DNA of 64,000 nt from Pseudomonadales bacterium (GTDB taxonomy: Bacteria > Pseudomonadota > Gammaproteobacteria > Pseudomonadales > JAHRWD01): assembly GCA_029210125.1 (NCBI GenBank), contig JARGPR010000004.1, forward strand, positions 124,001-188,000, written 5' to 3'. Under the pieces are notes generated by a model that saw only the letters and a list, made by a program, of their open reading frames with translations, was not told where the DNA came from and made no database searches. The translations under genes were made by a program, and so were the position numbers. Below, piece by piece: positions 1 to 64,000 of the stretch (position 1 is its first letter; each line of letters opens with the position of its first letter).

Positions 1-1818
1 CTCGCTAGACGCAACAAAGTGGATGTTGAGTCTGAACACGCTTTCGAAATGCCCACCGAAAAAGTAATTTATGAAGTCTCGATTCCGGATACCATCACCG
101 TGGCTGACCTGGCACAGCAGATGCGTGTCAAGTCGGGAGAAGTGATTAAAGAGATGTTCAAAATGGGCTCCGTTGTCACCATTAATCAGGTAATTGATCA
201 GGACACCGCAACTATTCTCGTCGAAGAGATGGGGCACCAGGTTAAGACTCTGGCAGAAGATACGGTTGAAACACAGCTCGAAGGAACGCTAGTACATGAA
301 GGTGAGCAGAAGTCTCGCGCGCCTGTAGTAACGGTGATGGGTCATGTTGACCATGGTAAAACCTCATTGCTGGACTATATCCGCGAAACTAAAGTTACCA
401 CCGGAGAAGCAGGTGGGATTACCCAGCATATCGGTGCTTATCATGTCGAGACTGGCCATGGCATGATCAGTTTCCTCGATACCCCAGGTCATGCTGCATT
501 TACCGCTATGCGAGCACGCGGAGCCAAATTGACCGATATCGTGATTTTGGTGGTGGCTGCGGATGATGGTGTGATGCCTCAAACAGAAGAGGCGATTCAG
601 CATGCCAAAGCCGCTGAAGTGCCGTTAATCATTGCGATTAACAAAATGGACAAAGAAAACGCAGACCCGGACCGAGTTAAAAATGAGTTAGCGGCGAAGG
701 ACGTCATTCCTGAAGATTGGGGCGGCGATACGCAGTTTATTCAGGTTTCGGCACATACCGGACAAGGTATTGATGAACTATTAGATGCAGTACTTCTGCA
801 GGCAGAACTGCTTGAGCTTACCGCAGTACCTGATGTACCCGCGAGCGGCGTAGTGGTTGAATCCCGGCTTGAAAAAGGCCGTGGCTCGGTTGCTACTCTA
901 CTGGTGCTGAACGGAACCCTTAAAAAAGGCGACATTGTACTTGCTGGACAGCAGTTTGGTCGCGTTAGAGCCATTATGGATGAAAATGGCCGGAGCGTTA
1001 AAGGCGCGGGGCCATCTATCCCTGTTGAGATCTTAGGTCTCGACGGTACCCCTGATGCGGGTGAAGATTTTCAGGTGGTCTCGGATGAACGCAAAGCTCG
1101 AGAGGTTGCCGTATTCCGTCAAAGTAAATTCCGAGACCTGCGGTTGGCGCGCCAACATGCGGCTAAGATGGAAAACATCTTTGATAGCGTCAGTGAAAAT
1201 GAGAAAAAAGTACTCAACATCGTTCTAAAAACGGATGTCCGTGGTTCCCTAGAGGCACTGCAGGCGTCGCTAATGGATCTGGGCAACGACGAAGTTACTG
1301 TCAAAGTTGTATCAGGTGGAGTGGGAGGCATTGGTGAAACCGATGCGAACCTCGCGCTTGCATCCGGTGCGGTGATTATTGGTTTTAATGTTCGAGCCGA
1401 TGGCAAAGCCCGCAAGATCATTGAAGAGGAAGGGATCGAGCTGCGTTACTACAGCATCATCTACGATATTTTAGATGATGTGAAACAGTCTATGATTGGC
1501 CTTCTCGGACCTAGTTTCCGTGAGGAAATTGTTGGCGTAGCTGAAGTACGTGACGTATTCCGCTCACCCAAGTTTGGCTTGATCGCCGGCTGTATGGTGA
1601 TTGAAGGTATGGTTTATCGAAACAAACCAATCCGTGTATTACGCGATGATATTGTGATCTATGAAGGTGAACTTGAGTCACTCCGGCGCTTTAAAGATGA
1701 TGTAAGTGAAGTTCGAAACAACATGGAATGCGGTATCGGCGTGAAAAATTACAACGATGTTCGAGCTGGGGATAAGATCGAAGTGTTCGACTTGAAAGAA
1801 GTTGAGCGGGTTCTTTAA
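1..1818 (+). CDS. infB: Translation initiation factor IF-2 (5' truncated by window edge)
   Basis: IF-2 is the GTPase that brings initiator fMet-tRNA to the 30S subunit and promotes 50S joining. The frame is open from base 1, so the gene starts upstream and only the last 605 residues are visible; gammaproteobacterial IF-2 is usually 830-900 residues. Visible parts are the IF2_N segment ([15 protein letters not shown]), then the G domain with G1 GHVDHGKT at visible residues 114-121, DTPGH near 160 and NKMD at 214-217, followed by domains II, III and the fMet-tRNA-binding C-terminal domain. A GTG at base 19 could be mistaken for the start but lies inside the conserved region. It is followed 15 bp later by rbfA, the usual nusA-infB-rbfA-truB-rpsO-pnp order. 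Confidence 0.97.
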
Positions 1819-1833
1819 TCAACTAATCTGATT

Positions 1834-2211
1834 ATGCCTAGAGACTTTAAACGTACTGATCGTGTTGCCGACTCTTTGAAAAAAGGGTTGGCAGAATTGA
1901 TTCATCGTTCCATGAATGATCCGCGCGTCGATGGCGTATCGATTACAGATGTAGAGGTTAGTAGAGATCTGGCCCATGCTAAAGTTTTCGTGACCGTGAT
2001 TGGTCAAGATGACTTGGCTGGCGCTCAGCCAGCGATGGATAGCTTGAATAATGCTGCAGGTTTTTTGCGATCCAGTATCGCGAAGGATGATCGGATGCGC
2101 TCCGTTCCAAAGTTACGTTTTTTTTATGACGATACCCTGTCGAAAGGCCGTCGTATTTCCGACCTTATCGATCAAGCAGTGAGTGAAATCAATAGCTCAC
2201 CTGATGATTGA
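1834..2211 (+). CDS. rbfA: 30S ribosome-binding factor A
   Basis: RbfA is a small KH-fold protein that binds the 30S subunit late in 16S rRNA maturation and is needed at low temperature. The 125-residue product has the family opening (MPRDFKRTDRVADSLKKGLAELIHR), the central DPRVDGVSITDVEVSRDLAHAKVFVTV strand region and the C-terminal RSVPKLRFFYDDTLSKGRRI. Length matches the family (about 120-135). It starts 15 bp after the infB stop with only a weak ribosome site, so translation is probably coupled to infB. Position between infB and truB is the standard gammaproteobacterial arrangement. Confidence 0.96.
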   Translation: MPRDFKRTDRVADSLKKGLAELIHRSMNDPRVDGVSITDVEVSRDLAHAKVFVTVIGQDDLAGAQPAMDSLNNAAGFLRSSIAKDDRMRSVPKLRFFYDDTLSKGRRISDLIDQAVSEINSSPDD

Positions 2212-2241
2212 CCCACACTCTAAAATCAAGGTAATTACTAG

Positions 2242-3165
2242 TTGTCACGCAGGCGCAAAAATAACGGCCGAAAAATAAACGGTATACTGATTCTTGATAA
2301 ACCGGTAGGCCTGACGTCAAACGCAGCCCTACAACGCGTGAAAAGATTATTTGGTGCGGCCAAGGCCGGTCACACCGGTAGTTTGGATCCACTAGCAAGT
2401 GGTGTTTTGCCAATCTGCTTTGGTGAAGCAACCAAATTTTCGCAGTTTTTGCTGGATGCCGACAAGGGTTATCAGGTAACGATTAAACTCGGTGTAAGAA
2501 CCGATAGCTCCGACGCTGAAGGTGAGATTGTTTCTATTAGATCCACTCGCCATGTCACCGACGAGCAGATCAGGACACAGCTAAAAACCTTCGAAGGTGA
2601 AATAGATCAGATTCCTTCGATGTTTTCGGCGATCAAACATAATGGTCAGCCGCTCTATAAGCTAGCTCGCCAAGGTATCGAAGTAGAGCGAGCTGCAAGA
2701 AGAATCCGGATCGACCATATTGATCTTGTTAGCTTTAAGGGTCGAGAAATTAAGTTAGATATCGCCTGCAGCAAAGGTACCTATATTAGAACCATTGCAG
2801 ATGATTTGGGCGAACTGCTTGGTTGCGGTGGTCATGTAATTGAACTACGTCGCAGCAAAGCTGGGCCCTACGGTCTGAGCGACAGCATCACGCTTGATGC
2901 ACTCGGAGAACTGATCTCTGAAGGTGGTCACCAAGCGGTGGATCAGCGATTATTGCCGCTGAGTTCATGTGTGGTAGATTTTCCAGAGCTTCAACTGCCA
3001 GAATCCAGCGCTTATTATTTGCGACAGGGCCAGGCCGTACAGATAGCAAACATGCCCACAGAGGGTTGGGTGCAGATTCATCACCAGGATGGCGAGTTTA
3101 TTGGTGTGGGTGAAATACTGGACGACGGTAGAGTGGCCCCACGACGGTTGGTCGTGAACGGTTAA
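2242..3165 (+). CDS. truB: tRNA pseudouridine(55) synthase
   Basis: TruB makes pseudouridine 55 in the T-arm of tRNAs. The 307-residue product has the TruB signature GHTGSLDPLASG with the catalytic Asp at residue 49, the GTYIRTIADDLG motif near 195-206 and a C-terminal PUA-like domain. An in-frame TAG lies directly before the TTG at 2242, so translation must begin at this TTG or later; AAGG about 11 bases upstream serves as ribosome site, and residues 12-20 (INGILILDK) are already conserved, which supports TTG. Third gene of the infB operon. Confidence 0.95.
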   Translation: MSRRRKNNGRKINGILILDKPVGLTSNAALQRVKRLFGAAKAGHTGSLDPLASGVLPICFGEATKFSQFLLDADKGYQVTIKLGVRTDSSDAEGEIVSIRSTRHVTDEQIRTQLKTFEGEIDQIPSMFSAIKHNGQPLYKLARQGIEVERAARRIRIDHIDLVSFKGREIKLDIACSKGTYIRTIADDLGELLGCGGHVIELRRSKAGPYGLSDSITLDALGELISEGGHQAVDQRLLPLSSCVVDFPELQLPESSAYYLRQGQAVQIANMPTEGWVQIHHQDGEFIGVGEILDDGRVAPRRLVVNG

Positions 3166-3175
3166 CGAATTTAAA

Positions 3176-3192
3176 GAGCGTGTTTTACGCTC
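3176..3192 (+). other. Small hairpin after truB
   Basis: GAGCGT, loop GTTTT, ACGCTC: a perfect 6-bp stem just after the truB stop, with no T run behind it. It is therefore not a clear terminator. It could be a processing or attenuation element between truB and rpsO. This is inference only. Confidence 0.35.
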
Positions 3193-3206
3193 ACATAAAC
3201 CGAGTT

Positions 3207-3235
3207 TTGACTTCAAATATGCGCGGTCATAACTT
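3207..3235 (+). promoter_or_regulatory. Candidate sigma-70 promoter for rpsO
   Basis: TTGACT at 3207-3212 is a good -35 box. After a 17-base spacer comes TAACTT, a weak -10. The transcript would begin about 30 bases before rpsO. In E. coli rpsO also has its own promoter inside the operon, which makes this plausible, but the -10 is poor. Confidence 0.4.
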
Positions 3236-3270
3236 TTTTTCAATCAAGCATATTTTCAGGAGATAGTTAG

Positions 3271-3537
3271 ATGTTATCAGCAAACGAGAAAGAGCAAATT
3301 GTTAGCGAATACAAAACTAAAGAGGGTGACACTGGTTCACCAGAAGTTCAGGTAGCGCTACTGACCAAAAATATTGAAAAACTGCAGTCTCACTTCAAAG
3401 ATCATAAACATGATCACCACTCACGTCGTGGTTTGATCCGCATGGTTAACCAGCGTCGTAAGTTGCTGGACTACTTGAAAAGAAAAGACGCTGATCGTTA
3501 CCTTGCTTTAATCGCTAGCCTTGGCCTGCGTCGATAG
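3271..3537 (+). CDS. rpsO: 30S ribosomal protein S15
   Basis: S15 is an early-binding 16S rRNA protein that helps assemble the 30S platform and contacts the 50S subunit in bridge B4. The 88-residue product has the family's opening ([15 protein letters not shown]), the conserved [14 protein letters not shown] segment, the [11 protein letters not shown] rRNA-binding helix and ends in LGLRR. A strong ribosome site (AGGAG) lies 7 bases before ATG. It is followed by pnp, as in most Proteobacteria. Confidence 0.97.
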
Positions 3538-3562
3538 AATTCGATTAGAACGAGAACATTGG

Positions 3563-3586
3563 CGCCGGCTGACGTAGATGCCGGCG
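3563..3586 (+). promoter_or_regulatory. Hairpin in the rpsO-pnp leader
   Basis: CGCCGGC, 10-base loop, GCCGGCG: a perfect GC-only 7-bp stem with no T tract. In E. coli the rpsO-pnp intergenic RNA folds into a hairpin cut by RNase III, after which PNPase represses its own synthesis. This stem sits in the equivalent place, 38 bases before the GTG start chosen for pnp, and is a candidate for the same control. The function is inferred from position. Confidence 0.5.
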
Positions 3587-3624
3587 GATAAGGAATGAAA
3601 GAGAATCAAATACAGGAATACAAA

Positions 3625-5712
3625 GTGAACCCAATTACAAAAACATTTAGTTACGGCGACCATCAAGTCACCTTGGAAACTGGTCGTGTTGCACGCCAGG
3701 CTTCCGGTTCGGTCATGGTTACTATGGATGAAACCGTTGTTCTGGTCACCGCTGTTGCACGTAAGCAGCCAAAACCGGGTCAATCGTTTTTCCCTCTGAC
3801 GGTTAACTATCAGGAAAAAACCTATGCAACCGGTCGGATACCCGGTGGTTTTTTCAAGCGTGAAGGCCGTCCTTCCGAAAAAGAAACACTAACATCACGA
3901 TTGATAGATCGCCCAATTCGGCCACTATTTCCTAAAGGATTCATGAACGAAGTTCAGGTTATCTGTACCGTCATGTCATCGAATCGTATGATTGATCCAG
4001 ATATTCCTGCGCTAATCGGAGCATCTGCGGCATTAGGTTTGTCCGGTGTACCTTTCGCAGGGCCGCTGGGTGCCGCCCGTGTTGGTTATATCGACGGCGC
4101 TTATGTACTGAACCCCACTTATGCTGAACTCAAAGAATCTGATCTTGATATGGTGGTTGCGGGTACCCGTGACGCGGTACTCATGGTTGAGTCTGAAGCT
4201 AAAGAGCTGAGCGAAGATGAGATGCTGGGCGCAGTTTTATATGCGCACCAGGGAATGCAAGTTGTTGTAGATGCTGTCGCCGAACTGGTTGCTGAAGCGG
4301 GCAAACCTGCCTGGGAATGGACACCTGCTACGGAAAATACTGCTTTATTAGAAGCGGTTACTCAGCAAGCAGGTACGGGTATCGGTGAAGCGTATCGCAT
4401 CACTGAAAAAACCGCTCGCCAGGATAAGCTGTCAGCTCTGAAAGCTAGTGCAGTTGAAGCGCTTTGTGTTGAAGGCTCAGAGTTTTCTGAGGGCGATGTT
4501 TCAGACGCCTTCTCAGGGCTGGAAAAAAATATTGTTCGTACCCGTGTTTTAGATGGTGAACCTCGTATTGATGGCCGTGATCTAAGCACTGTACGTGGAT
4601 TGAATATCGAAACCGGCATTTTGTCTCGTGTTCATGGTTCCTCCTTGTTCACCCGGGGTGAAACGCAAGCGATCGTTGCAGCTACACTCGGTACGGTTCG
4701 TGATGCTGCGATTGTTGACGCATTGGAAGGCAGCTACCGCGACCACTTTATGTTGCACTATAACTTCCCTCCTTACAGTGTTGGTGAAACCGGCATGGTA
4801 GGCAGCCCGAAACGACGTGAGATTGGTCACGGTCGCCTTGCTCGCCGTGGTCTTGCTGCGGTTCTCCCTACGGTTGAAGAGTTCCCGTATACCGTTCGAC
4901 TGGTTTCAGAAATCACCGAATCAAACGGTTCTAGCTCGATGGCTTCAGTTTGTGGCGGTAGTTTGGCGCTGATGGACGCAGGTGTTCCATTGAAAGCACC
5001 CGTAGCCGGAATTGCGATGGGCCTTGTTAAAGACGGTGATCGTTTTGCCGTTCTTACCGATATTCTGGGTGATGAAGATCACCTCGGCGACATGGACTTT
5101 AAAGTAGCCGGTACAGAAGCAGGCGTAACCGCTCTTCAAATGGATATCAAAATCCAGGGCATAACCGAAGAGATCATGGAAGCTGCCCTAATCCAGGCCA
5201 GTGCTGCACGGTTACATATCCTTGCTGAGATGAACAAGGTGCTGGCAAGCTCTCGCACAGAGTTGTCAGATCACGCGCCTCAAATGAATACCGTTAAGGT
5301 AGCTCCCGATAAGATCCGCGATATCATTGGTAAAGGCGGTGCGACGATCCGTTCCATCACTGAAGAGACCGGTGCAACGGTTGATATTGACGACAACGGC
5401 ACGGTTACTGTTTACGCAGAAACCCAGGAATCAATGACTGCAGCACTGACTCGCATTGAGAGCATTACCGCAGAAGCGGAAGTGGGTGCTATCTATACCG
5501 GTAAGGTTGCTAGAATCGTAGACTTTGGTGCTTTCGTAACGATTTTACCGGGCAAGGACGGCTTGGTTCATATTTCTCAGATCGCTGAAGAGCGGGTTGA
5601 GAATGTTACCGATTATCTGAGCGAAGGTCAGGAGATCAAAGTGAAGGTTCTGGACGTGGACAACCGCGGTCGAATCAAACTGAGTATGAAAGAGGTTGGC
5701 GCAGACGAGTAA
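3625..5712 (+). CDS. pnp: Polyribonucleotide nucleotidyltransferase (PNPase)
   Basis: PNPase is a phosphorolytic 3'-to-5' exoribonuclease and part of the RNA degradosome. Order of domains: two RNase PH-like halves joined by a helical linker, a KH domain ([17 protein letters not shown], about 560-580) and a C-terminal S1 domain ([21 protein letters not shown]). The longest frame starts at ATG 3595, but AGGA directly touches that ATG, while GTG 3625 has AGGA at a 7-base spacing and gives the family start [21 protein letters not shown] therefore choose GTG. Length 695 residues matches PNPase (about 700). A GC hairpin lies just upstream and may mediate autoregulation. Confidence 0.96.
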
Positions 5713-5730
5713 GTGATCTGTCATATCAGG

Positions 5731-5760
5731 AAACGGTAGTTTATTAAGCCGCCGTTTTTT
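5731..5760 (+). terminator. Rho-independent terminator after pnp
   Basis: AAACGG at 5731-5736 pairs with CCGTTT at 5752-5757 and runs into a T6 tract, 18 bases after the pnp stop. The stem is short and the loop long, so it is probably the weaker of two stacked terminators. Confidence 0.55.
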
Positions 5761-5786
5761 GATTAAAACTACTCGAAATAGATATT

Positions 5787-5827
5787 AAAAAAGCCGCTGA
5801 TGATAAAATTATCAGCGGCTTTTTTTT
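5787..5827. terminator. Strong bidirectional terminator between pnp and the esterase gene
   Basis: AAAAAAGCCGCTGAT pairs perfectly with ATCAGCGGCTTTTTT across a 9-base loop. The A tract on one side and T tract on the other give U-rich ends on both strands. It sits between two convergent genes (pnp on + and the esterase on -) and can end both transcripts. Confidence 0.93.
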
Positions 5828-5842
5828 GTTCCGGTTTTGGCT

Positions 5843-6739
5843 CTAGCCCAAATGAGTACGAATAAAATCGCCCATCTGTTCAATCGCTTTTTTGCCGTCC
5901 GAGATGATAGGCGCATAGTGGGGGAATACGTGAACCATCTCTTCCCATTCCTGAAGCATTACATCAACCCCCGCAGCTTTGGCATTTTTGGCCAACAGGC
6001 GTGAGTCGTCCAGTAGTACTTCAGCGGTGCCCACCTGGATCAGCATCGGTGGCAGCCCAGTCAGATCGGAAAATACCGGCGATGCCTCAGGGTTCTTGCG
6101 ATCCGCACCAGCCAGGTATATATCCGCCATCATATTCAAACTTTCTCTTGAAACCATGGGGTCTTCGTCGGCTCTGCTATCCATCGAATCAGAACTGTGG
6201 GTAAGATCTGCCCAGGGTGACAGTAGAATAGCGGCGCTGGGTAAAGGGATATTTTGATCGCGCAGCTTGACCAGTGTAGCAACGGTTAAACCGCCACCGG
6301 CTGAGTCACCCGCAATTACGATATTCTCGGCTTTTACACCGGTACCGAGCAACCATTGGTAAGCCTTAACCGCATCGCGCAAAGCGCAAGGAAACTGCCC
6401 TTCCGGAGCAAGCTCATAATCTACTGCAAAACCCTTGATGCCTGCAGCACGGCTGATATCTGCAACCAGGCTTTGGTGAGTAGTCAACGAGCCAATGACA
6501 TAGCCTCCGCCGTGAAGATAAAACAGCACTGAGTCTGAGTTGCTATTACCGATAGTGGTGAACTGGGATGAAATACCATCGGCAGAAACCGGCTCAATAG
6601 AAACGTCATCACCAATTGGGAACGCACCGCCAAGTTGTTCGTAGCCGTTACGCATGTCCGCTAGGGTGCGCTCTTCACCTTCCGCTGCTGCGCCAGCAGC
6701 GAGTAGTTGTTTAAATGCTTCAACTTCCTGATTAGCCAT
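5843..6739 (-). CDS. Alpha/beta hydrolase, hormone-sensitive-lipase-type esterase
   Basis: A 298-residue cytoplasmic esterase/lipase of the HSL (family IV) group. Visible hallmarks: the oxyanion motif HGGG at 76-79 (LHGGGYVIGS), the nucleophile elbow GDSAG with Ser146, an Asp at 244/245 (LLDDSRLL) and a His near 270 (VHVFPHYAP) completing the triad. There is no signal peptide. Such enzymes cut short-chain acyl esters; the natural substrate cannot be told. The gene lies 47 bp downstream of acs on the same strand, so co-transcription with acetate activation is possible. Confidence 0.88.
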   Translation of the reverse strand: MANQEVEAFKQLLAAGAAAEGEERTLADMRNGYEQLGGAFPIGDDVSIEPVSADGISSQFTTIGNSNSDSVLFYLHGGGYVIGSLTTHQSLVADISRAAGIKGFAVDYELAPEGQFPCALRDAVKAYQWLLGTGVKAENIVIAGDSAGGGLTVATLVKLRDQNIPLPSAAILLSPWADLTHSSDSMDSRADEDPMVSRESLNMMADIYLAGADRKNPEASPVFSDLTGLPPMLIQVGTAEVLLDDSRLLAKNAKAAGVDVMLQEWEEMVHVFPHYAPIISDGKKAIEQMGDFIRTHLG

Positions 6740-6786
6740 ATCCTTTTACCTTTTTATAGTTATTGTTAAATTTTTCGGGAGCACGG

Positions 6787-8724
6787 TTACTTATTGAACC
6801 TATTTTCAACAAGGTGATCCACCACCGTGGGTTCAGCCAGAGTGCTGGTATCGCCTAGGGTATCCAGTTCATTGGCAGCGACTTTACGTAGAATTCGCCG
6901 CATGATTTTTCCAGAGCGTGTTTTCGGTAACGCTGGAGCCCATTGAATAATATCGGGTTTAGCGATCGGGCCAATTTCAACCGAGACCAGTGCAATTAGT
7001 TCTTTGCGCAACGCCTCACTAGGTTCAACATCATGCATGAGTGTTACATAAGCGTAGATACCCTGGCCTTTTATGTCGTGTGGATAACCTACTACGGCAG
7101 CTTCGGCAACGGCTTCATGAAGCACCAGTGCACTTTCTACTTCCGCGGTTCCCATGCGGTGACCGGACACATTCAATACATCATCTACCCGCCCTGTAAT
7201 CCAGTAGTAGCCATCCTCATCCCTTCGTGCGCCGTCCCCGGTAAAGTAGTAGCCGGAGTAGGTGCTGAAATAGGTATCAATACAACGTTGGTGATCACCA
7301 TAAACAGAACGAATCTGACCTGGCCATGATCTGGATATAGCGAGATTACCGGAGGCTGGACCTTCAAGTGTCTTACCATCATTGTCAAGCAGGCATAACT
7401 CAACCCCAAAAAAAGGCAGGGTCGCTGAGCCAGGTTTCATATCGATGGCGCCCGGTAGCGGTGTAATCATGATTCCCCCGGTTTCGGTTTGCCACCAGGT
7501 ATCAACAATCGGGCAGCGTGATTCTCCAACTACCCGGAAATACCATTCCCAGGCTTCTGGGTTGATGGGTTCGCCTACCGTTCCGAGGGTGCGCAGTGAG
7601 GTTCGGGAGCTTCTGGTTACATATTCGTCGCCTTGTCCCATAAGTGCGCGCAGCGCAGTCGGTGCGGTGTAGAAAATATTGACCTTGTGCTTGTCGACTA
7701 CTTGCCAGCATCTGGATGCGTCAGGGTAGGTAGGAATACCTTCAAATAGCAGTGTGGTTGCACCATTGGCAAGTGGTCCGTACACAATATAGGAGTGTCC
7801 GGTGACCCAGCCAACATCAGCAGTACACCAATAAATATCACCATCGTGGTAGTCGAACACGTACTTGTGTGTCATGGCAGCTTGCAACATATAGCCGCCG
7901 GTAGTGTGCAGTACACCTTTGGGTTTTCCGGTCGACCCGGAGGTGTAAAGTATAAATAGAGGATCTTCTGAGTCCATCTGCTCAGGTTCACAGACTGCCT
8001 CAACCTTGGCGGCTTCTTCGTGTAACCAAATATCACGGCCAGGAGCGATATTAATGTCACCGCCGGTTCTTTTGACGACGATAACGGTGTGTACGTCTGG
8101 GCATTCTTCCAGCGCGATATCAGCGTTAGCCTTAAGGGGCACTGTTTTACCGCCTCGAAACCCCTGATCTGCGGTAATGAGTACCTGGCAGTCGGAATCT
8201 AGAATTCGATCCTTTAGTGCCGTAGGGGAGAAACCACCAAATACCACTGAATGAACCGCACCGATACGAGCACACGCGAGCATCGCATAGGAAGCTTCGG
8301 GAATCATTGGCATATAAATACAAACACGATCCCCCTTTTTTACACCCCGTTGCTTTAATACATTGGCGAGACGGCAAACTTCGTTATGCAGGTCGTTGTA
8401 GGTTATTTTTGCATCTTCGGTGGGGTTGTCGCCCTCCCAGATAATAGCTATCTGATCACCCCGTTGCTCAAGATGCCTATCGATGCAGTTATAGGAGGCA
8501 TTGAGTTTAGCGTTTTCGAACCATTGAGCTTCGCCCCTGGCAAAGTCGAAGGAGCTGACGCGATCCCAGGGTTGATACCAGTCGAGAAATTGTTTGGCTT
8601 GCTCGGACCAAAATTGATCAGGCTGCTCTAGAGATGCCTTATACATCGTTTGGTATTGCTCTAATGAAATATGCGCTCGTTGGCGGGCTTGTTCTGGAAC
8701 CTTATGCAGGTGTATTTCTGACAC
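6787..8724 (-). CDS. acs: Acetyl-CoA synthetase
   Basis: Acs activates acetate with ATP to acetyl-CoA through acetyl-AMP. The 645-residue protein has the usual length (about 650), the adenylate-forming P-loop [11 protein letters not shown] near 262-272, the WWQTETGG motif and the C-terminal [11 protein letters not shown] with Lys606, the lysine that is inhibited by Pat-type acetylation in other bacteria. The start is GTG at 8724 with GAGG 9 bases upstream. In Pseudomonas an acs gene also lies just beyond panD, and CbrAB systems are known to influence acetate use, so the location next to the cbr locus is notable. Confidence 0.96.
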
Positions 8725-9049
8725 TGTTCTCTTCCTCTAAATCGAATATTTAGTCAAAAGGCAGTAGATAATGGGCTGCCTTATTGAATGCTGAGATGGT
8801 TGCGTAAACTGGGATTGTGAATAGCTTTTATAGCTCACCATTTCATAGTCTGGGGTGGGAAAAGTCAATACTGAAGACGTGTTGAAAGTATTATGAGTTG
8901 GTGAAAACGACTCTATTACTTCACCTGAAAGGGCAATACTATCGGTTCTTGATTAAAGCCTTTTGCGGTTCTGCGCAGTCACCACAATACAAACGTATGC
9001 TCGGCGAAATAGATGACTGCGGATAAAAGCTTTTTGATTGTTTCAGGTA
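8725..9049. other. acs-panD intergenic region (325 bp) with acs leader hairpin
   Basis: No gene seen. On the minus strand, AAGGCAG pairs with CTGCCTT (8758-8764 with 8776-8782) and is followed by TTTTG, about 35 bases before the acs GTG. It resembles a weak terminator or attenuator in the acs leader. I cannot place a confident promoter for acs here. Confidence 0.4.
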
Positions 9050-9430
9050 TTAGGCGACCTGAACGGGGATGGAGTTTGAGGAATGGCTGACGCTGTTGTC
9101 AGAATTCAAATAAACCAGAGTAGGTTTGAAATGAGTAAGTTGTGCTTCAGAGTAACCGGAGTAAGCGCAAATTATGATGCGATCCCCCGGACCAGCCTTG
9201 TGGGCTGCGGCTCCGTTTACAGAGATAGTACCGGTGTTGGATTCTGCCCGGATGGCGTAGGTTGTGAACCGCTCACCGTTATCAACGTTGTATATCTGAA
9301 TTTGTTCATATTCACGGATCCCGGATAGATCCAGTAGCTTGCCATCAATTGCGCAGGAGCCTTCGTACTCCAGCTCAGAGTGAGTGACATGGGCCTTATG
9401 CAGCTTGGCCTTTAGCATGATGGTTTGCAT
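9050..9430 (-). CDS. panD: Aspartate 1-decarboxylase
   Basis: PanD is a pyruvoyl enzyme that makes beta-alanine from aspartate for pantothenate and CoA synthesis. The self-cleavage site is visible in YEGSCAID, with Gly24-Ser25 exactly as in E. coli; cleavage yields a beta chain and an alpha chain with an N-terminal pyruvoyl group. The 126-residue length fits the family. The start at [20 protein letters not shown] keeps the canonical numbering. It lies downstream of panC with a 101-bp gap, so the order is panB-panC-panD on the minus strand. Confidence 0.96.
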
Positions 9431-9531
9431 TACAGGTTTACCTCTATCCCCTTTTAAATGTAATACCGTTGATGAAGTTTATAACATGGGTTTCGTTCGG
9501 CGGGCTAGTATGCCCGAAACATATTTGTCGT

Positions 9532-10380
9532 TCAAACGCTAAAAGCAATATTGTCGATTAAACGAACAGTTCCCAGTTTTGCTGCTACCAGAATAACCAG
9601 ATCTCGCTGCCGAGATGATGCTTTCGTCAGCGATCTTTGATTACATACTGAGAAATAGTCGACTTTAAAGCCATTTTTCTCAAGAATCTGTGTAGCTTCC
9701 TTTTCTAGCTCAACGTAATTACGCTGCCCGGTTAATATTATGTTTTTATAAGTATTTAAAGTCTGATGCAGAAGAGGGGCAATTTCCGCATCAGTTGCGC
9801 GCAGATTACCATTGCGGGAGCTTAAAGCCAAGCCGCTGGCCTCGCGAATGGTTGGCATCGAAACAACCTTGATAGGGAAGCAAAGATCCATCACCATTTT
9901 TTTGACCACAGCTAGTTGTTGGTAGTCTTTTTCGCCAAAGACAGCAATGTCCGGCTGAATGATATTGAATAGCTTGGAAACGACGGTGGTGACGCCGCTG
10001 AAATGATCCGGCCGATCAGCGCCACATAAGGTGTTGGCGATTTCCGGGGTGCCAACGCGAATTTGGTCTTCTAATCCATAGGGGTACATTTCGGCGGCGC
10101 TGGGTGCAAAAAGGAGGTCAGTACCCTGTGCGATCAATTTTTCACTATCTTGTTCCAGGGTGCGTGGGTAAGCGTCAAAGTCTTCATTAGGGCCAAATTG
10201 AATAGGGTTTACAAAGATGCTGACGGCTATGTAGTCGGCATTTTTCCGGGCGGTTTCGATCAATCGAAGATGTCCTTGATGCAGATTACCCATGGTAGGT
10301 ACAAGTGCAACGGTTTTGCCTTTTTGTCTTACCAGATTGAGGGCATCTCGGGTCTCTTGAATGGTGTGAAAGCTGAGCAT
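9532..10380 (-). CDS. panC: Pantothenate synthetase
   Basis: PanC condenses pantoate with beta-alanine using ATP. The 282-residue protein has the nucleotidyltransferase motif PTMGNLHQGHL (residues 28-38), the pantoate-binding FVNPIQFGPNEDFDAYPRT segment, and the KMSKS-like LSSRNGNL. It lies 17 bp after panB on the same strand and is almost certainly co-transcribed with it. The beta-alanine it uses is supplied by PanD, encoded next. Confidence 0.96.
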   Translation of the reverse strand: MLSFHTIQETRDALNLVRQKGKTVALVPTMGNLHQGHLRLIETARKNADYIAVSIFVNPIQFGPNEDFDAYPRTLEQDSEKLIAQGTDLLFAPSAAEMYPYGLEDQIRVGTPEIANTLCGADRPDHFSGVTTVVSKLFNIIQPDIAVFGEKDYQQLAVVKKMVMDLCFPIKVVSMPTIREASGLALSSRNGNLRATDAEIAPLLHQTLNTYKNIILTGQRNYVELEKEATQILEKNGFKVDYFSVCNQRSLTKASSRQRDLVILVAAKLGTVRLIDNIAFSV

Positions 10381-10397
10381 TGGGATATTGGTATGGT

Positions 10398-11189
10398 TTA
10401 AAAGCAGTGTTCGGAACTGGGGAATTGGCCGTCGCGTACGGCTTGCCCATACTTTGCAATGGCTTCCTGAATGGAGCTTGCTTCGAGCATAAAGTTTTTT
10501 ACGAATTTTGGCGGGGTATGGGGGGTAATGCCGAGCATATCATGTAGCACCAAAATCTGGCCGTCGGTATCGGGGCCGGCGCCAATGCCGATCACGGGGA
10601 TATCTACCTGTGCACAAATTTCTGCTGCAAGGGGTGCTGGGATTAGCTCAACTAGCAGTAGATCAGCACCCGCCTGTTGCAGTGCTATAGCCTCTTGTTT
10701 CATTAGCTCGGCTTGCTCCTGCTCGCGCCCCTGGACACGGTAGCCGCCTAATTTATGAACTTGCTGGGGAGCAAGCCCTATATGCGCGCAGGTTGGGATG
10801 CCGTAGTCGTTTAACAGTTGAATGGTCTCTACGATACGGCCATTTTTTTCCAGCTTGATCACTTCTGCACCGGCTTGCATTAACCGGCTTGCATTAGTCA
10901 GTGCAAGCTCTTCGGTACAATAGCTCATGAAAGGCAGGTCAGAAATCAGCAGGCTTTTTGAACGGCTCTGGGCAACGCAGCGGGTATGGTAAACCATGTC
11001 ATCCACTGTGACAGGCACTGTACTATTTTTTCCCTGGAGCACCATGCCTAGTGAATCACCGACCAGGATTACTTCAATTTCAGCATCGCTTACCACTTGT
11101 GCAAAACTGGAATCGTATGCGGTCAAGCAGGCAAATTTATTACCATTCTGTTTGATTTTATTGAGGGTGCGCAGGGTTATATTTTTCAT
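10398..11189 (-). CDS. panB: 3-methyl-2-oxobutanoate hydroxymethyltransferase
   Basis: PanB transfers the methylene group of 5,10-methylene-THF to 2-oxoisovalerate, giving ketopantoate, the first committed step of pantothenate synthesis. The 263-residue TIM-barrel protein has the metal and substrate motifs VGDSLGMVLQG, the catalytic Glu region VELIPAPLAAEI and IGIGAG.DTDGQILV. The upstream deoxynucleoside kinase gene ends 4 bp before, and panC begins 17 bp after, so the genes form one minus-strand operon. The one-carbon donor links this gene to the nearby folK. Confidence 0.96.
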   Translation of the reverse strand: MKNITLRTLNKIKQNGNKFACLTAYDSSFAQVVSDAEIEVILVGDSLGMVLQGKNSTVPVTVDDMVYHTRCVAQSRSKSLLISDLPFMSYCTEELALTNASRLMQAGAEVIKLEKNGRIVETIQLLNDYGIPTCAHIGLAPQQVHKLGGYRVQGREQEQAELMKQEAIALQQAGADLLLVELIPAPLAAEICAQVDIPVIGIGAGPDTDGQILVLHDMLGITPHTPPKFVKNFMLEASSIQEAIAKYGQAVRDGQFPSSEHCF

Positions 11190-11193
11190 CGGG

Positions 11194-11844
11194 CTATATT
11201 AGTTTGGGTCCGGGGTTAAAGTAATGCCGACCTCTGTGAGCGGTTTTGATCTGGTCGACCAACATCTGAAAACCATGATTATCGCTTACGAAATCGATCT
11301 CCGCAGCATTGATAATCAGTAGCGGAGATCGATCATAGTAATGGAAAAAGCGCGTGTAAGCCTCATTAATCTTATCCAGATATTCTTTTCGGACCGTCTG
11401 CTCGTAAGGGATACCTCTTTTTTGAATACGTTGAGTCAGAATGGAGGTTGGTGCCTGAAGATAGATCACTAAATCTGGTGTTGGCACGTCGATGGTGAGG
11501 TGATTGTATATTTGATCGTAGAGGTTGAGTTCCTCTTCATCGAGGATCAGTGATGCGAATAAACGGTCTTTTTCGATTAAGAAATCAGAGATTCGAACCG
11601 GTGTAAAAATATCGCTCTGTCGAATCGCCTGTGTTTGTTGGGCGCGCTGCAGCAGAAAAAATAGCTGGGTAGCGAGACCTGAGGCCTTGGGGTTTCGATA
11701 AAAATCTGCCAAAAATGGATTCTGATCCGCATCCTCTAGCAGAGTGTCATAGTTAAAAGTTGATGCTAAACGTTTTACCAGAGTGGTTTTACCCACTCCA
11801 ATGGGGCCTTCAACGACAATATATCCAGGTGTAGTTGAGTGCAT
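11194..11844 (-). CDS. Deoxynucleoside kinase family protein
   Basis: A 216-residue dNK/dCK/dGK-type P-loop kinase. The Walker A motif EGPIGVGKTTL is at residues 12-22, followed by the family EDADQNPFLADFY substrate loop and the FLIEKDRLFA/ERS-like region; the lid-type RIQKRGIPYEQ follows near 160. Members phosphorylate deoxyadenosine, deoxyguanosine or pyrimidine deoxynucleosides for salvage. Many gammaproteobacteria carry this gene between folK and panB, as here. Exact nucleoside preference cannot be read from the sequence. Confidence 0.85.
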   Translation of the reverse strand: MHSTTPGYIVVEGPIGVGKTTLVKRLASTFNYDTLLEDADQNPFLADFYRNPKASGLATQLFFLLQRAQQTQAIRQSDIFTPVRISDFLIEKDRLFASLILDEEELNLYDQIYNHLTIDVPTPDLVIYLQAPTSILTQRIQKRGIPYEQTVRKEYLDKINEAYTRFFHYYDRSPLLIINAAEIDFVSDNHGFQMLVDQIKTAHRGRHYFNPGPKLI

Positions 11845-11870
11845 GGCTCAGTATAAAGCCTCAGGCGGTA

Positions 11871-12458
11871 TCATGCTGGATGACCTCGTCGCCCCTGCGG
11901 GTTGGAGGTTGAAATATGCTCGGTGCCCGGTTGGATTTGATCTTGAAAATTTGCAACGATTTTTAATGGTTCAAAATCAGCCTTGTTGAGTGCGGTTCGT
12001 AGCGATTGCCCACAGGGTAGTATGAGATCGTTTGTAAGCTCAGCTAAGGGGATGACCACAAAATTTCGGTTTAGCATCTCGGGGTGGGGAATCTGTAGTC
12101 GTTCCGATAGAATTTGCTGATCGCCAAATAATAAAATATCGAGATCAAGCGTCCGGGATTGCCAGCGTTTATGGGAACGAGTGCGGCCCTGCTGTTGCTC
12201 AATCTGCTGTAATTCGTCAAGTAACCGCTCGGCGTTTAATTGGGTGTGGATTTCCGCAACTGCGTTAATGTAATTGGGTTGGTTTGGTTTGGCTGCGGCG
12301 CTGCTGCTGCGTAACGGCTCGCTGATATAAAAGCCAGAAACCTTTTTGCGGCTGCATTGAGGGATCTTGCCCAGTTGCTCGCAGGCGCGCTGGATTTGTT
12401 GCACAGGGTCATTCAGATTGCTACCCAGGCCGATAAAGCTGCGAGTCCAGGTTTTCAT
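11871..12458 (-). CDS. folK: 2-amino-4-hydroxy-6-hydroxymethyldihydropteridine pyrophosphokinase
   Basis: HPPK transfers pyrophosphate from ATP to 6-hydroxymethyl-dihydropterin in folate synthesis. Visible hallmarks are the N-terminal FIGLGSNLNDP, the RTRSHKRWQSRTLDLDILLFGD segment with the two metal-binding Asp residues, and IPHPEMLNRNFVVIPL. The 195-residue length is a little longer than the E. coli enzyme (159) because of an extended tail. Its ATG overlaps the pcnB stop by 4 bp (ATGA), so translation is coupled. pcnB-folK-panB is the Pseudomonas order. Confidence 0.95.
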   Translation of the reverse strand: MKTWTRSFIGLGSNLNDPVQQIQRACEQLGKIPQCSRKKVSGFYISEPLRSSSAAAKPNQPNYINAVAEIHTQLNAERLLDELQQIEQQQGRTRSHKRWQSRTLDLDILLFGDQQILSERLQIPHPEMLNRNFVVIPLAELTNDLILPCGQSLRTALNKADFEPLKIVANFQDQIQPGTEHISTSNPQGRRGHPA

Positions 12459-13783
12459 GGGCTGTTGCCATTTTTGGGTTTTCGGCGCCGCGGTTTTGAA
12501 CGCTTTCGTTTATTGCCGGGCAGAGCATCAATTAACGAGTCCCGCCCCTCTCTATTAGCATCCTGAAAGTCTGTCCACCAGCTTCCAGCTTGATCAAGTT
12601 GTTCGCCGGATTGTTCCCGCAGCAGTAAAAAATCATAGGCGGCTCGGAATCTGGGGTGTTCAAGCAGCGGAAAAATACGGTTTTTACGGCGTTGAATCAG
12701 TCTTGGCTGCAGCTCCCATATTTCACGAATATTCTGGGTGAAACGGCGCGGGATGGAAACATAGGTTTGTTGGGCGGCGATAGCGGCCTGTGAAGCCTTT
12801 TGAAGCGCAGGTATTGGCGGCTCGCCGTCACCGAGCAGCTGCTGGTAACGCTGACTGGCCTGAGGCCATAACAAAACAGAAAATAGAAAAGCGGGCACTA
12901 CAGGTTTGCCCTGCTCCACTCGGTTGTCGCTATTGATCAGTGCCTGACTAATGAATAGCTGCAGCGATTCGCTGCTGCGAATCTGTACATCAGCTTCGGG
13001 AAACATTGCTTCAAATAATCCATATTGAAGCATCATGTGGTAGGTTTCATGGCCATAACCCGCCAAAAATAGTTTGTTCACCTCTTCAAACAGTCGCGCA
13101 GGGGAAACATCTCGCAGTAATCTCGCATTTTCTTTAATAGGGGCTGCTGTATCCGGATCCAGTTGAAAGGCTAATTTTGATGCAAGTCGGATTGCACGAA
13201 TCATGCGTACCGGGTCTTCTCGGTATCGCTGTAGCGGATCACCAATTATTTTTAGCTTACGTTGCTTTAGATCTTCAAGTCCGCCGGTATAGTCGACCAG
13301 GCTGAAATCTTTGATATCGTAGTACAGTGCATTTACTGTGAAATCTCTTCGGAAGGCATCTTCTTCAATAGAGCCAAACTGATTGTCCCGGATGATTTGG
13401 CCGGTCGAACCAAGCTGGAATAGATCCTTCCCAGACTGCTTTGGTTTGGTTTCGCTAGCGGCCCTAAAGGTGGAAACCTCAATGATTTCACGGCCGTCGC
13501 GAACATGTACGATCTGAAAGCGCCGACCAATTATCCTGGAGCGTTTAAAAAGGCCGTGGATCTGTTCCGGAGTGGCATCGGTAGCCACATCGAAGTCCTT
13601 GGGTTTGATGTCAAGTAATGGGTCGCGAACGCCTCCCCCAACTAATAGTGCGCGATAGCCCGCATCGGATAAGCGTTGCAGTACTTTTAATGCTGCGGAG
13701 CTCAGTATGCTGCGTGAGAGCGTATGCTCGTTTCTAGGAATGACGTGCTGTAAATCGCTAGGGGATTCGGATTTGGAAACCAA
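12455..13783 (-). CDS. pcnB: Poly(A) polymerase I
   Basis: PcnB adds 3' poly(A) tails that mark RNAs for decay. The 442-residue protein carries the class II nucleotidyltransferase head, LVGGGVRD at 47-54 and DFDVAT at 63-68 with the two catalytic Asp residues, then the RRDFTVNALYYD motif and the RNA-binding domain; the C-terminus is very basic (KRKRSKPRRRKPKN), as usual. The frame opens only after a TGA 17 bases upstream, and the first usable codon is TTG 13783, which has no clear ribosome site, so the start is less sure. It lies immediately downstream of the CrcZ-like RNA, as in Pseudomonas. Confidence 0.94.
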   Translation of the reverse strand: MVSKSESPSDLQHVIPRNEHTLSRSILSSAALKVLQRLSDAGYRALLVGGGVRDPLLDIKPKDFDVATDATPEQIHGLFKRSRIIGRRFQIVHVRDGREIIEVSTFRAASETKPKQSGKDLFQLGSTGQIIRDNQFGSIEEDAFRRDFTVNALYYDIKDFSLVDYTGGLEDLKQRKLKIIGDPLQRYREDPVRMIRAIRLASKLAFQLDPDTAAPIKENARLLRDVSPARLFEEVNKLFLAGYGHETYHMMLQYGLFEAMFPEADVQIRSSESLQLFISQALINSDNRVEQGKPVVPAFLFSVLLWPQASQRYQQLLGDGEPPIPALQKASQAAIAAQQTYVSIPRRFTQNIREIWELQPRLIQRRKNRIFPLLEHPRFRAAYDFLLLREQSGEQLDQAGSWWTDFQDANREGRDSLIDALPGNKRKRSKPRRRKPKNGNSP

Positions 13784-13867
13784 AATAGGGAGGCAAGATC
13801 AGTAAGTTAGGGGCTGGAAGGTTTTATATAAATGAGGAGTGATTCTAGCGGATAGAAACCATAACGG

Positions 13868-14078
13868 AAAGAGGCGAGTATGTGTTTGCATACTCGCCTC
13901 TTATTTACACCGGAATACTATTTGCTGCTTTAATACCCAATTATTATTTTTAATTGACTGGGTTATGTAAGTTACAAATCCTTCCCAACAGTTTTCGGCT
14001 CAGATATATACGTTTTTATTATTATTGATCCGTTTGCCCTATTTTTATTATTTATTGTTTTTATTATTTTTTGTAGCG
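13868..14078 (-). ncRNA. crcZ: CrcZ-type small RNA (candidate)
   Basis: In Pseudomonas, CrcZ lies between cbrB and pcnB, is transcribed from a sigma-54 promoter activated by CbrB, and sequesters Hfq/Crc through A-rich AANAANAA motifs, relieving catabolite repression. All of these parts are visible here on the minus strand: correct flanking genes, a -24/-12 promoter at 14087-14105, three A-rich tracts (within 14038-14074, 14011-14027 and 13938-13955; for example AATAATAATAAAAAC) and a 12-bp terminator hairpin at 13871-13900. The predicted length is about 210 nt, shorter than the roughly 400 nt of P. aeruginosa CrcZ. The ends are predicted from the promoter and hairpin, not measured. Confidence 0.82.
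13871..13900 (-). terminator. Terminator of the CrcZ-like RNA
   Basis: GAGGCGAGTATG, 6-base loop, CATACTCGCCTC: a perfect 12-bp stem. On the minus strand it is followed by TTTCC, a short U tract. No annotated coding gene ends nearby on either strand, so the hairpin must close a non-coding transcript; it lies about 90 bases before pcnB. Confidence 0.85.
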
Positions 14079-14086
14079 CGTTATAT

Positions 14087-14105
14087 ATAGCGGCTATCGT
14101 GCCAA
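14087..14105 (-). promoter_or_regulatory. Sigma-54 (-24/-12) promoter for the CrcZ-like RNA
   Basis: The minus strand reads TTGGCACGATAGCCGCTAT. The invariant GG (14103-14102) and GC (14091-14090) are exactly 10 bases apart, and TTGGCACG matches the -24 consensus perfectly; the -12 element CCGCT is weaker than TTGCA/T. The start of transcription would fall near 14078. CbrB, encoded just upstream, is a sigma-54 activator. Confidence 0.82.
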
Positions 14106-14163
14106 TTCTTGTATTCTTATATAAAACAATTAGTTGGGGAAATGCAGGGTGTATTCTGGTTAG

Positions 14164-14227
14164 GGTGTTACCAGAATAGTGTTACCTTTCTACACAATAG
14201 TAATGGCTATTTGTTACTGGTAACACC
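14164..14227. promoter_or_regulatory. Probable CbrB upstream activating sites
   Basis: Four copies of one hexamer are packed into about 60 bp: TGTTAC at 14166-14171, 14180-14185 and 14212-14217, and its complement GTAACA at 14220-14225. Two lie within a perfect 11-bp inverted repeat (GGTGTTACCAG / CTGGTAACACC). I recall TGTTAC/GTAACA half-sites as the CbrB recognition element at Pseudomonas crc RNA promoters. They lie 60-125 bp upstream of the -24 element, the usual enhancer distance. Confidence 0.75.
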
Positions 14228-14349
14228 AGGGATGTTTTTTAGGATGGAATCTATTGGTGTAGCTGGGGAGCGACGGGCGTGTGACTATTTCGACTTAATG
14301 AGTTCTTTTTATAATACGAATATTTTTTAATGATAGGTGGGCAAAGTGG

Positions 14350-15696
14350 TTAGCGCTGGCGGTTGCGGGGAATACCAAAGCGTTGTCGCCGTTCCCAAAG
14401 TGATTTACGGCTGATGCCAAGTTTGCGAGCCAGCTCGGTTTCGTTCATATCCGTTTCATGTTCTGATACAAATTCAATGAAGTATTCTTCCATAGAAAGG
14501 GCCTTTGAGGCTTCTTCATTGTGGTCAGAAACCTTCAGTGAAAGATGAGTGCTGTCGATCTGGCTGTTATCTGATAGCACAATCGCACGCTCGATGGCAT
14601 TTTCGAGCTCCCTGACGTTGCCGGGCCAGCTATGCTGACAAATCGCTTTAGTGGCACGGCTGGTGAAGGTCATGGCTGGGCGATCAAATTTTTGGCGGAG
14701 TTTATCGAGGATCGCATTGGCTAGCTCAAGGGGGTCATTGTCACGATCCCGCAATGGCGGCACGAGTAGGGGCATCACATTGATACGATAGAATAGATCC
14801 TCTCGAAACTGTTTTTCCGCGACCATTTGTGCGAGATCCCGGTGGGTTGCGCTAATGAGGCGGATATTCACTTTTATTGGTTTGACTGCCCCAAGGCGTC
14901 TCACCTCACCTTCCTGTAGCACCCGCAAAAGCCGCGCTTGAGCCTCAATGGGTAATTCACCAATTTCATCGAGCAATAAGGTTCCGCCATCAGCAGCTTC
15001 AATTAAGCCACTACGGTCACTGTCTGCTCCGGTGAAAGCCCCTTTTTGGTGGCCAAACAGCTCCGATTCGATCAAAGATTCCGGGATAGCCGCACAGTTG
15101 ACGGAAACCATAGGGGCATCTTTACGTGGGCCAAGGGCATGAATTGATTTGGCTACAAGTTCCTTGCCAGTACCTGATTCACCCTGGATTAACACGGTAG
15201 TATCGGTCATGGCCACTTTACGAATGGTTTTGAAAAGCGTATTCATAGCCGAGCTACTGCCAATCATGCCGGCTAAACCATTTGTTTGTTGCGCTGATTC
15301 GGTTATATCGTTGCCATCGGGCGTCGAGCTTTGATGTTCAGTCAAAATCCGAGCAATAGTCGATAACATTTCGTTGTGATCGAAGGGTTTTGCAATGTAA
15401 TCAACCGCTCCAAGTTTCATAGAATCAACTGCTGAACGCAGGCTTGCGTAGCTGGTCATGATCAATACGGGCGTGTTTTGTGCGTGCGCTATCAGTTCCG
15501 TTCCCGGAGCGCCAGGCAAACGAAGGTCACTAACAATCATATCGAAACTATCGAGGTCGAGCTGATTAGCGTCCTCCACAGAAGCGGCTTCATCCACCTG
15601 GTAATGGTTGCGTTCCAACAGTTTTTTTAGCGCGGTGCGGATGATCTCTTCATCTTCAACGATCAGTATATGGTTCATTGTTGTTGATTGGCTCAA
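14350..15696 (-). CDS. cbrB: Sigma-54-dependent response regulator CbrB
   Basis: NtrC-class activator, 448 residues. Domains in order: receiver (phosphoacceptor Asp57 in IVSDLRLPG, conserved Lys in AKPFD), AAA+ sigma-54 interaction domain with Walker A GESGTGKE at 172-179 and the sigma-54-contacting GAFTGA at 219-224, and a C-terminal Fis-type helix-turn-helix (ETELARKLGISRKSLWERRQ). Neighbouring cbrA, cbrX-like, gluQ and pcnB identify it as CbrB, which controls use of amino acids and other poor carbon sources. Its likely targets lie just downstream, at the CrcZ promoter. P. aeruginosa CbrB is slightly longer (478). Confidence 0.93.
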   Translation of the reverse strand: MSQSTTMNHILIVEDEEIIRTALKKLLERNHYQVDEAASVEDANQLDLDSFDMIVSDLRLPGAPGTELIAHAQNTPVLIMTSYASLRSAVDSMKLGAVDYIAKPFDHNEMLSTIARILTEHQSSTPDGNDITESAQQTNGLAGMIGSSSAMNTLFKTIRKVAMTDTTVLIQGESGTGKELVAKSIHALGPRKDAPMVSVNCAAIPESLIESELFGHQKGAFTGADSDRSGLIEAADGGTLLLDEIGELPIEAQARLLRVLQEGEVRRLGAVKPIKVNIRLISATHRDLAQMVAEKQFREDLFYRINVMPLLVPPLRDRDNDPLELANAILDKLRQKFDRPAMTFTSRATKAICQHSWPGNVRELENAIERAIVLSDNSQIDSTHLSLKVSDHNEEASKALSMEEYFIEFVSEHETDMNETELARKLGISRKSLWERRQRFGIPRNRQR

Positions 15697-15784
15697 AGGC
15701 GAGTTTGGTTTAACTCAGGTTCTACAAATAGTGGTTATGGTAGCACTTGTAGGTCGGTGTTAGCAGGTGGGATTAAGTATAGGT

Positions 15785-18739
15785 TTAGGTGTTGAGTGGT
15801 AAAACTACGACAATTTTAGTGCCGGTATCGTCTTCATAGAGAGGGCTATGAATTTCGATACGGCCACCGTGATTATTGACGATATTAAAGGCCACAGCCA
15901 TTCCCAGGCCGGTACCGTCACCGGGGTCCTTGGTGGTGAAGAAAGGTTCAAATATCCGGTTTTGGATGTTGGGTGCGATACCTGGCCCCTGATCGATAAT
16001 TTCGATGGAGACCGATTCATCGCTGAGTGTTTGTCGTACTTCAATCCGCTGCCCTGGCTCTGAAACGCTTAGTGCATTGGAGAGTAGGTTCACAAATACC
16101 TGCTGCAATTGGGCCGCGCTTCCCAGCACTAAATTGGCTGAGGGACAGCGATTAACTAACTTAATCTGTTTGAAATTTACGTTAAGCTGCAGCAGGTCCA
16201 TTGCTTTTTGAACGCACAAATGGAGATTGACCGGTTTGAGTTGTTTTGCGACCGGGTTGTGCCCACCATGCGCATAACCTACAAGGGTTTGAACGGTATC
16301 GCTGATCCGGCGGGTTTGGCTCAGAATTTGTTGGGTCGCCTCTAGCACATCCGGGTTATCAAATTCACTTTCGAGGTTTTGCGCAAGGCAGGCAATGCCA
16401 GTAACCGGGTTGCCAATTTCATGGGCGATACCTGCGGCAAAACGGCCAATCGAGGCCAGTCGTTCGCTGTGAAGTAATTGCTGCTCAAGGTTTCGGGTAT
16501 CGGTTCGTTCTTCTAATAACAAAACCAGACCGCCGACTTCGTTGGATGCGTATTCGGCAATGTTGGATTTATGCAGACTAACCCAACGATTTTCCTCCTC
16601 AAAACTGATTTCTTGCTGAGGCCGATGGGTATTTGGGTCTGCGAGAAAATCGAGTAATACGGAGCGCCACGGTTCCGCCAGGGCAGCCAGGTCTGAGCCG
16701 ATCACATCGGCAGAGCCGATGCCGGTCATTGACTCCATTGCTTTGTTCCACATCAGGATTTCCTTGTCCGCTCCCAGGGAGCACACGCCAATGGGCAACG
16801 TCCATAGGGTTTGCCGATGGTAGCGGCGTAGATTGTCTAGCTCCGCCGTAAGCCCGGTCAGGTCATTTTTGAAATCTTCCAGGCGGCTTTCAATAAAGTG
16901 GATATCTTCAATGTCGTACTCCTGGCCGGAATCTTTATAGGGTAACGCTCTCGAAATCATTGAGCGTGCCATCGAAGCACCGACCCGACCGGAAAGATTA
17001 ATCTCGATTTGATCCCGCAGGCGACGTAATGCATAGGGGCGTTTTTCACCGATATTGATATCGATCTCCCGCATCCCCTGGTAGACCTCTTTGATAGCAC
17101 TTTTCTCTCCCAGTGCGATGGACAGTTGCTCAATGAAACGCTCCGGAGAATCAAGAGTCAACTCGCGTCGTTGGGGCTTTCGGATACTATCGACTGAACA
17201 AACTTCAGCGGCATTTTTTTCATCTGGGCGAGCTTTAGAGACTGAAGATACCAGGGCAAATAGAAGGATATTGATGCTAAGTGAAGCAACTGCAACTAGC
17301 GACCAGCTGTCCTCATCAAGGTGTAAACCAAGGTCTGGAAAAAGCAGCGAAAAATCCTGTAGATCCGCAACTAACGGAAGCAACATCCCGGCAAACCAGA
17401 TGCTGTACCCTGCTATCAGACCACTGATAAAACCATTGCGGTTTGCTGCAGGCCAATATAAAACTCCCAGCAAACCGGGCAATAACTGCAACGTTGCGAT
17501 GAATGCCACCAGGCTCAGGTTGGATAGATCCTGCAGCCCGCTTAGCTGGCTATGGAGGGCATAGGCTCCCAAAATGATCAGTACTATCAGCCAGCGCTGG
17601 GCACTCAGTATCCATCGATACAAATTATCCCGGTTGGCAGGCTGATAATAGGGAAGTACCAAATGATTCAGGCAGATAGAGGATAATGCAACCGTGGTTG
17701 CAATCATCAAGCCGCTGGCGGCTGCAATGCAACCAATTAGTGCCGCGATGGTCAGGGATGGTGACTGTAGAGCGATGCCCAGACCAAGTGTGTAATACTC
17801 TGGTTGGGTTTCGATATTGACCAGATTGGCGCTCCACAGAATCGGTAACACCGGCAGGCTCATTAATAACAGATAAAGCGGAAAACCCCAGCTGGCGGTT
17901 TTCATGGCGGATAGATCTGTGTTTTCGGTGAAAGCCATTTGAAACATGTGGGGCATCACCACTGCAGCGGAGAAAAAGACCAGTAGCAATATTCTCGATG
18001 AATATTGTTGCAGTGGGTAGTGCAGGGTTGCGGTTAAATCAGGATTTTGCGAAACCCACTGATCAAGGTTTTCGATACCATCGAAAACCTGAAACACGAC
18101 GACAAGACCGATAAACCCGAACGCGATCAGTTTGACCAGTGAATTAAAGGCAATTGCAGTAATCATGCCTTGATGTGATTCCCGCTGGGAGTTACGGCGG
18201 GCGCCAAACAATAGCGTAAACACAACGATCAATAAGCAGAAAAATGTAGCTAGCTGATCCTGGGTAAACTGGCGAGAACTCTCGTCAGAGGATGTACCAA
18301 GGGTAATGATATGCACGATATCCGTCACCGCCTGGATCTGTAATGCCAGCAGCGGTAGTAATCCTGTTAGCAACAGGATGGCGGTTAATACACCTGCGCC
18401 GGTACTGCGATACCGAAATGAAAACAGGTCAGCCAGTGAATTTAGCTGATATGAGCGGGTAATACCTAACAGTGGTGTTAGTAAAATTGGAGCTAATAAG
18501 AACGCCCCACTGATACCCAGGTAGTAAAACAGAAAACTGTAACCGTACTGATTTGCAAACCCTACCGACCCAAATAGTGCCCATGCACTGGCGTACACCC
18601 CCAAAGACAATACATATACGGCAGGATGTCGACTGATTTTTTTTGGAATCAAGCTTTTGTCGGTGGCGTATGCGACGCCAAACAAAAGTGCCAGATAACC
18701 TGCGACCAGCAGTGCTACATAGCTCAGATCAAGATTCAT
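15785..18739 (-). CDS. cbrA: Sensor histidine kinase CbrA (transporter-like N-terminus)
   Basis: CbrA is a membrane kinase of 984 residues, close to the 983 of Pseudomonas. The first 510 or so residues form about 13 transmembrane helices of the sodium/solute symporter (SSS) fold; a linker (STAC-like) and a PAS domain (about 640-740) follow, then the HisKA domain with phosphorylated His773 in IAHEIGNPVTG and a C-terminal ATPase domain with N, G1 (DQGPGIAP) and G2 (GDGTGLGMAVA) boxes. The Pseudomonas protein transports histidine and signals to CbrB. The start overlaps the end of the CbrX-like gene by 11 bp, so its translation is probably coupled. Confidence 0.94.
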   Translation of the reverse strand: MNLDLSYVALLVAGYLALLFGVAYATDKSLIPKKISRHPAVYVLSLGVYASAWALFGSVGFANQYGYSFLFYYLGISGAFLLAPILLTPLLGITRSYQLNSLADLFSFRYRSTGAGVLTAILLLTGLLPLLALQIQAVTDIVHIITLGTSSDESSRQFTQDQLATFFCLLIVVFTLLFGARRNSQRESHQGMITAIAFNSLVKLIAFGFIGLVVVFQVFDGIENLDQWVSQNPDLTATLHYPLQQYSSRILLLVFFSAAVVMPHMFQMAFTENTDLSAMKTASWGFPLYLLLMSLPVLPILWSANLVNIETQPEYYTLGLGIALQSPSLTIAALIGCIAAASGLMIATTVALSSICLNHLVLPYYQPANRDNLYRWILSAQRWLIVLIILGAYALHSQLSGLQDLSNLSLVAFIATLQLLPGLLGVLYWPAANRNGFISGLIAGYSIWFAGMLLPLVADLQDFSLLFPDLGLHLDEDSWSLVAVASLSINILLFALVSSVSKARPDEKNAAEVCSVDSIRKPQRRELTLDSPERFIEQLSIALGEKSAIKEVYQGMREIDINIGEKRPYALRRLRDQIEINLSGRVGASMARSMISRALPYKDSGQEYDIEDIHFIESRLEDFKNDLTGLTAELDNLRRYHRQTLWTLPIGVCSLGADKEILMWNKAMESMTGIGSADVIGSDLAALAEPWRSVLLDFLADPNTHRPQQEISFEEENRWVSLHKSNIAEYASNEVGGLVLLLEERTDTRNLEQQLLHSERLASIGRFAAGIAHEIGNPVTGIACLAQNLESEFDNPDVLEATQQILSQTRRISDTVQTLVGYAHGGHNPVAKQLKPVNLHLCVQKAMDLLQLNVNFKQIKLVNRCPSANLVLGSAAQLQQVFVNLLSNALSVSEPGQRIEVRQTLSDESVSIEIIDQGPGIAPNIQNRIFEPFFTTKDPGDGTGLGMAVAFNIVNNHGGRIEIHSPLYEDDTGTKIVVVLPLNT

Positions 18740-18905
18740 CAGATTCTTTTAGTTGCTGGGTTAACAGCGCAAAAATTATGATGGCCAGCCATATCATTTG
18801 AGGTTGGTACCAGGAACTACCTGCGGAGCCGAGCCAATCCTGTACCCCAGGAAAAAACAGCAGCACACCTATGACCAGCAGCATCACCGATCGCTGTACA
18901 TACAT
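18729..18905 (-). CDS. CbrX-like small membrane protein
   Basis: A 58-residue protein with two hydrophobic helices (SVMLLVIGVLLFFPGV and MIWLAIIIFALLTQQL) and an acidic tail. A longer frame opens at 18965, but ATG 18905 has AAGGAG at a 7-base spacing and no overlap with gluQ, so I prefer it. Its stop codon lies inside cbrA (11-bp overlap). In Pseudomonas a small gene named cbrX sits in this place, overlaps cbrA and affects its translation; I infer the same role. The identity rests on position, size and topology, not on aligned sequence. Confidence 0.75.
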   Translation of the reverse strand: MYVQRSVMLLVIGVLLFFPGVQDWLGSAGSSWYQPQMIWLAIIIFALLTQQLKESDES

Positions 18906-18954
18906 ATAAATACTCCTTGGATTGGTTTGAGAGAAACAGTCATGGCTACGATTG

Positions 18955-19845
18955 CTATAGCGCAATCGACAAAGTAGCGGGAATTCGTTCGGGACGCCAG
19001 TTTTTGGCGGCCCACTGGAGCAGTTCGGTTACCTGTGCCGGTGCTACATCAGCAGGAACGGGTTGTTCGAGTTTGCGTAAACAATACAGTAAATTAGCTA
19101 CCGCTTTTTGATCATCCAGTGCTGAAGCCAGGTTTTGTTTGCTGAGTTTTTGCTGCTGAGCATTAACGAGTACCGGAATATGGGCGTATTGAGGGCCCTG
19201 TTCGTCGAGCAAAAGCATTAGATAGAGTTGCCGTGCGCTGGAATCAAGCAGATCTACGCCGCGCACCACATGGCTGATATTTTGATACAGATCGTCCACC
19301 ATTGCAGCTAACTGGTAAGAGAAATAGCCATCCCGTCTGCGTACCACAAAATCGTCGATATCCAGGTCTGGCAGGAATTCGCAGTGGCCCTGAACACGAT
19401 CCTCAAATACGATGCCGGGGCTATTTAGCCGTACACGCACCGCATGGGGTTGGTGACAGGGGAACGAGTCATTTCGACAATGCCCTGAATATAGTTTGAG
19501 TTCAGTACGGGACTGTTTTCGGGAGCACGTACATGGATATAGAGCTTGCTTTCGGGCCAATTGATCCAGTACTTCTTGGTACGCTGGTAATCGCGTACTC
19601 TGGAGTAAAACTGATTCATCCCACTGTAAACCGTGGATTTCAAGGGATCGAAGGATTGCATCCGTGGCGCCGGGTAGCTCCCTGGGTGGGTCTATATCAT
19701 CAATACGAACTAGCCAGACTCCGCCTTGGGATCGAGCATCAAGATAACTGGCAACGGCACATAGCAGAGAGCCGATGTGAAGTGCGCCGGTGGGTGAAGG
19801 AGCAAACCGACCGCGATAGATTATGCGGTCGGGGAAGTAAGACAT
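18955..19845 (-). CDS. gluQ: Glutamyl-Q tRNA(Asp) synthetase
   Basis: GluQ is a GluRS paralogue without the anticodon-binding domain that attaches glutamate to queuosine 34 of tRNA(Asp). The 296-residue protein has the class I HIGS motif at 23-26 (APSPTGALHIGSLL), a degenerate KMSKS (QKLSKQ) and a zinc-type Cys cluster (CTCSRK...GHC). The length is that of GluQ rather than the roughly 470-500 residues of full GluRS. It lies downstream of dksA (65-bp gap), the common dksA-gluQ operon. Confidence 0.95.
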   Translation of the reverse strand: MSYFPDRIIYRGRFAPSPTGALHIGSLLCAVASYLDARSQGGVWLVRIDDIDPPRELPGATDAILRSLEIHGLQWDESVLLQSTRLPAYQEVLDQLARKQALYPCTCSRKQSRTELKLYSGHCRNDSFPCHQPHAVRVRLNSPGIVFEDRVQGHCEFLPDLDIDDFVVRRRDGYFSYQLAAMVDDLYQNISHVVRGVDLLDSSARQLYLMLLLDEQGPQYAHIPVLVNAQQQKLSKQNLASALDDQKAVANLLYCLRKLEQPVPADVAPAQVTELLQWAAKNWRPERIPATLSIAL

Positions 19846-19910
19846 TTTTTGGGGTTGTTAGCTGATCAAAAACGAACTTTTGTTAAGCGACATATACGGT
19901 TGCGAAACGC

Positions 19911-20363
19911 TTAGCCCCGTTCCTGTTTCTCTTTGATTTCAGCCAGGGTTTTGCAATCAATACACAGGGTTGCGGTTGGACGAGCTTCCAGGCGACGGAT
20001 GCCGATATCAATGCCACAGGATTCACAATAGCCGTAGTCATCTTGATCGATCAACTCAAGGGTGGAGTCGATTTTTTTAATCAGCTTGCGTTCACGGTCA
20101 CGGGTACGCAGTTCAAGGCTGAACTCCTCTTCCTGGCTCGCGCGGTCTGCAGGATCGGGAAAATTAGCTGCTTCATCCTTCATGTGGGAAACCGTGCGAT
20201 CAACCTCCTCCATCAATTCGTGCTTCCAGCGTGTCAGAATGGCGGTGAAATGCTCTTTCTGCTTATCATTCATATACTCTTCGTTCTTCTTCGCTTTATA
20301 CGGAGTGAACGTGGCTAGAATGCTAGAATCTGTCTTCTTGGGTTTTTTGCTTGCTGTTGCCAT
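19911..20363 (-). CDS. dksA: RNA polymerase-binding transcription factor DksA
   Basis: DksA enters the RNA polymerase secondary channel and potentiates ppGpp. The 150-residue protein (E. coli 151) has the coiled-coil tip motif DPADRAS with Asp70, Asp73 and Ala75, and a four-Cys zinc finger with C113, C116, C134 and C137. It heads a minus-strand run with gluQ and the cbr genes. It is divergent from the aminotransferase gene, across a 215-bp AT-rich gap that probably holds both promoters. Confidence 0.97.
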
Positions 20364-20578
20364 GGTTAAATCTCTTGAAAACCTTCAACGTTTTCCAGTA
20401 ACGCTCTCATCAATAATGAGCACGCCATGAATTTTGAGGCGCAAAAAATTACCAGATATGAATTACTTTTACCATAACAGTTTTGTGAAAAGTAGATATT
20501 TCTTTTGGCTATGGGATCAGTTTTTACTCCTTTCACCTCTATCTTATTGGTTTTAGGGTAGTTTCAGGGGCTTTTTAA

Positions 20579-21739
20579 GTGTCAAATTTTGCGAATAGAG
20601 TAACGGATATACCGCCCTTCCAGGTGATGAAAGTACTGGCCCGCGCCAAACAGCTTGAAGCGGAGGGGCGCGATATCATTCACCTGGAAGTTGGAGAGCC
20701 AGATTTCGGAACACCAGAACCAGTATTGGCCGCAGCCCAGCAGGCATTGAGTGATCAGCTAACACATTACACCCCGGCGCTTGGTTTGCCTGAGTTGCGC
20801 CAGGCCGTCGCGGATTATTATAAGCAGCGCTACCAACTTGACATCAGCCCTGAACGGGTCGTGATTACGCCCGGTGCATCCGGCGGGTTGCTGCTGAGCT
20901 TTGCGCTGTTATGTAACCCCGGCGAAAATGTCCTGATGTCAGATCCCGGTTACCCCTGCAACCGGCAGTTTTTGCGATTGATAGAGGCCGAAGCGCAATT
21001 GGTCCCGGTAAATGCTGACAATGGTTATCAAATGACCGCGGAATTACTGGATCAATATTGGCAGGCTAGCAGCCGTGGTGTGTTATTGGCATCGCCCTCA
21101 AACCCAACCGGTACGCTTGCTAGCCGTGAGCAGTTACAAAATATCTCCGATGCGGTGAGAAAACGAAACGGGTTTTTGATTGTTGATGAAATTTACGACG
21201 GCCTGGTTTATGACCAGGCACCGGTTTCGATTCTGGAAATCGACGATCAAGCCTATGTCATCAATAGCTTTTCCAAATACTTTGGTATGACGGGGTGGCG
21301 AATAGGCTGGATCATCGCCCCAGAGAACGCAGTGCCAAATCTGGAAAAACTGATTCAAAATATATTCATAGCTGCCCCCACGCTGGCTCAACAAGCAGCA
21401 ATTGCGGCGTTTCAGCCAGCATGTTTGGAGATATTGGAATCCCGTAAAAAAGAGTTAAAGGCACGACGTGACTATCTGCTACCCGAACTAACGGCGCTGG
21501 GTTTTAAGGTGGGCGCACCCAGCGACGGCGCATTTTTTATCTACGCCAATATCGATAAATTCAGTAACGATAGCGAAGCCTTTTGTTTGAAGTTACTAGA
21601 AGAACAGGGCATTGCCATAACCCCCGGTATTGATTTTGGCAGCCATTTTGCGAGCACCCATGTGCGGATAGCCTATACCCAGCCGATTCATCGTTTGCAG
21701 GAAGCGGTCGAACGGTTGCGTTTGGCGCTCGGTAAATGA
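20579..21739 (+). CDS. Class I/II pyridoxal-phosphate aminotransferase
   Basis: A fold-type I aminotransferase of 386 residues. PLP contacts are visible: Lys233 (the Schiff base, SFSKYFGMTGWRIGW), Asn175 in SPSNPTGT, Asp203 and Tyr206 in VDEIYDG, and the phosphate-binding Arg241. The family covers aspartate, alanine and aromatic aminotransferases, and the amino donor cannot be fixed. The start is GTG with AGGGG upstream. Its stop overlaps the sfsA start (ATGA), giving a two-gene operon next to dksA as in Pseudomonas (PA4722-PA4721 order, recalled). Confidence 0.9.
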   Translation: MSNFANRVTDIPPFQVMKVLARAKQLEAEGRDIIHLEVGEPDFGTPEPVLAAAQQALSDQLTHYTPALGLPELRQAVADYYKQRYQLDISPERVVITPGASGGLLLSFALLCNPGENVLMSDPGYPCNRQFLRLIEAEAQLVPVNADNGYQMTAELLDQYWQASSRGVLLASPSNPTGTLASREQLQNISDAVRKRNGFLIVDEIYDGLVYDQAPVSILEIDDQAYVINSFSKYFGMTGWRIGWIIAPENAVPNLEKLIQNIFIAAPTLAQQAAIAAFQPACLEILESRKKELKARRDYLLPELTALGFKVGAPSDGAFFIYANIDKFSNDSEAFCLKLLEEQGIAITPGIDFGSHFASTHVRIAYTQPIHRLQEAVERLRLALGK

Positions 21740-22470
21740 AGTTTGAACCCCCGTTAATAGAAGCGCGTTTAGTTAAACGCTATAAACGCTTTCTTGCGGA
21801 TGTAACTCTGCAGGATGGCTCCACGATCACCGTACATTGCCCCAATACTGGCAAAATGACAGGCTGCGCAGAGCCGGGCAGCCGGGTCTGGCTTTCGGAT
21901 TCCGCAAATCCCAAACGCAAATACCGCTACACATGGGAATTGGTTGAAACCGCTTCCGGCCTGGCCTATACCCATTCCGCAAAAGCTAATGCGTTAGTGA
22001 AGGAAGCACTGATCGATAATCGAATCGCTGAATTGGCGGGTTATACGCAGATCAAAGCGGAACAAGCCTATGGTGATCGCGGCAGTCGAGTGGATTTTTT
22101 GCTGCAGGGCTCCATAACCGGGAAAGACAGATCAGACTGTTTTGTGGAAGTGAAAGCCGTAACCCTGGATGAACAGGGCATCGGCTATTTTCCCGATACC
22201 GTCAGCGCTCGTGGCCTCAAGCATCTGCAAGAACTCGCCGACAGGGTAAAGGCAGGCCAGCGTTCGGTACTGCTGTTTTGTGTGCAGCATCAAGGCATAA
22301 AAGAGGTACGGCCAGCAGCTCATATTGATCCCAAATATGCCGAGGGAGTCGAAGTTGCGCTTGCTCAGGGGGTAGAGGTCATTGCCTACCGGGCTGAAAT
22401 AACTGCCACCGCAACTGGTGAGCCAAAACAGATAATCCTGACTAATGCCCTGCCATTTTCGATCGCTTGA
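21736..22470 (+). CDS. sfsA: DNA/RNA nuclease SfsA
   Basis: SfsA was named for sugar fermentation stimulation in E. coli and has an OB-fold-like N-terminus joined to a PD-(D/E)XK-type nuclease domain. Visible motifs: CPNTGKMTGCAEPGS near residues 35-49, the acidic RVDFLLQG and CFVEVKAVTL (E-x-K), and FPDTVSARGLKHL. The length of 244 matches the family (234-245). It overlaps the upstream aminotransferase gene by 4 bp. Confidence 0.94.
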   Translation: MKFEPPLIEARLVKRYKRFLADVTLQDGSTITVHCPNTGKMTGCAEPGSRVWLSDSANPKRKYRYTWELVETASGLAYTHSAKANALVKEALIDNRIAELAGYTQIKAEQAYGDRGSRVDFLLQGSITGKDRSDCFVEVKAVTLDEQGIGYFPDTVSARGLKHLQELADRVKAGQRSVLLFCVQHQGIKEVRPAAHIDPKYAEGVEVALAQGVEVIAYRAEITATATGEPKQIILTNALPFSIA

Positions 22471-22526
22471 TCCATTGGTTGATAGGCCAAACTAATAGCT
22501 CAAACAACCAGGCCATTTTATAAAGA

Positions 22527-22868
22527 TTAATCCGGTAGTCTCACCAGAACTGTGCCGTTCTCAATAACATGTTCTACCGGGGTTAAACGCTCCCTTGCAC
22601 AGGGGCCGTGGATGCAATAGCCGGTCTCAATCTCAAACAGCGCCCCATGTAGCGAGCACTGAATTAGATCTTTTTCATGGTTTAGAAACCTGTCCGGTAT
22701 CCACTCCAGACCCACACCGGTATGCGGGCAGGAATTGCAGTACACAAATAGCTGGCCACCTTTTTTGACGGCAAAAATTGCTGCCTCGGCCCTCTTGCCC
22801 GGAAGTGCGAATCCACGGGATTCACCCTCGGGTATCGCATCTTCAGTACATAAAGTATGCAGCGTTAT
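22527..22868 (-). CDS. Rieske [2Fe-2S] ferredoxin-like protein (non-canonical or lost start)
   Basis: A small Rieske domain with CPH and CSLHG motifs (Cys-x-His and Cys-x2-His ligands), similar to ferredoxin subunits of ring-hydroxylating oxygenases. The first canonical start is GTG 22745, giving 72 residues, but the frame continues upstream with sensible sequence (EGESRGFALPGKR... AAIFAVKKGGQLFV) that supplies the missing first strands of the fold. The only start-like codon there is ATA 22868, with GAGG 8 bases upstream and inside an ATAA overlap with the MaoC stop; it would give 113 residues. I read this as an ATGA overlap mutated to ATAA. The protein may still be made from ATA or as a truncated GTG product. 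Confidence 0.72.
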   Translation of the reverse strand: MTLHTLCTEDAIPEGESRGFALPGKRAEAAIFAVKKGGQLFVYCNSCPHTGVGLEWIPDRFLNHEKDLIQCSLHGALFEIETGYCIHGPCARERLTPVEHVIENGTVLVRLPD

Positions 22869-23320
22869 GTCGGCATCCTCAGCACTACAGAGGATGGACA
22901 GCAGGGTACGTCATCCTGATTGAGGATCTGCACATCCACCTCCACCAGCTTTTCGTTGTCCTGTTCGTATTTGCGGGTAACCTTCCCGTTAATATGGATG
23001 GTATCCCCCGCCGCAATCGAAACCTGCATATGAATTTTACGCTTACGGATAAATGCCTCGGGGCCAGACCAGTCGCTTACATATCTGTCCACTAATCCCT
23101 GTAAAAACATGGTGTTAAGGTAGATATCCTTCACTTTCTGTTTTTTTGCGTATTCCGGATTATGGTGGCCGGGGAAGAAATCCCGGGTGGCGGCCACATC
23201 CTGAATCACTCGCCGATAGCTGACGGGCATCTCCAGTTTGGGTAACTCATCACCTTCTGAAACCTCATCCCAAACCCGGGATAGATACTCACGATTGTAC
23301 TTTCCGATAGCGGTGTTCAT
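22865..23320 (-). CDS. MaoC-type hot-dog acyl dehydratase/hydratase subunit
   Basis: A 151-residue hot-dog protein of the MaoC group, with the family pattern FFPGHHNPEYA near residues 49-59 (the hydratase D/H region) and a long central helix. It overlaps the preceding minus-strand MaoC-like gene by 4 bp (ATGA), a pairing typical of heterodimeric (R)-enoyl-CoA hydratases such as ChsH1/ChsH2 of steroid breakdown. The substrate is unknown. The next gene downstream is the Rieske protein, overlapping by 4 bp. Confidence 0.78.
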   Translation of the reverse strand: MNTAIGKYNREYLSRVWDEVSEGDELPKLEMPVSYRRVIQDVAATRDFFPGHHNPEYAKKQKVKDIYLNTMFLQGLVDRYVSDWSGPEAFIRKRKIHMQVSIAAGDTIHINGKVTRKYEQDNEKLVEVDVQILNQDDVPCCPSSVVLRMPT

Positions 23321-23856
23321 GAGCCTGTCTCCCCGTGTGGAATGTAGCGGAACATGGTGTTGGTGTTGGTAGCTACTTTTTCTCCAGCGCCACAGCGATA
23401 AGTGGTGCGGGTGACCACAAAATGGCCGATCCCAAGCTTGGTTTTTTTCTCGGGGCTGATGCTGATCACCTCATTTTCAGAGTTCAGAATCTCCCCTATT
23501 TTCATATGACGAAAAAACTCTGATTCGGTAGATACATTGATCAGCGTGGTGCCGGGTAGCGGAAGATCAAAAGTGGAGGAGTCATCCCCCTCTTCCCGCA
23601 TCGGGTTCCAGTCGGTTGTCAGGCCCCAAACCATCAACATGCCCGGTGGCGATACAATGCTACCCCAGGCGTTATTGGCGTACTGCTCATCCCAGTAGCT
23701 GGGGTTGGCGTCCTCAACCGATGCGGCATAAAACTGGATCATCGCCCGGTTGACATCAATCTCATTAAATTTAGTGGAGGACTTTTTACCAATCCAGGCA
23801 ATTGCCTCCTCAAAGGTGCCGGTGGTCACATCGGCGCCGGTAGCTTCTGTACTCAT
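23317..23856 (-). CDS. MaoC-like dehydratase partner subunit (FAS1-type N-terminal hot-dog)
   Basis: A 179-residue protein with an N-terminal-type MaoC hot-dog fold: YAASVEDANPSYWDEQYA, SPPGMLMVW, then the strand-rich second half (GTTLINVSTESEFFRHMKIGEIL). Such proteins typically pair with a catalytic MaoC subunit, which the overlapping downstream gene provides. It heads a three-gene operon (this gene, MaoC, Rieske). The (R)-specific hydratase activity is inferred from the family, and the acyl chain it acts on is not known. Confidence 0.78.
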   Translation of the reverse strand: MSTEATGADVTTGTFEEAIAWIGKKSSTKFNEIDVNRAMIQFYAASVEDANPSYWDEQYANNAWGSIVSPPGMLMVWGLTTDWNPMREEGDDSSTFDLPLPGTTLINVSTESEFFRHMKIGEILNSENEVISISPEKKTKLGIGHFVVTRTTYRCGAGEKVATNTNTMFRYIPHGETGS

Positions 23857-23907
23857 GATTTAATCCCTTTTTATTATTATTTTTCCGTGCTGTTTTTCGT
23901 GTTAAAA

Positions 23908-23936
23908 GGAGAAGAGCAGATCGCCTGCTCTTCTCC
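23908..23936 (-). terminator. Rho-independent terminator after the SDR gene
   Basis: GGAGAAGAGCAG, 5-base loop, CTGCTCTTCTCC: a perfect 12-bp stem. On the minus strand it is followed by TTTTAAC. It lies 18 bases after the SDR stop and before the MaoC operon, so these are probably separate transcripts. Confidence 0.88.
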
Positions 23937-23953
23937 CAGTCCGATCTGATTAA

Positions 23954-24883
23954 TTACTCAGTTTTTTCAGCTGGTGATGGGTTCACGTAACCACCCATCA
24001 ACGATTTTGGCACCGCGTCCGCCAACTCATCAAAGCTGAACAGGCCATCGCCCTCGTATTTGTAGATCGACTGAATTTCCACTGGCTCGGAATAGACACC
24101 AATTCGGCCTTTCTCGGCATGGAAAATACGACCGTTGATATCCTGTGCCTGGTCGCTGGCAAGATAGGTCACAATTGGCGCAATGTACTCCGGCCCTGGC
24201 ATATTGGTCATCGCATCAAAACGTGCCTGGCTGATCATGCCGGATTCCAGACGTTTTTTCATGCCGTTAATAACGCCATCATTCAGAGTCATGCGGGTTG
24301 CCGCCATCGGGCATATCGCATTGGATGTCACGCCATATTTACCCAGCTCCAGTGCTAGCCCACGGGTCATGCTGACAATGCCGCCCTTGGCTGCTGCATA
24401 GTTAATTTGCCCGACGCTACCGCGCCAAGCGTCGGATGAAAAGTTAATAATGCGTCCACTTTTTTGCTCACGCATCACTTTACTCGCATGATGATTGACG
24501 TTGTAGTGTCCCTTCAGATGGACACGGATCACCGCATCCCAATCGTCTTCAGATAGATTCCAGATCATCCGCTCCCGTAACATGCCGGCACAGTTCACCA
24601 CAATATCGACACTGCCAAAACCATCTTTACAGAGCTGAATCATCTCCGCCGCCGCGTTGTAATCATCTACCGGCAGTGCGCAGGCAATGGCATCACCACC
24701 CGCCGCACGAATCTCCGCAACCACCTCCTCCGCTGGCCCATCTTCAGTACCCCGACCATCACGCCCCATCCCCGGATCAACCACCACCACGCTTGCGCCG
24801 TGTTCCGCCAGTGAAAGTGCAACCGCGCGGCCAATGCCACGCCCAGCTCCCGTAACCAGTGCCGCTTTACCTTTTAAGCTCAT
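23954..24883 (-). CDS. Short-chain dehydrogenase/reductase, (3R)-hydroxyacyl-CoA dehydrogenase type
   Basis: A classical SDR of 309 residues. The cofactor motif TGAGRGIG is at 11-18, NCAG near 96, the catalytic Ser (INFSSDAW), and YAAAK with the Tyr-x3-Lys pair. The sequence following the cofactor motif (VVVDPGMGRDGRG) and the long C-terminal extension resemble the dehydrogenase part of peroxisomal multifunctional enzyme 2. Next to MaoC hydratases, oxidation of a 3-hydroxyacyl-CoA is the natural guess. The substrate is not determined. Confidence 0.84.
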   Translation of the reverse strand: MSLKGKAALVTGAGRGIGRAVALSLAEHGASVVVVDPGMGRDGRGTEDGPAEEVVAEIRAAGGDAIACALPVDDYNAAAEMIQLCKDGFGSVDIVVNCAGMLRERMIWNLSEDDWDAVIRVHLKGHYNVNHHASKVMREQKSGRIINFSSDAWRGSVGQINYAAAKGGIVSMTRGLALELGKYGVTSNAICPMAATRMTLNDGVINGMKKRLESGMISQARFDAMTNMPGPEYIAPIVTYLASDQAQDINGRIFHAEKGRIGVYSEPVEIQSIYKYEGDGLFSFDELADAVPKSLMGGYVNPSPAEKTE

Positions 24884-25010
24884 CTTGGAATACTCCTGTT
24901 TTTATTAAAATTTGGATGGATTCATCATATTGAGGGCCAGGGAAGGGTGCAACTGAGGTTGTGGTTTTTTGGGAGCCGGTAAGCTGAGAAATAGTGGCGA
25001 TAAACATTAC

Positions 25011-25280
25011 CTATAGCTGGTCGTAATGCCCACCAATCGCGAAGATATAGATGTAATCAGCATCAAATTTGTAAACCACTCTATCTTTTTGGCTGAGCCG
25101 CCGAGACCATAACCCAGAAAGATTGTGCTTGAGTGGTTCGGGCTTTCCAGTTCCTTCAGACGGATTGTTACGCATCATCTCCTTTAACTGCCTACAAAGA
25201 ACTTTGTGCAATTTCTTGTCCTGCTCCCTAAGTTTTTCATAGGCTTCCCAGGTATCACCCTCAAAGACCAGTGATCTCAC
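25011..25280 (-). CDS. yoeB: Txe/YoeB-family toxin (mRNA interferase)
   Basis: An 89-residue ribosome-dependent mRNA endonuclease of the YoeB family. The C-terminus carries the catalytic pattern: Glu in PEPLKHNLSGLWSRRL, Arg in SQKDRVVYKF and HYDQL with the His-Tyr pair. A longer frame starts at 25343, but GTG 25280 gives the canonical start (VRSLVFEGDTWEAYEKL) and a 20-bp overlap with the antitoxin gene. The toxin cuts mRNA at the ribosomal A site when free of its antitoxin. Confidence 0.92.
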   Translation of the reverse strand: MRSLVFEGDTWEAYEKLREQDKKLHKVLCRQLKEMMRNNPSEGTGKPEPLKHNLSGLWSRRLSQKDRVVYKFDADYIYIFAIGGHYDQL

Positions 25281-25533
25281 TGAGTTCCTCCTTGCTGGGG
25301 TTATATCCTTTTTTCCTGGTGTGAGTCTCCACCGAGTCGGCAATTTGGCCCATCAAATTCTTATTTTGCAGGACATGTAGCGTTTCCTGTTCACGCTCCC
25401 AGTCTTCCGCGCTTATCACGACAAAATCTTCCCCGGTACGACGGGTTACTTTCAGCGGAGTATGATTTTCAGCTATTTGTTCTACATAGCTTTTCAGATT
25501 GTCTCTAAATTTATTTACGCTTACGTTATCCAT
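25261..25533 (-). CDS. yefM: Phd/YefM-family antitoxin
   Basis: A 90-residue antitoxin starting MDNVSVNKFRDNLKSYVEQI and containing the Phd/YefM DNA-binding fold, ending in a toxin-binding tail. The longest frame reaches 25650 but the start at 25533 fits the family. Its gene precedes and overlaps the YoeB-type toxin gene by 20 bp. A palindrome 20 bp upstream (25553-25569) is its likely operator. The pair is inserted inside the acyl-CoA catabolic cluster. Confidence 0.9.
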   Translation of the reverse strand: MDNVSVNKFRDNLKSYVEQIAENHTPLKVTRRTGEDFVVISAEDWEREQETLHVLQNKNLMGQIADSVETHTRKKGYNPSKEELSEITGL

Positions 25534-25552
25534 AAAATCACCTGGCTCAGTA

Positions 25553-25569
25553 GTACGGTAATTCCGTAC
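25553..25569. promoter_or_regulatory. Putative operator of the YefM/YoeB-type pair
   Basis: GTACGG, 5-base spacer, CCGTAC: a perfect inverted repeat 20 bp upstream of the antitoxin start. YefM-YoeB family operators are built on GTAC-centred palindromes, and autoregulation by the complex is usual in this family. Confidence 0.55.
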
Positions 25570-25688
25570 ATCATAGGTGGGGTTACTTAACAAGTCAAAG
25601 TGCCAAAAGCCTATTAAAAATCTAGGTAGGCCGGTTAACATGAGGCGCAATAAAAATATTCAAATAAAAATCACTAAAGGGATAAAAA

Positions 25689-26447
25689 ATGACGGACCAA
25701 CGCGTAAGCATGGAAGTAAAAGGCCACGTACTGATCATCACTATGATTCGGCATAAAAAACGCAATGCTATTGACGGTGAGATGAGTTTGGCTTTGGACG
25801 AAGCACTCAACCGTCTTGAAGATGAGCAGGATCTTTGGGCTGCGGTGCTGACTGGCGGGCCGGATATGTTCTGCGCTGGAACTGATTTGGCGGGTGGTTC
25901 CGGTGAACCCACCGAGCGCGGTGGTATTTACGGTGTGGTGGGGCGAACCCGAACCAAACCGCTGATCGCAGCGGTTGAAGGTATCGCTTATGGAGGTGGT
26001 TTTGAAGTGGCGATGGCCTGCGACATGATCATTGCGGCAGACAATGCCCGTTTTGGCTTGCCAGAAGTAAAACGGGGATTGCTGCCTACGAGCGGCGCGA
26101 TATTCCGCGCTGGTCGCGTATTGCCGCTTAATATTGCCAAGCAGGTGATGCTGACGGGGGCCGATCTGTCAGCTGCCGACGGGCACCGTTTCGGATTGGT
26201 CAATGAAGTCACCGCGCCCGGTGGTGCATTGGCTGCAGCGGTCGCAATGGCTGAGTTGATCACCGCTAACACGCCAATTGGCGTGCAGCAATCCTTGCAA
26301 GCTATCGAGGCGCTGGATGATGCGGACAATAAACTAGGCTGGGAACTCACCGTAAAAGCGCAGAATGTAATGAGTCAATCGGCGGACAGCAAAGAGGGTA
26401 TCGCCGCATTCTTTGAAAAACGTGCGCCGGTCTGGACAGGCCGTTAG
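25689..26447 (+). CDS. Enoyl-CoA hydratase/isomerase family protein (crotonase)
   Basis: A 252-residue crotonase-fold enzyme. The oxyanion-hole motifs are FCAGTDLAGG near 60-68 and EGIAYGGGFEVAMACD near 98-113, with acidic residues in the active-site helix (FGLPEVKRGL). Family members hydrate or isomerise enoyl-CoA. It is divergent from the toxin-antitoxin pair and convergent with an acyl-CoA dehydrogenase gene, inside a CoA-ester catabolic region. The precise substrate is unknown. Confidence 0.88.
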   Translation: MTDQRVSMEVKGHVLIITMIRHKKRNAIDGEMSLALDEALNRLEDEQDLWAAVLTGGPDMFCAGTDLAGGSGEPTERGGIYGVVGRTRTKPLIAAVEGIAYGGGFEVAMACDMIIAADNARFGLPEVKRGLLPTSGAIFRAGRVLPLNIAKQVMLTGADLSAADGHRFGLVNEVTAPGGALAAAVAMAELITANTPIGVQQSLQAIEALDDADNKLGWELTVKAQNVMSQSADSKEGIAAFFEKRAPVWTGR

Positions 26448-26506
26448 GCTGATGTCACGGGTTAAAGATAGGGTTTACGGTGGGAGATCGGTTGGTCTAG
26501 AGCAAA

Positions 26507-26539
26507 AAATGGTCACGCGATTTAAACGCGCGACCATTT
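26507..26539. terminator. Bidirectional terminator between crotonase and acyl-CoA dehydrogenase genes
   Basis: AAATGGTC-A-CGCG pairs with CGCG-C-GACCATTT across a 7-base loop, one mismatch in a 13-position stem. It is flanked by A4 on one side and TTTCTT on the other and sits between convergent genes. Confidence 0.8.
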
Positions 26540-26561
26540 CTTAGTAAGCTGCTGGCCTGGT

Positions 26562-27728
26562 TTACTTGTATGTTCTAAGTTTATTGCGCGCGATCACCCA
26601 ACGATGTACCTCGCTCGGTCCTTCAAAAATACGCATGGTGCGCACTGACTGGGCCATCAACTGCAGCGGTAACTCTTTGGTCATACCCATGGCACCAAAC
26701 GCTTGCATGGCGTTATCAATCACATCGGTTGCCAGCTCGGTACCGTGTAATTTAATCATGCTGGCTTCGGTTCGCACATCCTGGCCGCTGTCCTGTTTGG
26801 TGGCCGCATCCCAAAGCATTAGTTTCAGGCTGTGAATGCGAATTTGAGCATCTGCAATCCACCATTGTATTGCCTGTCGATCAGCCAATAAGCTGCCAAA
26901 GGTTGAGCGCTGGTTGGCATGCTCGCACATCATATCCAGTGCACGGTTTGCCATTCCCAAACACCAGGCACCCATCTGCAGGCGGCGTATTACCAGTCGG
27001 CCCTGCATCGGCCCAAAGCCTTCACCCTCTTTGCCCAGTAACTGGTTTGCGGGTATGCGGCAGTCGTCGAACACCACTTCAAAAGTGGAAGCCCCGCCAA
27101 TCATCGGTATCTTGCGGGCGATTTCGAACCCTGGTGTACCTTTGTCGACGAGAAAGGCTGAAATACCGCCCCGTGATCCTTTTTCAGGGTCGGTGACCGC
27201 CATCACAATATTAAAATCCGCTTCATCCGCTTTGGTGATCCAGATTTTACGGCCATTGATCACCCAATCATCACCCTCTTTCACCGCACGGGTATTCATG
27301 CCTGCGGGGTCAGCACCGGCTCCCGGCTCAGAAATTACGATGGCTGAAATCGTCTCGCCGCGCGCATAGGGATCAAGGTATTTCTCTTTTTGGTAGTCGT
27401 TGGCGGTTTCCAGCAGCATATGTAAGTTGGGTGAATCCGGTGGAAAAGAAAAGGGTACGACGGTCGAACCGAGCTCTTCATTTACACCCACCAGTGAAAT
27501 CGCCGGCAGGTCAGCACCACCTGTTTCTTCCGGGCAATCAAGGCCCCATAGTCCCAGTTCACGGCATTTTTCAAAAAGTGGCGCTTGCTCTTCAGCGCTC
27601 AGACCAAAGCCTCCGCCACTTGCCTCACGTTCGAGCACTAGGGATTCCAGCGGCATCAATTCTTCTTTTACAAATCGTGCAACGGTCTCTTTTAACATCC
27701 GTGATTCATCGTCTAGCTCAAAATTCAT
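26562..27728 (-). CDS. Acyl-CoA dehydrogenase
   Basis: An FAD acyl-CoA dehydrogenase of 388 residues. Family features: N-terminal helical domain (MNFELDDESRMLKETVARFVKEE), the FAD/substrate region AIVISEPGAGADPAGM, WITKADEADFNIVM, and near the C-terminus RIFEGPSEVHRWVIARNKLR containing the probable catalytic Glu. A Met two codons upstream (27734) is almost in contact with GGGAG, while ATG 27728 has it at a 7-base spacing, so I choose the latter. It would introduce the 2,3 double bond of an acyl-CoA. Electron acceptor is presumably ETF. A second, related gene lies at 30845. Confidence 0.9.
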   Translation of the reverse strand: MNFELDDESRMLKETVARFVKEELMPLESLVLEREASGGGFGLSAEEQAPLFEKCRELGLWGLDCPEETGGADLPAISLVGVNEELGSTVVPFSFPPDSPNLHMLLETANDYQKEKYLDPYARGETISAIVISEPGAGADPAGMNTRAVKEGDDWVINGRKIWITKADEADFNIVMAVTDPEKGSRGGISAFLVDKGTPGFEIARKIPMIGGASTFEVVFDDCRIPANQLLGKEGEGFGPMQGRLVIRRLQMGAWCLGMANRALDMMCEHANQRSTFGSLLADRQAIQWWIADAQIRIHSLKLMLWDAATKQDSGQDVRTEASMIKLHGTELATDVIDNAMQAFGAMGMTKELPLQLMAQSVRTMRIFEGPSEVHRWVIARNKLRTYK

Positions 27729-28045
27729 ATCCATGCTCCCTGTTGTTATTTTATTGTGCGAGTGTGTTCGGAGTGATCAGTGAAACTCGATTAATCGCCT
27801 ACGATCTGACGGTTTACTGAATCTGTTTCATTACAATATGAGACACCGCTCTATAAGGCAAACTTGGATGGATATTGTGGATGGTCAGAATTTTAACGGT
27901 AGCAAGTTTCTTGATTTTGTAGATCAATCACGGTATTGATAAGGGAGATCAAGTTTTATAGATGGATCGCTTATTCAGTTCCAGCAAGCACACAATAATA
28001 AAAATGGAGATGGTTAGAGCTATGCAGTCAAAATTTGAGGGAAAA

Positions 28046-29236
28046 ATGGATCCGCCACTTAAAGGTATTAAAGTGCTCGATTTTGGCCAGGTTTATCAGG
28101 GGCCATACGCGACTTACCTAATGGCGCAGGCCGGTGCCGATGTCATTAAAATTGAAGCGCCAACAGGTGAACCGCTGAGGCAAAGAGAGGTCCGTGGCGG
28201 CCCTTCGGTATTTCAGATGGGTATGCTGAATGCCAACAAGAGAGCGATCACCATTGACCTGAAAACGGAACAAGGTAAGCAGTTACTGCGGGATCTGGTT
28301 TCGCATGTGGACATCCTGTTGGAGAATTTCACTCCGGGGGTGATGGATAGATTAGGTGTGGGCGCGGCATCGTTGCAGGAAATTAATCCGCGATTGATCT
28401 ATGCATCCGGAACCGGATACGGGCTCTCCGGCCCAGATAAAGATGCAATGGCGATGGATATTACCGTTCAGGCGATGTCCGGCATCATGAGTGTAACCGG
28501 TTTTGACGGCGGGCCTCCGGTACGGGTTGGCCCGGCAATCGCCGATTTTATGGGAGGCATTCACCTATATTCTGCGGTAATGACCGCGCTTTACGAACGC
28601 GAACGTACAGGCATTGGGCGTTTGGTAGAGGTTTCAATGCTGGAGTCCGTCTACCCGACCTTGGCCTCTGGTTTGGGTGCGATGCATGATAACGGTGGTG
28701 AGATACCGCCCCGCCCTGGCAACCGGGGTGCGCTCAATACTGCGCCCTACAGTGTATTCGAAGCGGCAGATGGCCACATCTCAATATTTTGTTTGAAAGA
28801 AAATCACTGGAATAACCTCTGTAACGCAATGGGTAAACCGGAGTTGATAGAGGACAGCCGCTTTGCGACCAGTGAGGCACGGGCGCAAAACCTTGAGTTG
28901 ACGGAACAGGTAGTAACTTCCTGGTCCAGCCAGCTACCTAAGGATGAGGTGTTCCGGTTGTTGTGCGAGCATCGCGTGCCTGCCGCACCGGTAAGAACCA
29001 TGAAAGAGGTGAGTAGCAGCGAGCATATGCTGGCACGGGGCAGCTTACAGAAACTTGATCACCCTGATCTGGGTGAAGTTACCCTGCCAACCAGTCCGTT
29101 GCGTTATCACGGAACCCCACAAACTCAGCTAACAGCAAGCCCCCGTTTGGGTCAGCATAACCAAGAGGTTCTGTCTGAGTTGCTGGATCTGTCATCGGAT
29201 CAGATTGATCAACTGCATGCGGATGGAGCGATCTGA
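28046..29236 (+). CDS. CaiB/BaiF-type CoA-transferase (family III)
   Basis: A formyl-CoA transferase-type enzyme moving CoA between acids. Conserved features: PLKGIKVLDFGQVYQGP, the catalytic-Asp region (MDITVQAMSGIMSVTG, the Asp of MDI aligning with the family nucleophile), and the FCLKENHWNNLCNAMG region. The frame opens at 27962, but family sequence begins at the Met of MDPPLKGIKVLDF (28046), which has GAGG 5 bases upstream; the upstream Mets lack a good site. The gene is divergent from the acyl-CoA dehydrogenase gene and probably activates or recycles a CoA ester of the same pathway. Confidence 0.87.
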   Translation: MDPPLKGIKVLDFGQVYQGPYATYLMAQAGADVIKIEAPTGEPLRQREVRGGPSVFQMGMLNANKRAITIDLKTEQGKQLLRDLVSHVDILLENFTPGVMDRLGVGAASLQEINPRLIYASGTGYGLSGPDKDAMAMDITVQAMSGIMSVTGFDGGPPVRVGPAIADFMGGIHLYSAVMTALYERERTGIGRLVEVSMLESVYPTLASGLGAMHDNGGEIPPRPGNRGALNTAPYSVFEAADGHISIFCLKENHWNNLCNAMGKPELIEDSRFATSEARAQNLELTEQVVTSWSSQLPKDEVFRLLCEHRVPAAPVRTMKEVSSSEHMLARGSLQKLDHPDLGEVTLPTSPLRYHGTPQTQLTASPRLGQHNQEVLSELLDLSSDQIDQLHADGAI

Positions 29237-29296
29237 AAGGTAGTTTGAAAGGCAACTTGAAAACTGAGGGCAGCATTTTGTAATGCCTACTTCTAC

Positions 29297-29332
29297 GCCG
29301 TGAGTCTCAATTTAATTTCAGAGATTCACGGC
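29297..29332. terminator. Hairpin between convergent CoA-transferase and crotonase genes
   Basis: GCCGTGAGTCTC and GAGATTCACGGC form a 12-position stem with one G-T wobble, across a 12-base loop. There is no T tract on either side, so this may be a rho-dependent or structural transcript end rather than a classical terminator. Confidence 0.5.
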
Positions 29333-29384
29333 TGAGTGCCAACGGTCTGGCTTTGGGTATTTAAAACGAGGTACATGTGGAAAA

Positions 29385-30212
29385 TTAGGCGTGTATAAAA
29401 TTACCCGCACGACGTTCAGAAACGGCTTTCATGCCTTCCGCAGCATCCGCTGTTTCAATTAGCCAACCCTGTTCATAACCTTCTCTCTCGGTTGCAGCCT
29501 CGACCCTATCGCCCAGACCTGCGCGAACCGTCTCTCTCACAGACATGACCGCAAGTGGTGCAGCACTGGCTATCTCTAACGCCTGGCGATGTGCTTCGGG
29601 CCGAACCTCTGCTTTCTCAACCAGTGTATCAATCAGTCCAATTTTTACCGCCGCTTCGCCATTAATACGCTTGCCGGTAAAGAACATTCGATGCGCCTGT
29701 TGCTGGCCGATTAACGCAGGTAACGTGTGGGTTAAACCAAAGCCGGGGTGAATACCCAGTTGGCTGAAATTCGCCGCGAATTTTGCTTCGACGCAGCTCA
29801 CCCGAAAATCAGGCACCAGCGCAAGGCCCAACCCGCCACCGATTGCCGAACCTTCAATAGCACCGATGATCGGTTTTTTATTTTTAAATAACCGCACCGC
29901 TTCTGCGTAGAGCAGGCTGGAGCTGCTGCGAAAGCCCGATTCATCTTTGGTGGTTTTCTCTTCAACGCCGCCAATGGAAGAATCTTTGTTACTGCCGTCG
30001 CCAAAGTTTGCACCGGCAGAAAATGCCTTACCTGCTGCAGCCAACACAATCGCGCGACAGCGATTATCTTCGTCCAGTTTGGTAAACGCATCGACCAATT
30101 CTTTGATCATGCGCATATCAAAAAAGTTAACCGGGCCATTTTGTAACTCGACGGTTGCGACATAGTCATCGCCAACAGTAACGCCGATCATTGTGTAGTC
30201 GTAGGTGGTCAT
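29385..30212 (-). CDS. Enoyl-CoA hydratase/isomerase family protein
   Basis: A second crotonase-fold protein of 275 residues. Oxyanion-hole segments are KAFSAGANF near 62-70 and IEGSAIGGGLGLALVPD near 118-134; the family's helix (FAANFSQLGIHPGFGLTHTLP) follows. It differs from the 25.7-kb crotonase in length and motif residues, so it probably has a different substrate. Its transcript converges on the CoA-transferase gene and it is divergent from the 30.4-kb gene cluster. Confidence 0.87.
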   Translation of the reverse strand: MTTYDYTMIGVTVGDDYVATVELQNGPVNFFDMRMIKELVDAFTKLDEDNRCRAIVLAAAGKAFSAGANFGDGSNKDSSIGGVEEKTTKDESGFRSSSSLLYAEAVRLFKNKKPIIGAIEGSAIGGGLGLALVPDFRVSCVEAKFAANFSQLGIHPGFGLTHTLPALIGQQQAHRMFFTGKRINGEAAVKIGLIDTLVEKAEVRPEAHRQALEIASAAPLAVMSVRETVRAGLGDRVEAATEREGYEQGWLIETADAAEGMKAVSERRAGNFIHA

Positions 30213-30359
30213 GACAATCTGATCCTTCAGTAAATTATTTTTTATAGGGTGAACTACCGCAGGTCAGCATAAATATTTTTTGTGGTAAATGTAAAGCAAG
30301 TGCTGTGTGTCACCCACCTGTAAAACGGAGAAGTTTGTGTTGCGTTAAAAATTACGTGC

Positions 30360-30388
30360 TTGAGAAACGTGTTTTTATTTCGTATTCT
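30360..30388 (+). promoter_or_regulatory. Candidate sigma-70 promoter for the 30.5-32 kb genes
   Basis: TTGAGA at 30360-30365, a 17-base spacer, then TATTCT at 30383-30388. Transcription would begin near 30395, about 65 bases before the first gene of the pair. The location in a divergent intergenic gap supports the reading. Confidence 0.5.
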
Positions 30389-30458
30389 CGATACAAAATA
30401 TAATAACTAATGTGTTCAGGAAGACCGTCCTGGCATTCCCCTCGCTGGAGAAGACAAG

Positions 30459-30797
30459 ATGTCCATAAGACTGGAAAAACCCTGGCAAGCGCTAAACAGC
30501 GAAAACGTCAATCAGCTGGAAGGCCAGCTCGGCGTTTATCAAATTGCCAACGAACAGAAAGAGATCCTCTCAATCAACTACTCCGGTGGCCGCTCGCTAT
30601 TTGGGCTGCGGGGAGATTTGCTGGATCTGCTGGAAGAAAAAAAAGGCGAAAAACTCTACTTCCGCTATGAAGTGAATATGCAGTACATGACACGCCATGA
30701 AGAGCTACTCATGATCCATATGGCGGATTTTGGCGAGCTGCCGGAGCACAATCAAAAAATTAGAAAACACAAATTGGGTAGATTAAGCCTCGCCTGA
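30459..30797 (+). CDS. Small protein of unknown function (possible degenerate GIY-YIG-like fold)
   Basis: A 112-residue soluble protein I do not recognise. The stretch LGVYQIANEQKEILSIN followed by YSGGRSLFGLRG is weakly reminiscent of the GIY-YIG nuclease core (GVY...ILYIG...GRS), but the usual catalytic residues are not clear, so a binding role is as likely. The ATG has a GGAG-like site (ctggagaagacaag) upstream. It precedes an acyl-CoA dehydrogenase gene by 47 bp on the same strand, so it probably belongs to the catabolic operon. Confidence 0.65.
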   Translation: MSIRLEKPWQALNSENVNQLEGQLGVYQIANEQKEILSINYSGGRSLFGLRGDLLDLLEEKKGEKLYFRYEVNMQYMTRHEELLMIHMADFGELPEHNQKIRKHKLGRLSLA

Positions 30798-30844
30798 AAC
30801 GGACGAGTTTCAGCCACATAATAATAGAGATAAGGAGTGTAAAA

Positions 30845-32011
30845 ATGGATTTTGATATGACACCGGAGCAGCAACTGATCATCGAAAATGTGCGTCGGTT
30901 TGTGCGTGAAGAGGTGATACCTCTGGAAGAAAAAATGGATCCGGATGCAAGCGCGCCTGAACCGGAAGAGCTTGAACGATTAAAGAACCAGGTGCGGGAC
31001 ATGGGTCTTTATGGTCTGGGCATTCCTCCGGAATTTGGCGGCCCAGATGTGGATATCGTAACCCAAACGCTGATGGCAATTGAGATGTCCCAGCATCGCG
31101 GTGGACTTTATTCTCCCTGTTTTGGTGCTTTTGGTGGAGCCGGTCTTGCGCAACTATTTGAAGCAACCGACGACCAAAAAGAGCGTTATCTTTATCCGGT
31201 TTTAAAGGGTGAAAAACATGGTTTTTTTGGTTTGACCGAACCCTCCGGCGGAGCAGACCCAGCCCGAGCCATACAAACACGAGCCGTCAAAGATGGCGAT
31301 GACTGGATATTAAACGGTGCAAAAATATTTATCAGTGGTGCCGACAAAGCGGATTTCGGAATTCTATTTGCCCGCACCGATCCAGAAAAAGGTCGGGCTG
31401 GAATCACATGCTTTTTGGTAGATACCGATATGCCCGGGTTTCACGTACGCCGCGTTGTGCACACCCTGCGTTCAACTCACTACGCGACCGAGTTGCAGCT
31501 GGAAGATTTACGTATCCCTGCAGCCAATGTATTGGGTGAGGTCAACAAAGGTTTTACGATTGCTAATGATCGATTAAGCCGCCAACGAATCCCCTACGCT
31601 GCGGGTTGTATTGGTGTGGCTATAAAAGCTCAGGAAATGGCTATCGAATACAGCAAAATCAGAGAGACCTTTGGTGCACCACTGGCATCTCGACAGTCCA
31701 TACAATGGATGATTGTTGATAACGAAATTGATATTCGTACCTCTCGGTTTGTGACATTGGATGCAGCGTTAAAATCAGAAAAAGGCGAAAGTTTTCGCAC
31801 CGAAGCAGCCATGGCCAAACTATTGGCCAGCGAAGCCGGTGGGCGTGTAGTCGATCGGGTTATGCAGATCCACGGTGGTTACGGCATGACCAAAGATTTG
31901 CCACTCGAACGATGGTATCGAGAGATGAGGATTCGTCGCATTGGTGAAGGTCCAAGTGAAGTGCAACGGCTGGTTATGGCGCGGGATATTATTGGTGGAT
32001 CATTTCATTAA
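30845..32011 (+). CDS. Acyl-CoA dehydrogenase
   Basis: The second acyl-CoA dehydrogenase of the region, 388 residues. Family signs: MDFDMTPEQQLIIENVRRFVREE, FGLTEPSGGADPARAI (FAD/substrate loop), GYGMTKDLPLERW, and RIGEGPSEVQRLVMARDI with the probable catalytic Glu. It follows the small 112-residue gene closely with AAGGAG before ATG. It is clearly homologous to the 26.6-kb protein but not a recent copy. The acyl chain is unknown; paired ACADs are common in steroid and branched-acid pathways. Confidence 0.91.
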   Translation: MDFDMTPEQQLIIENVRRFVREEVIPLEEKMDPDASAPEPEELERLKNQVRDMGLYGLGIPPEFGGPDVDIVTQTLMAIEMSQHRGGLYSPCFGAFGGAGLAQLFEATDDQKERYLYPVLKGEKHGFFGLTEPSGGADPARAIQTRAVKDGDDWILNGAKIFISGADKADFGILFARTDPEKGRAGITCFLVDTDMPGFHVRRVVHTLRSTHYATELQLEDLRIPAANVLGEVNKGFTIANDRLSRQRIPYAAGCIGVAIKAQEMAIEYSKIRETFGAPLASRQSIQWMIVDNEIDIRTSRFVTLDAALKSEKGESFRTEAAMAKLLASEAGGRVVDRVMQIHGGYGMTKDLPLERWYREMRIRRIGEGPSEVQRLVMARDIIGGSFH

Positions 32012-32122
32012 GTACCGCGACTGGCAGTGAACTGTGCGACGCATATTATCTAATAGATACGGATCTCTGTGGTGATACACTAGTGCTAGTTTGTTTTATG
32101 TAACCGCACCTGGGTGATTGAT

Positions 32123-32791
32123 ATGAAACCATTATTGCTTTGTGTTATTGGGATTTTCTTGGTTTTGCCATTGTTGGTGAATGCTGAAACCAAAGAGCAA
32201 GAGATGGCTCGCATGCAGGAAATATTGAACCGAAGGACCTTAGGTATAGATCAACCTAAAGCTATTGATAATCCGCAACCCGCTGCCCCTGCGGCTATGG
32301 TGGTAGCGCCAGTTAGTAGTTCTGATAGTAGTGCCGAGCCGGCAAACGATGAGGGATTGTCACTATCTGCATTTACGGATTACCGGTTGGCAGGAGTAGC
32401 TCTGGGTATGGCAGAGTCGGATGTAACCGCAAAACTACAGTCCGAAGGCTATGCCTGCAACTTGGCTCAAACCCAGGCTATGGTGCAAATGACAGGTCGT
32501 TCGATGTGTGTATATATTTCTTCAGAATCCCCCAAAGTTGCCATGTACACCGTTAAGGGTGGGCAATTACGGGATTTTGAATTGAGTGAGACCTATAAAA
32601 CGGGCTTTCCAGAAGAAGTATTTAACAGAATCAAACAAAAATTTATGGATAGCTACGGTGCTCAGGCAAAATGTGTGGCCCAACGCAGAGGTGAAATATG
32701 TGAAGTATTTGGTCATGGCTATCGCATCGTATTGCGCTCAAAAATAAGAGATGACGAAGCTAAAATAATTCAAAGTTTACATACCTTGTGA
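32123..32791 (+). CDS. Exported protein of unknown function
   Basis: A 222-residue protein with an N-terminal signal peptide (MKPLLLCVIGIFLVLPLLVNA, cut after NA). A low-complexity Pro/Ala/Ser linker (about 50-80) leads to a compact C-terminal domain with four Cys residues (YACNL, SMCVY, KCVAQ, ICEVF) that could make two periplasmic disulfides. A GTG 9 bases upstream is an alternative start. I do not recognise the family. It follows the catabolic operon but has its own 110-bp gap. Confidence 0.72.
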   Translation: MKPLLLCVIGIFLVLPLLVNAETKEQEMARMQEILNRRTLGIDQPKAIDNPQPAAPAAMVVAPVSSSDSSAEPANDEGLSLSAFTDYRLAGVALGMAESDVTAKLQSEGYACNLAQTQAMVQMTGRSMCVYISSESPKVAMYTVKGGQLRDFELSETYKTGFPEEVFNRIKQKFMDSYGAQAKCVAQRRGEICEVFGHGYRIVLRSKIRDDEAKIIQSLHTL

Positions 32792-32853
32792 TCACTGGTT
32801 ATTCGGGTTGAATGCTGTTTTTTGTTCTATTGAACCGTGATTTTTGGACGGAG

Positions 32854-33277
32854 TCATACACCCAGCATCGGAAGATACTTGCGGTTGTGATAAGTAAGCG
32901 CAAGAAAAATACAGTGCTTTAATTCTTCAATCGGTATTTTGTCATTGGTATTAAATACGATAGCCCTGCTGCCCTCAAAACTGAAAGTATCTCCATATAG
33001 CTCTCTGTAGTTTCTACCAAACTTGTTTGCAATTAAAATAGATCGCATGTTGTTTTGGGGCTGATATTTTACAATTGATTCGGATGGTGCTGCCGCTTTT
33101 TGTGAGATAGCTCGGCTCACCCCATTTAAGTGTTTCTTCCAGCTGCTCAATACCATCAGTTTCTGCTGAGGTTTCCAGAATTAGCTGTCGAAGATAGAGC
33201 AATCTATTACCTATGGATTCTGGATATTTTTTGAATACATCAGAAACCTTTTGGTTTTTTATCGTATCCATAGGCAA
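32854..33277 (-). pseudogene. DUF1801/YdhG-like gene with frameshift
   Basis: The first frame (33277 down to about 33018) encodes LKWGEPSYLTKSGSTIRI and then stops at TAG after CKQVW. The second frame resumes with YRELYGDTFSFEGSRAIVFN and EELKHCIFLALTYHNRKYLPMLGV. Together they cover a DUF1801 protein of about 140 residues. Joining them needs two single-base insertions (or the equivalent) near 33010-33035. A sequencing error is possible, but two indels in 25 bases argue for real decay. Confidence 0.8.
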
Positions 33278-33317
33278 ACTTCCTTTTTAGTTTACGTGTA
33301 TAAAATAGATTCAATAT

Positions 33318-34520
33318 TTATAAGCAGGAGTAAACTGCCTTCATCAACGCCTTATTTTGCGGGCTTCCCCAGTCACGTACGATACGGTTAAGCGTATATC
33401 CAAAGGCGAGTTTTGTATCAGGATCAGCGAAACCGAGTGAACCGCCGTTACCAAAATGTCCAAAGCTATTTTGGTTTGGTCCCATCGGTCGGTTTGGATG
33501 GGTGAGCTGAAAGCCAAGCCCCCAACGTATCTCCCGGCGTAAAATTCTATCGAGCCCTTCGCATTGAATTTTTCGCGCCTCCTCCAACCTGCTTTGCTTA
33601 ATAACTTCGTACCCGTTAATGGTTCCACCGTGGGCCAGCGCATTGTAGATCCGTGCGATACCTTTGGCGGTGCCAAAGCCATTGGCGGAGGGCGCAACGG
33701 TTTGCCGCCAGCCATCGGTGTTGTATACCCCTAAACTGGAAATGCCGCTGGGGTTGGAGTAGGCACTTTTCATCATCTGTATATGTTCGATGACCTCCGG
33801 AGATTGTTCGACTGGTGTTTCTTCTGTTGATGCAGGGTAAGCAGCAGAAGCAGGTTGCGCGGCTTGCTCCTGCGCTGGCCAGCTGATCTCGGCGGCTCGT
33901 TTCAAGTCTTCATCACTAAGCCCAAAATGGGTGTCGGCCCCCAGGGGTTGTGCAATTTGTTGCTGGAAATATTGATCGACCGGAAGGCCGGAAATCCGTC
34001 GAACAAATTCTCCTGCCAGCAACCCCATGGTATTGGTGTGGTAACCATGTTCGGTACCGGGCTGCCAATAGGGCGCTTGTTCCGCCAGTGTATTAACCAA
34101 TAGCGTCCAGTCAAAAAGCGCCTCGTCGGGCAGTGGTTTGCGGATGGCAGGCATACCGGCCCGGTGGGTTAGCAGGTGCCGCAGGGTCGTTTGTTGTTTG
34201 CCGTTTTGGCCATACTCGGGCCAAATATCGGTGAGTGGTGCATCCAGCTCAAAGCCGTGTTGATCCGCCGCACGCAACGCGCAGAGTGCCGTAAAGGATT
34301 TACCTACAGAATAGAAACCGGACAGCGTGCCCTTCTGCCAGGGTTTTGTTTTGGCTACGTCGGCCCAGCCACCCCAGATATCGACAACCGCTTCTCCTTC
34401 AACAAAAACACAGCAGGACGCGCCGAGTTCACCGAACTCTGAAAAATTATTTTGAAAGGCGCGACCCACCGCTTCAAACTGCGGCGAGCAGTATCCCTGT
34501 AGGAAGATTTCATCGGACAT
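33318..34520 (-). CDS. Serine hydrolase, beta-lactamase/esterase (class C-like) family
   Basis: A 400-residue protein of the penicillin-binding/beta-lactamase fold. The S-x-x-K motif is SVGK with Ser71 and Lys74; a Tyr motif (YHTN) lies near 160-165, and HFGNGG near 365 occupies the KTG-like place. No signal peptide is visible, so it is probably a cytoplasmic esterase of the EstB type rather than a secreted beta-lactamase. The gene lies on the minus strand, facing away from the alpha/beta hydrolase gene. Confidence 0.85.
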   Translation of the reverse strand: MSDEIFLQGYCSPQFEAVGRAFQNNFSEFGELGASCCVFVEGEAVVDIWGGWADVAKTKPWQKGTLSGFYSVGKSFTALCALRAADQHGFELDAPLTDIWPEYGQNGKQQTTLRHLLTHRAGMPAIRKPLPDEALFDWTLLVNTLAEQAPYWQPGTEHGYHTNTMGLLAGEFVRRISGLPVDQYFQQQIAQPLGADTHFGLSDEDLKRAAEISWPAQEQAAQPASAAYPASTEETPVEQSPEVIEHIQMMKSAYSNPSGISSLGVYNTDGWRQTVAPSANGFGTAKGIARIYNALAHGGTINGYEVIKQSRLEEARKIQCEGLDRILRREIRWGLGFQLTHPNRPMGPNQNSFGHFGNGGSLGFADPDTKLAFGYTLNRIVRDWGSPQNKALMKAVYSCL

Positions 34521-34689
34521 GCTTAAGTCCCTGCTAATCGGGTAGATTCAGTGTACGTTTTATTCGATGACGATCAATAGTGTACGGGTTTCCAGTCAGT
34601 CGGCTTAAACAGGCCCGACCAATTACTGTAAGCTGTCTCTTCGTACAACAAACTATCGATTGAACGAATAATAAAAAGAGACGACTTCG

Positions 34690-35628
34690 ATGAAATTCCT
34701 CACAACCAAAAAAATTATGTTCGGCGTGGTGCTAGCGACGGTACTGTATTTAGCCATTATTTTAATTGCCCCCCTATTGGTGCCACTGCCGGATACCAGA
34801 AAACCGGTGGCGCCGATCCCCGCGGAATTAAAGATCACTAACGAGCGTGTGACCTTTCCCTCTGCTCAGTCCGATCTCAACCTTGTCGCCTGGTGGATGC
34901 CAAACCCGGAGCCTAAAGCAGTGGTGGTTTTGGTCCACGGCCACGGCGGTCAGCGGACAATGGAAGTTTTTGGCGGCATGCAGCTTGCCAAAAATATGTT
35001 AGATGCAGGATACGCAGTGCTATCGGTTGATCTGCGTGGCCATGGCGAAAGTGACGATGCACCGGGCGGAAAATTAGAACCAGCGAATTTGGTATTCGAT
35101 GTGATGGGGGCAATCGATTGGGTGAAACAAAAACATCCCGAGCTTGCCGTCGGAGTAATTGGAGCATCCCTCGGCGGGGCGACCATTGTGATGGCAGGTG
35201 TGCAGGATAAACGAATCGAAGCGGTGATTGCAGTAGCACCGGCGCTGGAACCCGAGGCCAGTATTGAACGTTATCTGGTCCATGTAATGTCGTTGCCAAA
35301 ATCTGTAGCACGGCATCTCGCATGGTCGATGGTTAACGTGCATGGCCAACTGGGTAGCGTTGATCCACTGGAGGTAGGCGCACAACTTGATGGATCAAAA
35401 CTGTTTTTAATTCACAATGAAGCAGACCCGATTAACCCGGTTTCTGGCTCGCGTAAATTAAAAGCGATATTGCCAGCCGCTCAACTTTGGATTACACCAC
35501 CCGCTCCGGATAATCCAGTTGTCCTGGCGCGGGGTGCATGGGGTAGCCATGTACGTTCCTATTTGCTGCACCCAAAGGAATTTGCAGAAAAAACTGTGGA
35601 ATTCTTGGATGCACGATTGACTAAATAA
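34690..35628 (+). CDS. Membrane-anchored alpha/beta hydrolase
   Basis: A 312-residue alpha/beta hydrolase. Residues 7-32 form a membrane helix or uncleaved signal anchor. The HGHGG oxyanion region is at 83-87, the nucleophile elbow GASLGG has Ser160, the acid is likely in HNEADPIN and the His in GSHVRSY. The fold suits esterase or peptidase activity, and the substrate is unknown. It is divergent from the class C-like hydrolase gene; the two share a 169-bp control region. Confidence 0.84.
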   Translation: MKFLTTKKIMFGVVLATVLYLAIILIAPLLVPLPDTRKPVAPIPAELKITNERVTFPSAQSDLNLVAWWMPNPEPKAVVVLVHGHGGQRTMEVFGGMQLAKNMLDAGYAVLSVDLRGHGESDDAPGGKLEPANLVFDVMGAIDWVKQKHPELAVGVIGASLGGATIVMAGVQDKRIEAVIAVAPALEPEASIERYLVHVMSLPKSVARHLAWSMVNVHGQLGSVDPLEVGAQLDGSKLFLIHNEADPINPVSGSRKLKAILPAAQLWITPPAPDNPVVLARGAWGSHVRSYLLHPKEFAEKTVEFLDARLTK

Positions 35629-35684
35629 CAGTAGCGATAGCATTTCGCAGATAGACTTAATTTTTGAAGTATTAGGTAGTAATC

Positions 35685-35939
35685 ATGTCAGCAATAGAAT
35701 TTTCAAGCGAAGAAAAAGAAACCCTGGTTCACAAACTATCAACTTATTTTCGAGATAACTTTGATCAAGAGCTGGGTCAGTTTGACGGCGAATTTTTTCT
35801 GGACTTTATCTCAAAAGAGATAGGTCCCTATTACTACAATCGAGGCTTGTTCGATGCCCGCGCTATTTTGGAAAGCAGGCTGGAGCTATTAACCGAAGCA
35901 ATTTATGAGATCGAAAAGCCGACTGATTTTATTCGTTGA
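35685..35939 (+). CDS. DUF2164 family protein
   Basis: An 84-residue protein with the family core DQELGQFDGEFFLDFI and EIGPYYYNRGLFDARAILE. The function of DUF2164 is unknown. The gene follows the hydrolase on the same strand by 56 bp. Its last codons (ATTCGTTGAT) begin a repeat unit also seen at 43.36 kb and 44.1-44.4 kb. Confidence 0.85.
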   Translation: MSAIEFSSEEKETLVHKLSTYFRDNFDQELGQFDGEFFLDFISKEIGPYYYNRGLFDARAILESRLELLTEAIYEIEKPTDFIR

Positions 35940-35984
35940 TATTAAATTGGTTTGGAATGCTTGATTGCAAGACCTCGTTTTTGT
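35934..35984. repeat. Dispersed repeat copy at the DUF2164 3' end
   Basis: GTTGATATTAAATTGGTTTG, then GAATGCTTGATTGCAAGACCTC: a diverged copy of the unit present twice at 44.13-44.38 kb and in part at 43.36 kb. It begins at the stop codon of the DUF2164 gene. Confidence 0.6.
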
Positions 35985-36056
35985 TCATGAGTGCTTGGTT
36001 AGTTTGATCAAAGTTTCACGGGCTTGACACCACGGTCGTTTATTAAGTTCAGCAGC

Positions 36057-36569
36057 CTAGTTCTTGATTCCATTATTAATGGCGTATCCCTTCGTTTTTT
36101 TTAAAAACTCACTAAATTCACGCTGAGTTTTTTCCAAATAATGCATTGTATATATCGGACCACAATCTCCAGATGGAACAGCCATTCCTCCTATTATAGT
36201 GGCCGTACAATTGTTGTCTTGTTTTTCTGAGGCATATGCGGTATATATTTTTTCTCCCGCGTTTATGCTAATTTCAATATCTTGTTGGTAGGGGCCATCA
36301 CTAAAGTTAATGGTTGCGGAAAGTATATGAGTGCCTTCTGGAAGCGTGATCCAACAATATGTATTCTGAGCTAGCGTACATACCCTTTTTCCATTAGCAA
36401 GAAAGTGCCAGTTATTTAGGTAAGGGCTACTTTTATTGGCTCGATAAATATAAACAATACCATGATCATTACTAATTGTTGGGACAGGGGCATCTGTATA
36501 GGGGACTGTTTGTACAGTTTCGCAGCCTATAAGTAAGATCGAAATTACTAATAGTAAAATTGTTCTCAA
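36057..36569 (-). CDS. Lipoprotein, DUF2846-like
   Basis: A 170-residue lipoprotein with signal peptide and lipobox (LLIG-Cys, Cys15). The body (GIVYIYRANKSSPYLNNWHFLANGK, TYCWITLPEGTHILSA) resembles DUF2846-type periplasmic proteins. The start codon is TTG 36569, with only a weak AGAGA before it. It is AT-rich compared with the core genes. It lies beside a second small lipoprotein gene on the same strand. Confidence 0.72.
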   Translation of the reverse strand: MRTILLLVISILLIGCETVQTVPYTDAPVPTISNDHGIVYIYRANKSSPYLNNWHFLANGKRVCTLAQNTYCWITLPEGTHILSATINFSDGPYQQDIEISINAGEKIYTAYASEKQDNNCTATIIGGMAVPSGDCGPIYTMHYLEKTQREFSEFLKKTKGYAINNGIKN

Positions 36570-36691
36570 AGCATGTATCTCTTTAACTATATGAGGCTAA
36601 GTTGATTTTGCACTTGACGCCGTAAATTATTAACACCGATTTTATTTTCGATTTAGGGTTGTCAGTTTATTGCGCGGCTCCGTATTTTATA

Positions 36692-37003
36692 CTAAGGCTC
36701 GCAGGTAACCATTCTTGTCAATTCCTTCACGGGGGCCTCACCCCCGGTATAGATAGTCATGCTTGTTACAACGACTGGTGATTTACCGCCTAATAGAAAA
36801 TTACTATCACCGCATAATGTCACTGCCTTTTTATTTATGGTTTTGAATAGAGTTTCGTAATTATCCCATGCATTGCCTGTGGCGGTGACGGAATATTTTC
36901 CGTTACCCATTTCTATTTGATTGGAAGTCGAAAGTGCGCACCCACTAATAGTTATAGAAATAAAGGCAGCAATCAATGATTTGAAAATTATTGGTAAGGA
37001 CAC
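36692..37003 (-). CDS. Small lipoprotein of unknown function
   Basis: A 103-residue lipoprotein: hydrophobic leader (IIFKSLIAAFISITISGC) ending in a lipobox Cys, then a short domain with two further Cys. I choose GTG 37003, which has a modest GAG site; TTG 37015 would extend it by four residues. The family was not recognised. It is AT-rich and lies in the accessory zone next to the RAYT remnant. Confidence 0.6.
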   Translation of the reverse strand: MSLPIIFKSLIAAFISITISGCALSTSNQIEMGNGKYSVTATGNAWDNYETLFKTINKKAVTLCGDSNFLLGGKSPVVVTSMTIYTGGEAPVKELTRMVTCEP

Positions 37004-37103
37004 TTTGTCTCTCAAAGTTATAACAGTTAACTATACGGATGCAGATATTAAGGTTCGAGGCAGTGGATGTCTAACACCCTAATTAACTCGGGTCGGGCTC
37101 GAA

Positions 37104-37301
37104 TTAATCCGAAATGTTTCTTGGTCGGCCCGCAGCTTTAGGCGATACATGCCAGTCTGCAATTTTTTGTATTTTTTGTATTTTTTGCATAAAACGGCCA
37201 TCCCCAGGAACCCAGGCTTTATTGGTGGCTTGCCGAATAGATTTAAGGTCTCCCTGCGGTAGTTGGACACGGAACAACTGTCGGAAAGATGCCCCAATCA
37301 A
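37104..37301 (-). pseudogene. C-terminal remnant of a REP-associated tyrosine transposase (RAYT)
   Basis: The frame SFRQLFRVQLPQGDLKSIRQ, ATNKAWVPGDGRF then SPKAAGRPR matches the C-terminus of IS200-like Y1/RAYT transposases, whose proteins end in TNKAWVLGDDRF...SPKARG. The frame is closed by TAG about 30 bases upstream, so no catalytic HUH part remains. It contains a 9-base unit (ATTTTTTGT) three times in tandem at 37162-37188, coding KIQ repeats, probably a slippage expansion. Confidence 0.78.
37162..37188. repeat. 9-bp tandem repeat, three copies
   Basis: ATTTTTTGT, ATTTTTTGT, ATTTTTTGC in direct succession inside the transposase remnant. Unlike a true gene, it inserts a KIQKIQ stretch where intact relatives have none that I recall. 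Confidence 0.75.
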
Positions 37302-37345
37302 TATATTAGCCAGATCAACAAATTCGCAATGGCCTGTCTATTGGG

Positions 37346-39394
37346 CTAGTAAAATTCACGGTTTGCATCTACCGGTATGCTGGAATTAATTCGTATGTAC
37401 GCTCTTAGCCCTTCCGTTCTATCCCGGCAAGCTTTTATTAAGTCGGCTGCAAAAACAAGAACGTTACCTTCCTCATCGTATGATACTTCGAGAATTTCAA
37501 ACATTGCTGAGCCTGATTTGCATCTTCTTCTACCTTCAGCGACGTAGAAACTCAGGCCGGGTGACGAAATATCCTGAAACGGCCAGCGAGTGGCCGATTC
37601 ATATACGCCGACGGATAGCGCATCATTGTTTGGCGCAGAGAAATCCATGAACCAGTCGGCCATGCCCGGCTCGCCAGAGAATCTAATGGATATACCATTG
37701 GTAAAGTTTCGCGTGATGTTGAATGTACCCACTAGATCACTGACGAGATCAGTTTGACCACCACCAAAGAAATAATACGGATCGCTTTGATAATAGAAAT
37801 AGTCGACGTTACTTAGGTCTGGGATAGTCCACAACTGCTGTACGGTACTATCGGTTTCACCATTGCTGTGGGTAATCGTGAGCATGACGGACAGTTCCAC
37901 TGCTTCACCCGTTGATGGAAGCGTTATACGAGCAGTCGGTTGATCCCCATTGCTGATAGCAGCGCCTGTACTGGAAAGCTCGGTCCACTCATATGCGATG
38001 ATAGAACCTTCTCTGGCGTAAGAGTCAGAGGAATTTAGCGAGATTATATCTCCGGGTTCCGCCACAATTAGGTTGGGGCTGATTGCAGCCTTGAGCGTGT
38101 CAGGGGTATGAAATTTAAACGTTTTCACCGGCGCCCAATTTCCATTCATGTCCCACCCAGAGTAATTACCTATTGAGTAGTTCGCCCCGTGTTTCAGTGG
38201 GACACTAGGGTATATGACGGCCAAGGCTCCATAAATTTCTACGCGGCTAACCACATCAGGTATGCTGGGGTTTCCTGAACGGTAGCTGATTGATTGTTTA
38301 CCAACGGCGGAAATAGGCCGTGAGAACTGTATAAATATAGGCTCGTTTATCCCACGTTCCGAAGCGCTAAAGGGCAAATCATCCCATATAGGTCCCAAAT
38401 AAGTGAAGCCGTCTCCAGTGATGCTATCGCCACTCCAGTCCCGACTGTATTCGGGGTGATACCAGATAAAACCCTCGACTAAAGACTCCCAATTGTAGTT
38501 GTCACCTTGAGATGCAGAGGAAGACGGATCTTCAAATAGCTCGAAACGAGCGCTGTGAGTGTGAGTGTAACCAGGTAAGGTGAAGTTTGATTGGATACGT
38601 ACCCCGGAGTTGTCGGCTGCGATGGCTAGCAACTCACCTTGGTCAGGGTACGTGTTAATGTACCCCCCAATCGGCGTTACTGTGCTGATGTCGAACTGGA
38701 CCCCCAGAATTCCGCTGTTAACAGTCGCAGTATAATCTACCGAGTACCGAGCGCTTTCACTCGACAAGTGTTTCTTCGCCTGAAGCGAAGTTAGCACTTC
38801 GTCTATAACCTGGCCATCAGCTTCAAAATGGATAGACAAACTGTCATTTGCAGGCTCGACATGAAGTACATGTTCGAGCATCGATCGGGTGAAAGTTACG
38901 CGCATTTGGCCTACGAAAAAGATCTTTTCTGTCTCTGTGCTGTCGATGGCTACATCACTGAAATCAGCTACCGCAACAAAACCTGTTGTACCTGGTGGTA
39001 ATGGATCACTGGGTACAATTTCAATGACCGCTTCTCCCGCGAGTAAGCCGTTAGTAGAGGAGTTAAAGCAATCTCGAAACATGATTTTTACAACGTCGCC
39101 GCTGCTCGCAATGCTGTTCATGTCACTATCAATGAAATCGAGATCCATACTGCCGCCCTTGGAGCAGGCTTCAGAAGCAGGGAACATGGCGTGATCTTTA
39201 ACACGCTCAACAGAAACTCGTGCCAGGTCGGCAAATTCCAGTACACCCTCTAAATGTACAAAAGACAATGCCGCGGCATCAACATAATTATCAGGATTTA
39301 ATGAAGCAGGATCACTACCGCCACCGCCACCGCAGGCGGCTAGAAAAACAGAAACAAATAGGACGAGAGAGTATTTCAAGGAGTTAAGGCGCAT
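37346..39394 (-). CDS. Large surface lipoprotein with PKD-like region
   Basis: A 682-residue exported lipoprotein: signal peptide with LAAC-GGGGGSDP lipobox, a glycine spacer, a first half of beta-rich sequence, an Ig-like/bacterial-Ig fold region near 370-450, and a PKD-type segment (LIVAEPGDIISLNSSDSYAREGSI, near 450). The start is ATG 39394, because AGGG sits 7 bases before it, while ATG 39409 has no site. It is probably an outer-membrane-anchored or surface protein. Its function is not recognised. Confidence 0.75.
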   Translation of the reverse strand: MRLNSLKYSLVLFVSVFLAACGGGGGSDPASLNPDNYVDAAALSFVHLEGVLEFADLARVSVERVKDHAMFPASEACSKGGSMDLDFIDSDMNSIASSGDVVKIMFRDCFNSSTNGLLAGEAVIEIVPSDPLPPGTTGFVAVADFSDVAIDSTETEKIFFVGQMRVTFTRSMLEHVLHVEPANDSLSIHFEADGQVIDEVLTSLQAKKHLSSESARYSVDYTATVNSGILGVQFDISTVTPIGGYINTYPDQGELLAIAADNSGVRIQSNFTLPGYTHTHSARFELFEDPSSSASQGDNYNWESLVEGFIWYHPEYSRDWSGDSITGDGFTYLGPIWDDLPFSASERGINEPIFIQFSRPISAVGKQSISYRSGNPSIPDVVSRVEIYGALAVIYPSVPLKHGANYSIGNYSGWDMNGNWAPVKTFKFHTPDTLKAAISPNLIVAEPGDIISLNSSDSYAREGSIIAYEWTELSSTGAAISNGDQPTARITLPSTGEAVELSVMLTITHSNGETDSTVQQLWTIPDLSNVDYFYYQSDPYYFFGGGQTDLVSDLVGTFNITRNFTNGISIRFSGEPGMADWFMDFSAPNNDALSVGVYESATRWPFQDISSPGLSFYVAEGRRRCKSGSAMFEILEVSYDEEGNVLVFAADLIKACRDRTEGLRAYIRINSSIPVDANREFY

Positions 39395-39744
39395 AGATTT
39401 CCCTATCATTACGCTGGCTTGCTGCCGTTTTTAGATTCAATCAAATGTGGCCAGAAACAACATAATATGTTCAAACCACATTTGATTAAAAACTATACCA
39501 TAAACCTGTCTGCACTCCTCATGGAATGTTGGGTAGTGCAAACTTTTTCTGCGACTTTATCTGACCCTATCTCAACGGGAAATTACACGCAGCTGGTTCA
39601 TGAACACCCACTGGTTGCAGTTAACGGGCTGTCACTATTAGGTAGCGGGTAGATTAACGTCAGCAAGCTATTCCATTTTGATATTAGTAATAGCCAAGGC
39701 TAAGATACCCCCTCTTTTTTAACTATAGGGATATAAGTAATCAC

Positions 39745-40302
39745 ATGCGAAATTTTAACCTGCTGTTTTTAAGTACTTTAATTTTTGTTTCTCAATCCGC
39801 TGTAGCTGGTGTGGCTATCGGCATTGACGCGATATCAGATTCCGCGACTAGAACGCTCTCTTCAGGTTCCAACGAAGCAGACTTTTCGGCAGATGCCACT
39901 GGAATTCGCGTGAGGTTAAGCATAGAGCATGTCGAATTCTACATATCGAGCTACAGCGTAGATAGCGATGCTGATCTTGATACCACTGATGATAATGAAC
40001 TCGAATTTGGTGCCAATATCGTTATATTTGGCAGCGGCAGTACTGTTGTACCTTTTGGGAAACTTGGTGCCGGGTTTGGAACCGTTCCACTCGATTCAAC
40101 TTTCTATTCTGAAGACAGCATCACCAATGTCCATCTGAACGGTGTGGTTGGACTTAAATTAATGCTTACGGATAGGTTTGCACTGGTGGGTAGTCTCGAA
40201 GCAATCTACAGAATATGGCAGTCGGTCGAGGTACTTAGCACGACATTCGATGTTGACGATCGCGTTTTTCGTGCAGCGCTGGGGTTAGAGCTCTCCTTCT
40301 GA
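39745..40302 (+). CDS. Outer-membrane beta-barrel-like protein
   Basis: A 185-residue protein with a cleavable signal peptide (NLLFLSTLIFVSQSAVA-GVA) and alternating hydrophobic/polar strands, ending in LGLELSF with the terminal Phe typical of outer-membrane beta-barrels. The gene is divergent from the surface lipoprotein gene. Likely a small OmpW/OmpA-like barrel, though no specific family is recognised. Confidence 0.72.
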   Translation: MRNFNLLFLSTLIFVSQSAVAGVAIGIDAISDSATRTLSSGSNEADFSADATGIRVRLSIEHVEFYISSYSVDSDADLDTTDDNELEFGANIVIFGSGSTVVPFGKLGAGFGTVPLDSTFYSEDSITNVHLNGVVGLKLMLTDRFALVGSLEAIYRIWQSVEVLSTTFDVDDRVFRAALGLELSF

Positions 40303-40623
40303 TTCTTTGAAAACCTAAAACAGCGGGCCTGTTCGTTCTGAACTGGCCCGCTGCCTGCCTATTTCTACGAGTCGACTATCCGGGTTTTTAAAACCGAGTC
40401 TTAAGAAACAAGTACGTGAATACGGTTCGACTATTTTCATCAGCAAACATAATCAATCCTCTGCGTGCGCTACACCCCGGACTGCGCCGCCAAACCTTGC
40501 GTCCGTAAATCAAAGCCTAGTAACCACAAACAGATTCATTAAGCTCTAAAAAGACCATATCAGCGATAAAAGCATGGCTAATGGCTATATACTCAGGTGC
40601 TATCGCATTGACAGGTTAAGAGC
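40303..40623. other. Intergenic region (321 bp) before selO, with hairpin
   Basis: No gene seen. CAGCGGGCC, 15-base loop, GGCCCGCTG (40321-40353) is a perfect 9-bp stem 18 bases after the barrel gene, likely its terminator although only a short T-rich run follows. The rest (to the selO start) holds no clear promoter. Confidence 0.5.
40321..40353 (+). terminator. Probable terminator of the outer-membrane protein gene
   Basis: A perfect 9-bp GC-rich stem right after the coding region. It lacks a U-rich tail (CCTGCCTATTTC follows), so efficiency is uncertain. Confidence 0.5.
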
Positions 40624-42117
40624 ATGACTATTTTTGATTCCACCCCTTTGCAGGCGAGCTATCGCCAACTCGGCGAGCCGTTTTATAGCGATCAATTGCC
40701 GACACCGGTTGCAGATCCCGAATTGATTCGGGTGAACCCAGTGCTGGCAGAGCAGCTTAATTTGTCAGCCGATGAGTTACAGAGCGCGGAGTCGCTGCAA
40801 ATTTTTGCTGGTAATGTGGTGCCGAATAGCAGCACCCCCATCGCCACCGCGTATGCCGCCCACCAGTTTGGTGGTTGGAATCCCCAGTTGGGCGATGGCC
40901 GCGCCATTTTACTCGGTGAGGTTATCGGTAAAGATGGCCAGCGTTACGATATTCAATTAAAAGGCTCCGGCCAAACCCCATACTCACGTCGGGGTGATGG
41001 TCGCTCCGCTCTTGGCCCGGTACTGCGGGAATATATAGTAAGTGAGGCGATGGCGGCGCTGGGTATTCCAACCACAAGAGCACTCGCGGCGGTGACCACA
41101 GGCGAGCAGGTCGTGCGGGAATCGTTATTGCCCGGCGGGATATTAACCCGTGTTGCCAGCAGCCATATCCGTATTGGTACCTTCCAGTTTTTCTCTTCGC
41201 GAGAAGACGTTGACGCCGTAAAAGCGCTTGCGGACTACGTGATTAACCGGCACTACCCGCAAGCGTTGGCCGATCAATCAAGTGATGAGCCCTACAGCGC
41301 ACTATTAAGCTGTGTGGTCGATGCCCAAGCCCGCCTGGTTGCTCACTGGATGTCAGTGGGTTTTATTCACGGCGTAATGAATACCGACAATATGCTGGTT
41401 TGTGGTGAAACAGTGGATTACGGCCCCTGCGCGTTTATGGATACATACCATCCGCAAAAGGTATTCAGCTCCATTGATACCAACGGTCGTTATGCCTATT
41501 CAAACCAACCGGATATCGCCCAATGGAATCTCAGCTGGTTGGCACAAGCCCTGCTGCCTTTGATGGGTGATGTGGAATCCGAGGCCATCAGCAAAGCCCA
41601 GGCAGCCCTTGGTAGATTCGCCAAAACATTTACCGAAACCTCTCAAGGTTTGATCTCTAAAAAACTGGGGTTTTCTAAACCGAGTGAGCAGGTGGGCCAG
41701 CTTTTTGGAGAGTTACTGCAACTAATGGCGCAGCATGAATGTGACTACACATTGACCTTTAGAGTGATCGGCGACCAACTGGCCCCGGAAGACGCGGCAA
41801 GAATACCGGCTGATATTTATACCTTGCCGGAGGTCTTCGCAGACTGGATCAAAAAATGGCACAACCTGTTAGCCAGCAGCAATATCGAAAAAACAGCGGC
41901 CCACAGTTTAATGATTAAGAGTAATCCTGCGTATATTCCCCGTAACCATCAGATCGAGGCCGCCATTCAACAAGCAACCCGCAGTGGGGATTTCGGTTTA
42001 TTTCATCAGTTAGTCGAGGTATTGGCAAACCCCTTTGAATACCGGGATGAGAACAAAGCGTTTAGCGTGGCACCCAAGCCGGAAGAGGAAGTAACAAAAA
42101 CTTTTTGTGGTACCTAG
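40624..42117 (+). CDS. selO: Protein adenylyltransferase SelO
   Basis: SelO is a pseudokinase that transfers AMP to Ser, Thr or Tyr of target proteins in redox defence. The 497-residue protein has the family sequence AYAAHQFGGWNPQLGDGRAI, KGSGQTPYSRRGDGRSALGP, and VGFIHGVMNTDNM with the catalytic Asp. The C-terminal tail ends in TFCGT: the penultimate-region Cys takes the place of the selenocysteine found in some homologues. Not clearly linked to its neighbours. Confidence 0.93.
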   Translation: MTIFDSTPLQASYRQLGEPFYSDQLPTPVADPELIRVNPVLAEQLNLSADELQSAESLQIFAGNVVPNSSTPIATAYAAHQFGGWNPQLGDGRAILLGEVIGKDGQRYDIQLKGSGQTPYSRRGDGRSALGPVLREYIVSEAMAALGIPTTRALAAVTTGEQVVRESLLPGGILTRVASSHIRIGTFQFFSSREDVDAVKALADYVINRHYPQALADQSSDEPYSALLSCVVDAQARLVAHWMSVGFIHGVMNTDNMLVCGETVDYGPCAFMDTYHPQKVFSSIDTNGRYAYSNQPDIAQWNLSWLAQALLPLMGDVESEAISKAQAALGRFAKTFTETSQGLISKKLGFSKPSEQVGQLFGELLQLMAQHECDYTLTFRVIGDQLAPEDAARIPADIYTLPEVFADWIKKWHNLLASSNIEKTAAHSLMIKSNPAYIPRNHQIEAAIQQATRSGDFGLFHQLVEVLANPFEYRDENKAFSVAPKPEEEVTKTFCGT

Positions 42118-42154
42118 ATTGCCGTGGTTAAAAAAATAGCGTGAATATTGTCGC

Positions 42155-42189
42155 TTGAACACTATGCGTCATGTACATACACTGTACAT
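42155..42189 (+). promoter_or_regulatory. brnTA promoter with overlapping operator
   Basis: TTGAAC (42155-42160), a 17-base spacer, then TACACT (42178-42183). The inverted repeat ATGTACA-TACAC-TGTACAT (42171-42189) covers the -10 box and ends immediately before the BrnT ATG at 42190. The predicted start of transcription falls at that ATG, so the message may be leaderless. BrnTA complexes are known to repress their own promoter. Confidence 0.68.
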
Positions 42190-42477
42190 ATGATAGAGTT
42201 CGAGTGGAGTTCAACCAAGGCCGCATCAAACCAGAAGAAGCACGGGGTTTCTTTTGATGAAGCTAAGTCCGTCTTTTATGACGAATTTGCGGTTCAATTC
42301 TACGATTCTGATAGTTCCGAGTTAGAAGAAGACCGGTTTCTTATGTTGGGTCTTGGCTGTGAGTCTCGAGTTCTTCTCGTGTGTCACTGTGAAAGAGACT
42401 CAGGAAACATAATCAGAATTATTTCTGCGCGCAAAGCCACCAGAAAAGAGCGCAATTTTTACCAAGGTGATTCATGA
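42190..42477 (+). CDS. brnT: BrnT-family toxin
   Basis: A 95-residue RelE-superfamily RNase toxin. The family pattern is clear: MIEFEWSSTKAASNQKKHGVSFDEAK, then DRFLMLG, VLLVCHCER and IIRIISARKATRKERNFY. A 14-codon longer frame starts at 42148 but ATG 42190 fits the family start. As usual for brnTA, the toxin gene comes first; its stop overlaps the antitoxin start (ATGATGA). Confidence 0.92.
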   Translation: MIEFEWSSTKAASNQKKHGVSFDEAKSVFYDEFAVQFYDSDSSELEEDRFLMLGLGCESRVLLVCHCERDSGNIIRIISARKATRKERNFYQGDS

Positions 42478-42701
42478 TGAAAAAAGAATATGATCTCTCA
42501 AAAATGAAGTCTCGGAAAAATCCATACGCTTCAAAGCTAAAAAAGCCCGTAACCATGCGCCTTAGTGAAGATGTTATTGATTACTTTAAGGGTATGGCTG
42601 AGGACTCCGGTGTTCCCTACCAAAGCCTAATTAATCTATATCTTCGTGACTGTGTGGCTCAGCACCGTAAAGTTGATATAACTTGGCATAAACAGGCCTA
42701 A
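42474..42701 (+). CDS. brnA: BrnA-family antitoxin
   Basis: A 75-residue antitoxin with a ribbon-helix-helix end (KKPVTMRLSEDVIDYFKGMAEDSGVPYQSLINLYLRDCV). The start overlaps the toxin stop by 4 bp, so translation is coupled. It neutralises BrnT and represses the operon. Confidence 0.9.
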   Translation: MMKKEYDLSKMKSRKNPYASKLKKPVTMRLSEDVIDYFKGMAEDSGVPYQSLINLYLRDCVAQHRKVDITWHKQA

Positions 42702-42743
42702 CATGGTGGAAATAATTAATTCGAGTCAGACCCCGATTTTTTA

Positions 42744-43229
42744 TTAGGTTTCTCTGCGCTCAGGCTCTGCTTCATGTATATAAATTCCGTATCCGTCAAT
42801 GGGATGTGGAACCGATGCCAAATCTAATGAGTGAGCGATGTTACCTCTGTGATAAGAGCCATGATTTACAATATGAAATAGTATCTCCTGCACCGTCATC
42901 ATTCCTTGCTTTCCGTCTGCGAAAGTAAATATTACTTTTTCCTCTGTATTTTTTAGATTAGAAGCATAGTCTGAATACCAATTGCATGAGGCCAGTAACC
43001 TTATTTCAAGCTCGGGAAACTTCGGAACCAGTTTCGTGTAAGTGCTTGTATGAGGTGCGGGCTGATTTATTAGTCGGCTCTTGAACAGCTCCTCAACAAT
43101 GACCATGTGGTTTAACTGCTGAAGTACAAATTTATAAGAATCAGGAAATGCACTCTTATCTATCGACTCAACAGCTCGGAGTGTGCGTTCGTCAGCCCAT
43201 TTTTTATAGTTAAGAGCTTGAATGTACAT
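42744..43229 (-). CDS. DinB-family protein
   Basis: A 161-residue four-helix DinB/YfiT-type protein. The metal ligands are likely His41 (LQQLNHMVIVEELF), and the two His of EILFHIVNHGSYHRGNI. Members include thiol- or mycothiol-dependent enzymes; the activity here is unknown. It ends 42 bp after the BrnA gene on the opposite strand. Confidence 0.85.
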   Translation of the reverse strand: MYIQALNYKKWADERTLRAVESIDKSAFPDSYKFVLQQLNHMVIVEELFKSRLINQPAPHTSTYTKLVPKFPELEIRLLASCNWYSDYASNLKNTEEKVIFTFADGKQGMMTVQEILFHIVNHGSYHRGNIAHSLDLASVPHPIDGYGIYIHEAEPERRET

Positions 43230-43356
43230 ACTATCTCCCAGGTAACCTAACGCCCCTAGTCATCAGAACCAAAGCTGTAACCTATTTTTGTGCAACTATC
43301 GATCGATAGCGAGTACACAAAAAGGCACGTAGCATCCAAATAAACTGAGCGAATTT

Positions 43357-43393
43357 ATTCGTTGATATCAAGTCAGTTTGGAATGCTGGATTT
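43357..43393. repeat. Partial copy of the dispersed repeat
   Basis: ATTCGTTGATATCAAGTCAG, then TTTGGAATGCTGGATTT: shares its core with the copies at 35.93, 44.13 and 44.26 kb. The shared ATTCGTTGAT also appears at the end of the DUF2164 gene. Confidence 0.6.
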
Positions 43394-43414
43394 CTGAAGC
43401 AGAACCCAGCCAGG

Positions 43415-44029
43415 TTATTTAGGGCGCAACATTTCGAATTTTTTCATTTCACTCATAGAAAAATAGTCTCCGGCTCCACCGCCTCGCATAATAGGCTGGT
43501 TGAGGGCGGTTTGGTATACGCCATCAACAACTGCGGATTTTTCAATGTGGACAGCAACCACCTCGCCTAATACTAGGTAACTATCGCACACCTGACCATT
43601 TGCAGCTTGTAACTGAATCACCTGTGATGTTTTGCATTCCATAATTACAGGCGCATGGGCAACGTGTGGGCTTTTGATTGTTTTAGACGTCCCCTTTTCT
43701 AAACCCGCAAGTTCGAACTCATCGCTATCTGTCGTGGCGCTGGTCTGATTCATCTGTTCGGCTAATTCGCTGGTAACCAAATTCCAACAAAACTCGCCGC
43801 TTTGTTGGGCGTTTTTCGCCGAATCTTTAAACCCAATACTTGAGAAACCAATAATAGGTGGCGTGTAATTAAACGCGTTAAAAAAACTATAGGGCGCAAG
43901 GTTAGCCACACCATCCTCACTTAAGGTTGAAATCCAGCCTATCGGCCTGGGAGCTATAATTGCATTAAATGGGTCGTGCTTTAAGGGATGGCCATCTTTG
44001 GTTTCATAAAAGTGGTAGTTGTTCGACAT
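43415..44029 (-). CDS. Flavin reductase-like FMN-binding protein
   Basis: A 204-residue protein of the flavin reductase/FMN-binding split-barrel fold. Family sequence IIAPRPIGWISTLSEDGVANLAPYSFFNAF and PPIIGFSS are present, followed by AHAPVIMECK and LVLGEVVAVHI. It likely binds FMN and may reduce flavin with NAD(P)H. It lies on the minus strand, separated from the DinB gene by 185 bp. Confidence 0.87.
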   Translation of the reverse strand: MSNNYHFYETKDGHPLKHDPFNAIIAPRPIGWISTLSEDGVANLAPYSFFNAFNYTPPIIGFSSIGFKDSAKNAQQSGEFCWNLVTSELAEQMNQTSATTDSDEFELAGLEKGTSKTIKSPHVAHAPVIMECKTSQVIQLQAANGQVCDSYLVLGEVVAVHIEKSAVVDGVYQTALNQPIMRGGGAGDYFSMSEMKKFEMLRPK

Positions 44030-44377
44030 AATGATCTGTTTCCAAAAATTTCGAGCGCCTTACACTTATTAGTAATCGGGCATTAACATTTAGTACGCTA
44101 TTCAGCTATGCCCTGTAGTGTTCGATAAATGGGCTTATCCAACGTATTTGATATCAAGCAAGTTTGGGATTCTTGATTGTAAGGCCTCTATTTACTCAGT
44201 TTCGACATTTGCAATGTGGCATGGAAAGACCTGACCCCGATTTGCGATTTGACCCCGATTTCGGGCTCATCCAATTTGTTTGATATCAAGCCAGTTTGGG
44301 AATTTTAATTGTAAGACCTCAATTTACTGAGCCTCGATATTGTGATGTGGCATGGAAAGACTTGCCCCCAATTTTTG
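44030..44377. other. Intergenic region (348 bp) filled by the tandem repeat
   Basis: No gene seen. Most of the gap is two 112-bp repeat copies 132 bp apart (see the repeat feature); the rest is spacer and the DNA next to the flavin-reductase start. Repeat-flanked TGACCCCGATTT motifs also occur at 42.73 kb. Confidence 0.6.
44131..44375. repeat. Two diverged direct repeats, period 132 bp
   Basis: Copy A (44131-44243) and copy B (44263-44375) share the pattern GGGCTNATCCAA...GATATCAAG.CAGTTTGGGA...TTGTAAG.CCTC.ATTTACT..., then GATGTGGCATGGAAAGAC..., each ending near a polypyrimidine stretch with CCCC(A/G)ATTT. Partial relatives lie at 35.93 and 43.36 kb. Both copies lie between the flavin reductase start and the SIR2-STAND stop. 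Confidence 0.72.
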
Positions 44378-46804
44378 CTAGCTCACATCTTCCGCTGATT
44401 GTGATTGAATATGAGAATATCGGCGTTCGAAATAAATTAGTGAGTTTGTGATCTCAGGATCACCTAGTCGGCTCTCCGCGTCTCTTAGTTTCATAATGGC
44501 ATCCTCGAAGGCACTTGAATCCATTGTTCTTTTAAATATTTCTAGGCCAACATCACAATACGTTTTAATTATATTCTTATTGTTTTTATAGCGATCCACA
44601 GCATTAATTCCCTTATCTCTTGCCATTTCCAAAATGGCCATGCGATCCTCATCTAATATTCCTTTTGCTCTATCAGCGCGAACCAACAATAAAATTATCT
44701 TAAATCTTTCTAGCGGTCCATCTGTATTAAAATCATTTTCAAAAAGCCTGATTTCTGTTTCAGCTTTTTCCAATTCATTTACATCAATCAGATATCGAAT
44801 CAACCGGTGCCTTGGAACACGTTCTCCTGGTGCTTTTGAGATCATCTTTCGTAGTAGTTTGTTTCGCAGGTGTTTATCGGGAAATCTACTTATTCCATCA
44901 TCAAATGAACACAATTGTTTGATGGTTCTAATCTCAACATCATAGGTAGGGATTATATTGTCAATCACCGTTTCAAATAGCTTATAATACTCTTCTTCAT
45001 TCGACATTTTGTACTTTGAGATAATATCGGTGATTACTGGGTGACGACCTCTCCAGCCATAAATACCCTCGCGATCACTAATAGTGTATTCATGAATAAT
45101 ATCGACCAAATTAACTAGGGATGCAGCCACTGCTTCAGGGGAAATGCCAAGCAATCTAATTACAAGTTGTCTGTGTACATTTACACCGGCACTTTCCATT
45201 GCTGAGACCAGTTTGTATATATTCTGTAGGTTTTCATCTAGCTCGGCGTATTCTCGCAAGACAATGTCGTCAAATTGTTCCGATGCAAATATATTTTTTA
45301 GGCACACAAAAGTATCTGATTCACATTTTGCCACCAACCTTCTTTTTCTTTCTGATCGTGAAAATCCTGAAAAGCTACTCTCAATCAATGGCTGTAAATC
45401 GGCGTGGGTTTCCACTAAAGAAAGAAGCCCATCTACCTCAGGCTCGTCTAGCTTCTTAAGTATGAACTCATTTCCTTTCAAAAATATATTCGGTGTCTTA
45501 ATTCTTGGATACCAATGATTCCTGGTTGAGGTGAGAATAATTTTTAGGTGAAAATTGTTATCGGACGAAAGCAAATCGATTAGGTTATTTATTTCGTATA
45601 AATGATTGTGCGCGTCGTCAATAAACAGAACCCCTTTTTCATTTCTATCCTTTAGACCTTTTGCGACTGATCTCCACTCTTCAAATAGTAGCTTGTGGAT
45701 TCCTTTATGCTCCCAGCAATGGTATCCATTATCTCTAAGCCTAAGAACAACCTTCCGGGCGGAAGTGCTTTTACCCATTCCACTTGCACCTAGTAGATAT
45801 GAACATAACTTAGACTCATCGTTAATCGTCGATTCCATGTCTTTTATAACTGTTCTATCAAAGGTTAGCTGTGCCTTAATATCTGAGTATGTTGCTGGCC
45901 AACCCTGAAACATTGCGCTTACATTCTTGTCAATATTTCTTAATTCGTCATCAATCTTTAAGGTCACGGGCTGTAATTCGCTATGATTATCAAGAACATC
46001 TCCCGTGGATTTGTAAACGATCGCGCTAGGTGCATTCTTCTTTTGCAGTTCGATAAAAAATTCATCTACGCTGCCAAAGGAGACTTTCACTCCTCTACGC
46101 TCCAGCAACAGCGCTCTGTTTTCATCGTTGGAGTAAAGAACCAAGTTTATAGTAGCCGGAGAATAAGAATTGTTGTTTGCCGATATCGCTCTGTCTACAA
46201 TATCTTTAATATGCGGATCGGATAGAGAATACCCAATGATAACTATATTGCTTCCATTGAGATCGTTCTTGAATGCGTCCCATAAGAACTCTCGGTACTC
46301 AGACGTATTATCATAATCCGCCTCAGAAATTATTATTCTGCTTTGATGTCCGTCTGATATATCTTTATCGATACTGCCATGCAGCTTATAGAGCTTGGTT
46401 GCTTCCGGATAATTCTGTTCTCTAAAATCATAATTCGAAGAGATAACTGATATTGGCTTACCTTGCCTTTCATAGGACTGCTCGACAAGCTTGTCGTAAT
46501 TAGTAGTGTATATATTTTTCCATCTATAAAGCGGTAAATTAAGAAGTGCCCCAGTGACATTAATTCGGTTGAACATCGACCGGAGACGAGTTACTAGCTC
46601 TTTTCTGGAGCGCGTGGCTTCCGCTATGCTCGCGACTTCAGTTAATGAAAACCCTTCGCTATTAATATTAAGATCTTGACCAATTCGATCAATGATCTTC
46701 TCAACGCTTGGAGCTCCGGAGGGAATCGAAGAACCTGAGCCGAAAAACAAAATTGTGTTAGACGGGTCAATACATTCGATCATGGTTGACAACGGAATAC
46801 TCAT
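44378..46804 (-). CDS. SIR2-STAND protein, candidate anti-phage defence NADase
   Basis: An 808-residue protein. N-terminal SIR2 fold (about 1-260): nucleotide loop FFGSGSSIPSGAPS (20-33), NYD (102-104), LHGSID (141-146) with the catalytic-type His142, and GYSLSDPHI (191-199). A STAND-type P-loop NTPase follows: Walker A GASGMGKST (339-347), Walker B VLFIDDAHN (392-400). The C-terminal 400 residues are helical, TPR-like. This architecture matches single-gene defence proteins (AVAST type V/Avs5-like) that sense phage proteins and then deplete NAD+. It is strongly AT-rich relative to its neighbours, suggesting transfer. The function is inferred from domain architecture. Confidence 0.83.
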   Translation of the reverse strand: MSIPLSTMIECIDPSNTILFFGSGSSIPSGAPSVEKIIDRIGQDLNINSEGFSLTEVASIAEATRSRKELVTRLRSMFNRINVTGALLNLPLYRWKNIYTTNYDKLVEQSYERQGKPISVISSNYDFREQNYPEATKLYKLHGSIDKDISDGHQSRIIISEADYDNTSEYREFLWDAFKNDLNGSNIVIIGYSLSDPHIKDIVDRAISANNNSYSPATINLVLYSNDENRALLLERRGVKVSFGSVDEFFIELQKKNAPSAIVYKSTGDVLDNHSELQPVTLKIDDELRNIDKNVSAMFQGWPATYSDIKAQLTFDRTVIKDMESTINDESKLCSYLLGASGMGKSTSARKVVLRLRDNGYHCWEHKGIHKLLFEEWRSVAKGLKDRNEKGVLFIDDAHNHLYEINNLIDLLSSDNNFHLKIILTSTRNHWYPRIKTPNIFLKGNEFILKKLDEPEVDGLLSLVETHADLQPLIESSFSGFSRSERKRRLVAKCESDTFVCLKNIFASEQFDDIVLREYAELDENLQNIYKLVSAMESAGVNVHRQLVIRLLGISPEAVAASLVNLVDIIHEYTISDREGIYGWRGRHPVITDIISKYKMSNEEEYYKLFETVIDNIIPTYDVEIRTIKQLCSFDDGISRFPDKHLRNKLLRKMISKAPGERVPRHRLIRYLIDVNELEKAETEIRLFENDFNTDGPLERFKIILLLVRADRAKGILDEDRMAILEMARDKGINAVDRYKNNKNIIKTYCDVGLEIFKRTMDSSAFEDAIMKLRDAESRLGDPEITNSLIYFERRYSHIQSQSAEDVS

Positions 46805-46835
46805 AAAAATCCTTTTTTAAAATAGTCTCACCAGA

Positions 46836-46907
46836 ATAATGGGAGTAACTTTGACAGTGTTAATATCACAAGAGGTGGATAGGTTTTATGTCTGTTGTGA
46901 TATTAAC
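46836..46907 (-). promoter_or_regulatory. Putative promoter and 13-bp dyad operator of the SIR2-STAND gene
   Basis: A perfect inverted repeat, GTTAATATCACAA (46859-46871) with TTGTGATATTAAC (46895-46907), separated by 23 bp, lies upstream of the start at 46804. On the minus strand a TTAACA -35 overlaps the near half and CATTAT at 46841-46836 could be the -10 (16-base spacer). The ribosome site is AAGGA, 5 bases before ATG. A repressor or activator bound to the dyad could gate the gene. Confidence 0.6.
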
Positions 46908-47029
46908 GTGGATAATTGGGGGCGTTATCGCTGCTCAAAATACATCATTCATTTCAATTTTTTTAACCACTGAGGATAATCATTCATCCCATTTATATTT
47001 ATTCCTAACTCAGCATAAACGGAAAATAT

Positions 47030-47773
47030 TTAACCACACTTAGAATCCCCACAATTCAAGCAGGTCAAACAACCGTCCATCACAATGGCGGCTTTAACGT
47101 TACATTTTTTACAAAGCTGGGCCTGTTCCGGAAAACTGCTTTCCTCTTCCTGGCTTTCGTCTGCTGGGGTGGGAGTTAAAGAAAAATCTTTACGTTTTTC
47201 TTCAATTAATTGTTTTTGATGTTCATCCAGTTCTGGCGCGTGCATCAAACCAATTTTGATCAGGTGCTGTTCAATTACATCACCGATTTCACCGACCAGC
47301 GATGGCATAAAGGTACCGCCTTTTTTCCAGTAGCCTCCCCTTGGGTCAAACACTGATTTCAGCTCTTCAACCAGAAAGGTGACATCACCACCCTTGCGGA
47401 AGACGGCTGAGATAATTCGCGTGAGTGCGACAATCCACTGAAAGTGTTCCATATTTTTTGAGTTGATAAAAACCTCAAATGGACGCTCCAGTTCATGCTC
47501 GGTTCCGGGGTTGAGTACGATGTCATTAATCGTAATGTAGAGCGCGTGCTCGGATACGTGGTCCGGGGTGCTGACTTTGTAGGTATAGCCTTTCAAAATT
47601 TCAGGCCGCAAGACGCGTTCATGCATATGGATGACGTCGGCGATTTCATGCGCGGGTGCTGCCACTTCTGCTTTTTCTTTTAAAGCTGGAGTTTCTTTCT
47701 GTTCAGCGGCTTTTGATTCTTCGGGTTTGATAACCTGGTAGCCGGTAATTTTTTGTTCTATTTTTTTGCTCAT
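47030..47773 (-). CDS. nrdJb: B12-dependent ribonucleotide reductase, NrdJb-type subunit
   Basis: A 247-residue protein with the TSCPD-type domain and a C-terminal zinc-ribbon, CKKCNVKAAIVMDGCLTCLNCGDSKCG. In Pseudomonas, the class II reductase is split into NrdJa and NrdJb, and this protein resembles the NrdJb part carrying the C-terminal Cys residues that reduce the active-site disulfide. It follows nrdJa on the same strand with an 84-bp gap, a likely operon. Confidence 0.85.
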   Translation of the reverse strand: MSKKIEQKITGYQVIKPEESKAAEQKETPALKEKAEVAAPAHEIADVIHMHERVLRPEILKGYTYKVSTPDHVSEHALYITINDIVLNPGTEHELERPFEVFINSKNMEHFQWIVALTRIISAVFRKGGDVTFLVEELKSVFDPRGGYWKKGGTFMPSLVGEIGDVIEQHLIKIGLMHAPELDEHQKQLIEEKRKDFSLTPTPADESQEEESSFPEQAQLCKKCNVKAAIVMDGCLTCLNCGDSKCG

Positions 47774-47857
47774 GTTCTGTTGTCCGCTTTCTCTCGAATT
47801 TGTTTTCTTGATTTATTTGCAGCGACAGGCGGTAAAAAATCGTACCGCCCGTCGGAA

Positions 47858-50017
47858 TTAAAATTTGCCGTAGTAACCTTCTTTTAATGCATCGTAAAGG
47901 TTGGCGGCGGTATGGGTTTCGCCTTCGTATTCGATCTCTTCGTTGCCTTTAAAGGTAGCGGTGCTGCCGTCGGCCAGGGTGAATTCGTATTGGGTGTTTT
48001 CAAGATCTTCTTCTTTGACTAATACCCCCTGGAATACCTCGGGGTTAAAGCGGAAGGTAGTGCAACCCTTTAGGCCCTGTTCGTAGGCGTACATATAGAT
48101 GTTGTCGAATTCACCAAAGGGGAAGTCGGTGGGTACGTTGGCGGTTTTGGAGATCGACGAGTCGATCCATTTCTGCGCGGCGGCCTGAATATCGACATGC
48201 TGTTTTGGCGTGATGTCGTCGGTGGTAATAAAGTAGTCGGGTAGTTTGGTGGCTTCATCATCACTGAATGGCATCGCTTCTGCGTTGATCAGCTCACGGT
48301 AAGCGAGCAGCTCAAAGGAGTAGACCTCTACTTTTTCTTTGCTGCTTTTGCCTTCGCGGATCACGTTTCTAGAGTAGTGATGGGCAAAGGATGGCTCAAT
48401 GCCGTTACTGGCATTGTTGGCCAGTGACAGTGAAATGGTGCCGGTGGGTGCGATAGAACTGTGGTGGGTGAAGCGGCAGCCGATTTCGGCCAGTTCATCG
48501 ACCAGTACTGGATCAACTTCTGCAATTTTTTGCATGTAGCGGCTGTATTTTGCGTGCAATACTTTGCCCTGCACGCTGTCGCCGATCTCATAGCCGTCAC
48601 GCGCCATTTCCGGGCGTTGCTTGAGCATGGCTGCGGTGACCTGGAAGGTCTCGCTCATGATGGGCGCTGGGCCTTTTTCTTTGGCTAGTTCCAGCCCGGC
48701 ACGCCAGCCCGACAGTGCCAGTTCGCGGCTGATCTGCTCGGTGAGTATGGTGGATTCGTTTGAGCCATATTTCATACGCAGCATCGCAAGGGTGGAGCCA
48801 AGGCCCAAAAAGCCCATGCCGTGACGGCGTTTGCTCATGATTTCGTGACGTTGTTGCTCAAGGGGTAGGCCGTTGATTTCAACTACGTTGTCGAGCATGC
48901 GGGTAAATACCGCTACCGCTTCGCGGTATCGTGGCCAGTCAAAACGTGCTTTTTCGGTAAAGGGGTCGATCACGAATTTGGTCAGGTTTACTGAACCCAG
49001 CAGGCATGAACCGTAGGGTGGTAATGGTTGCTCGCCGCAGGGGTTGGTGGCGCGAATGTGCTCGCAGAACCAGTTGTTGTTCATCTCGTTTACTTTGTCG
49101 ATCAGGATAAAACCCGGCTCGGCAAAATCGTAGGTGGATTTCATGATGTGGTTCCAGAGCTCTTTGGCGGGTAGCGTCTGGTAGATTTTGCAGGCGACGG
49201 CGCCTTCATCATTGGTGATCAGGTTTTCACTGCTAGGCCAGTCGAGCCAGAGCAGCTTGGATTCTTTGCCGAGTTCATCGACTTCTGCACGTTCTTTCTG
49301 GCTGATGGGAAAAGCCAGGTCCCAGGGTTGGTCGTTTTTGACCGCTTCGATGAAATCTTCGGTGATCAGCAGCGACAGGTTGAACTGCCGTAGTCGGCCA
49401 TCTTCACGTTTGGCGTCGATAAACTCCATCACGTCCGGGTGCCGTACATCGAAGGTCGCCATCTGTGCGCCACGTCGGCCGCCAGCGGAGGATACGGTGA
49501 AACACATGCGGTCGTAGATATCCATAAAGGACAACGGGCCGGAGGTCAGTGCACCCGCGCCGGATACGTATGCACCCCGGGGCCGCAGGGTTGAAAAGTC
49601 GTAGCCGATGCCGCAACCCGCTTTTAGGGTCAGGCCTGCTTCATGGACTTTGCCGAGAATGTCATCCATTGAATCTTCAACGGTGCCGGATACGGTGCAG
49701 TTAATAGTGGAGGTGGCGGGTTTGTACGCCAGTGCGCCAGCGTTGGAGACGATTCGACCGGCGGGGATGCAGCCCTGTCGTAATGCCCATAAAAAACGTG
49801 AGTACCAGCTGTTGGCCAGCTCGACGGTTTCTTCGCAATCCGCCAGGGCACGGGCTACTCGCTGGTAGGTGGCGTCGATGTCGTGATCGACGATATCGCC
49901 TTCCTTACTTTTCAGGCAGTATTTTTTATCCCAGATATCTACAGAGGCCTCCTGAAGATCAATTTCCATAGCGGATGGGGTGTCCTTGCTTACTGCTGAC
50001 AAGTGAGAGTTTGGCAT
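47858..50017 (-). CDS. nrdJa: B12-dependent (class II) ribonucleotide reductase, catalytic subunit
   Basis: A 719-residue class II reductase using adenosylcobalamin to make deoxyribonucleotides, without oxygen need. Motifs: RATNPCGEQPLPPYGSCLLGSVNL with the catalytic Glu, KAGCGIGYDFSTLRPRG, HHYSRNVIREGKSS, and FITTDDITPKQHV. Active-site Cys pairs include NCTVSGTV near 103. Its N-terminus and C-terminal part differ from E. coli NrdA. Upstream, two NrdR boxes (50104-50150) probably regulate it. Cellular B12 supply is thus required for this route. Confidence 0.93.
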   Translation of the reverse strand: MPNSHLSAVSKDTPSAMEIDLQEASVDIWDKKYCLKSKEGDIVDHDIDATYQRVARALADCEETVELANSWYSRFLWALRQGCIPAGRIVSNAGALAYKPATSTINCTVSGTVEDSMDDILGKVHEAGLTLKAGCGIGYDFSTLRPRGAYVSGAGALTSGPLSFMDIYDRMCFTVSSAGGRRGAQMATFDVRHPDVMEFIDAKREDGRLRQFNLSLLITEDFIEAVKNDQPWDLAFPISQKERAEVDELGKESKLLWLDWPSSENLITNDEGAVACKIYQTLPAKELWNHIMKSTYDFAEPGFILIDKVNEMNNNWFCEHIRATNPCGEQPLPPYGSCLLGSVNLTKFVIDPFTEKARFDWPRYREAVAVFTRMLDNVVEINGLPLEQQRHEIMSKRRHGMGFLGLGSTLAMLRMKYGSNESTILTEQISRELALSGWRAGLELAKEKGPAPIMSETFQVTAAMLKQRPEMARDGYEIGDSVQGKVLHAKYSRYMQKIAEVDPVLVDELAEIGCRFTHHSSIAPTGTISLSLANNASNGIEPSFAHHYSRNVIREGKSSKEKVEVYSFELLAYRELINAEAMPFSDDEATKLPDYFITTDDITPKQHVDIQAAAQKWIDSSISKTANVPTDFPFGEFDNIYMYAYEQGLKGCTTFRFNPEVFQGVLVKEEDLENTQYEFTLADGSTATFKGNEEIEYEGETHTAANLYDALKEGYYGKF

Positions 50018-50504
50018 CTAATTGATTCCTTTAGCTTTTTGTTTTTTGTCGTAATTTCTTGCTAAACGGCTTTGAGGTGTTTGGCTACGAAGAGGGATAC
50101 AAATTACTACATAATGTGTTTGATTGGAACGGTCACACTAGATGTAGTGTTAGTGCGGGATTTGATCGATGGGGTTAAAATCATCGATTAGGCCTCGAAA
50201 TAACCATTAAGATTGACCGAACATCGCCGAAAAAAAATTCAAAAATAGTTAACCTTTTTTCGAACCAAAAATCAGGGCAATTATCTCGGGTGGATAGGTA
50301 ACTAATTTTGAATCAAGATTTTAGTGGCGCCTATTTGCGGTGCCTAATATCACTGCCTATGGACAGTCGACTATCAAGCCCATTACTCTTGACGCTGGAG
50401 AAAAACGATCCACACCATTTTGCGACTGTGTTTACGACTAAGCTCGTAAAAAAAAGATTCATTACTAACCTCACTAAAGAGATCATCACGAAAGAGTACA
50501 AGCC
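50018..50504. other. nrdJa-msrA intergenic region (487 bp)
   Basis: A long gap between divergent nrdJa and msrA holding the tandem NrdR boxes at 50104-50150. The right part (50200-50500) contains no feature I can support; a 69-codon ORF at 50308 looks like chance. A B12 riboswitch was sought (GCCACTG box) but not found. Confidence 0.6.
50104..50150. promoter_or_regulatory. Tandem NrdR boxes upstream of nrdJa
   Basis: Two 16-bp sites match the NrdR consensus ACACWATATATWGTGT: TTACTACATAATGTGT (50104-50119, 12 of 16) and ACACTAGATGTAGTGT (50135-50150, 14 of 16). Start-to-start spacing is 31 bp, three helical turns, as at known NrdR-controlled nrd promoters. NrdR senses dATP/ATP. A weak minus-strand promoter (TGTGAC ... 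TATGTA) overlaps both boxes. Confidence 0.85.
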
Positions 50505-51131
50505 ATGCAGGATATGAATTTGATAATTGGACCTGATGACGCACTACCCGGCAGGCGTGAGAAGATGCCGGTTCCGGAACTTCATCACGTGTTGCCCGCA
50601 CGGATGCAACCGCCATTTCCGGAGGGGTTTGAGCAGGCGCTGTTTGGGCTGGGGTGTTTCTGGGGGGCTGAGCGTGCGTTCTGGCAAACCGAAGGTGTTT
50701 ATGTAACCGCCGTGGGTTATGCGGGTGGTTTTACTGCGAACCCCACTTATGAAGAGGTTTGTAGCGGGCGTACCGGCCACACAGAAGTTGTGCTGGTGGT
50801 ATTTGATCCGAAACGCGTCACCTTTGCTGAGCTGTTGACGGTATTTTGGGAGAATCACAATCCCACCCAGGGTATGCGCCAGGGTAATGATCTGGGCACT
50901 CAGTATCGCTCGGCAATTTATAACTACTCCGAAGAGCAGCAGCAACAAGCGCTGGAATCCAGGAAACACTACCAGCAGAAAATATCGGCGAAAAAATTTG
51001 GCGCTATTACGACCGAGATACTTACCGCTACGCCGTTCTATTATGCGGAAGATTACCACCAGCAATATCTCGCCAAAGTACCCAATGGCTACTGCGGGCT
51101 AGGCGGTGTTGGCATCGCATACGACGATTGA
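50505..51131 (+). CDS. msrA: Peptide methionine-S-oxide reductase A
   Basis: MsrA reduces the S-form of methionine sulfoxide in proteins. The 208-residue protein has the catalytic GCFWG motif with Cys51, then [14 protein letters not shown] and the C-terminal NGYCGLGG Cys region. The first start, ATG 50505, has AAAGAG 8 bases upstream. nfo begins at the last base of its stop codon, so it is a two-gene oxidative-damage operon. Confidence 0.95.
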
Positions 51132-51976
51132 TGAAATATATCGGAGCACATGTCAGCGCCAGCGGTGGGGTTGAAAACGCGCCTTTGAATGCTGTGGCTA
51201 TTGGGGCCACAGCCTTTGCGTTGTTCACAAAAAACCAGCGCCGTTGGGAAGCAAAACCGCTGACCGGAAAAAATATTGAGGCTTTTAAAGCGAACTGTGC
51301 CGAACATGGTTTTGGCCCGGAGCAGGTGCTACCACACGACAGCTACCTGATTAACCTGGGCCATGCGGACAAAGGCGCGCTGCAAAAATCACGCACGGCA
51401 TTTATTGATGAACTACAGCGCTGTCGGCAGCTTGGGCTGATCTACCTGAATTTTCACCCCGGTAGCCACCTGCGCAGAATCAGTGAAACCGAGTGTCTGG
51501 CGTTGATTGCAGAGTCGATCAATATCGCGCTGGATCAAACTGAAGGTGTCACGGCGGTGATTGAAAATACCGCAGGGCAGGGCAGTAATCTTGGTTTTAA
51601 ATTTGAGCAGCTTGCGGAAATTATCGATCAGGTTGAGGACAAATCGCGGGTCGCGGTGTGTCTGGATACCTGCCACGCTTTTGCGGCGGGTTACGATCTG
51701 CGCTCAACGGAATTGTGTGAAGCGGTGTTTGCTGAGTTCGATGCTGTGGTTGGGTTTCAGTATCTGAAGGGTATGCATCTGAATGGTTCGAAAAGTGAGT
51801 TCAACAGTCACGTTGATCGCCATCACAGTCTTGATCAGGGAAACCTGGGGTTGGATGTATTTCATTACCTGATGTCAGATAGCCGTTTTGATGGCATACC
51901 GCTGATACTGGAAACGATCGATACCGACCTTTGGCCAAAGGAGATTGAATGGTTAAAGTCGCTTGCTGCGGCTTGA
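51131..51976 (+). CDS. nfo: Endonuclease IV (AP endonuclease)
   Basis: Nfo cuts DNA at abasic sites in base-excision repair, using three zinc ions. The 281-residue protein begins [21 protein letters not shown] and continues with [36 protein letters not shown] and the [16 protein letters not shown] zinc ligands. A TTG just before (51128) would add one residue; ATG 51131 matches E. coli. It overlaps msrA by one base (TGATG). Confidence 0.95.
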
Positions 51977-52159
51977 AACTTACTGGAGCTTGAAAAAGGT
52001 CGTTTAAAACAGCGACGGTGTGTCTAGATGCAGGCGCATGTAAACGTATGTTTATAAAGTAGTTCGATGGTGGATGTCGGTTGGGTATTGATCACTATCT
52101 AGCGGTTAAGTAGACGTTAAGTATTGAAAAATTCAACCAATGACTAGAGTGATTAACCG

Positions 52160-52441
52160 ATGCCTGAGCCGTTTATCAAACAGCTACTTCGCGGCAAGTT
52201 CGTATTGACGGTCTATCATCCCCGTGGTCATGAATCGACGCTGGCCGACTGGATTCGAGTCAATCTGGCTCCCATGCGTGCTCAAATTATGGGTTCCAGC
52301 CCGGTCATTCAAGGTGATATTAAATATTCGGTTTTGGCGTTTGTGAGTGAACTGGATGCACAGAAGTTTAAAAACTGGGCGTTAGAGCAAAAACTAGTCG
52401 TCAAGAAATTCGAGGAGAGTGATTTTGATGGCTGGAGTTGA
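52160..52441 (+). CDS. Small protein of unknown function
   Basis: A 93-residue soluble protein, MPEPFIKQLLRGKFVLTVYH..., ending FDGWS. It has no recognisable motif, signal or membrane helix. There is no strong ribosome site. The protein reads as plausible coding sequence (balanced composition, conserved-looking aromatic positions) and its position after nfo, with a 183-bp gap, is the only context. I do not assign a function. Confidence 0.55.
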   Translation: MPEPFIKQLLRGKFVLTVYHPRGHESTLADWIRVNLAPMRAQIMGSSPVIQGDIKYSVLAFVSELDAQKFKNWALEQKLVVKKFEESDFDGWS

Positions 52442-52497
52442 GGACCGAGCATTACAAATGCCGCTGATTTTGTTTTACACACTGATCTCGGTCTACC

Positions 52498-53058
52498 TTA
52501 GTCTAATATCTGTTTGACCGTCTCTTCTAGCTTAGTCAAACCAGCGTCGCGGCCAATTTGAAGCGCTTGCTCGGAGGTCATGCCCCGGTTGAATTTTGCA
52601 TCGATCGCAAACAATGCGCCTACCCGATTCCCGCTTGCGCAATGTACCATCACCGGATAATCCTTCGCATCGGATAACGCTTGAATAAGCGCCTGGCTGT
52701 TTTGCTTGTTCACGTCGCTGCCGCCGGAAACGGGGATAGAAACATACTTCATGCCCAAATCCTGCACGGTTTTCTCCTCATCCCACAAGCCCGTTTCTTT
52801 GCGTGTGCGAAGCGAAATGATGGTTTTGTAGCCCTTTTGTTTGGCTTCTAGTAATTGTTGTTTGCTGGGTTGCCCGCCGGTAAGAATGCCGGGGAACGGC
52901 TGCTTGGCATTTTTGATCGCGACCGCAGGTGCGCTGGTAGTGATCTGCGCAGATGGGTTAGGGCTGTAGTCTCTGCTCCAGGCGGGTTGTGTTGTGAGCA
53001 GCGCTAGTAAGGAAAGCAGTGGAATTGAAATACGGGATAGGAAATTCTTCGGCATCAT
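52498..53058 (-). CDS. Exported protein tyrosine/dual-specificity phosphatase-like protein
   Basis: A 186-residue periplasmic phosphatase-like protein. ATG 53058 (with AAGGA upstream; a second ATG follows at once) gives a signal peptide (LSRISIPLLSLLALLTTQPAWS). The CX5R loop is HCASGNRVG, as in DUF442/beta-lactamase-hydrolase-like and KAP-type phosphatases. Substrates are unknown. The annotated frame could reach 53121 but lacks the ribosome site there. Confidence 0.82.
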   Translation of the reverse strand: MMPKNFLSRISIPLLSLLALLTTQPAWSRDYSPNPSAQITTSAPAVAIKNAKQPFPGILTGGQPSKQQLLEAKQKGYKTIISLRTRKETGLWDEEKTVQDLGMKYVSIPVSGGSDVNKQNSQALIQALSDAKDYPVMVHCASGNRVGALFAIDAKFNRGMTSEQALQIGRDAGLTKLEETVKQILD

Positions 53059-53215
53059 ATTTTCCTTTGCTGTGTATACGGGACTCGTGCGGGACGGGTA
53101 TGGGCTTTGTAGCTGGCTCAATTTAGCAAGTTTCGATAGCCTATCAGGATCTATTCAATATTTATAATCACTGCTTATAAATGTTGAATCAATAACAAAC
53201 AGAAAAGGAGATGAG

Positions 53216-54166
53216 GTGAACTCACCTATTAACAGATCCAACACATCCAGCATATTGCGCACATACTTCATGGCAACTCGTCCCCAGTTCCTGCTGACCA
53301 TGGTTCTGCCAATTTTGCTTGGCAGTGCAATTGCCTGGCACCAACGCGGAATTTTTGACCCTGTTTTGTTTGCAATCACACTGCTGGCCGGTATCTGCGT
53401 TTCCTCTGGGGTTAACGTGCTCAACGACTATTTTGATTATAAAAGCGGTGCTGACAATCATAACCCGGAGCCCTTGACGCCATTCGCTGGTGGTAGCCGA
53501 ATGATTCAGCAGCAACAGTTGAGCCCTCAATCTATTTTTAATTTAGGCGCGGGATTACTGATTGTGGCTGCGCTACTGGGCTGTTATCTGGTAACGCAGA
53601 CCGGCTGGCCATTGCTAGTTATTGGCGTGTTGGGCATAACACTTGGGATATTTTATTCATCGCCACCGGTGGCATTAAATTACCGTGGTCTGGGGGAGGT
53701 CGGTATTGGTATTGGTTTTGGTTGGTTAACGGTGACCGGCGCCTATTTTGTACAGGTCGGGTTTGTGCAGGCTGGGCTGCTATTTTCATGGCCTTTGTTT
53801 ATTGCGGGCTTACTCACCGCGTTGCTGACCACGGCAGTGGTACTGGTTAATGAGTTTCCCGATGCATTTTATGATCAGAAAGCGGGCAAAAACACGCTGG
53901 TGGTGAGGATGGGTTTAAAGGGCGCGCGGAGACTGTTCTTTGCTGTGCTTGGCGCGGTGTTTGTGATTGTTTGGCTGAGCATTCAGGAAAATGGCTTAAC
54001 CAGCCAGCATGGGTGGGCATTGCTGCCGATTCCGCTGCTGTTTGTGATCATAAAATCATTCCCGAATCGTGAGTTGAACAATGAGGAGATGGTCGCGGTG
54101 GTTAAACCAACCATTGTCCTGCATTTGTCGGTAATGCTGTTGCTGACGCTGGGGTTTGTTCTTTAG
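53216..54166 (+). CDS. UbiA-family prenyltransferase
   Basis: A 316-residue integral membrane protein with about eight helices. Two Asp-rich motifs mark the family: NDYFDYKSGAD (NDxxDxxxD) near 71-81 and DAFYDQKAGK (DxxxD) near 216-225. Sequence resembles MenA-type 1,4-dihydroxy-2-naphthoate octaprenyltransferase, but heme or other quinone roles are possible, as no other men genes are present here. The start is GTG with AGGAG 5 bases upstream. Confidence 0.82.
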   Translation: MNSPINRSNTSSILRTYFMATRPQFLLTMVLPILLGSAIAWHQRGIFDPVLFAITLLAGICVSSGVNVLNDYFDYKSGADNHNPEPLTPFAGGSRMIQQQQLSPQSIFNLGAGLLIVAALLGCYLVTQTGWPLLVIGVLGITLGIFYSSPPVALNYRGLGEVGIGIGFGWLTVTGAYFVQVGFVQAGLLFSWPLFIAGLLTALLTTAVVLVNEFPDAFYDQKAGKNTLVVRMGLKGARRLFFAVLGAVFVIVWLSIQENGLTSQHGWALLPIPLLFVIIKSFPNRELNNEEMVAVVKPTIVLHLSVMLLLTLGFVL

Positions 54167-54321
54167 CTGAAGTTTAAATAGGTTTTGCCAGGTTTGAGCT
54201 GTATAGCAGTGGCCTATTCAAAATAGGCTTAGCGCTGTTGGGGGTCGTTCCATTACAATGCCCGCAAATTAATCATATGTATGTTAGCTACCGCATCGAT
54301 CGGGTAGATCAGGAGATTCCA

Positions 54322-54996
54322 TTGGACTACAAAATAGCACCATCAATACTTGCCGCAGACCTGGCTCGACTGGGGGATGACGTAGAGGCAGTTTTAGCCG
54401 CCGACACCGATATTGTCCATTTTGATGTGATGGATAACCATTATGTACCCAACCTGACCTTTGGCCCATCGGTCTGTAAAGCGCTGGTGAACTATGGAAT
54501 CAAAGCACCGATTGATGTGCATTTGATGGTGAGCCCGGTGGATCGAATTATCGGTGATTTTGCCGAGGCCGGCGCCACCTATATTACCTTCCATCCGGAA
54601 GCGACTGAGCACCTTGACCGTAGCATCCAGCTGATTCGTGATGCGGGCTGTAAGCCTGGACTGGTTTTTAATCCAGCCACTCCGCTGCACTACCTTGATT
54701 ACGAGATGGATAAGCTTGATATGATTCTGCTGATGTCGGTGAACCCCGGCTTTGGTGGTCAGTCATTTATACCTTCAACCCTGCAAAAGTTGAGGGAAAC
54801 CCGTCAGCGTATTGATGCCAGTGGTTTTGATATTCGGTTGGAGGTCGATGGCGGCGTTGGGGTAAAAAATATCCGTGAAATAGCAGAAGCCGGCGCAGAT
54901 ACTTTTGTGGCGGGTTCTGCCATTTTTGGTAGTGATGATTATGCAAAAACCGTTAAAGCGATGCGTGAAGAGCTGGCTTTAGTTGGTTCGGTTTAG
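54322..54996 (+). CDS. rpe: Ribulose-phosphate 3-epimerase
   Basis: Rpe interconverts ribulose 5-phosphate and xylulose 5-phosphate. The 224-residue TIM barrel has [61 protein letters not shown] and [11 protein letters not shown] longer frame begins at 54238, but TTG 54322 has AGGAG at a 6-base spacing and gives a start equal to E. coli (225 residues). gph overlaps or follows directly. Confidence 0.94.
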
Positions 54997-55004
54997 TGGT
55001 GAAT

Positions 55005-55730
55005 ATGTCGTTAATTGAGATGATGTTAGGGCTAACTAACGGAAACATGCCTGAACTGGTGATGTTTGATCTGGATGGCACCCTGATAGATAGTGTGCCG
55101 GATATTGCCGTAGCCATCGACCGGATGCTAGAAAGCACTGGTCGCAAAGCGGCGGGTGAGGAACGGGTTCGGAACTGGGTGGGTAATGGTTCCGCAGCGC
55201 TCGTGGCACGGGCATTGTTGAACCGTTTGGTCCCTTCGGAGGAGATTCCTCAGGCCATAGAGAATCTGCAGGCCGATCCAACAGGATTATGGGATAAGGG
55301 CGTTGCGGGTTTTCAACATCATTATTCCAATAACTGTGCTGAATACACCCGAATCTACCCCGGGGTCATTGAATTTTTGGATCATTTGGCTGTTCGGCAA
55401 GTGCCTATGGCGATTTTAACCAATAAACCCACCCTGTTTACCGGCCCGATTCTGGAAGCACTGAAGCTGGATCACTATTTCCAGCAAGTGGTTTGTGGCG
55501 ATACCTGTGAGCGCAAAAAGCCAGCACCGGATCAGCTCAACTATCTATTGGAAAAATTTGCTACCAAGCCGCGGCAGGCGCTGATGGTGGGTGATTCCAT
55601 CAATGATGTACTCGCGGCCCGCCATGCCAATGTACCGGTTGTTGCCGTAAGTTACGGTTACAACTACGACGGCCCAATCGCCAACTCCAAACCTGATCTG
55701 GTGATAGATTCGTTGGCTGAATTGATCTGA
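55005..55730 (+). CDS. gph: Phosphoglycolate phosphatase
   Basis: HAD-superfamily enzyme removing phosphate from 2-phosphoglycolate, a product of DNA repair. Motif I FDLDGTLIDS (about 22-31), motif II around ILTNKP, and motif III/IV MVGDSINDVLAARHA are visible. GTG 54996 overlaps the rpe stop by one base and ATG 55005 is a good in-frame choice; ATG 55047 is also possible. The order rpe-gph-trpE is as in Pseudomonas. Confidence 0.92.
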   Translation: MSLIEMMLGLTNGNMPELVMFDLDGTLIDSVPDIAVAIDRMLESTGRKAAGEERVRNWVGNGSAALVARALLNRLVPSEEIPQAIENLQADPTGLWDKGVAGFQHHYSNNCAEYTRIYPGVIEFLDHLAVRQVPMAILTNKPTLFTGPILEALKLDHYFQQVVCGDTCERKKPAPDQLNYLLEKFATKPRQALMVGDSINDVLAARHANVPVVAVSYGYNYDGPIANSKPDLVIDSLAELI

Positions 55731-55760
55731 AAACCTGTATATAGCCTTCACGAGGCCGCT

Positions 55761-57248
55761 ATGAACCCGCAACAATTTGAACAGTTTGCCAGCCAGCATT
55801 ACAACCGCATTCCGGTTTACCGCGAGTTGTTGGCGGATTTTGAAACCCCCCTGAGCACCTATTTGAAGCTGGCCAGGGATGACGCCCACAGCTACATACT
55901 GGAATCGGTTCAGGGTGGTGACAAGTGGGGCCGTTACTCCTTTATCGGACTGTCCTGCAAAACACGGTTGCAGGTGAACGCCAACCAGGTTGAGGTAATC
56001 ACGGACGGAGAGCTGGTTGAATCCGGTGAATATTCAGATCCACTGGCATTTATCGATCAATTTGCGGCGCGCTATCGTGCACCGGAACTACCCGAATTAC
56101 CGCTGTTTGTCGGCGGGTTAGTAGGTTACTTTGGTTACGACACGGTTCGATTTGTAGAATCACGGCTTGGGCCAAATACCAAACCAGATCCAATTGGAAA
56201 CCCCGACATTCTGTTGATGTTATCGGAAGAGTTGGTGGTTTTTGACAACATCAGTGGCAGGCTATTTCTGATTGTTCATGCGGACCCTGCTGAGCCAGAG
56301 GCCTACCAACAGGCAGTAGCCCGTCTTGATCAGCTTGAAGCACAGTTCAATGAGCCGCTAAGCAATCCACCAACACGATTGTGTACCGACGTAAACGTAC
56401 CGCTGAAATCCGAATTTGAATCCAGCTTTACCCAGCAGGGTTATGAAGATGCGGTAGATACCATCAAAGAATATATCGTCGCTGGAGACGTGATGCAGGT
56501 GGTGCCGTCGCAACGGATGACCGTGCAGTTTGAGCACGAGCCGATCGACCTCTATCGCGCACTGCGTTTTATGAACCCATCCCCCTATATGTTCTATCTA
56601 AACCTGGGTGATTTTCACGTGGTCGGCGCATCCCCCGAAGTGTTGGTACGAATGGAAGAGGGTGAAATCACCGTTCGGCCTATTGCGGGAACTCGCCCCC
56701 GGGGTGCAACCCCAGAGCAGGATTTAGCCTACGAAAAAGAGCTGCTTGAAGATCCAAAAGAGCTGGCCGAACACCTGATGCTGATCGACCTGGGTCGCAA
56801 CGATGTGGGTCGGGTTAGCCAAACCGGCAGCGTAGAGTTGACCGATAAAATGGTGATCGAACGCTACTCCCACGTTATGCATATTGTTTCTAACGTCAGC
56901 GGGAAAATGAAACCCGGCGCAACCGCAATGGATGCGCTACGGGCAACTTTTCCCGCCGGTACACTTTCCGGGGCACCAAAGATTCGTGCACTTGAAATTA
57001 TCAACGAGCTGGAGCCGGTGAAACGTGGTGTTTATTCCGGTGCTGTGGGTTATATCGGTTGGAACGGCAATATGGATACCGCCATCGCAATTCGTACTGC
57101 TGTCATAAAAGATCAGCAGTTACATGTGCAGGCCGGTGGTGGCATAGTTGCGGACTCAGTGCCGCTAACCGAGTGGGAAGAAACCCTCAACAAACGCCGC
57201 GCGATGTTCCGGGCCGTAGCGATGGTTGAGCAGAGTGAAACGAACTGA
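55761..57248 (+). CDS. trpE: Anthranilate synthase component I
   Basis: TrpE makes anthranilate from chorismate with glutamine-derived ammonia from TrpG. The 495-residue protein has the chorismate-binding core: [54 protein letters not shown] and [20 protein letters not shown]. No trpG follows here, and the next gene is on the other strand, so the amidotransferase lies elsewhere, as in Pseudomonas. Confidence 0.96.
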
Positions 57249-57277
57249 CCAAAACGAAAAATATTCGTGAAGCTACC

Positions 57278-57826
57278 TTACGGATTACTTTTGTTTCGTA
57301 AGGAATTATAAGCAGTAACATCCGCGATAAACCGTTCTAGAATAACCCGATCTTCCAGTTCAGTTTCGTCAACTATGGGTAACTGCGGATACCTTTCTAC
57401 AAGTGCAGAAATAAATAAACCTGATCCCGTTTCCGAGATTAAACCCGTTGATGCTGTATACAAAGGTGTCGTTCCTCGCCCACAGCTTGGTGAACGGCTT
57501 TTAGTAATGTAGCTATTCAATTCGGCTGCTTGATCAAGTTTTGTTAGAAAACCATCCGCTAATTTTCCACTTAAATCAACGCCGGCTTTGCCCGAATAAT
57601 CCTCAATATTTTCTGCGTATTCAAGTTGAGGTGTTGATAGATTGACCACCAGATTCATCGGTGCCCTGGGCGTACCAAAACCAGCAGCAACCTCTGGACA
57701 AAATGGTATGTATTGGAAATGAGTTTGTAGGGTATCTGTGCAGATACTGGAGTGGCAATGCCCACCGTCATAGCGAACCGATTGACCAAGTAGGCAGCTA
57801 CTGATCCCCACTTTTGGCTTCTGCAT
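57278..57826 (-). CDS. DUF523 family protein (TudS-like)
   Basis: A 182-residue protein with the family start VGISSCLLGQSVRYDGGH, FCPEVAAGFGTPRAPMNLV, and SRSPSCGRGTTPLY. The conserved Cys residues are those of DUF523/TudS proteins, some of which are [4Fe-4S] enzymes that remove sulfur from thiouracil. The exact role is unknown. Its stop codon lies within a short inverted repeat at 57276-57303. Confidence 0.87.
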   Translation of the reverse strand: MQKPKVGISSCLLGQSVRYDGGHCHSSICTDTLQTHFQYIPFCPEVAAGFGTPRAPMNLVVNLSTPQLEYAENIEDYSGKAGVDLSGKLADGFLTKLDQAAELNSYITKSRSPSCGRGTTPLYTASTGLISETGSGLFISALVERYPQLPIVDETELEDRVILERFIADVTAYNSLRNKSNP

Positions 57827-57857
57827 ATTGTTCTACTAGCCCTATTTTTTTAATCTG

Positions 57858-58499
57858 CTATGGGCTCTGATTGACCTGGTTTCTGCGCATGAACCAGACG
57901 TTTGGTCCGCCATTGGATAATGTAGCTTCGCCTACAATGTTAAATCCATATCGTTCGTATAGTGGGTTATTACGTGGATTGGTTGATTCCAAATAGGCTG
58001 GCATACCCTGTTCATCGCAGGCAGCTAACCCTGCTTTTAATAGCGCAGACCCAATACCTTTTCCCTGGCAATCCTGAGTTGCACCAATTGCATGCAAATA
58101 AAAATGTGGTTCCTGGGGGTGATTGTCTGCAAATACTTTTTCTAGTTCCGACGCACGTTTTAAGCCGCCAATACCGCTCGCAGCGACGAGGGAAAAAAGA
58201 GTGCTGAATAATCGCCAATGAAACGGAGATTTAGGTGATATACCCGCCGGCAACCAAAGCGCCGCTCCGGTACCATTCCTGTTGATATAAACGTGGTTAT
58301 GCTTTTTATAAAGCGCTTCTGCGCCAGCGCGAAAAAGCCCGGAATAAATCGATGCCTTTGGCGTTATCCAATTTAATACCGGGTCTCGTGAAAATGCATC
58401 GCCTAAAATATCGCAAACTTGTTTGATATCACTTTCATGGGCCTTAACAACCTGATGTGCTGCAGGTATGTCAGCAGCACTGATAGCAGTATTCGTCAT
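57858..58499 (-). CDS. GNAT-family N-acetyltransferase
   Basis: A 213-residue acetyltransferase. The acetyl-CoA motif is CQGKGIGSALLKAGLAACDEQG (Q/RxxGxG/A) near 142-163, with the following beta strand (PAYLESTNPRNNPLYERYGF). The substrate is unknown. It starts ATG 58499 and lies on the minus strand, directly upstream of the DUF523 gene. Confidence 0.86.
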   Translation of the reverse strand: MTNTAISAADIPAAHQVVKAHESDIKQVCDILGDAFSRDPVLNWITPKASIYSGLFRAGAEALYKKHNHVYINRNGTGAALWLPAGISPKSPFHWRLFSTLFSLVAASGIGGLKRASELEKVFADNHPQEPHFYLHAIGATQDCQGKGIGSALLKAGLAACDEQGMPAYLESTNPRNNPLYERYGFNIVGEATLSNGGPNVWFMRRNQVNQSP

Positions 58500-58652
58500 G
58501 ACTGGATCTCAATTCCATCGATTATGTTTGCTAAACTAAGCTGCTCGACCTTTTGATTGATCGCACTATTCATTTGCGAGCAGCAAAGACGTCACGATAC
58601 ATCATCCAACGGTAGTATAAATCGGTTGCCTCGTGATCAAGGTTAAAGGCAT

Positions 58653-59036
58653 TTACCCATTTTTACTGTGGCAGACCGCTTGAAGTTTATTGCCTTCAGG
58701 GTCGCGTACATATGCACCGTAGTAATTTTGGTGGTACTGAGGTCGTAGACCTGGTGCTCCTTCGTCTGTTCCTCCTAGCTTAAGTGCGGCAGCATAAAAT
58801 GCATCCACTTGATCTCTTGAGTCTGCCAGATAGGCTATGTGTCCACCATTGCCGGGAATAGGCGACTCACCATTAAAAGGTTTCAGAATAAATGTTTTTG
58901 GCCCAGTTGGTTCGCCATAGGCGACGGCACCATCAACATTGAATAGGGTATCAATCCCAAGTGTGCTTAAGACTTCATCGTAAAACTTTGATGCTTCGTT
59001 CGGGTTTCTTGATCCAATCGTAACGTGGCTAAACAT
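58653..59036 (-). CDS. Glyoxalase/VOC-superfamily protein
   Basis: A 127-residue single-module VOC protein with two beta-alpha-beta-beta-beta units. It starts MFSHVTIGSRNPNEASKFYDEVL and ends with the metal-ligand segment YVRDPEGNKLQAVCH. Members may be lyases, dioxygenases or antibiotic-binding proteins; this one cannot be assigned further. Confidence 0.86.
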   Translation of the reverse strand: MFSHVTIGSRNPNEASKFYDEVLSTLGIDTLFNVDGAVAYGEPTGPKTFILKPFNGESPIPGNGGHIAYLADSRDQVDAFYAAALKLGGTDEGAPGLRPQYHQNYYGAYVRDPEGNKLQAVCHSKNG

Positions 59037-59450
59037 AGCGCTTCCCTTTTTATTATATGTTTTCCTACTGCTTTAGGTTTGTAAGCTAAGCAGGCTGGTT
59101 TTTTGATCTACCCTGACCAATTTTTTAGATAAATTTATCTGAAATTTATGGCCGGAGATGTGGCCGATGTATTGAAACCGCTTATCTTTTGAGATTCCTA
59201 AATCCATTTAATGTTTGGCTAAGGGGCAATTGAATAGAAACATATTTAATCTAGGATCACGAGAAATTTATTCCAGTGACTAGTTGAAGTGCTGTTTCAG
59301 AATTGATTCCGGTCAGTTGATCGATCAGTGTGGCTAACGTGGTTTTGATGCCATTTGTATTTTTGATCCCAGGTGCAGAGAGTATGCCAATAGTTCTAGC
59401 GGTATTGGTCATGTCTGAACCTCGATCTGAATTTCAACCTGAAATTCAAT
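59037..59450. other. Intergenic region (414 bp) between VOC and hemH genes
   Basis: No convincing gene. A 51-codon minus-strand ORF (59257-59412, starting MTNTA) may be a decayed or short product; its first residues and upstream bases resemble the GNAT gene start. The palindrome GAATTTCA-ACC-TGAAATTC (59429-59447) lies just beyond the hemH stop and has no T run. Confidence 0.5.
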
Positions 59451-60497
59451 TTAAACGGTTTTGTTTTTGGTTAGTATCGGCTCGATTACTTTATACAGCG
59501 CATCAATATGTTCAGGGCTATCGTTTAACGAGGGAATATAGTGGTACTGCTCACCGCCTGCTTCGATAAAAAGATCACGGTTTTGAATCTCGATCTCCTC
59601 AAGGGTTTCCAGACAATCAGCGGAAAAACCGGGGCAGATAATTGCTATGTTTTTAATTCCTTCGCTTGCCAATTTTTCGAGTGTATTGTCAGTGTAGGGT
59701 TGTAACCAGGGTTCGCGGCCAAGCCGGGATTGAAATGTAGTGAGCAATAAGTTCTGGGTATCAATATTTCGGCTAGCCAAAATACCTTCTACCCGGCGTG
59801 CGGTTTCCAGGCAGTTGTAGTAGTAGGGGTCGCCGTTATCACGCTGTTTTTCTGGCGTGCCGTGGAATGAAAACAACAGCCGTTCGGGAGTACCCACTTC
59901 TTTAATATGCCGCTCAATCGAATCTGCAATGGCTTGCAAATATTGTTCGCAAAGATGATAGCCGTGCATAAAATGCAAGCTCGGCACCCAGCGATAACGT
60001 TTAAGCACTCGGGTGACTTCATCAAAGGTGGAGCCGCCGGTGGAGCCGGAATATTGTGGGTAGAGTGGTAGTACAATAATTTCCCGGACATTCTGGCTGA
60101 TTAATTCTTCAATCCCCTTTTCGATGGAGGGGTTACCGTAACGCATACCCAGCACTACGGGGATTTCTGTTTCGGGTATTCTCTGTTTGACTGCGACTTG
60201 TAACGCCTGAGTCTGTTGTTGACTAATGGTCAGAAGTGGTGAGCCCTGATCAGTCCAGATTTGTGCGTACAATTTTGCAGAGCTGGCGGGTCTCCAACTG
60301 AGGATGGCGATACGCAGGATGAACCACCACAATAGTCGTGGCACCTCCACTACCCGTGGGTCACTTAGAAACTCCTTCAGGTATCGGCGTGTTGCCTTTG
60401 TGGTAGGTGCATCGGGTGTACCCAGATTAACTAGCAATACGCCAGTACCTGTGGGTTTTTTATTGTTTGGGTGGTCGGTTTGGCCCAAATATTTCAT
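59451..60497 (-). CDS. hemH: Ferrochelatase
   Basis: HemH inserts Fe2+ into protoporphyrin IX, the last step of heme synthesis. The 348-residue protein shows VLLVNLGTPDAPT, GMRYGNPSI, PLYPQYSGSTGGS, the catalytic-type His in LFSFHGTPEKQ, TFQSRLGREPWLQPYTD and ICPGFSADCLETLEEI. The longer-chain Pseudomonas-like form matches. Located alone on the minus strand. Confidence 0.96.
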   Translation of the reverse strand: MKYLGQTDHPNNKKPTGTGVLLVNLGTPDAPTTKATRRYLKEFLSDPRVVEVPRLLWWFILRIAILSWRPASSAKLYAQIWTDQGSPLLTISQQQTQALQVAVKQRIPETEIPVVLGMRYGNPSIEKGIEELISQNVREIIVLPLYPQYSGSTGGSTFDEVTRVLKRYRWVPSLHFMHGYHLCEQYLQAIADSIERHIKEVGTPERLLFSFHGTPEKQRDNGDPYYYNCLETARRVEGILASRNIDTQNLLLTTFQSRLGREPWLQPYTDNTLEKLASEGIKNIAIICPGFSADCLETLEEIEIQNRDLFIEAGGEQYHYIPSLNDSPEHIDALYKVIEPILTKNKTV

Positions 60498-60665
60498 ACG
60501 GTGTCCTGATTTAAGAATAAGTGTATGGCACGAGATTTACGATACTACAACAGACGCGCAATAAAAGGCTGAGCATTGAGGTTATGTGCAGGGGCGCGCT
60601 GTATTTTACTCAGAGATCAAAGATATAAACAGCTTTACGGGGTTTATGCTCAGGCACCATTTTGG

Positions 60666-61067
60666 TCAAGCGCTTGTTTCGAACTCAGAGAATCCCGGTA
60701 GGTGTTGGTTGGGTGTATACCAGGATGCTTTTTGCGATAGCCAAATGTGATTCTTCTCGTTCGCGTCGGGGTGATCATCCATTGACCCCAGGCGCAGGAT
60801 GATATGTGTTGTACCTTCTCTTTTGGCGTAAATTTGGGTGCCGCATCCAGAGCAAAAATATCGGAATTTTCCAGGGGAAGACTCAAATGAATTTAGCAGA
60901 TCAGACTCTAGTTGAAAATCAGCATCATTGACCGCCGCAACACTGGAAAAGGCAGAACCGTGCGCTTTACGACAGGTTGTGCAATGACAGTGCACGATAT
61001 CGCCGATTTTCCCTGTAATCTGGTATTTCGTTTTTCCGCAAAGGCAGCTACCTTGTTTCATATTCAC
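60666..61067 (-). CDS. GFA-family protein (glutathione-dependent formaldehyde-activating-like)
   Basis: A 133-residue zinc-binding protein of the GFA/CENP-V fold. Ligand motifs are CLCGKTKYQI, CHCTTCRKAHGSAF and CSGCGTQIYAK. The family includes S-hydroxymethylglutathione synthase, though many members have other unknown roles. It lies between hemH and the Wzz-like gene, which is transcribed in the other direction. Confidence 0.85.
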   Translation of the reverse strand: MNMKQGSCLCGKTKYQITGKIGDIVHCHCTTCRKAHGSAFSSVAAVNDADFQLESDLLNSFESSPGKFRYFCSGCGTQIYAKREGTTHIILRLGSMDDHPDANEKNHIWLSQKASWYTPNQHLPGFSEFETSA

Positions 61068-61343
61068 CTCGGTTATTCATCTTAGATTTATGGCTTGATT
61101 AAGTGTGCAGTAGTTCAGTTATGAAATGGTAGTGAGTAAAAAGGGATTAGATTGTAAAATATTCTGCAGGTTTAAACAGGGTGTTTGGCCATGGCCGTTA
61201 CTCACGCAAATCAAGAATAAAATTAAGCGCGTTAGCAGGACGGTTAGCGACCGCGGACGTAATATTGGTAGACTTCCCTGTGTAGCGATTTTATTCTTCC
61301 GGGCTGTAAGCCAAGCTACCAATAACGAAATTACGGGGTTGTT

Positions 61344-63347
61344 ATGCCTGTCGATGTGACAAGAATTGGATCTGCTGGCGATTACTCAAGCCCGTTTACT
61401 ATGAGTCAGCCGCCCTTGGAGAAAACCCCATGGCATCGCTCCTATAGATCGCAAATCTTTGCAGCTACTTTTTTGTTAGTCATGGTGGTGGGTTCGATAC
61501 TGAACTTTGCTCGACCAGCTATTTACCGCAGTGAAGCCGTGGTCTTGACCACTGTGCAAACCGAACTCGATACTGCACCACGCGATGTTGATCTTGAGTA
61601 TGTGGTGATCCAACAGAAACTATTGACTGGTTTAAAATTGCTGGACGAGACCCTCAAACGTGCGGCGGAAACTGGTGTCGATTATCACGATCTGCCCGCC
61701 GATAGTTTTCAGTTTGAATCAATGCTTGCGGTATCTTTGGTTCCGGAAACCAACCTGGTTGAGCTGTCCATCGAGGGGCCTCATGCTCAGGCCTTGCCGG
61801 TCTTGATTAATGGTCTGATCACAACCTATTCGGAGCTGCGGAATGAGGCGATCGCGCTTTCGGTAACAAATACCAATGAATCATTGACCGAGCAAAAATT
61901 ATTACTTGAGCAAAAAATTCTCAAAAAGCGTGACGATATTGATGACTACCGTGCCGAGCACAATATTCTCTCGTTAGCCAGAGATGAAAATCAGGTTTAC
62001 GCACGACTGGGTGGCCTGACGGAATCGCTCAATAAAGCCAGCGAAGAGGTGGTGACTGCCAAGGCGCGAAGGAATGCAATCCACGCTGCATTGGCGAGGG
62101 GCGAGCCAGTAGTGCCAGCAGGTGAAGAACAATCACTTACAGTACTGGAAGTTACACAGCAGCGTTTGCAAGGCGAGCTGGCTGAACTGGATAGCCGATA
62201 TACCCGCGAATACATGGCTCGTCGCCCGTCAATGCAAGCGGTGATACAGCAGTTGGCTGACGTAGAAAAACAGATCAAACAAAAAATCAGCGTCGGTAAA
62301 AAACGAGTACTTTCGCAGATAGAGCGGGAATATGAAGCGGCGGTTATAGCGCAGCAAAGCATTCAGCAGCAACTGGATGAGCACAAACAAAAAGCTATCG
62401 AGTTTTCTGCACGATTTGCAGAGCATGAGGCGATGAAAGAGGAGCTACTGCAATTGGAGGCCAGCAGCCGGGAACTGCTGCAGCGATTGACCAGTATTGA
62501 TATAAAACAGCAACAACGATATCCGCAAATAGAAGTGATTGAGTCAGGCTATCTTCCCACTCGCTCAGTCCGACCCGACTATTGGCGTGACACAGGATTG
62601 CTGTTTTTAGTGGCTTTCTTTCTGGGCCTCGCGGCGATCTGGTTCTATGAATTTGTTAGACGGTCAGGGAAGGATGATGAACCCCCCGCTCCTGTGCAGC
62701 CCAATATCTTTGCGATGACAGAGGCCAGGTTGCCTTCCTATCCCGCTGACCTGCTGGAGCAGGGACACAGGCCGGTATCCACCTTGCCCGAGCCGGACTC
62801 GAAGCCTGAACCCGAAGAGATAGTCGAGCTGGATCTGTACAAGATGGATCGATTATTGGAGGCTGCAGATCTGGAAACGCAGCAAGTGATTGCGCTAGTT
62901 CTGTCGGGCTTTACATTAGCTGAATTAGTCGCACTATCACTGGATGATATTCATGTTGAAAATGACAAGTATTTTATAACCGGAAGCGATAACAGGGTAA
63001 TCCGGCTTTCCGCAGCGGTCGCCAATTTATTGGAGCAAACAGAAGGGGCTCCATTCTGGCTTCAAAAAAATGAACCCTGCAGTACAGAGCAGCTCGAAGC
63101 ACTGCTCCGCTGCGCCGCAGTTGACGCGGGTATCGATAGACCCGTTATCGATAGTGAAACTATTCGCCATAGCTACATCGGTTATCTTGTCCGAGAAGGG
63201 ATCAAACTTTCTGAACTAGCGAAATTGGTGGGTGTATTGTCACCTGTAAAGCGGGCGGAGTATGCTAAGTTTTCACCGCCGGGTGCTGGGTTAGTGGTTG
63301 ATCAAATTAACCCCGTCTACCCAGCGTTACAAAATGGGATTGTCTAA
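61344..63347 (+). CDS. Wzz/GumC-like chain-length protein fused to a degenerate tyrosine-recombinase-like domain
   Basis: A 667-residue protein. Residues 36-57 are a first membrane helix, then a Wzz/GumC-type periplasmic region with long coiled coils (about 185-405) that ends in a second helix (about 416-438). The cytoplasmic C-terminus (about 490-655) has a tyrosine-recombinase-like pattern: LSGFTLAELVALSLDDIHV (usual TGLRISELLALRWSDI), ITGSDNRVIRLSAAV, and SETIRHSYIGYLVREGIKLSELAKLVG. Catalytic positions look lost: the Arg of GLR is absent and Glu replaces the His of HxxR. This suggests a DNA-binding or protein-binding relic fused to a polysaccharide co-polymerase. The start is ATG with GGGG upstream. 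Confidence 0.85.
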   Translation: MPVDVTRIGSAGDYSSPFTMSQPPLEKTPWHRSYRSQIFAATFLLVMVVGSILNFARPAIYRSEAVVLTTVQTELDTAPRDVDLEYVVIQQKLLTGLKLLDETLKRAAETGVDYHDLPADSFQFESMLAVSLVPETNLVELSIEGPHAQALPVLINGLITTYSELRNEAIALSVTNTNESLTEQKLLLEQKILKKRDDIDDYRAEHNILSLARDENQVYARLGGLTESLNKASEEVVTAKARRNAIHAALARGEPVVPAGEEQSLTVLEVTQQRLQGELAELDSRYTREYMARRPSMQAVIQQLADVEKQIKQKISVGKKRVLSQIEREYEAAVIAQQSIQQQLDEHKQKAIEFSARFAEHEAMKEELLQLEASSRELLQRLTSIDIKQQQRYPQIEVIESGYLPTRSVRPDYWRDTGLLFLVAFFLGLAAIWFYEFVRRSGKDDEPPAPVQPNIFAMTEARLPSYPADLLEQGHRPVSTLPEPDSKPEPEEIVELDLYKMDRLLEAADLETQQVIALVLSGFTLAELVALSLDDIHVENDKYFITGSDNRVIRLSAAVANLLEQTEGAPFWLQKNEPCSTEQLEALLRCAAVDAGIDRPVIDSETIRHSYIGYLVREGIKLSELAKLVGVLSPVKRAEYAKFSPPGAGLVVDQINPVYPALQNGIV

Positions 63348-63655
63348 TAAGAAAAACTAACAAGGAACAAACAGAATCCGCTGGTCTTACCCCGCTCCCC
63401 ACCCAAAAAATAGTCTACTCGGATTACTTCAAATCGAATCGATAAAAGTTGGTTTTACCAAATAACATCAATTGACTGAAGATTAAGCTGTTCACTGTTT
63501 TGGCGACTACGATCGTAACCATGCCTTAGAAAATACGCCGGTAATGATTGTCAAATGAAACCTGCGCTCACGCAATGTGACTGGAAAGAGCTTGAAGGTG
63601 ACAGTCATCCCGCTATTTTGAAATAGTAAGGGGTTAGCTTCATGGTTTTGTAGTG
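63348..63655. other. Intergenic region (308 bp) after the Wzz-like gene
   Basis: No feature seen beyond AT-rich spacer. A 23-codon ORF (63555-63626) is too short to support. Confidence 0.5.
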
Positions 63656-63997
63656 CTAGCCAACTTCCTCATATCTTCCCATCAAACCATTGATAGATTT
63701 CGGGTAGTATCGAATCTTTTCAAGTTTTGAAAATGACTCAAAAGGTGTATTTAAATAGAGGTTGTCAGACTCCATTAATTTAATTACTGATTTGTGAATT
63801 TTGGGTTTTTGTTGACTGCTTTCACCATTATCTAGAACCTCGATTTTTCGCCGTTGTTTTACAGCACCATCTCCATGGTAGTGAAGTTGGAATTCATCAG
63901 CAATATCGTAATTCACTAACTTCTCGAGTTTTTGTTTTTTAAAACTAATGGGTTTTTCAGCGACTGTTTTCTGCAGTTTATCCAGCATATATGCCAT
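63656..63997 (-). CDS. Unknown protein, probably cut by the window edge
   Basis: A 113-residue frame whose first codon (63997) is three bases from the end, with the frame still open to base 64000, so it may continue upstream. It is basic and soluble (KKQKLEKLVNYDIADEFQLH, KINLYLNTPFES, MGRYEEVG end) and was not recognised. Confidence 0.5.
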   Translation of the reverse strand: MAYMLDKLQKTVAEKPISFKKQKLEKLVNYDIADEFQLHYHGDGAVKQRRKIEVLDNGESSQQKPKIHKSVIKLMESDNLYLNTPFESFSKLEKIRYYPKSINGLMGRYEEVG

Positions 63998-64000
63998 GGG

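Follow-up and report, generated by a model that had tools for sequence, protein, structure and literature searches.

A predicted CrcZ-type decoy RNA downstream of cbrB in a Pseudomonadales bacterium and in other families of its order

On the minus strand of the window (the whole 64,000-nucleotide stretch of Pseudomonadales DNA analyzed here), 3′ of cbrB and before pcnB, the sequence reads as a predicted non-coding RNA of 211 nt (13868–14078). We consider it highly likely that this RNA is a CrcZ-type decoy that would act in a CbrAB-Hfq/Crc circuit to relieve catabolite repression; very probably the CbrA/CbrB carbon sensor turns it on, and it would serve to soak up Hfq/Crc, the repressor that keeps less favored nutrients from being used. 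CbrA, CbrB, Hfq, and a Crc that appears nuclease-dead are all encoded in the same genome, and the arrangement of a sigma-54 promoter followed by ARN tracts recurs downstream of cbrB in 27 sampled families of the order.

The cbrB-pcnB interval and its predicted RNA

By our reading of the translations, the genes run dksA-gluQ-cbrA-cbrB-RNA-pcnB-folK, with panB and panC further on, as in P. aeruginosa PA4723-PA4730. Three of the protein-coding genes around the RNA lie on the minus strand: cbrA (15785–18739), cbrB (14350–15696), and pcnB, the conserved downstream neighbor encoding poly(A) polymerase (12455–13783; TIGR01942, E 3.9e-149, above cut-off). An earlier note on this DNA had described a complete CbrAB-CrcZ locus whose elements all lie between the cbrB and pcnB genes on the minus strand, and on direct reading its coordinates hold and the gluQ-to-folK order is kept.

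The −24/−12 sigma-54 promoter TTGGCACGATAGCCGCT (14089–14105, minus strand) has the exact GG-N10-GC spacing that the note had reported, and scoring matches it to the consensus at 11 of 13 positions. With the −12 GC at 14091-14090, the predicted +1 is 14078, and the distance from there to the far end of the terminator is the 211 nt given above, in agreement with the roughly 210 nt proposed before. Upstream of the promoter, on the same strand, are four exact copies of the TGTTAC/GTAACA CbrB subsite (PMC6296734): a forward half-site TGTTAC at −147 (14220–14225) and reverse half-sites GTAACA at −139 (14212–14217), −107 (14180–14185), and −93 (14166–14171). They lie 61-120 bp from the promoter element, inside the 60-125 bp range claimed for them. 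As predicted sites, promoter and subsites are thus both present. Their spacing is F-8-R-32-R-14-R, and the commonest pattern across the order is F-21-R-22-R, with starts near −147, −126, and −104. Over 34 promoters, exact half-sites occur at 2.5 per 170 bp against 0.10 expected by chance, and across the families of the order they cluster at −100 to −150. An IHF-like site, CAACTAATTGTTT (14124–14136, minus strand; 8 of 9 consensus positions), precedes the promoter element by 31 bp; in many other genomes from the order, too, the best IHF-like match occurs at this same fixed distance.

Between 14071 and 13941 the RNA contains four ARN (AANAANAA) tracts, all scored on the minus strand: AAAAATAATAAAAACAATAA (14052–14071), AATAAAAA (14042–14049), AATAATAATAAAAA (14013–14026), and AAAAATAATAA (13941–13951), the last of which overlaps a predicted hairpin on folding. 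The A-rich tracts of the earlier note are therefore real, but they number four, not three. Its 12-bp terminator also needs a qualification: the intrinsic terminator (13868–13900, minus strand), which was read, scored, and folded, has a perfect 12-bp GC-rich stem (13900-13871) and a 6-nt loop, but the stem is followed by TTT only (a UUU tail in the RNA), and a simple terminator scan does not list this hairpin because its U-tract is weak. Several ARN tracts lie within what is predicted to be a terminated non-coding RNA with a short U-tract. The fold of the RNA has a z-score of −5.18 relative to shuffles, and much of this signal is probably due to the terminator hairpin.

The genome of the window (G000) was compared with the sole same-genus genome in the comparison, G001, where all promoter and RNA elements are also found: 15 of 17 promoter bases are the same, all four half-sites are kept, and their spacing is nearly the same. 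Identity over the RNA is 92% of aligned positions, against DNA identities of 72% for cbrB and 73% for pcnB; the spacer that precedes the promoter has 53%, and the sequence past the terminator 61%. Identity climbs near the promoter and drops near the hairpin. Single-nucleotide indels occur inside the otherwise near-identical RNA region, and because they fall within the conserved part, we discount a coding function for the region. The terminator loop (13888-13883) seems to be inverted between the two genomes (CAAACA versus TGTTTA), with the stem nearly kept.

Protein partners, candidate targets, and likeness to CrcZ

Pfam detects PAS, HisKA, and HATPase_c domains in CbrA and no transporter domain; the N-terminal 606 amino acids, however, match a solved chain named histidine kinase (10ed_A, E 2.6e-198) that spans this part of the protein and that we take, from the CbrA-transceptor preprint (PMC13022988), to be CbrA. 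The protein thus has a transporter-like N-terminus fused to a histidine kinase and is encoded next to cbrB. CbrB has the Response_reg, Sigma54_activat, and AAA lid domains of an NtrC-type response regulator that activates sigma-54 promoters, with HTH_8 slightly under the cut-off. Relative to the Pseudomonas-like genome G020, CbrA is 53% and CbrB about 60% identical. Hfq scores above the curated cut-off with PF17209 (103 bits) and reaches 141 bits with PRK00395.

Naming Crc from family models alone was tried and dropped: the NCBIfam label of this protein is exodeoxyribonuclease III, and we therefore relied on catalytic residues and synteny. The Crc homolog is encoded between pyrE and rph, as crc is in G020 and in Pseudomonas. 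Its best match among solved structures is P. aeruginosa Crc (4jg3). It has an ExoIII-like fold in which the catalytic motifs are changed to IQGT, GDFQ, and SSHL, so that, judged by these residues, it is nuclease-dead. K139, R140, R141, E142, and E193 are kept, as is the basic patch with R140 and E142 (RNKRRE); R196, R229, R230, and R233 are not conserved, and these are variable in many other genomes of the order as well. R140 and E142 matter for formation of the Hfq/Crc/RNA complex in P. aeruginosa (PMC6422490).

To look for candidate targets, 861 kb of the genome of the window with 781 predicted genes was scanned for translation starts covered by an ARN run of 11 nt or more. Such runs were found in 18 of the 781 genes (shuffle mean 7.6, maximum 13), and by our own sorting of Pfam assignments, catabolism and uptake account for 13 of these 18, compared with 3 of 20 random genes. 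They encode, among others, an acyl-CoA ligase-like protein, an acyl-CoA dehydrogenase, an enoyl-CoA hydratase, two family III CoA-transferases, an alcohol dehydrogenase, a flavin monooxygenase-like protein, a limonene-epoxide-hydrolase-like protein, and an MFS transporter. Since the sorting is our own and the gene starts are predictions, we treat the enrichment as supporting and not decisive. Within the window, ARN tracts over the start codons make a CoA-transferase gene (28022-29236), an alpha/beta hydrolase gene (34690-35628), and a dehydratase-like gene (23317-23856) candidate Hfq/Crc targets.

The CrcZ of P. aeruginosa and P. putida (RF01675) shares with the predicted RNA its position between cbrB and pcnB, a sigma-54 promoter, TGTTAC/GTAACA subsites, and several A-rich Hfq motifs. 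The differences are in length (211 nt here, 407 nt for CrcZ; PMC4063720), in a rearranged subsite spacing, and in the lack of a significant covariance match. The covariance search with the CrcZ model that the earlier note had called for did not recognize the RNA body: RF01675 has no match at the gathering cut-off in the window, nor at E ≤ 0.001 in the genome, and at a permissive threshold the locus reaches 13.2 bits against a gathering cut-off of 95, which within the sample is passed only in G020 (306.8 bits) and G002. We have therefore filed the RNA as CrcZ-type by position, architecture, synteny, and circuit, not by sequence. CrcY and CrcX, which are located elsewhere in the genome in Pseudomonas and Azotobacter, belong to the same class of CbrB-activated Hfq/Crc decoys; by contrast, the promoter-plus-ARN pattern search finds one convincing copy only in the genome of the window. 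In P. aeruginosa, the 407-nt CrcZ has six A-rich stretches and titrates Hfq, and a 151-nt fragment of it with three stretches binds Hfq (PMC4063720), so an RNA of 211 nt with four tracts should be long enough.

From the elements, their conservation and recurrence, and the protein partners, we infer transcription, activation by CbrB, binding of Hfq/Crc, and a physiological effect along the following lines. When the preferred carbon source is exhausted, CbrA would signal to CbrB, which would occupy the four half-sites and, with IHF bending the DNA, activate the sigma-54 promoter. The four ARN tracts of the transcript would then load Hfq via its distal face, together with Crc, and draw Hfq/Crc off the A-rich translation-initiation regions of catabolic mRNAs, so that catabolite repression is relieved. 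That the circuit known from Pseudomonas also operates here, as the earlier note had proposed, gains credence from the predicted promoter and half-sites, the full set of protein partners, and the 27 families with the same architecture.

Recurrence across the order and alternative explanations

CbrA was detected in 31 of 37 genomes, nearly all of which represent different families of the order. We collected 35 regions downstream of cbrB, 33 that their handles place in the order and two from public metagenome-assembled genomes (L003 and L005) whose membership is presumed, and scored as the architecture any sigma-54 element that is followed immediately by two or more ARN tracts. It is complete in 30 of the 35, comprising 27 families, G001, and the two public loci, but in none of the 35 reverse strands of the same regions, and shuffles give a mean of 0.04; it is also absent from all 26 controls that encode CbrAB, of which nearly all come from beyond the order. 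Among the five negatives, G006, G013, and G021 still have tracts, and in two of these three the promoter is a near miss; the other two, G017 (L306) and G036 (L202), encode CbrAB with no sign of a CrcZ-type RNA after cbrB and are also without nuclease-dead Crc. A plain pattern search for a promoter plus tract found matches in 173 of 245 genomes of the order versus 31 of 226 other genomes of the class, and the latter look like background. In a search of contigs with CbrB, the matches beyond the first five loci were mostly unrelated NtrC-family proteins.

Nuclease-dead Crc is present in many genomes of the order. In several, the best Crc match is a paralog with an intact active site and the second copy is the nuclease-dead Crc; seven sampled cases have two copies, of which the nuclease-dead one is the second. 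In G016 and G034 the RNA occurs with no recognizable Crc, which indicates that Crc is not always in the circuit.

The chance that the promoter-like and A-rich matches are mere by-products of an intergenic spacer that is indeed AT-rich is negligible, and the controls refute it in practice: promoter and at least two tracts came up in 1 of 5000 dinucleotide shuffles of the cbrB-pcnB gap, and while the 64 kb contain 22 promoter-like matches, only this locus has more than one tract after the promoter. The empty reverse strands, the sharing of the architecture by 27 families, and the clustering of half-sites at −100 to −150 speak the same way. The architecture is not due to chance. The sigma-54 transcript could instead be a regulated leader at the 5′ end of the pcnB message, in which the hairpin works as an attenuator, given that pcnB is next on the same strand and the weak U-tract makes read-through plausible. 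We regard this as very unlikely, because the RNA region persists where pcnB is not found downstream: G028, G033, and G034 keep the architecture with no pcnB in the stretches taken downstream. Several families, moreover, have two tandem copies, G013 has further copies elsewhere in its genome, and conservation falls away once the hairpin is passed.

Almost as doubtful is a base-pairing sRNA under CbrB control, in which the ARN tracts only recruit Hfq and the conserved middle (about 14012-13952) is the active part. Between G000 and G001 that middle is conserved at about 97% identity, which the linkers of a decoy would not need, and the fold is strong; yet other families share the tracts and promoter with no common middle obvious by eye, and the number of tracts suits a decoy. 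The decoy explanation, which we prefer, is itself weakened by the U-tract of three T only, the half-site spacing unlike the commonest pattern, the missing Rfam CrcZ match, and the non-conserved R196, R229, R230, and R233 of Crc.

Beyond the order, and variation within it

CbrAB and CrcZ have been described as exclusive to Pseudomonadaceae, or to Pseudomonas and Azotobacter (PMC8871633, PMC6296734). In literature on CrcZ and Halomonas, Marinobacter, Alcanivorax, Cellvibrio, or Pseudomonadales, judged by titles, abstracts, and term counts and with few subscription papers included, we found no report of the system outside that family. Since 27 of the families sampled from the order have this type of locus and CbrAB is also found beyond the order, the statement that CbrAB is unique to Pseudomonadaceae is, on these genomes, too narrow. 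The earlier note's placement of the locus outside typical Pseudomonas was correct in itself and understated its spread, as the locus type is order-wide. Most of these loci fall under the Rfam model cut-off, and their occurrence across 27 families would make Hfq-decoy catabolite repression testable in many other bacteria and provide natural minimal versions of the decoy.

Among 274 sampled genomes of the class, CbrA-like proteins were found in 27 beyond the order. These are 37-45% identical to CbrA and, in those examined, have cbrB downstream. The 26 controls consist of 24 of these genomes and the public loci L004 and L002 (Natronospirillum), of which L004 probably duplicates one of the 24 and L002 may lie inside or outside the order; none of them has the promoter-plus-tract architecture or a detectable pcnB after cbrB. 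The systems outside the order differ, then, in having no pcnB found downstream and no ARN-tract RNA, and the best Crc homologs of the sampled genomes, many near pyrE, keep the ExoIII catalytic residues. This combination of CbrAB without the RNA and with nuclease-intact Crc homologs, seen in a comparison of presence, absence, and residues, suggests that the Crc/CrcZ arm came after CbrAB and was added, at the level of the order, to a sensor that already existed. The implied order of events would be the sensor first, followed by loss of Crc nuclease activity and gain of the RNA. We lean slightly toward a single origin near the base of the order, in which nuclease-dead Crc and a CrcZ-type RNA were added to a CbrAB sensor and an active ExoIII near pyrE that were both older. 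In later diversification the RNAs would have come to range from about 110 to more than 400 nt and to occur in tandem, some lineages would have lost CbrA or Crc but kept the RNA, and Pseudomonas CrcZ would be one long derivative.

Several loci (L118, L121, L123, L126, L132, L142, L240, and L321) carry a very short RNA subtype of about 100-120 nt, found in at least eight families, in which a conserved GAGACCUGGRUGGGG terminator module comes after the last tract. At L321 (G012:C79:4500-10500) the order is gluQ-cbrB-CrcZ-type RNA-pcnB-folK with cbrA absent from the locus, and CbrA was not found anywhere in the G012 genome at the cut-off used, so this is apparently an orphan CbrB with the RNA retained. 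L118 (G030), L121 (G029), L137 (G005), and L127 (G011) each carry a pair of CrcZ-type units in tandem, and every unit has a sigma-54 promoter, half-sites, and tracts of its own; related f13 genomes carry several units.
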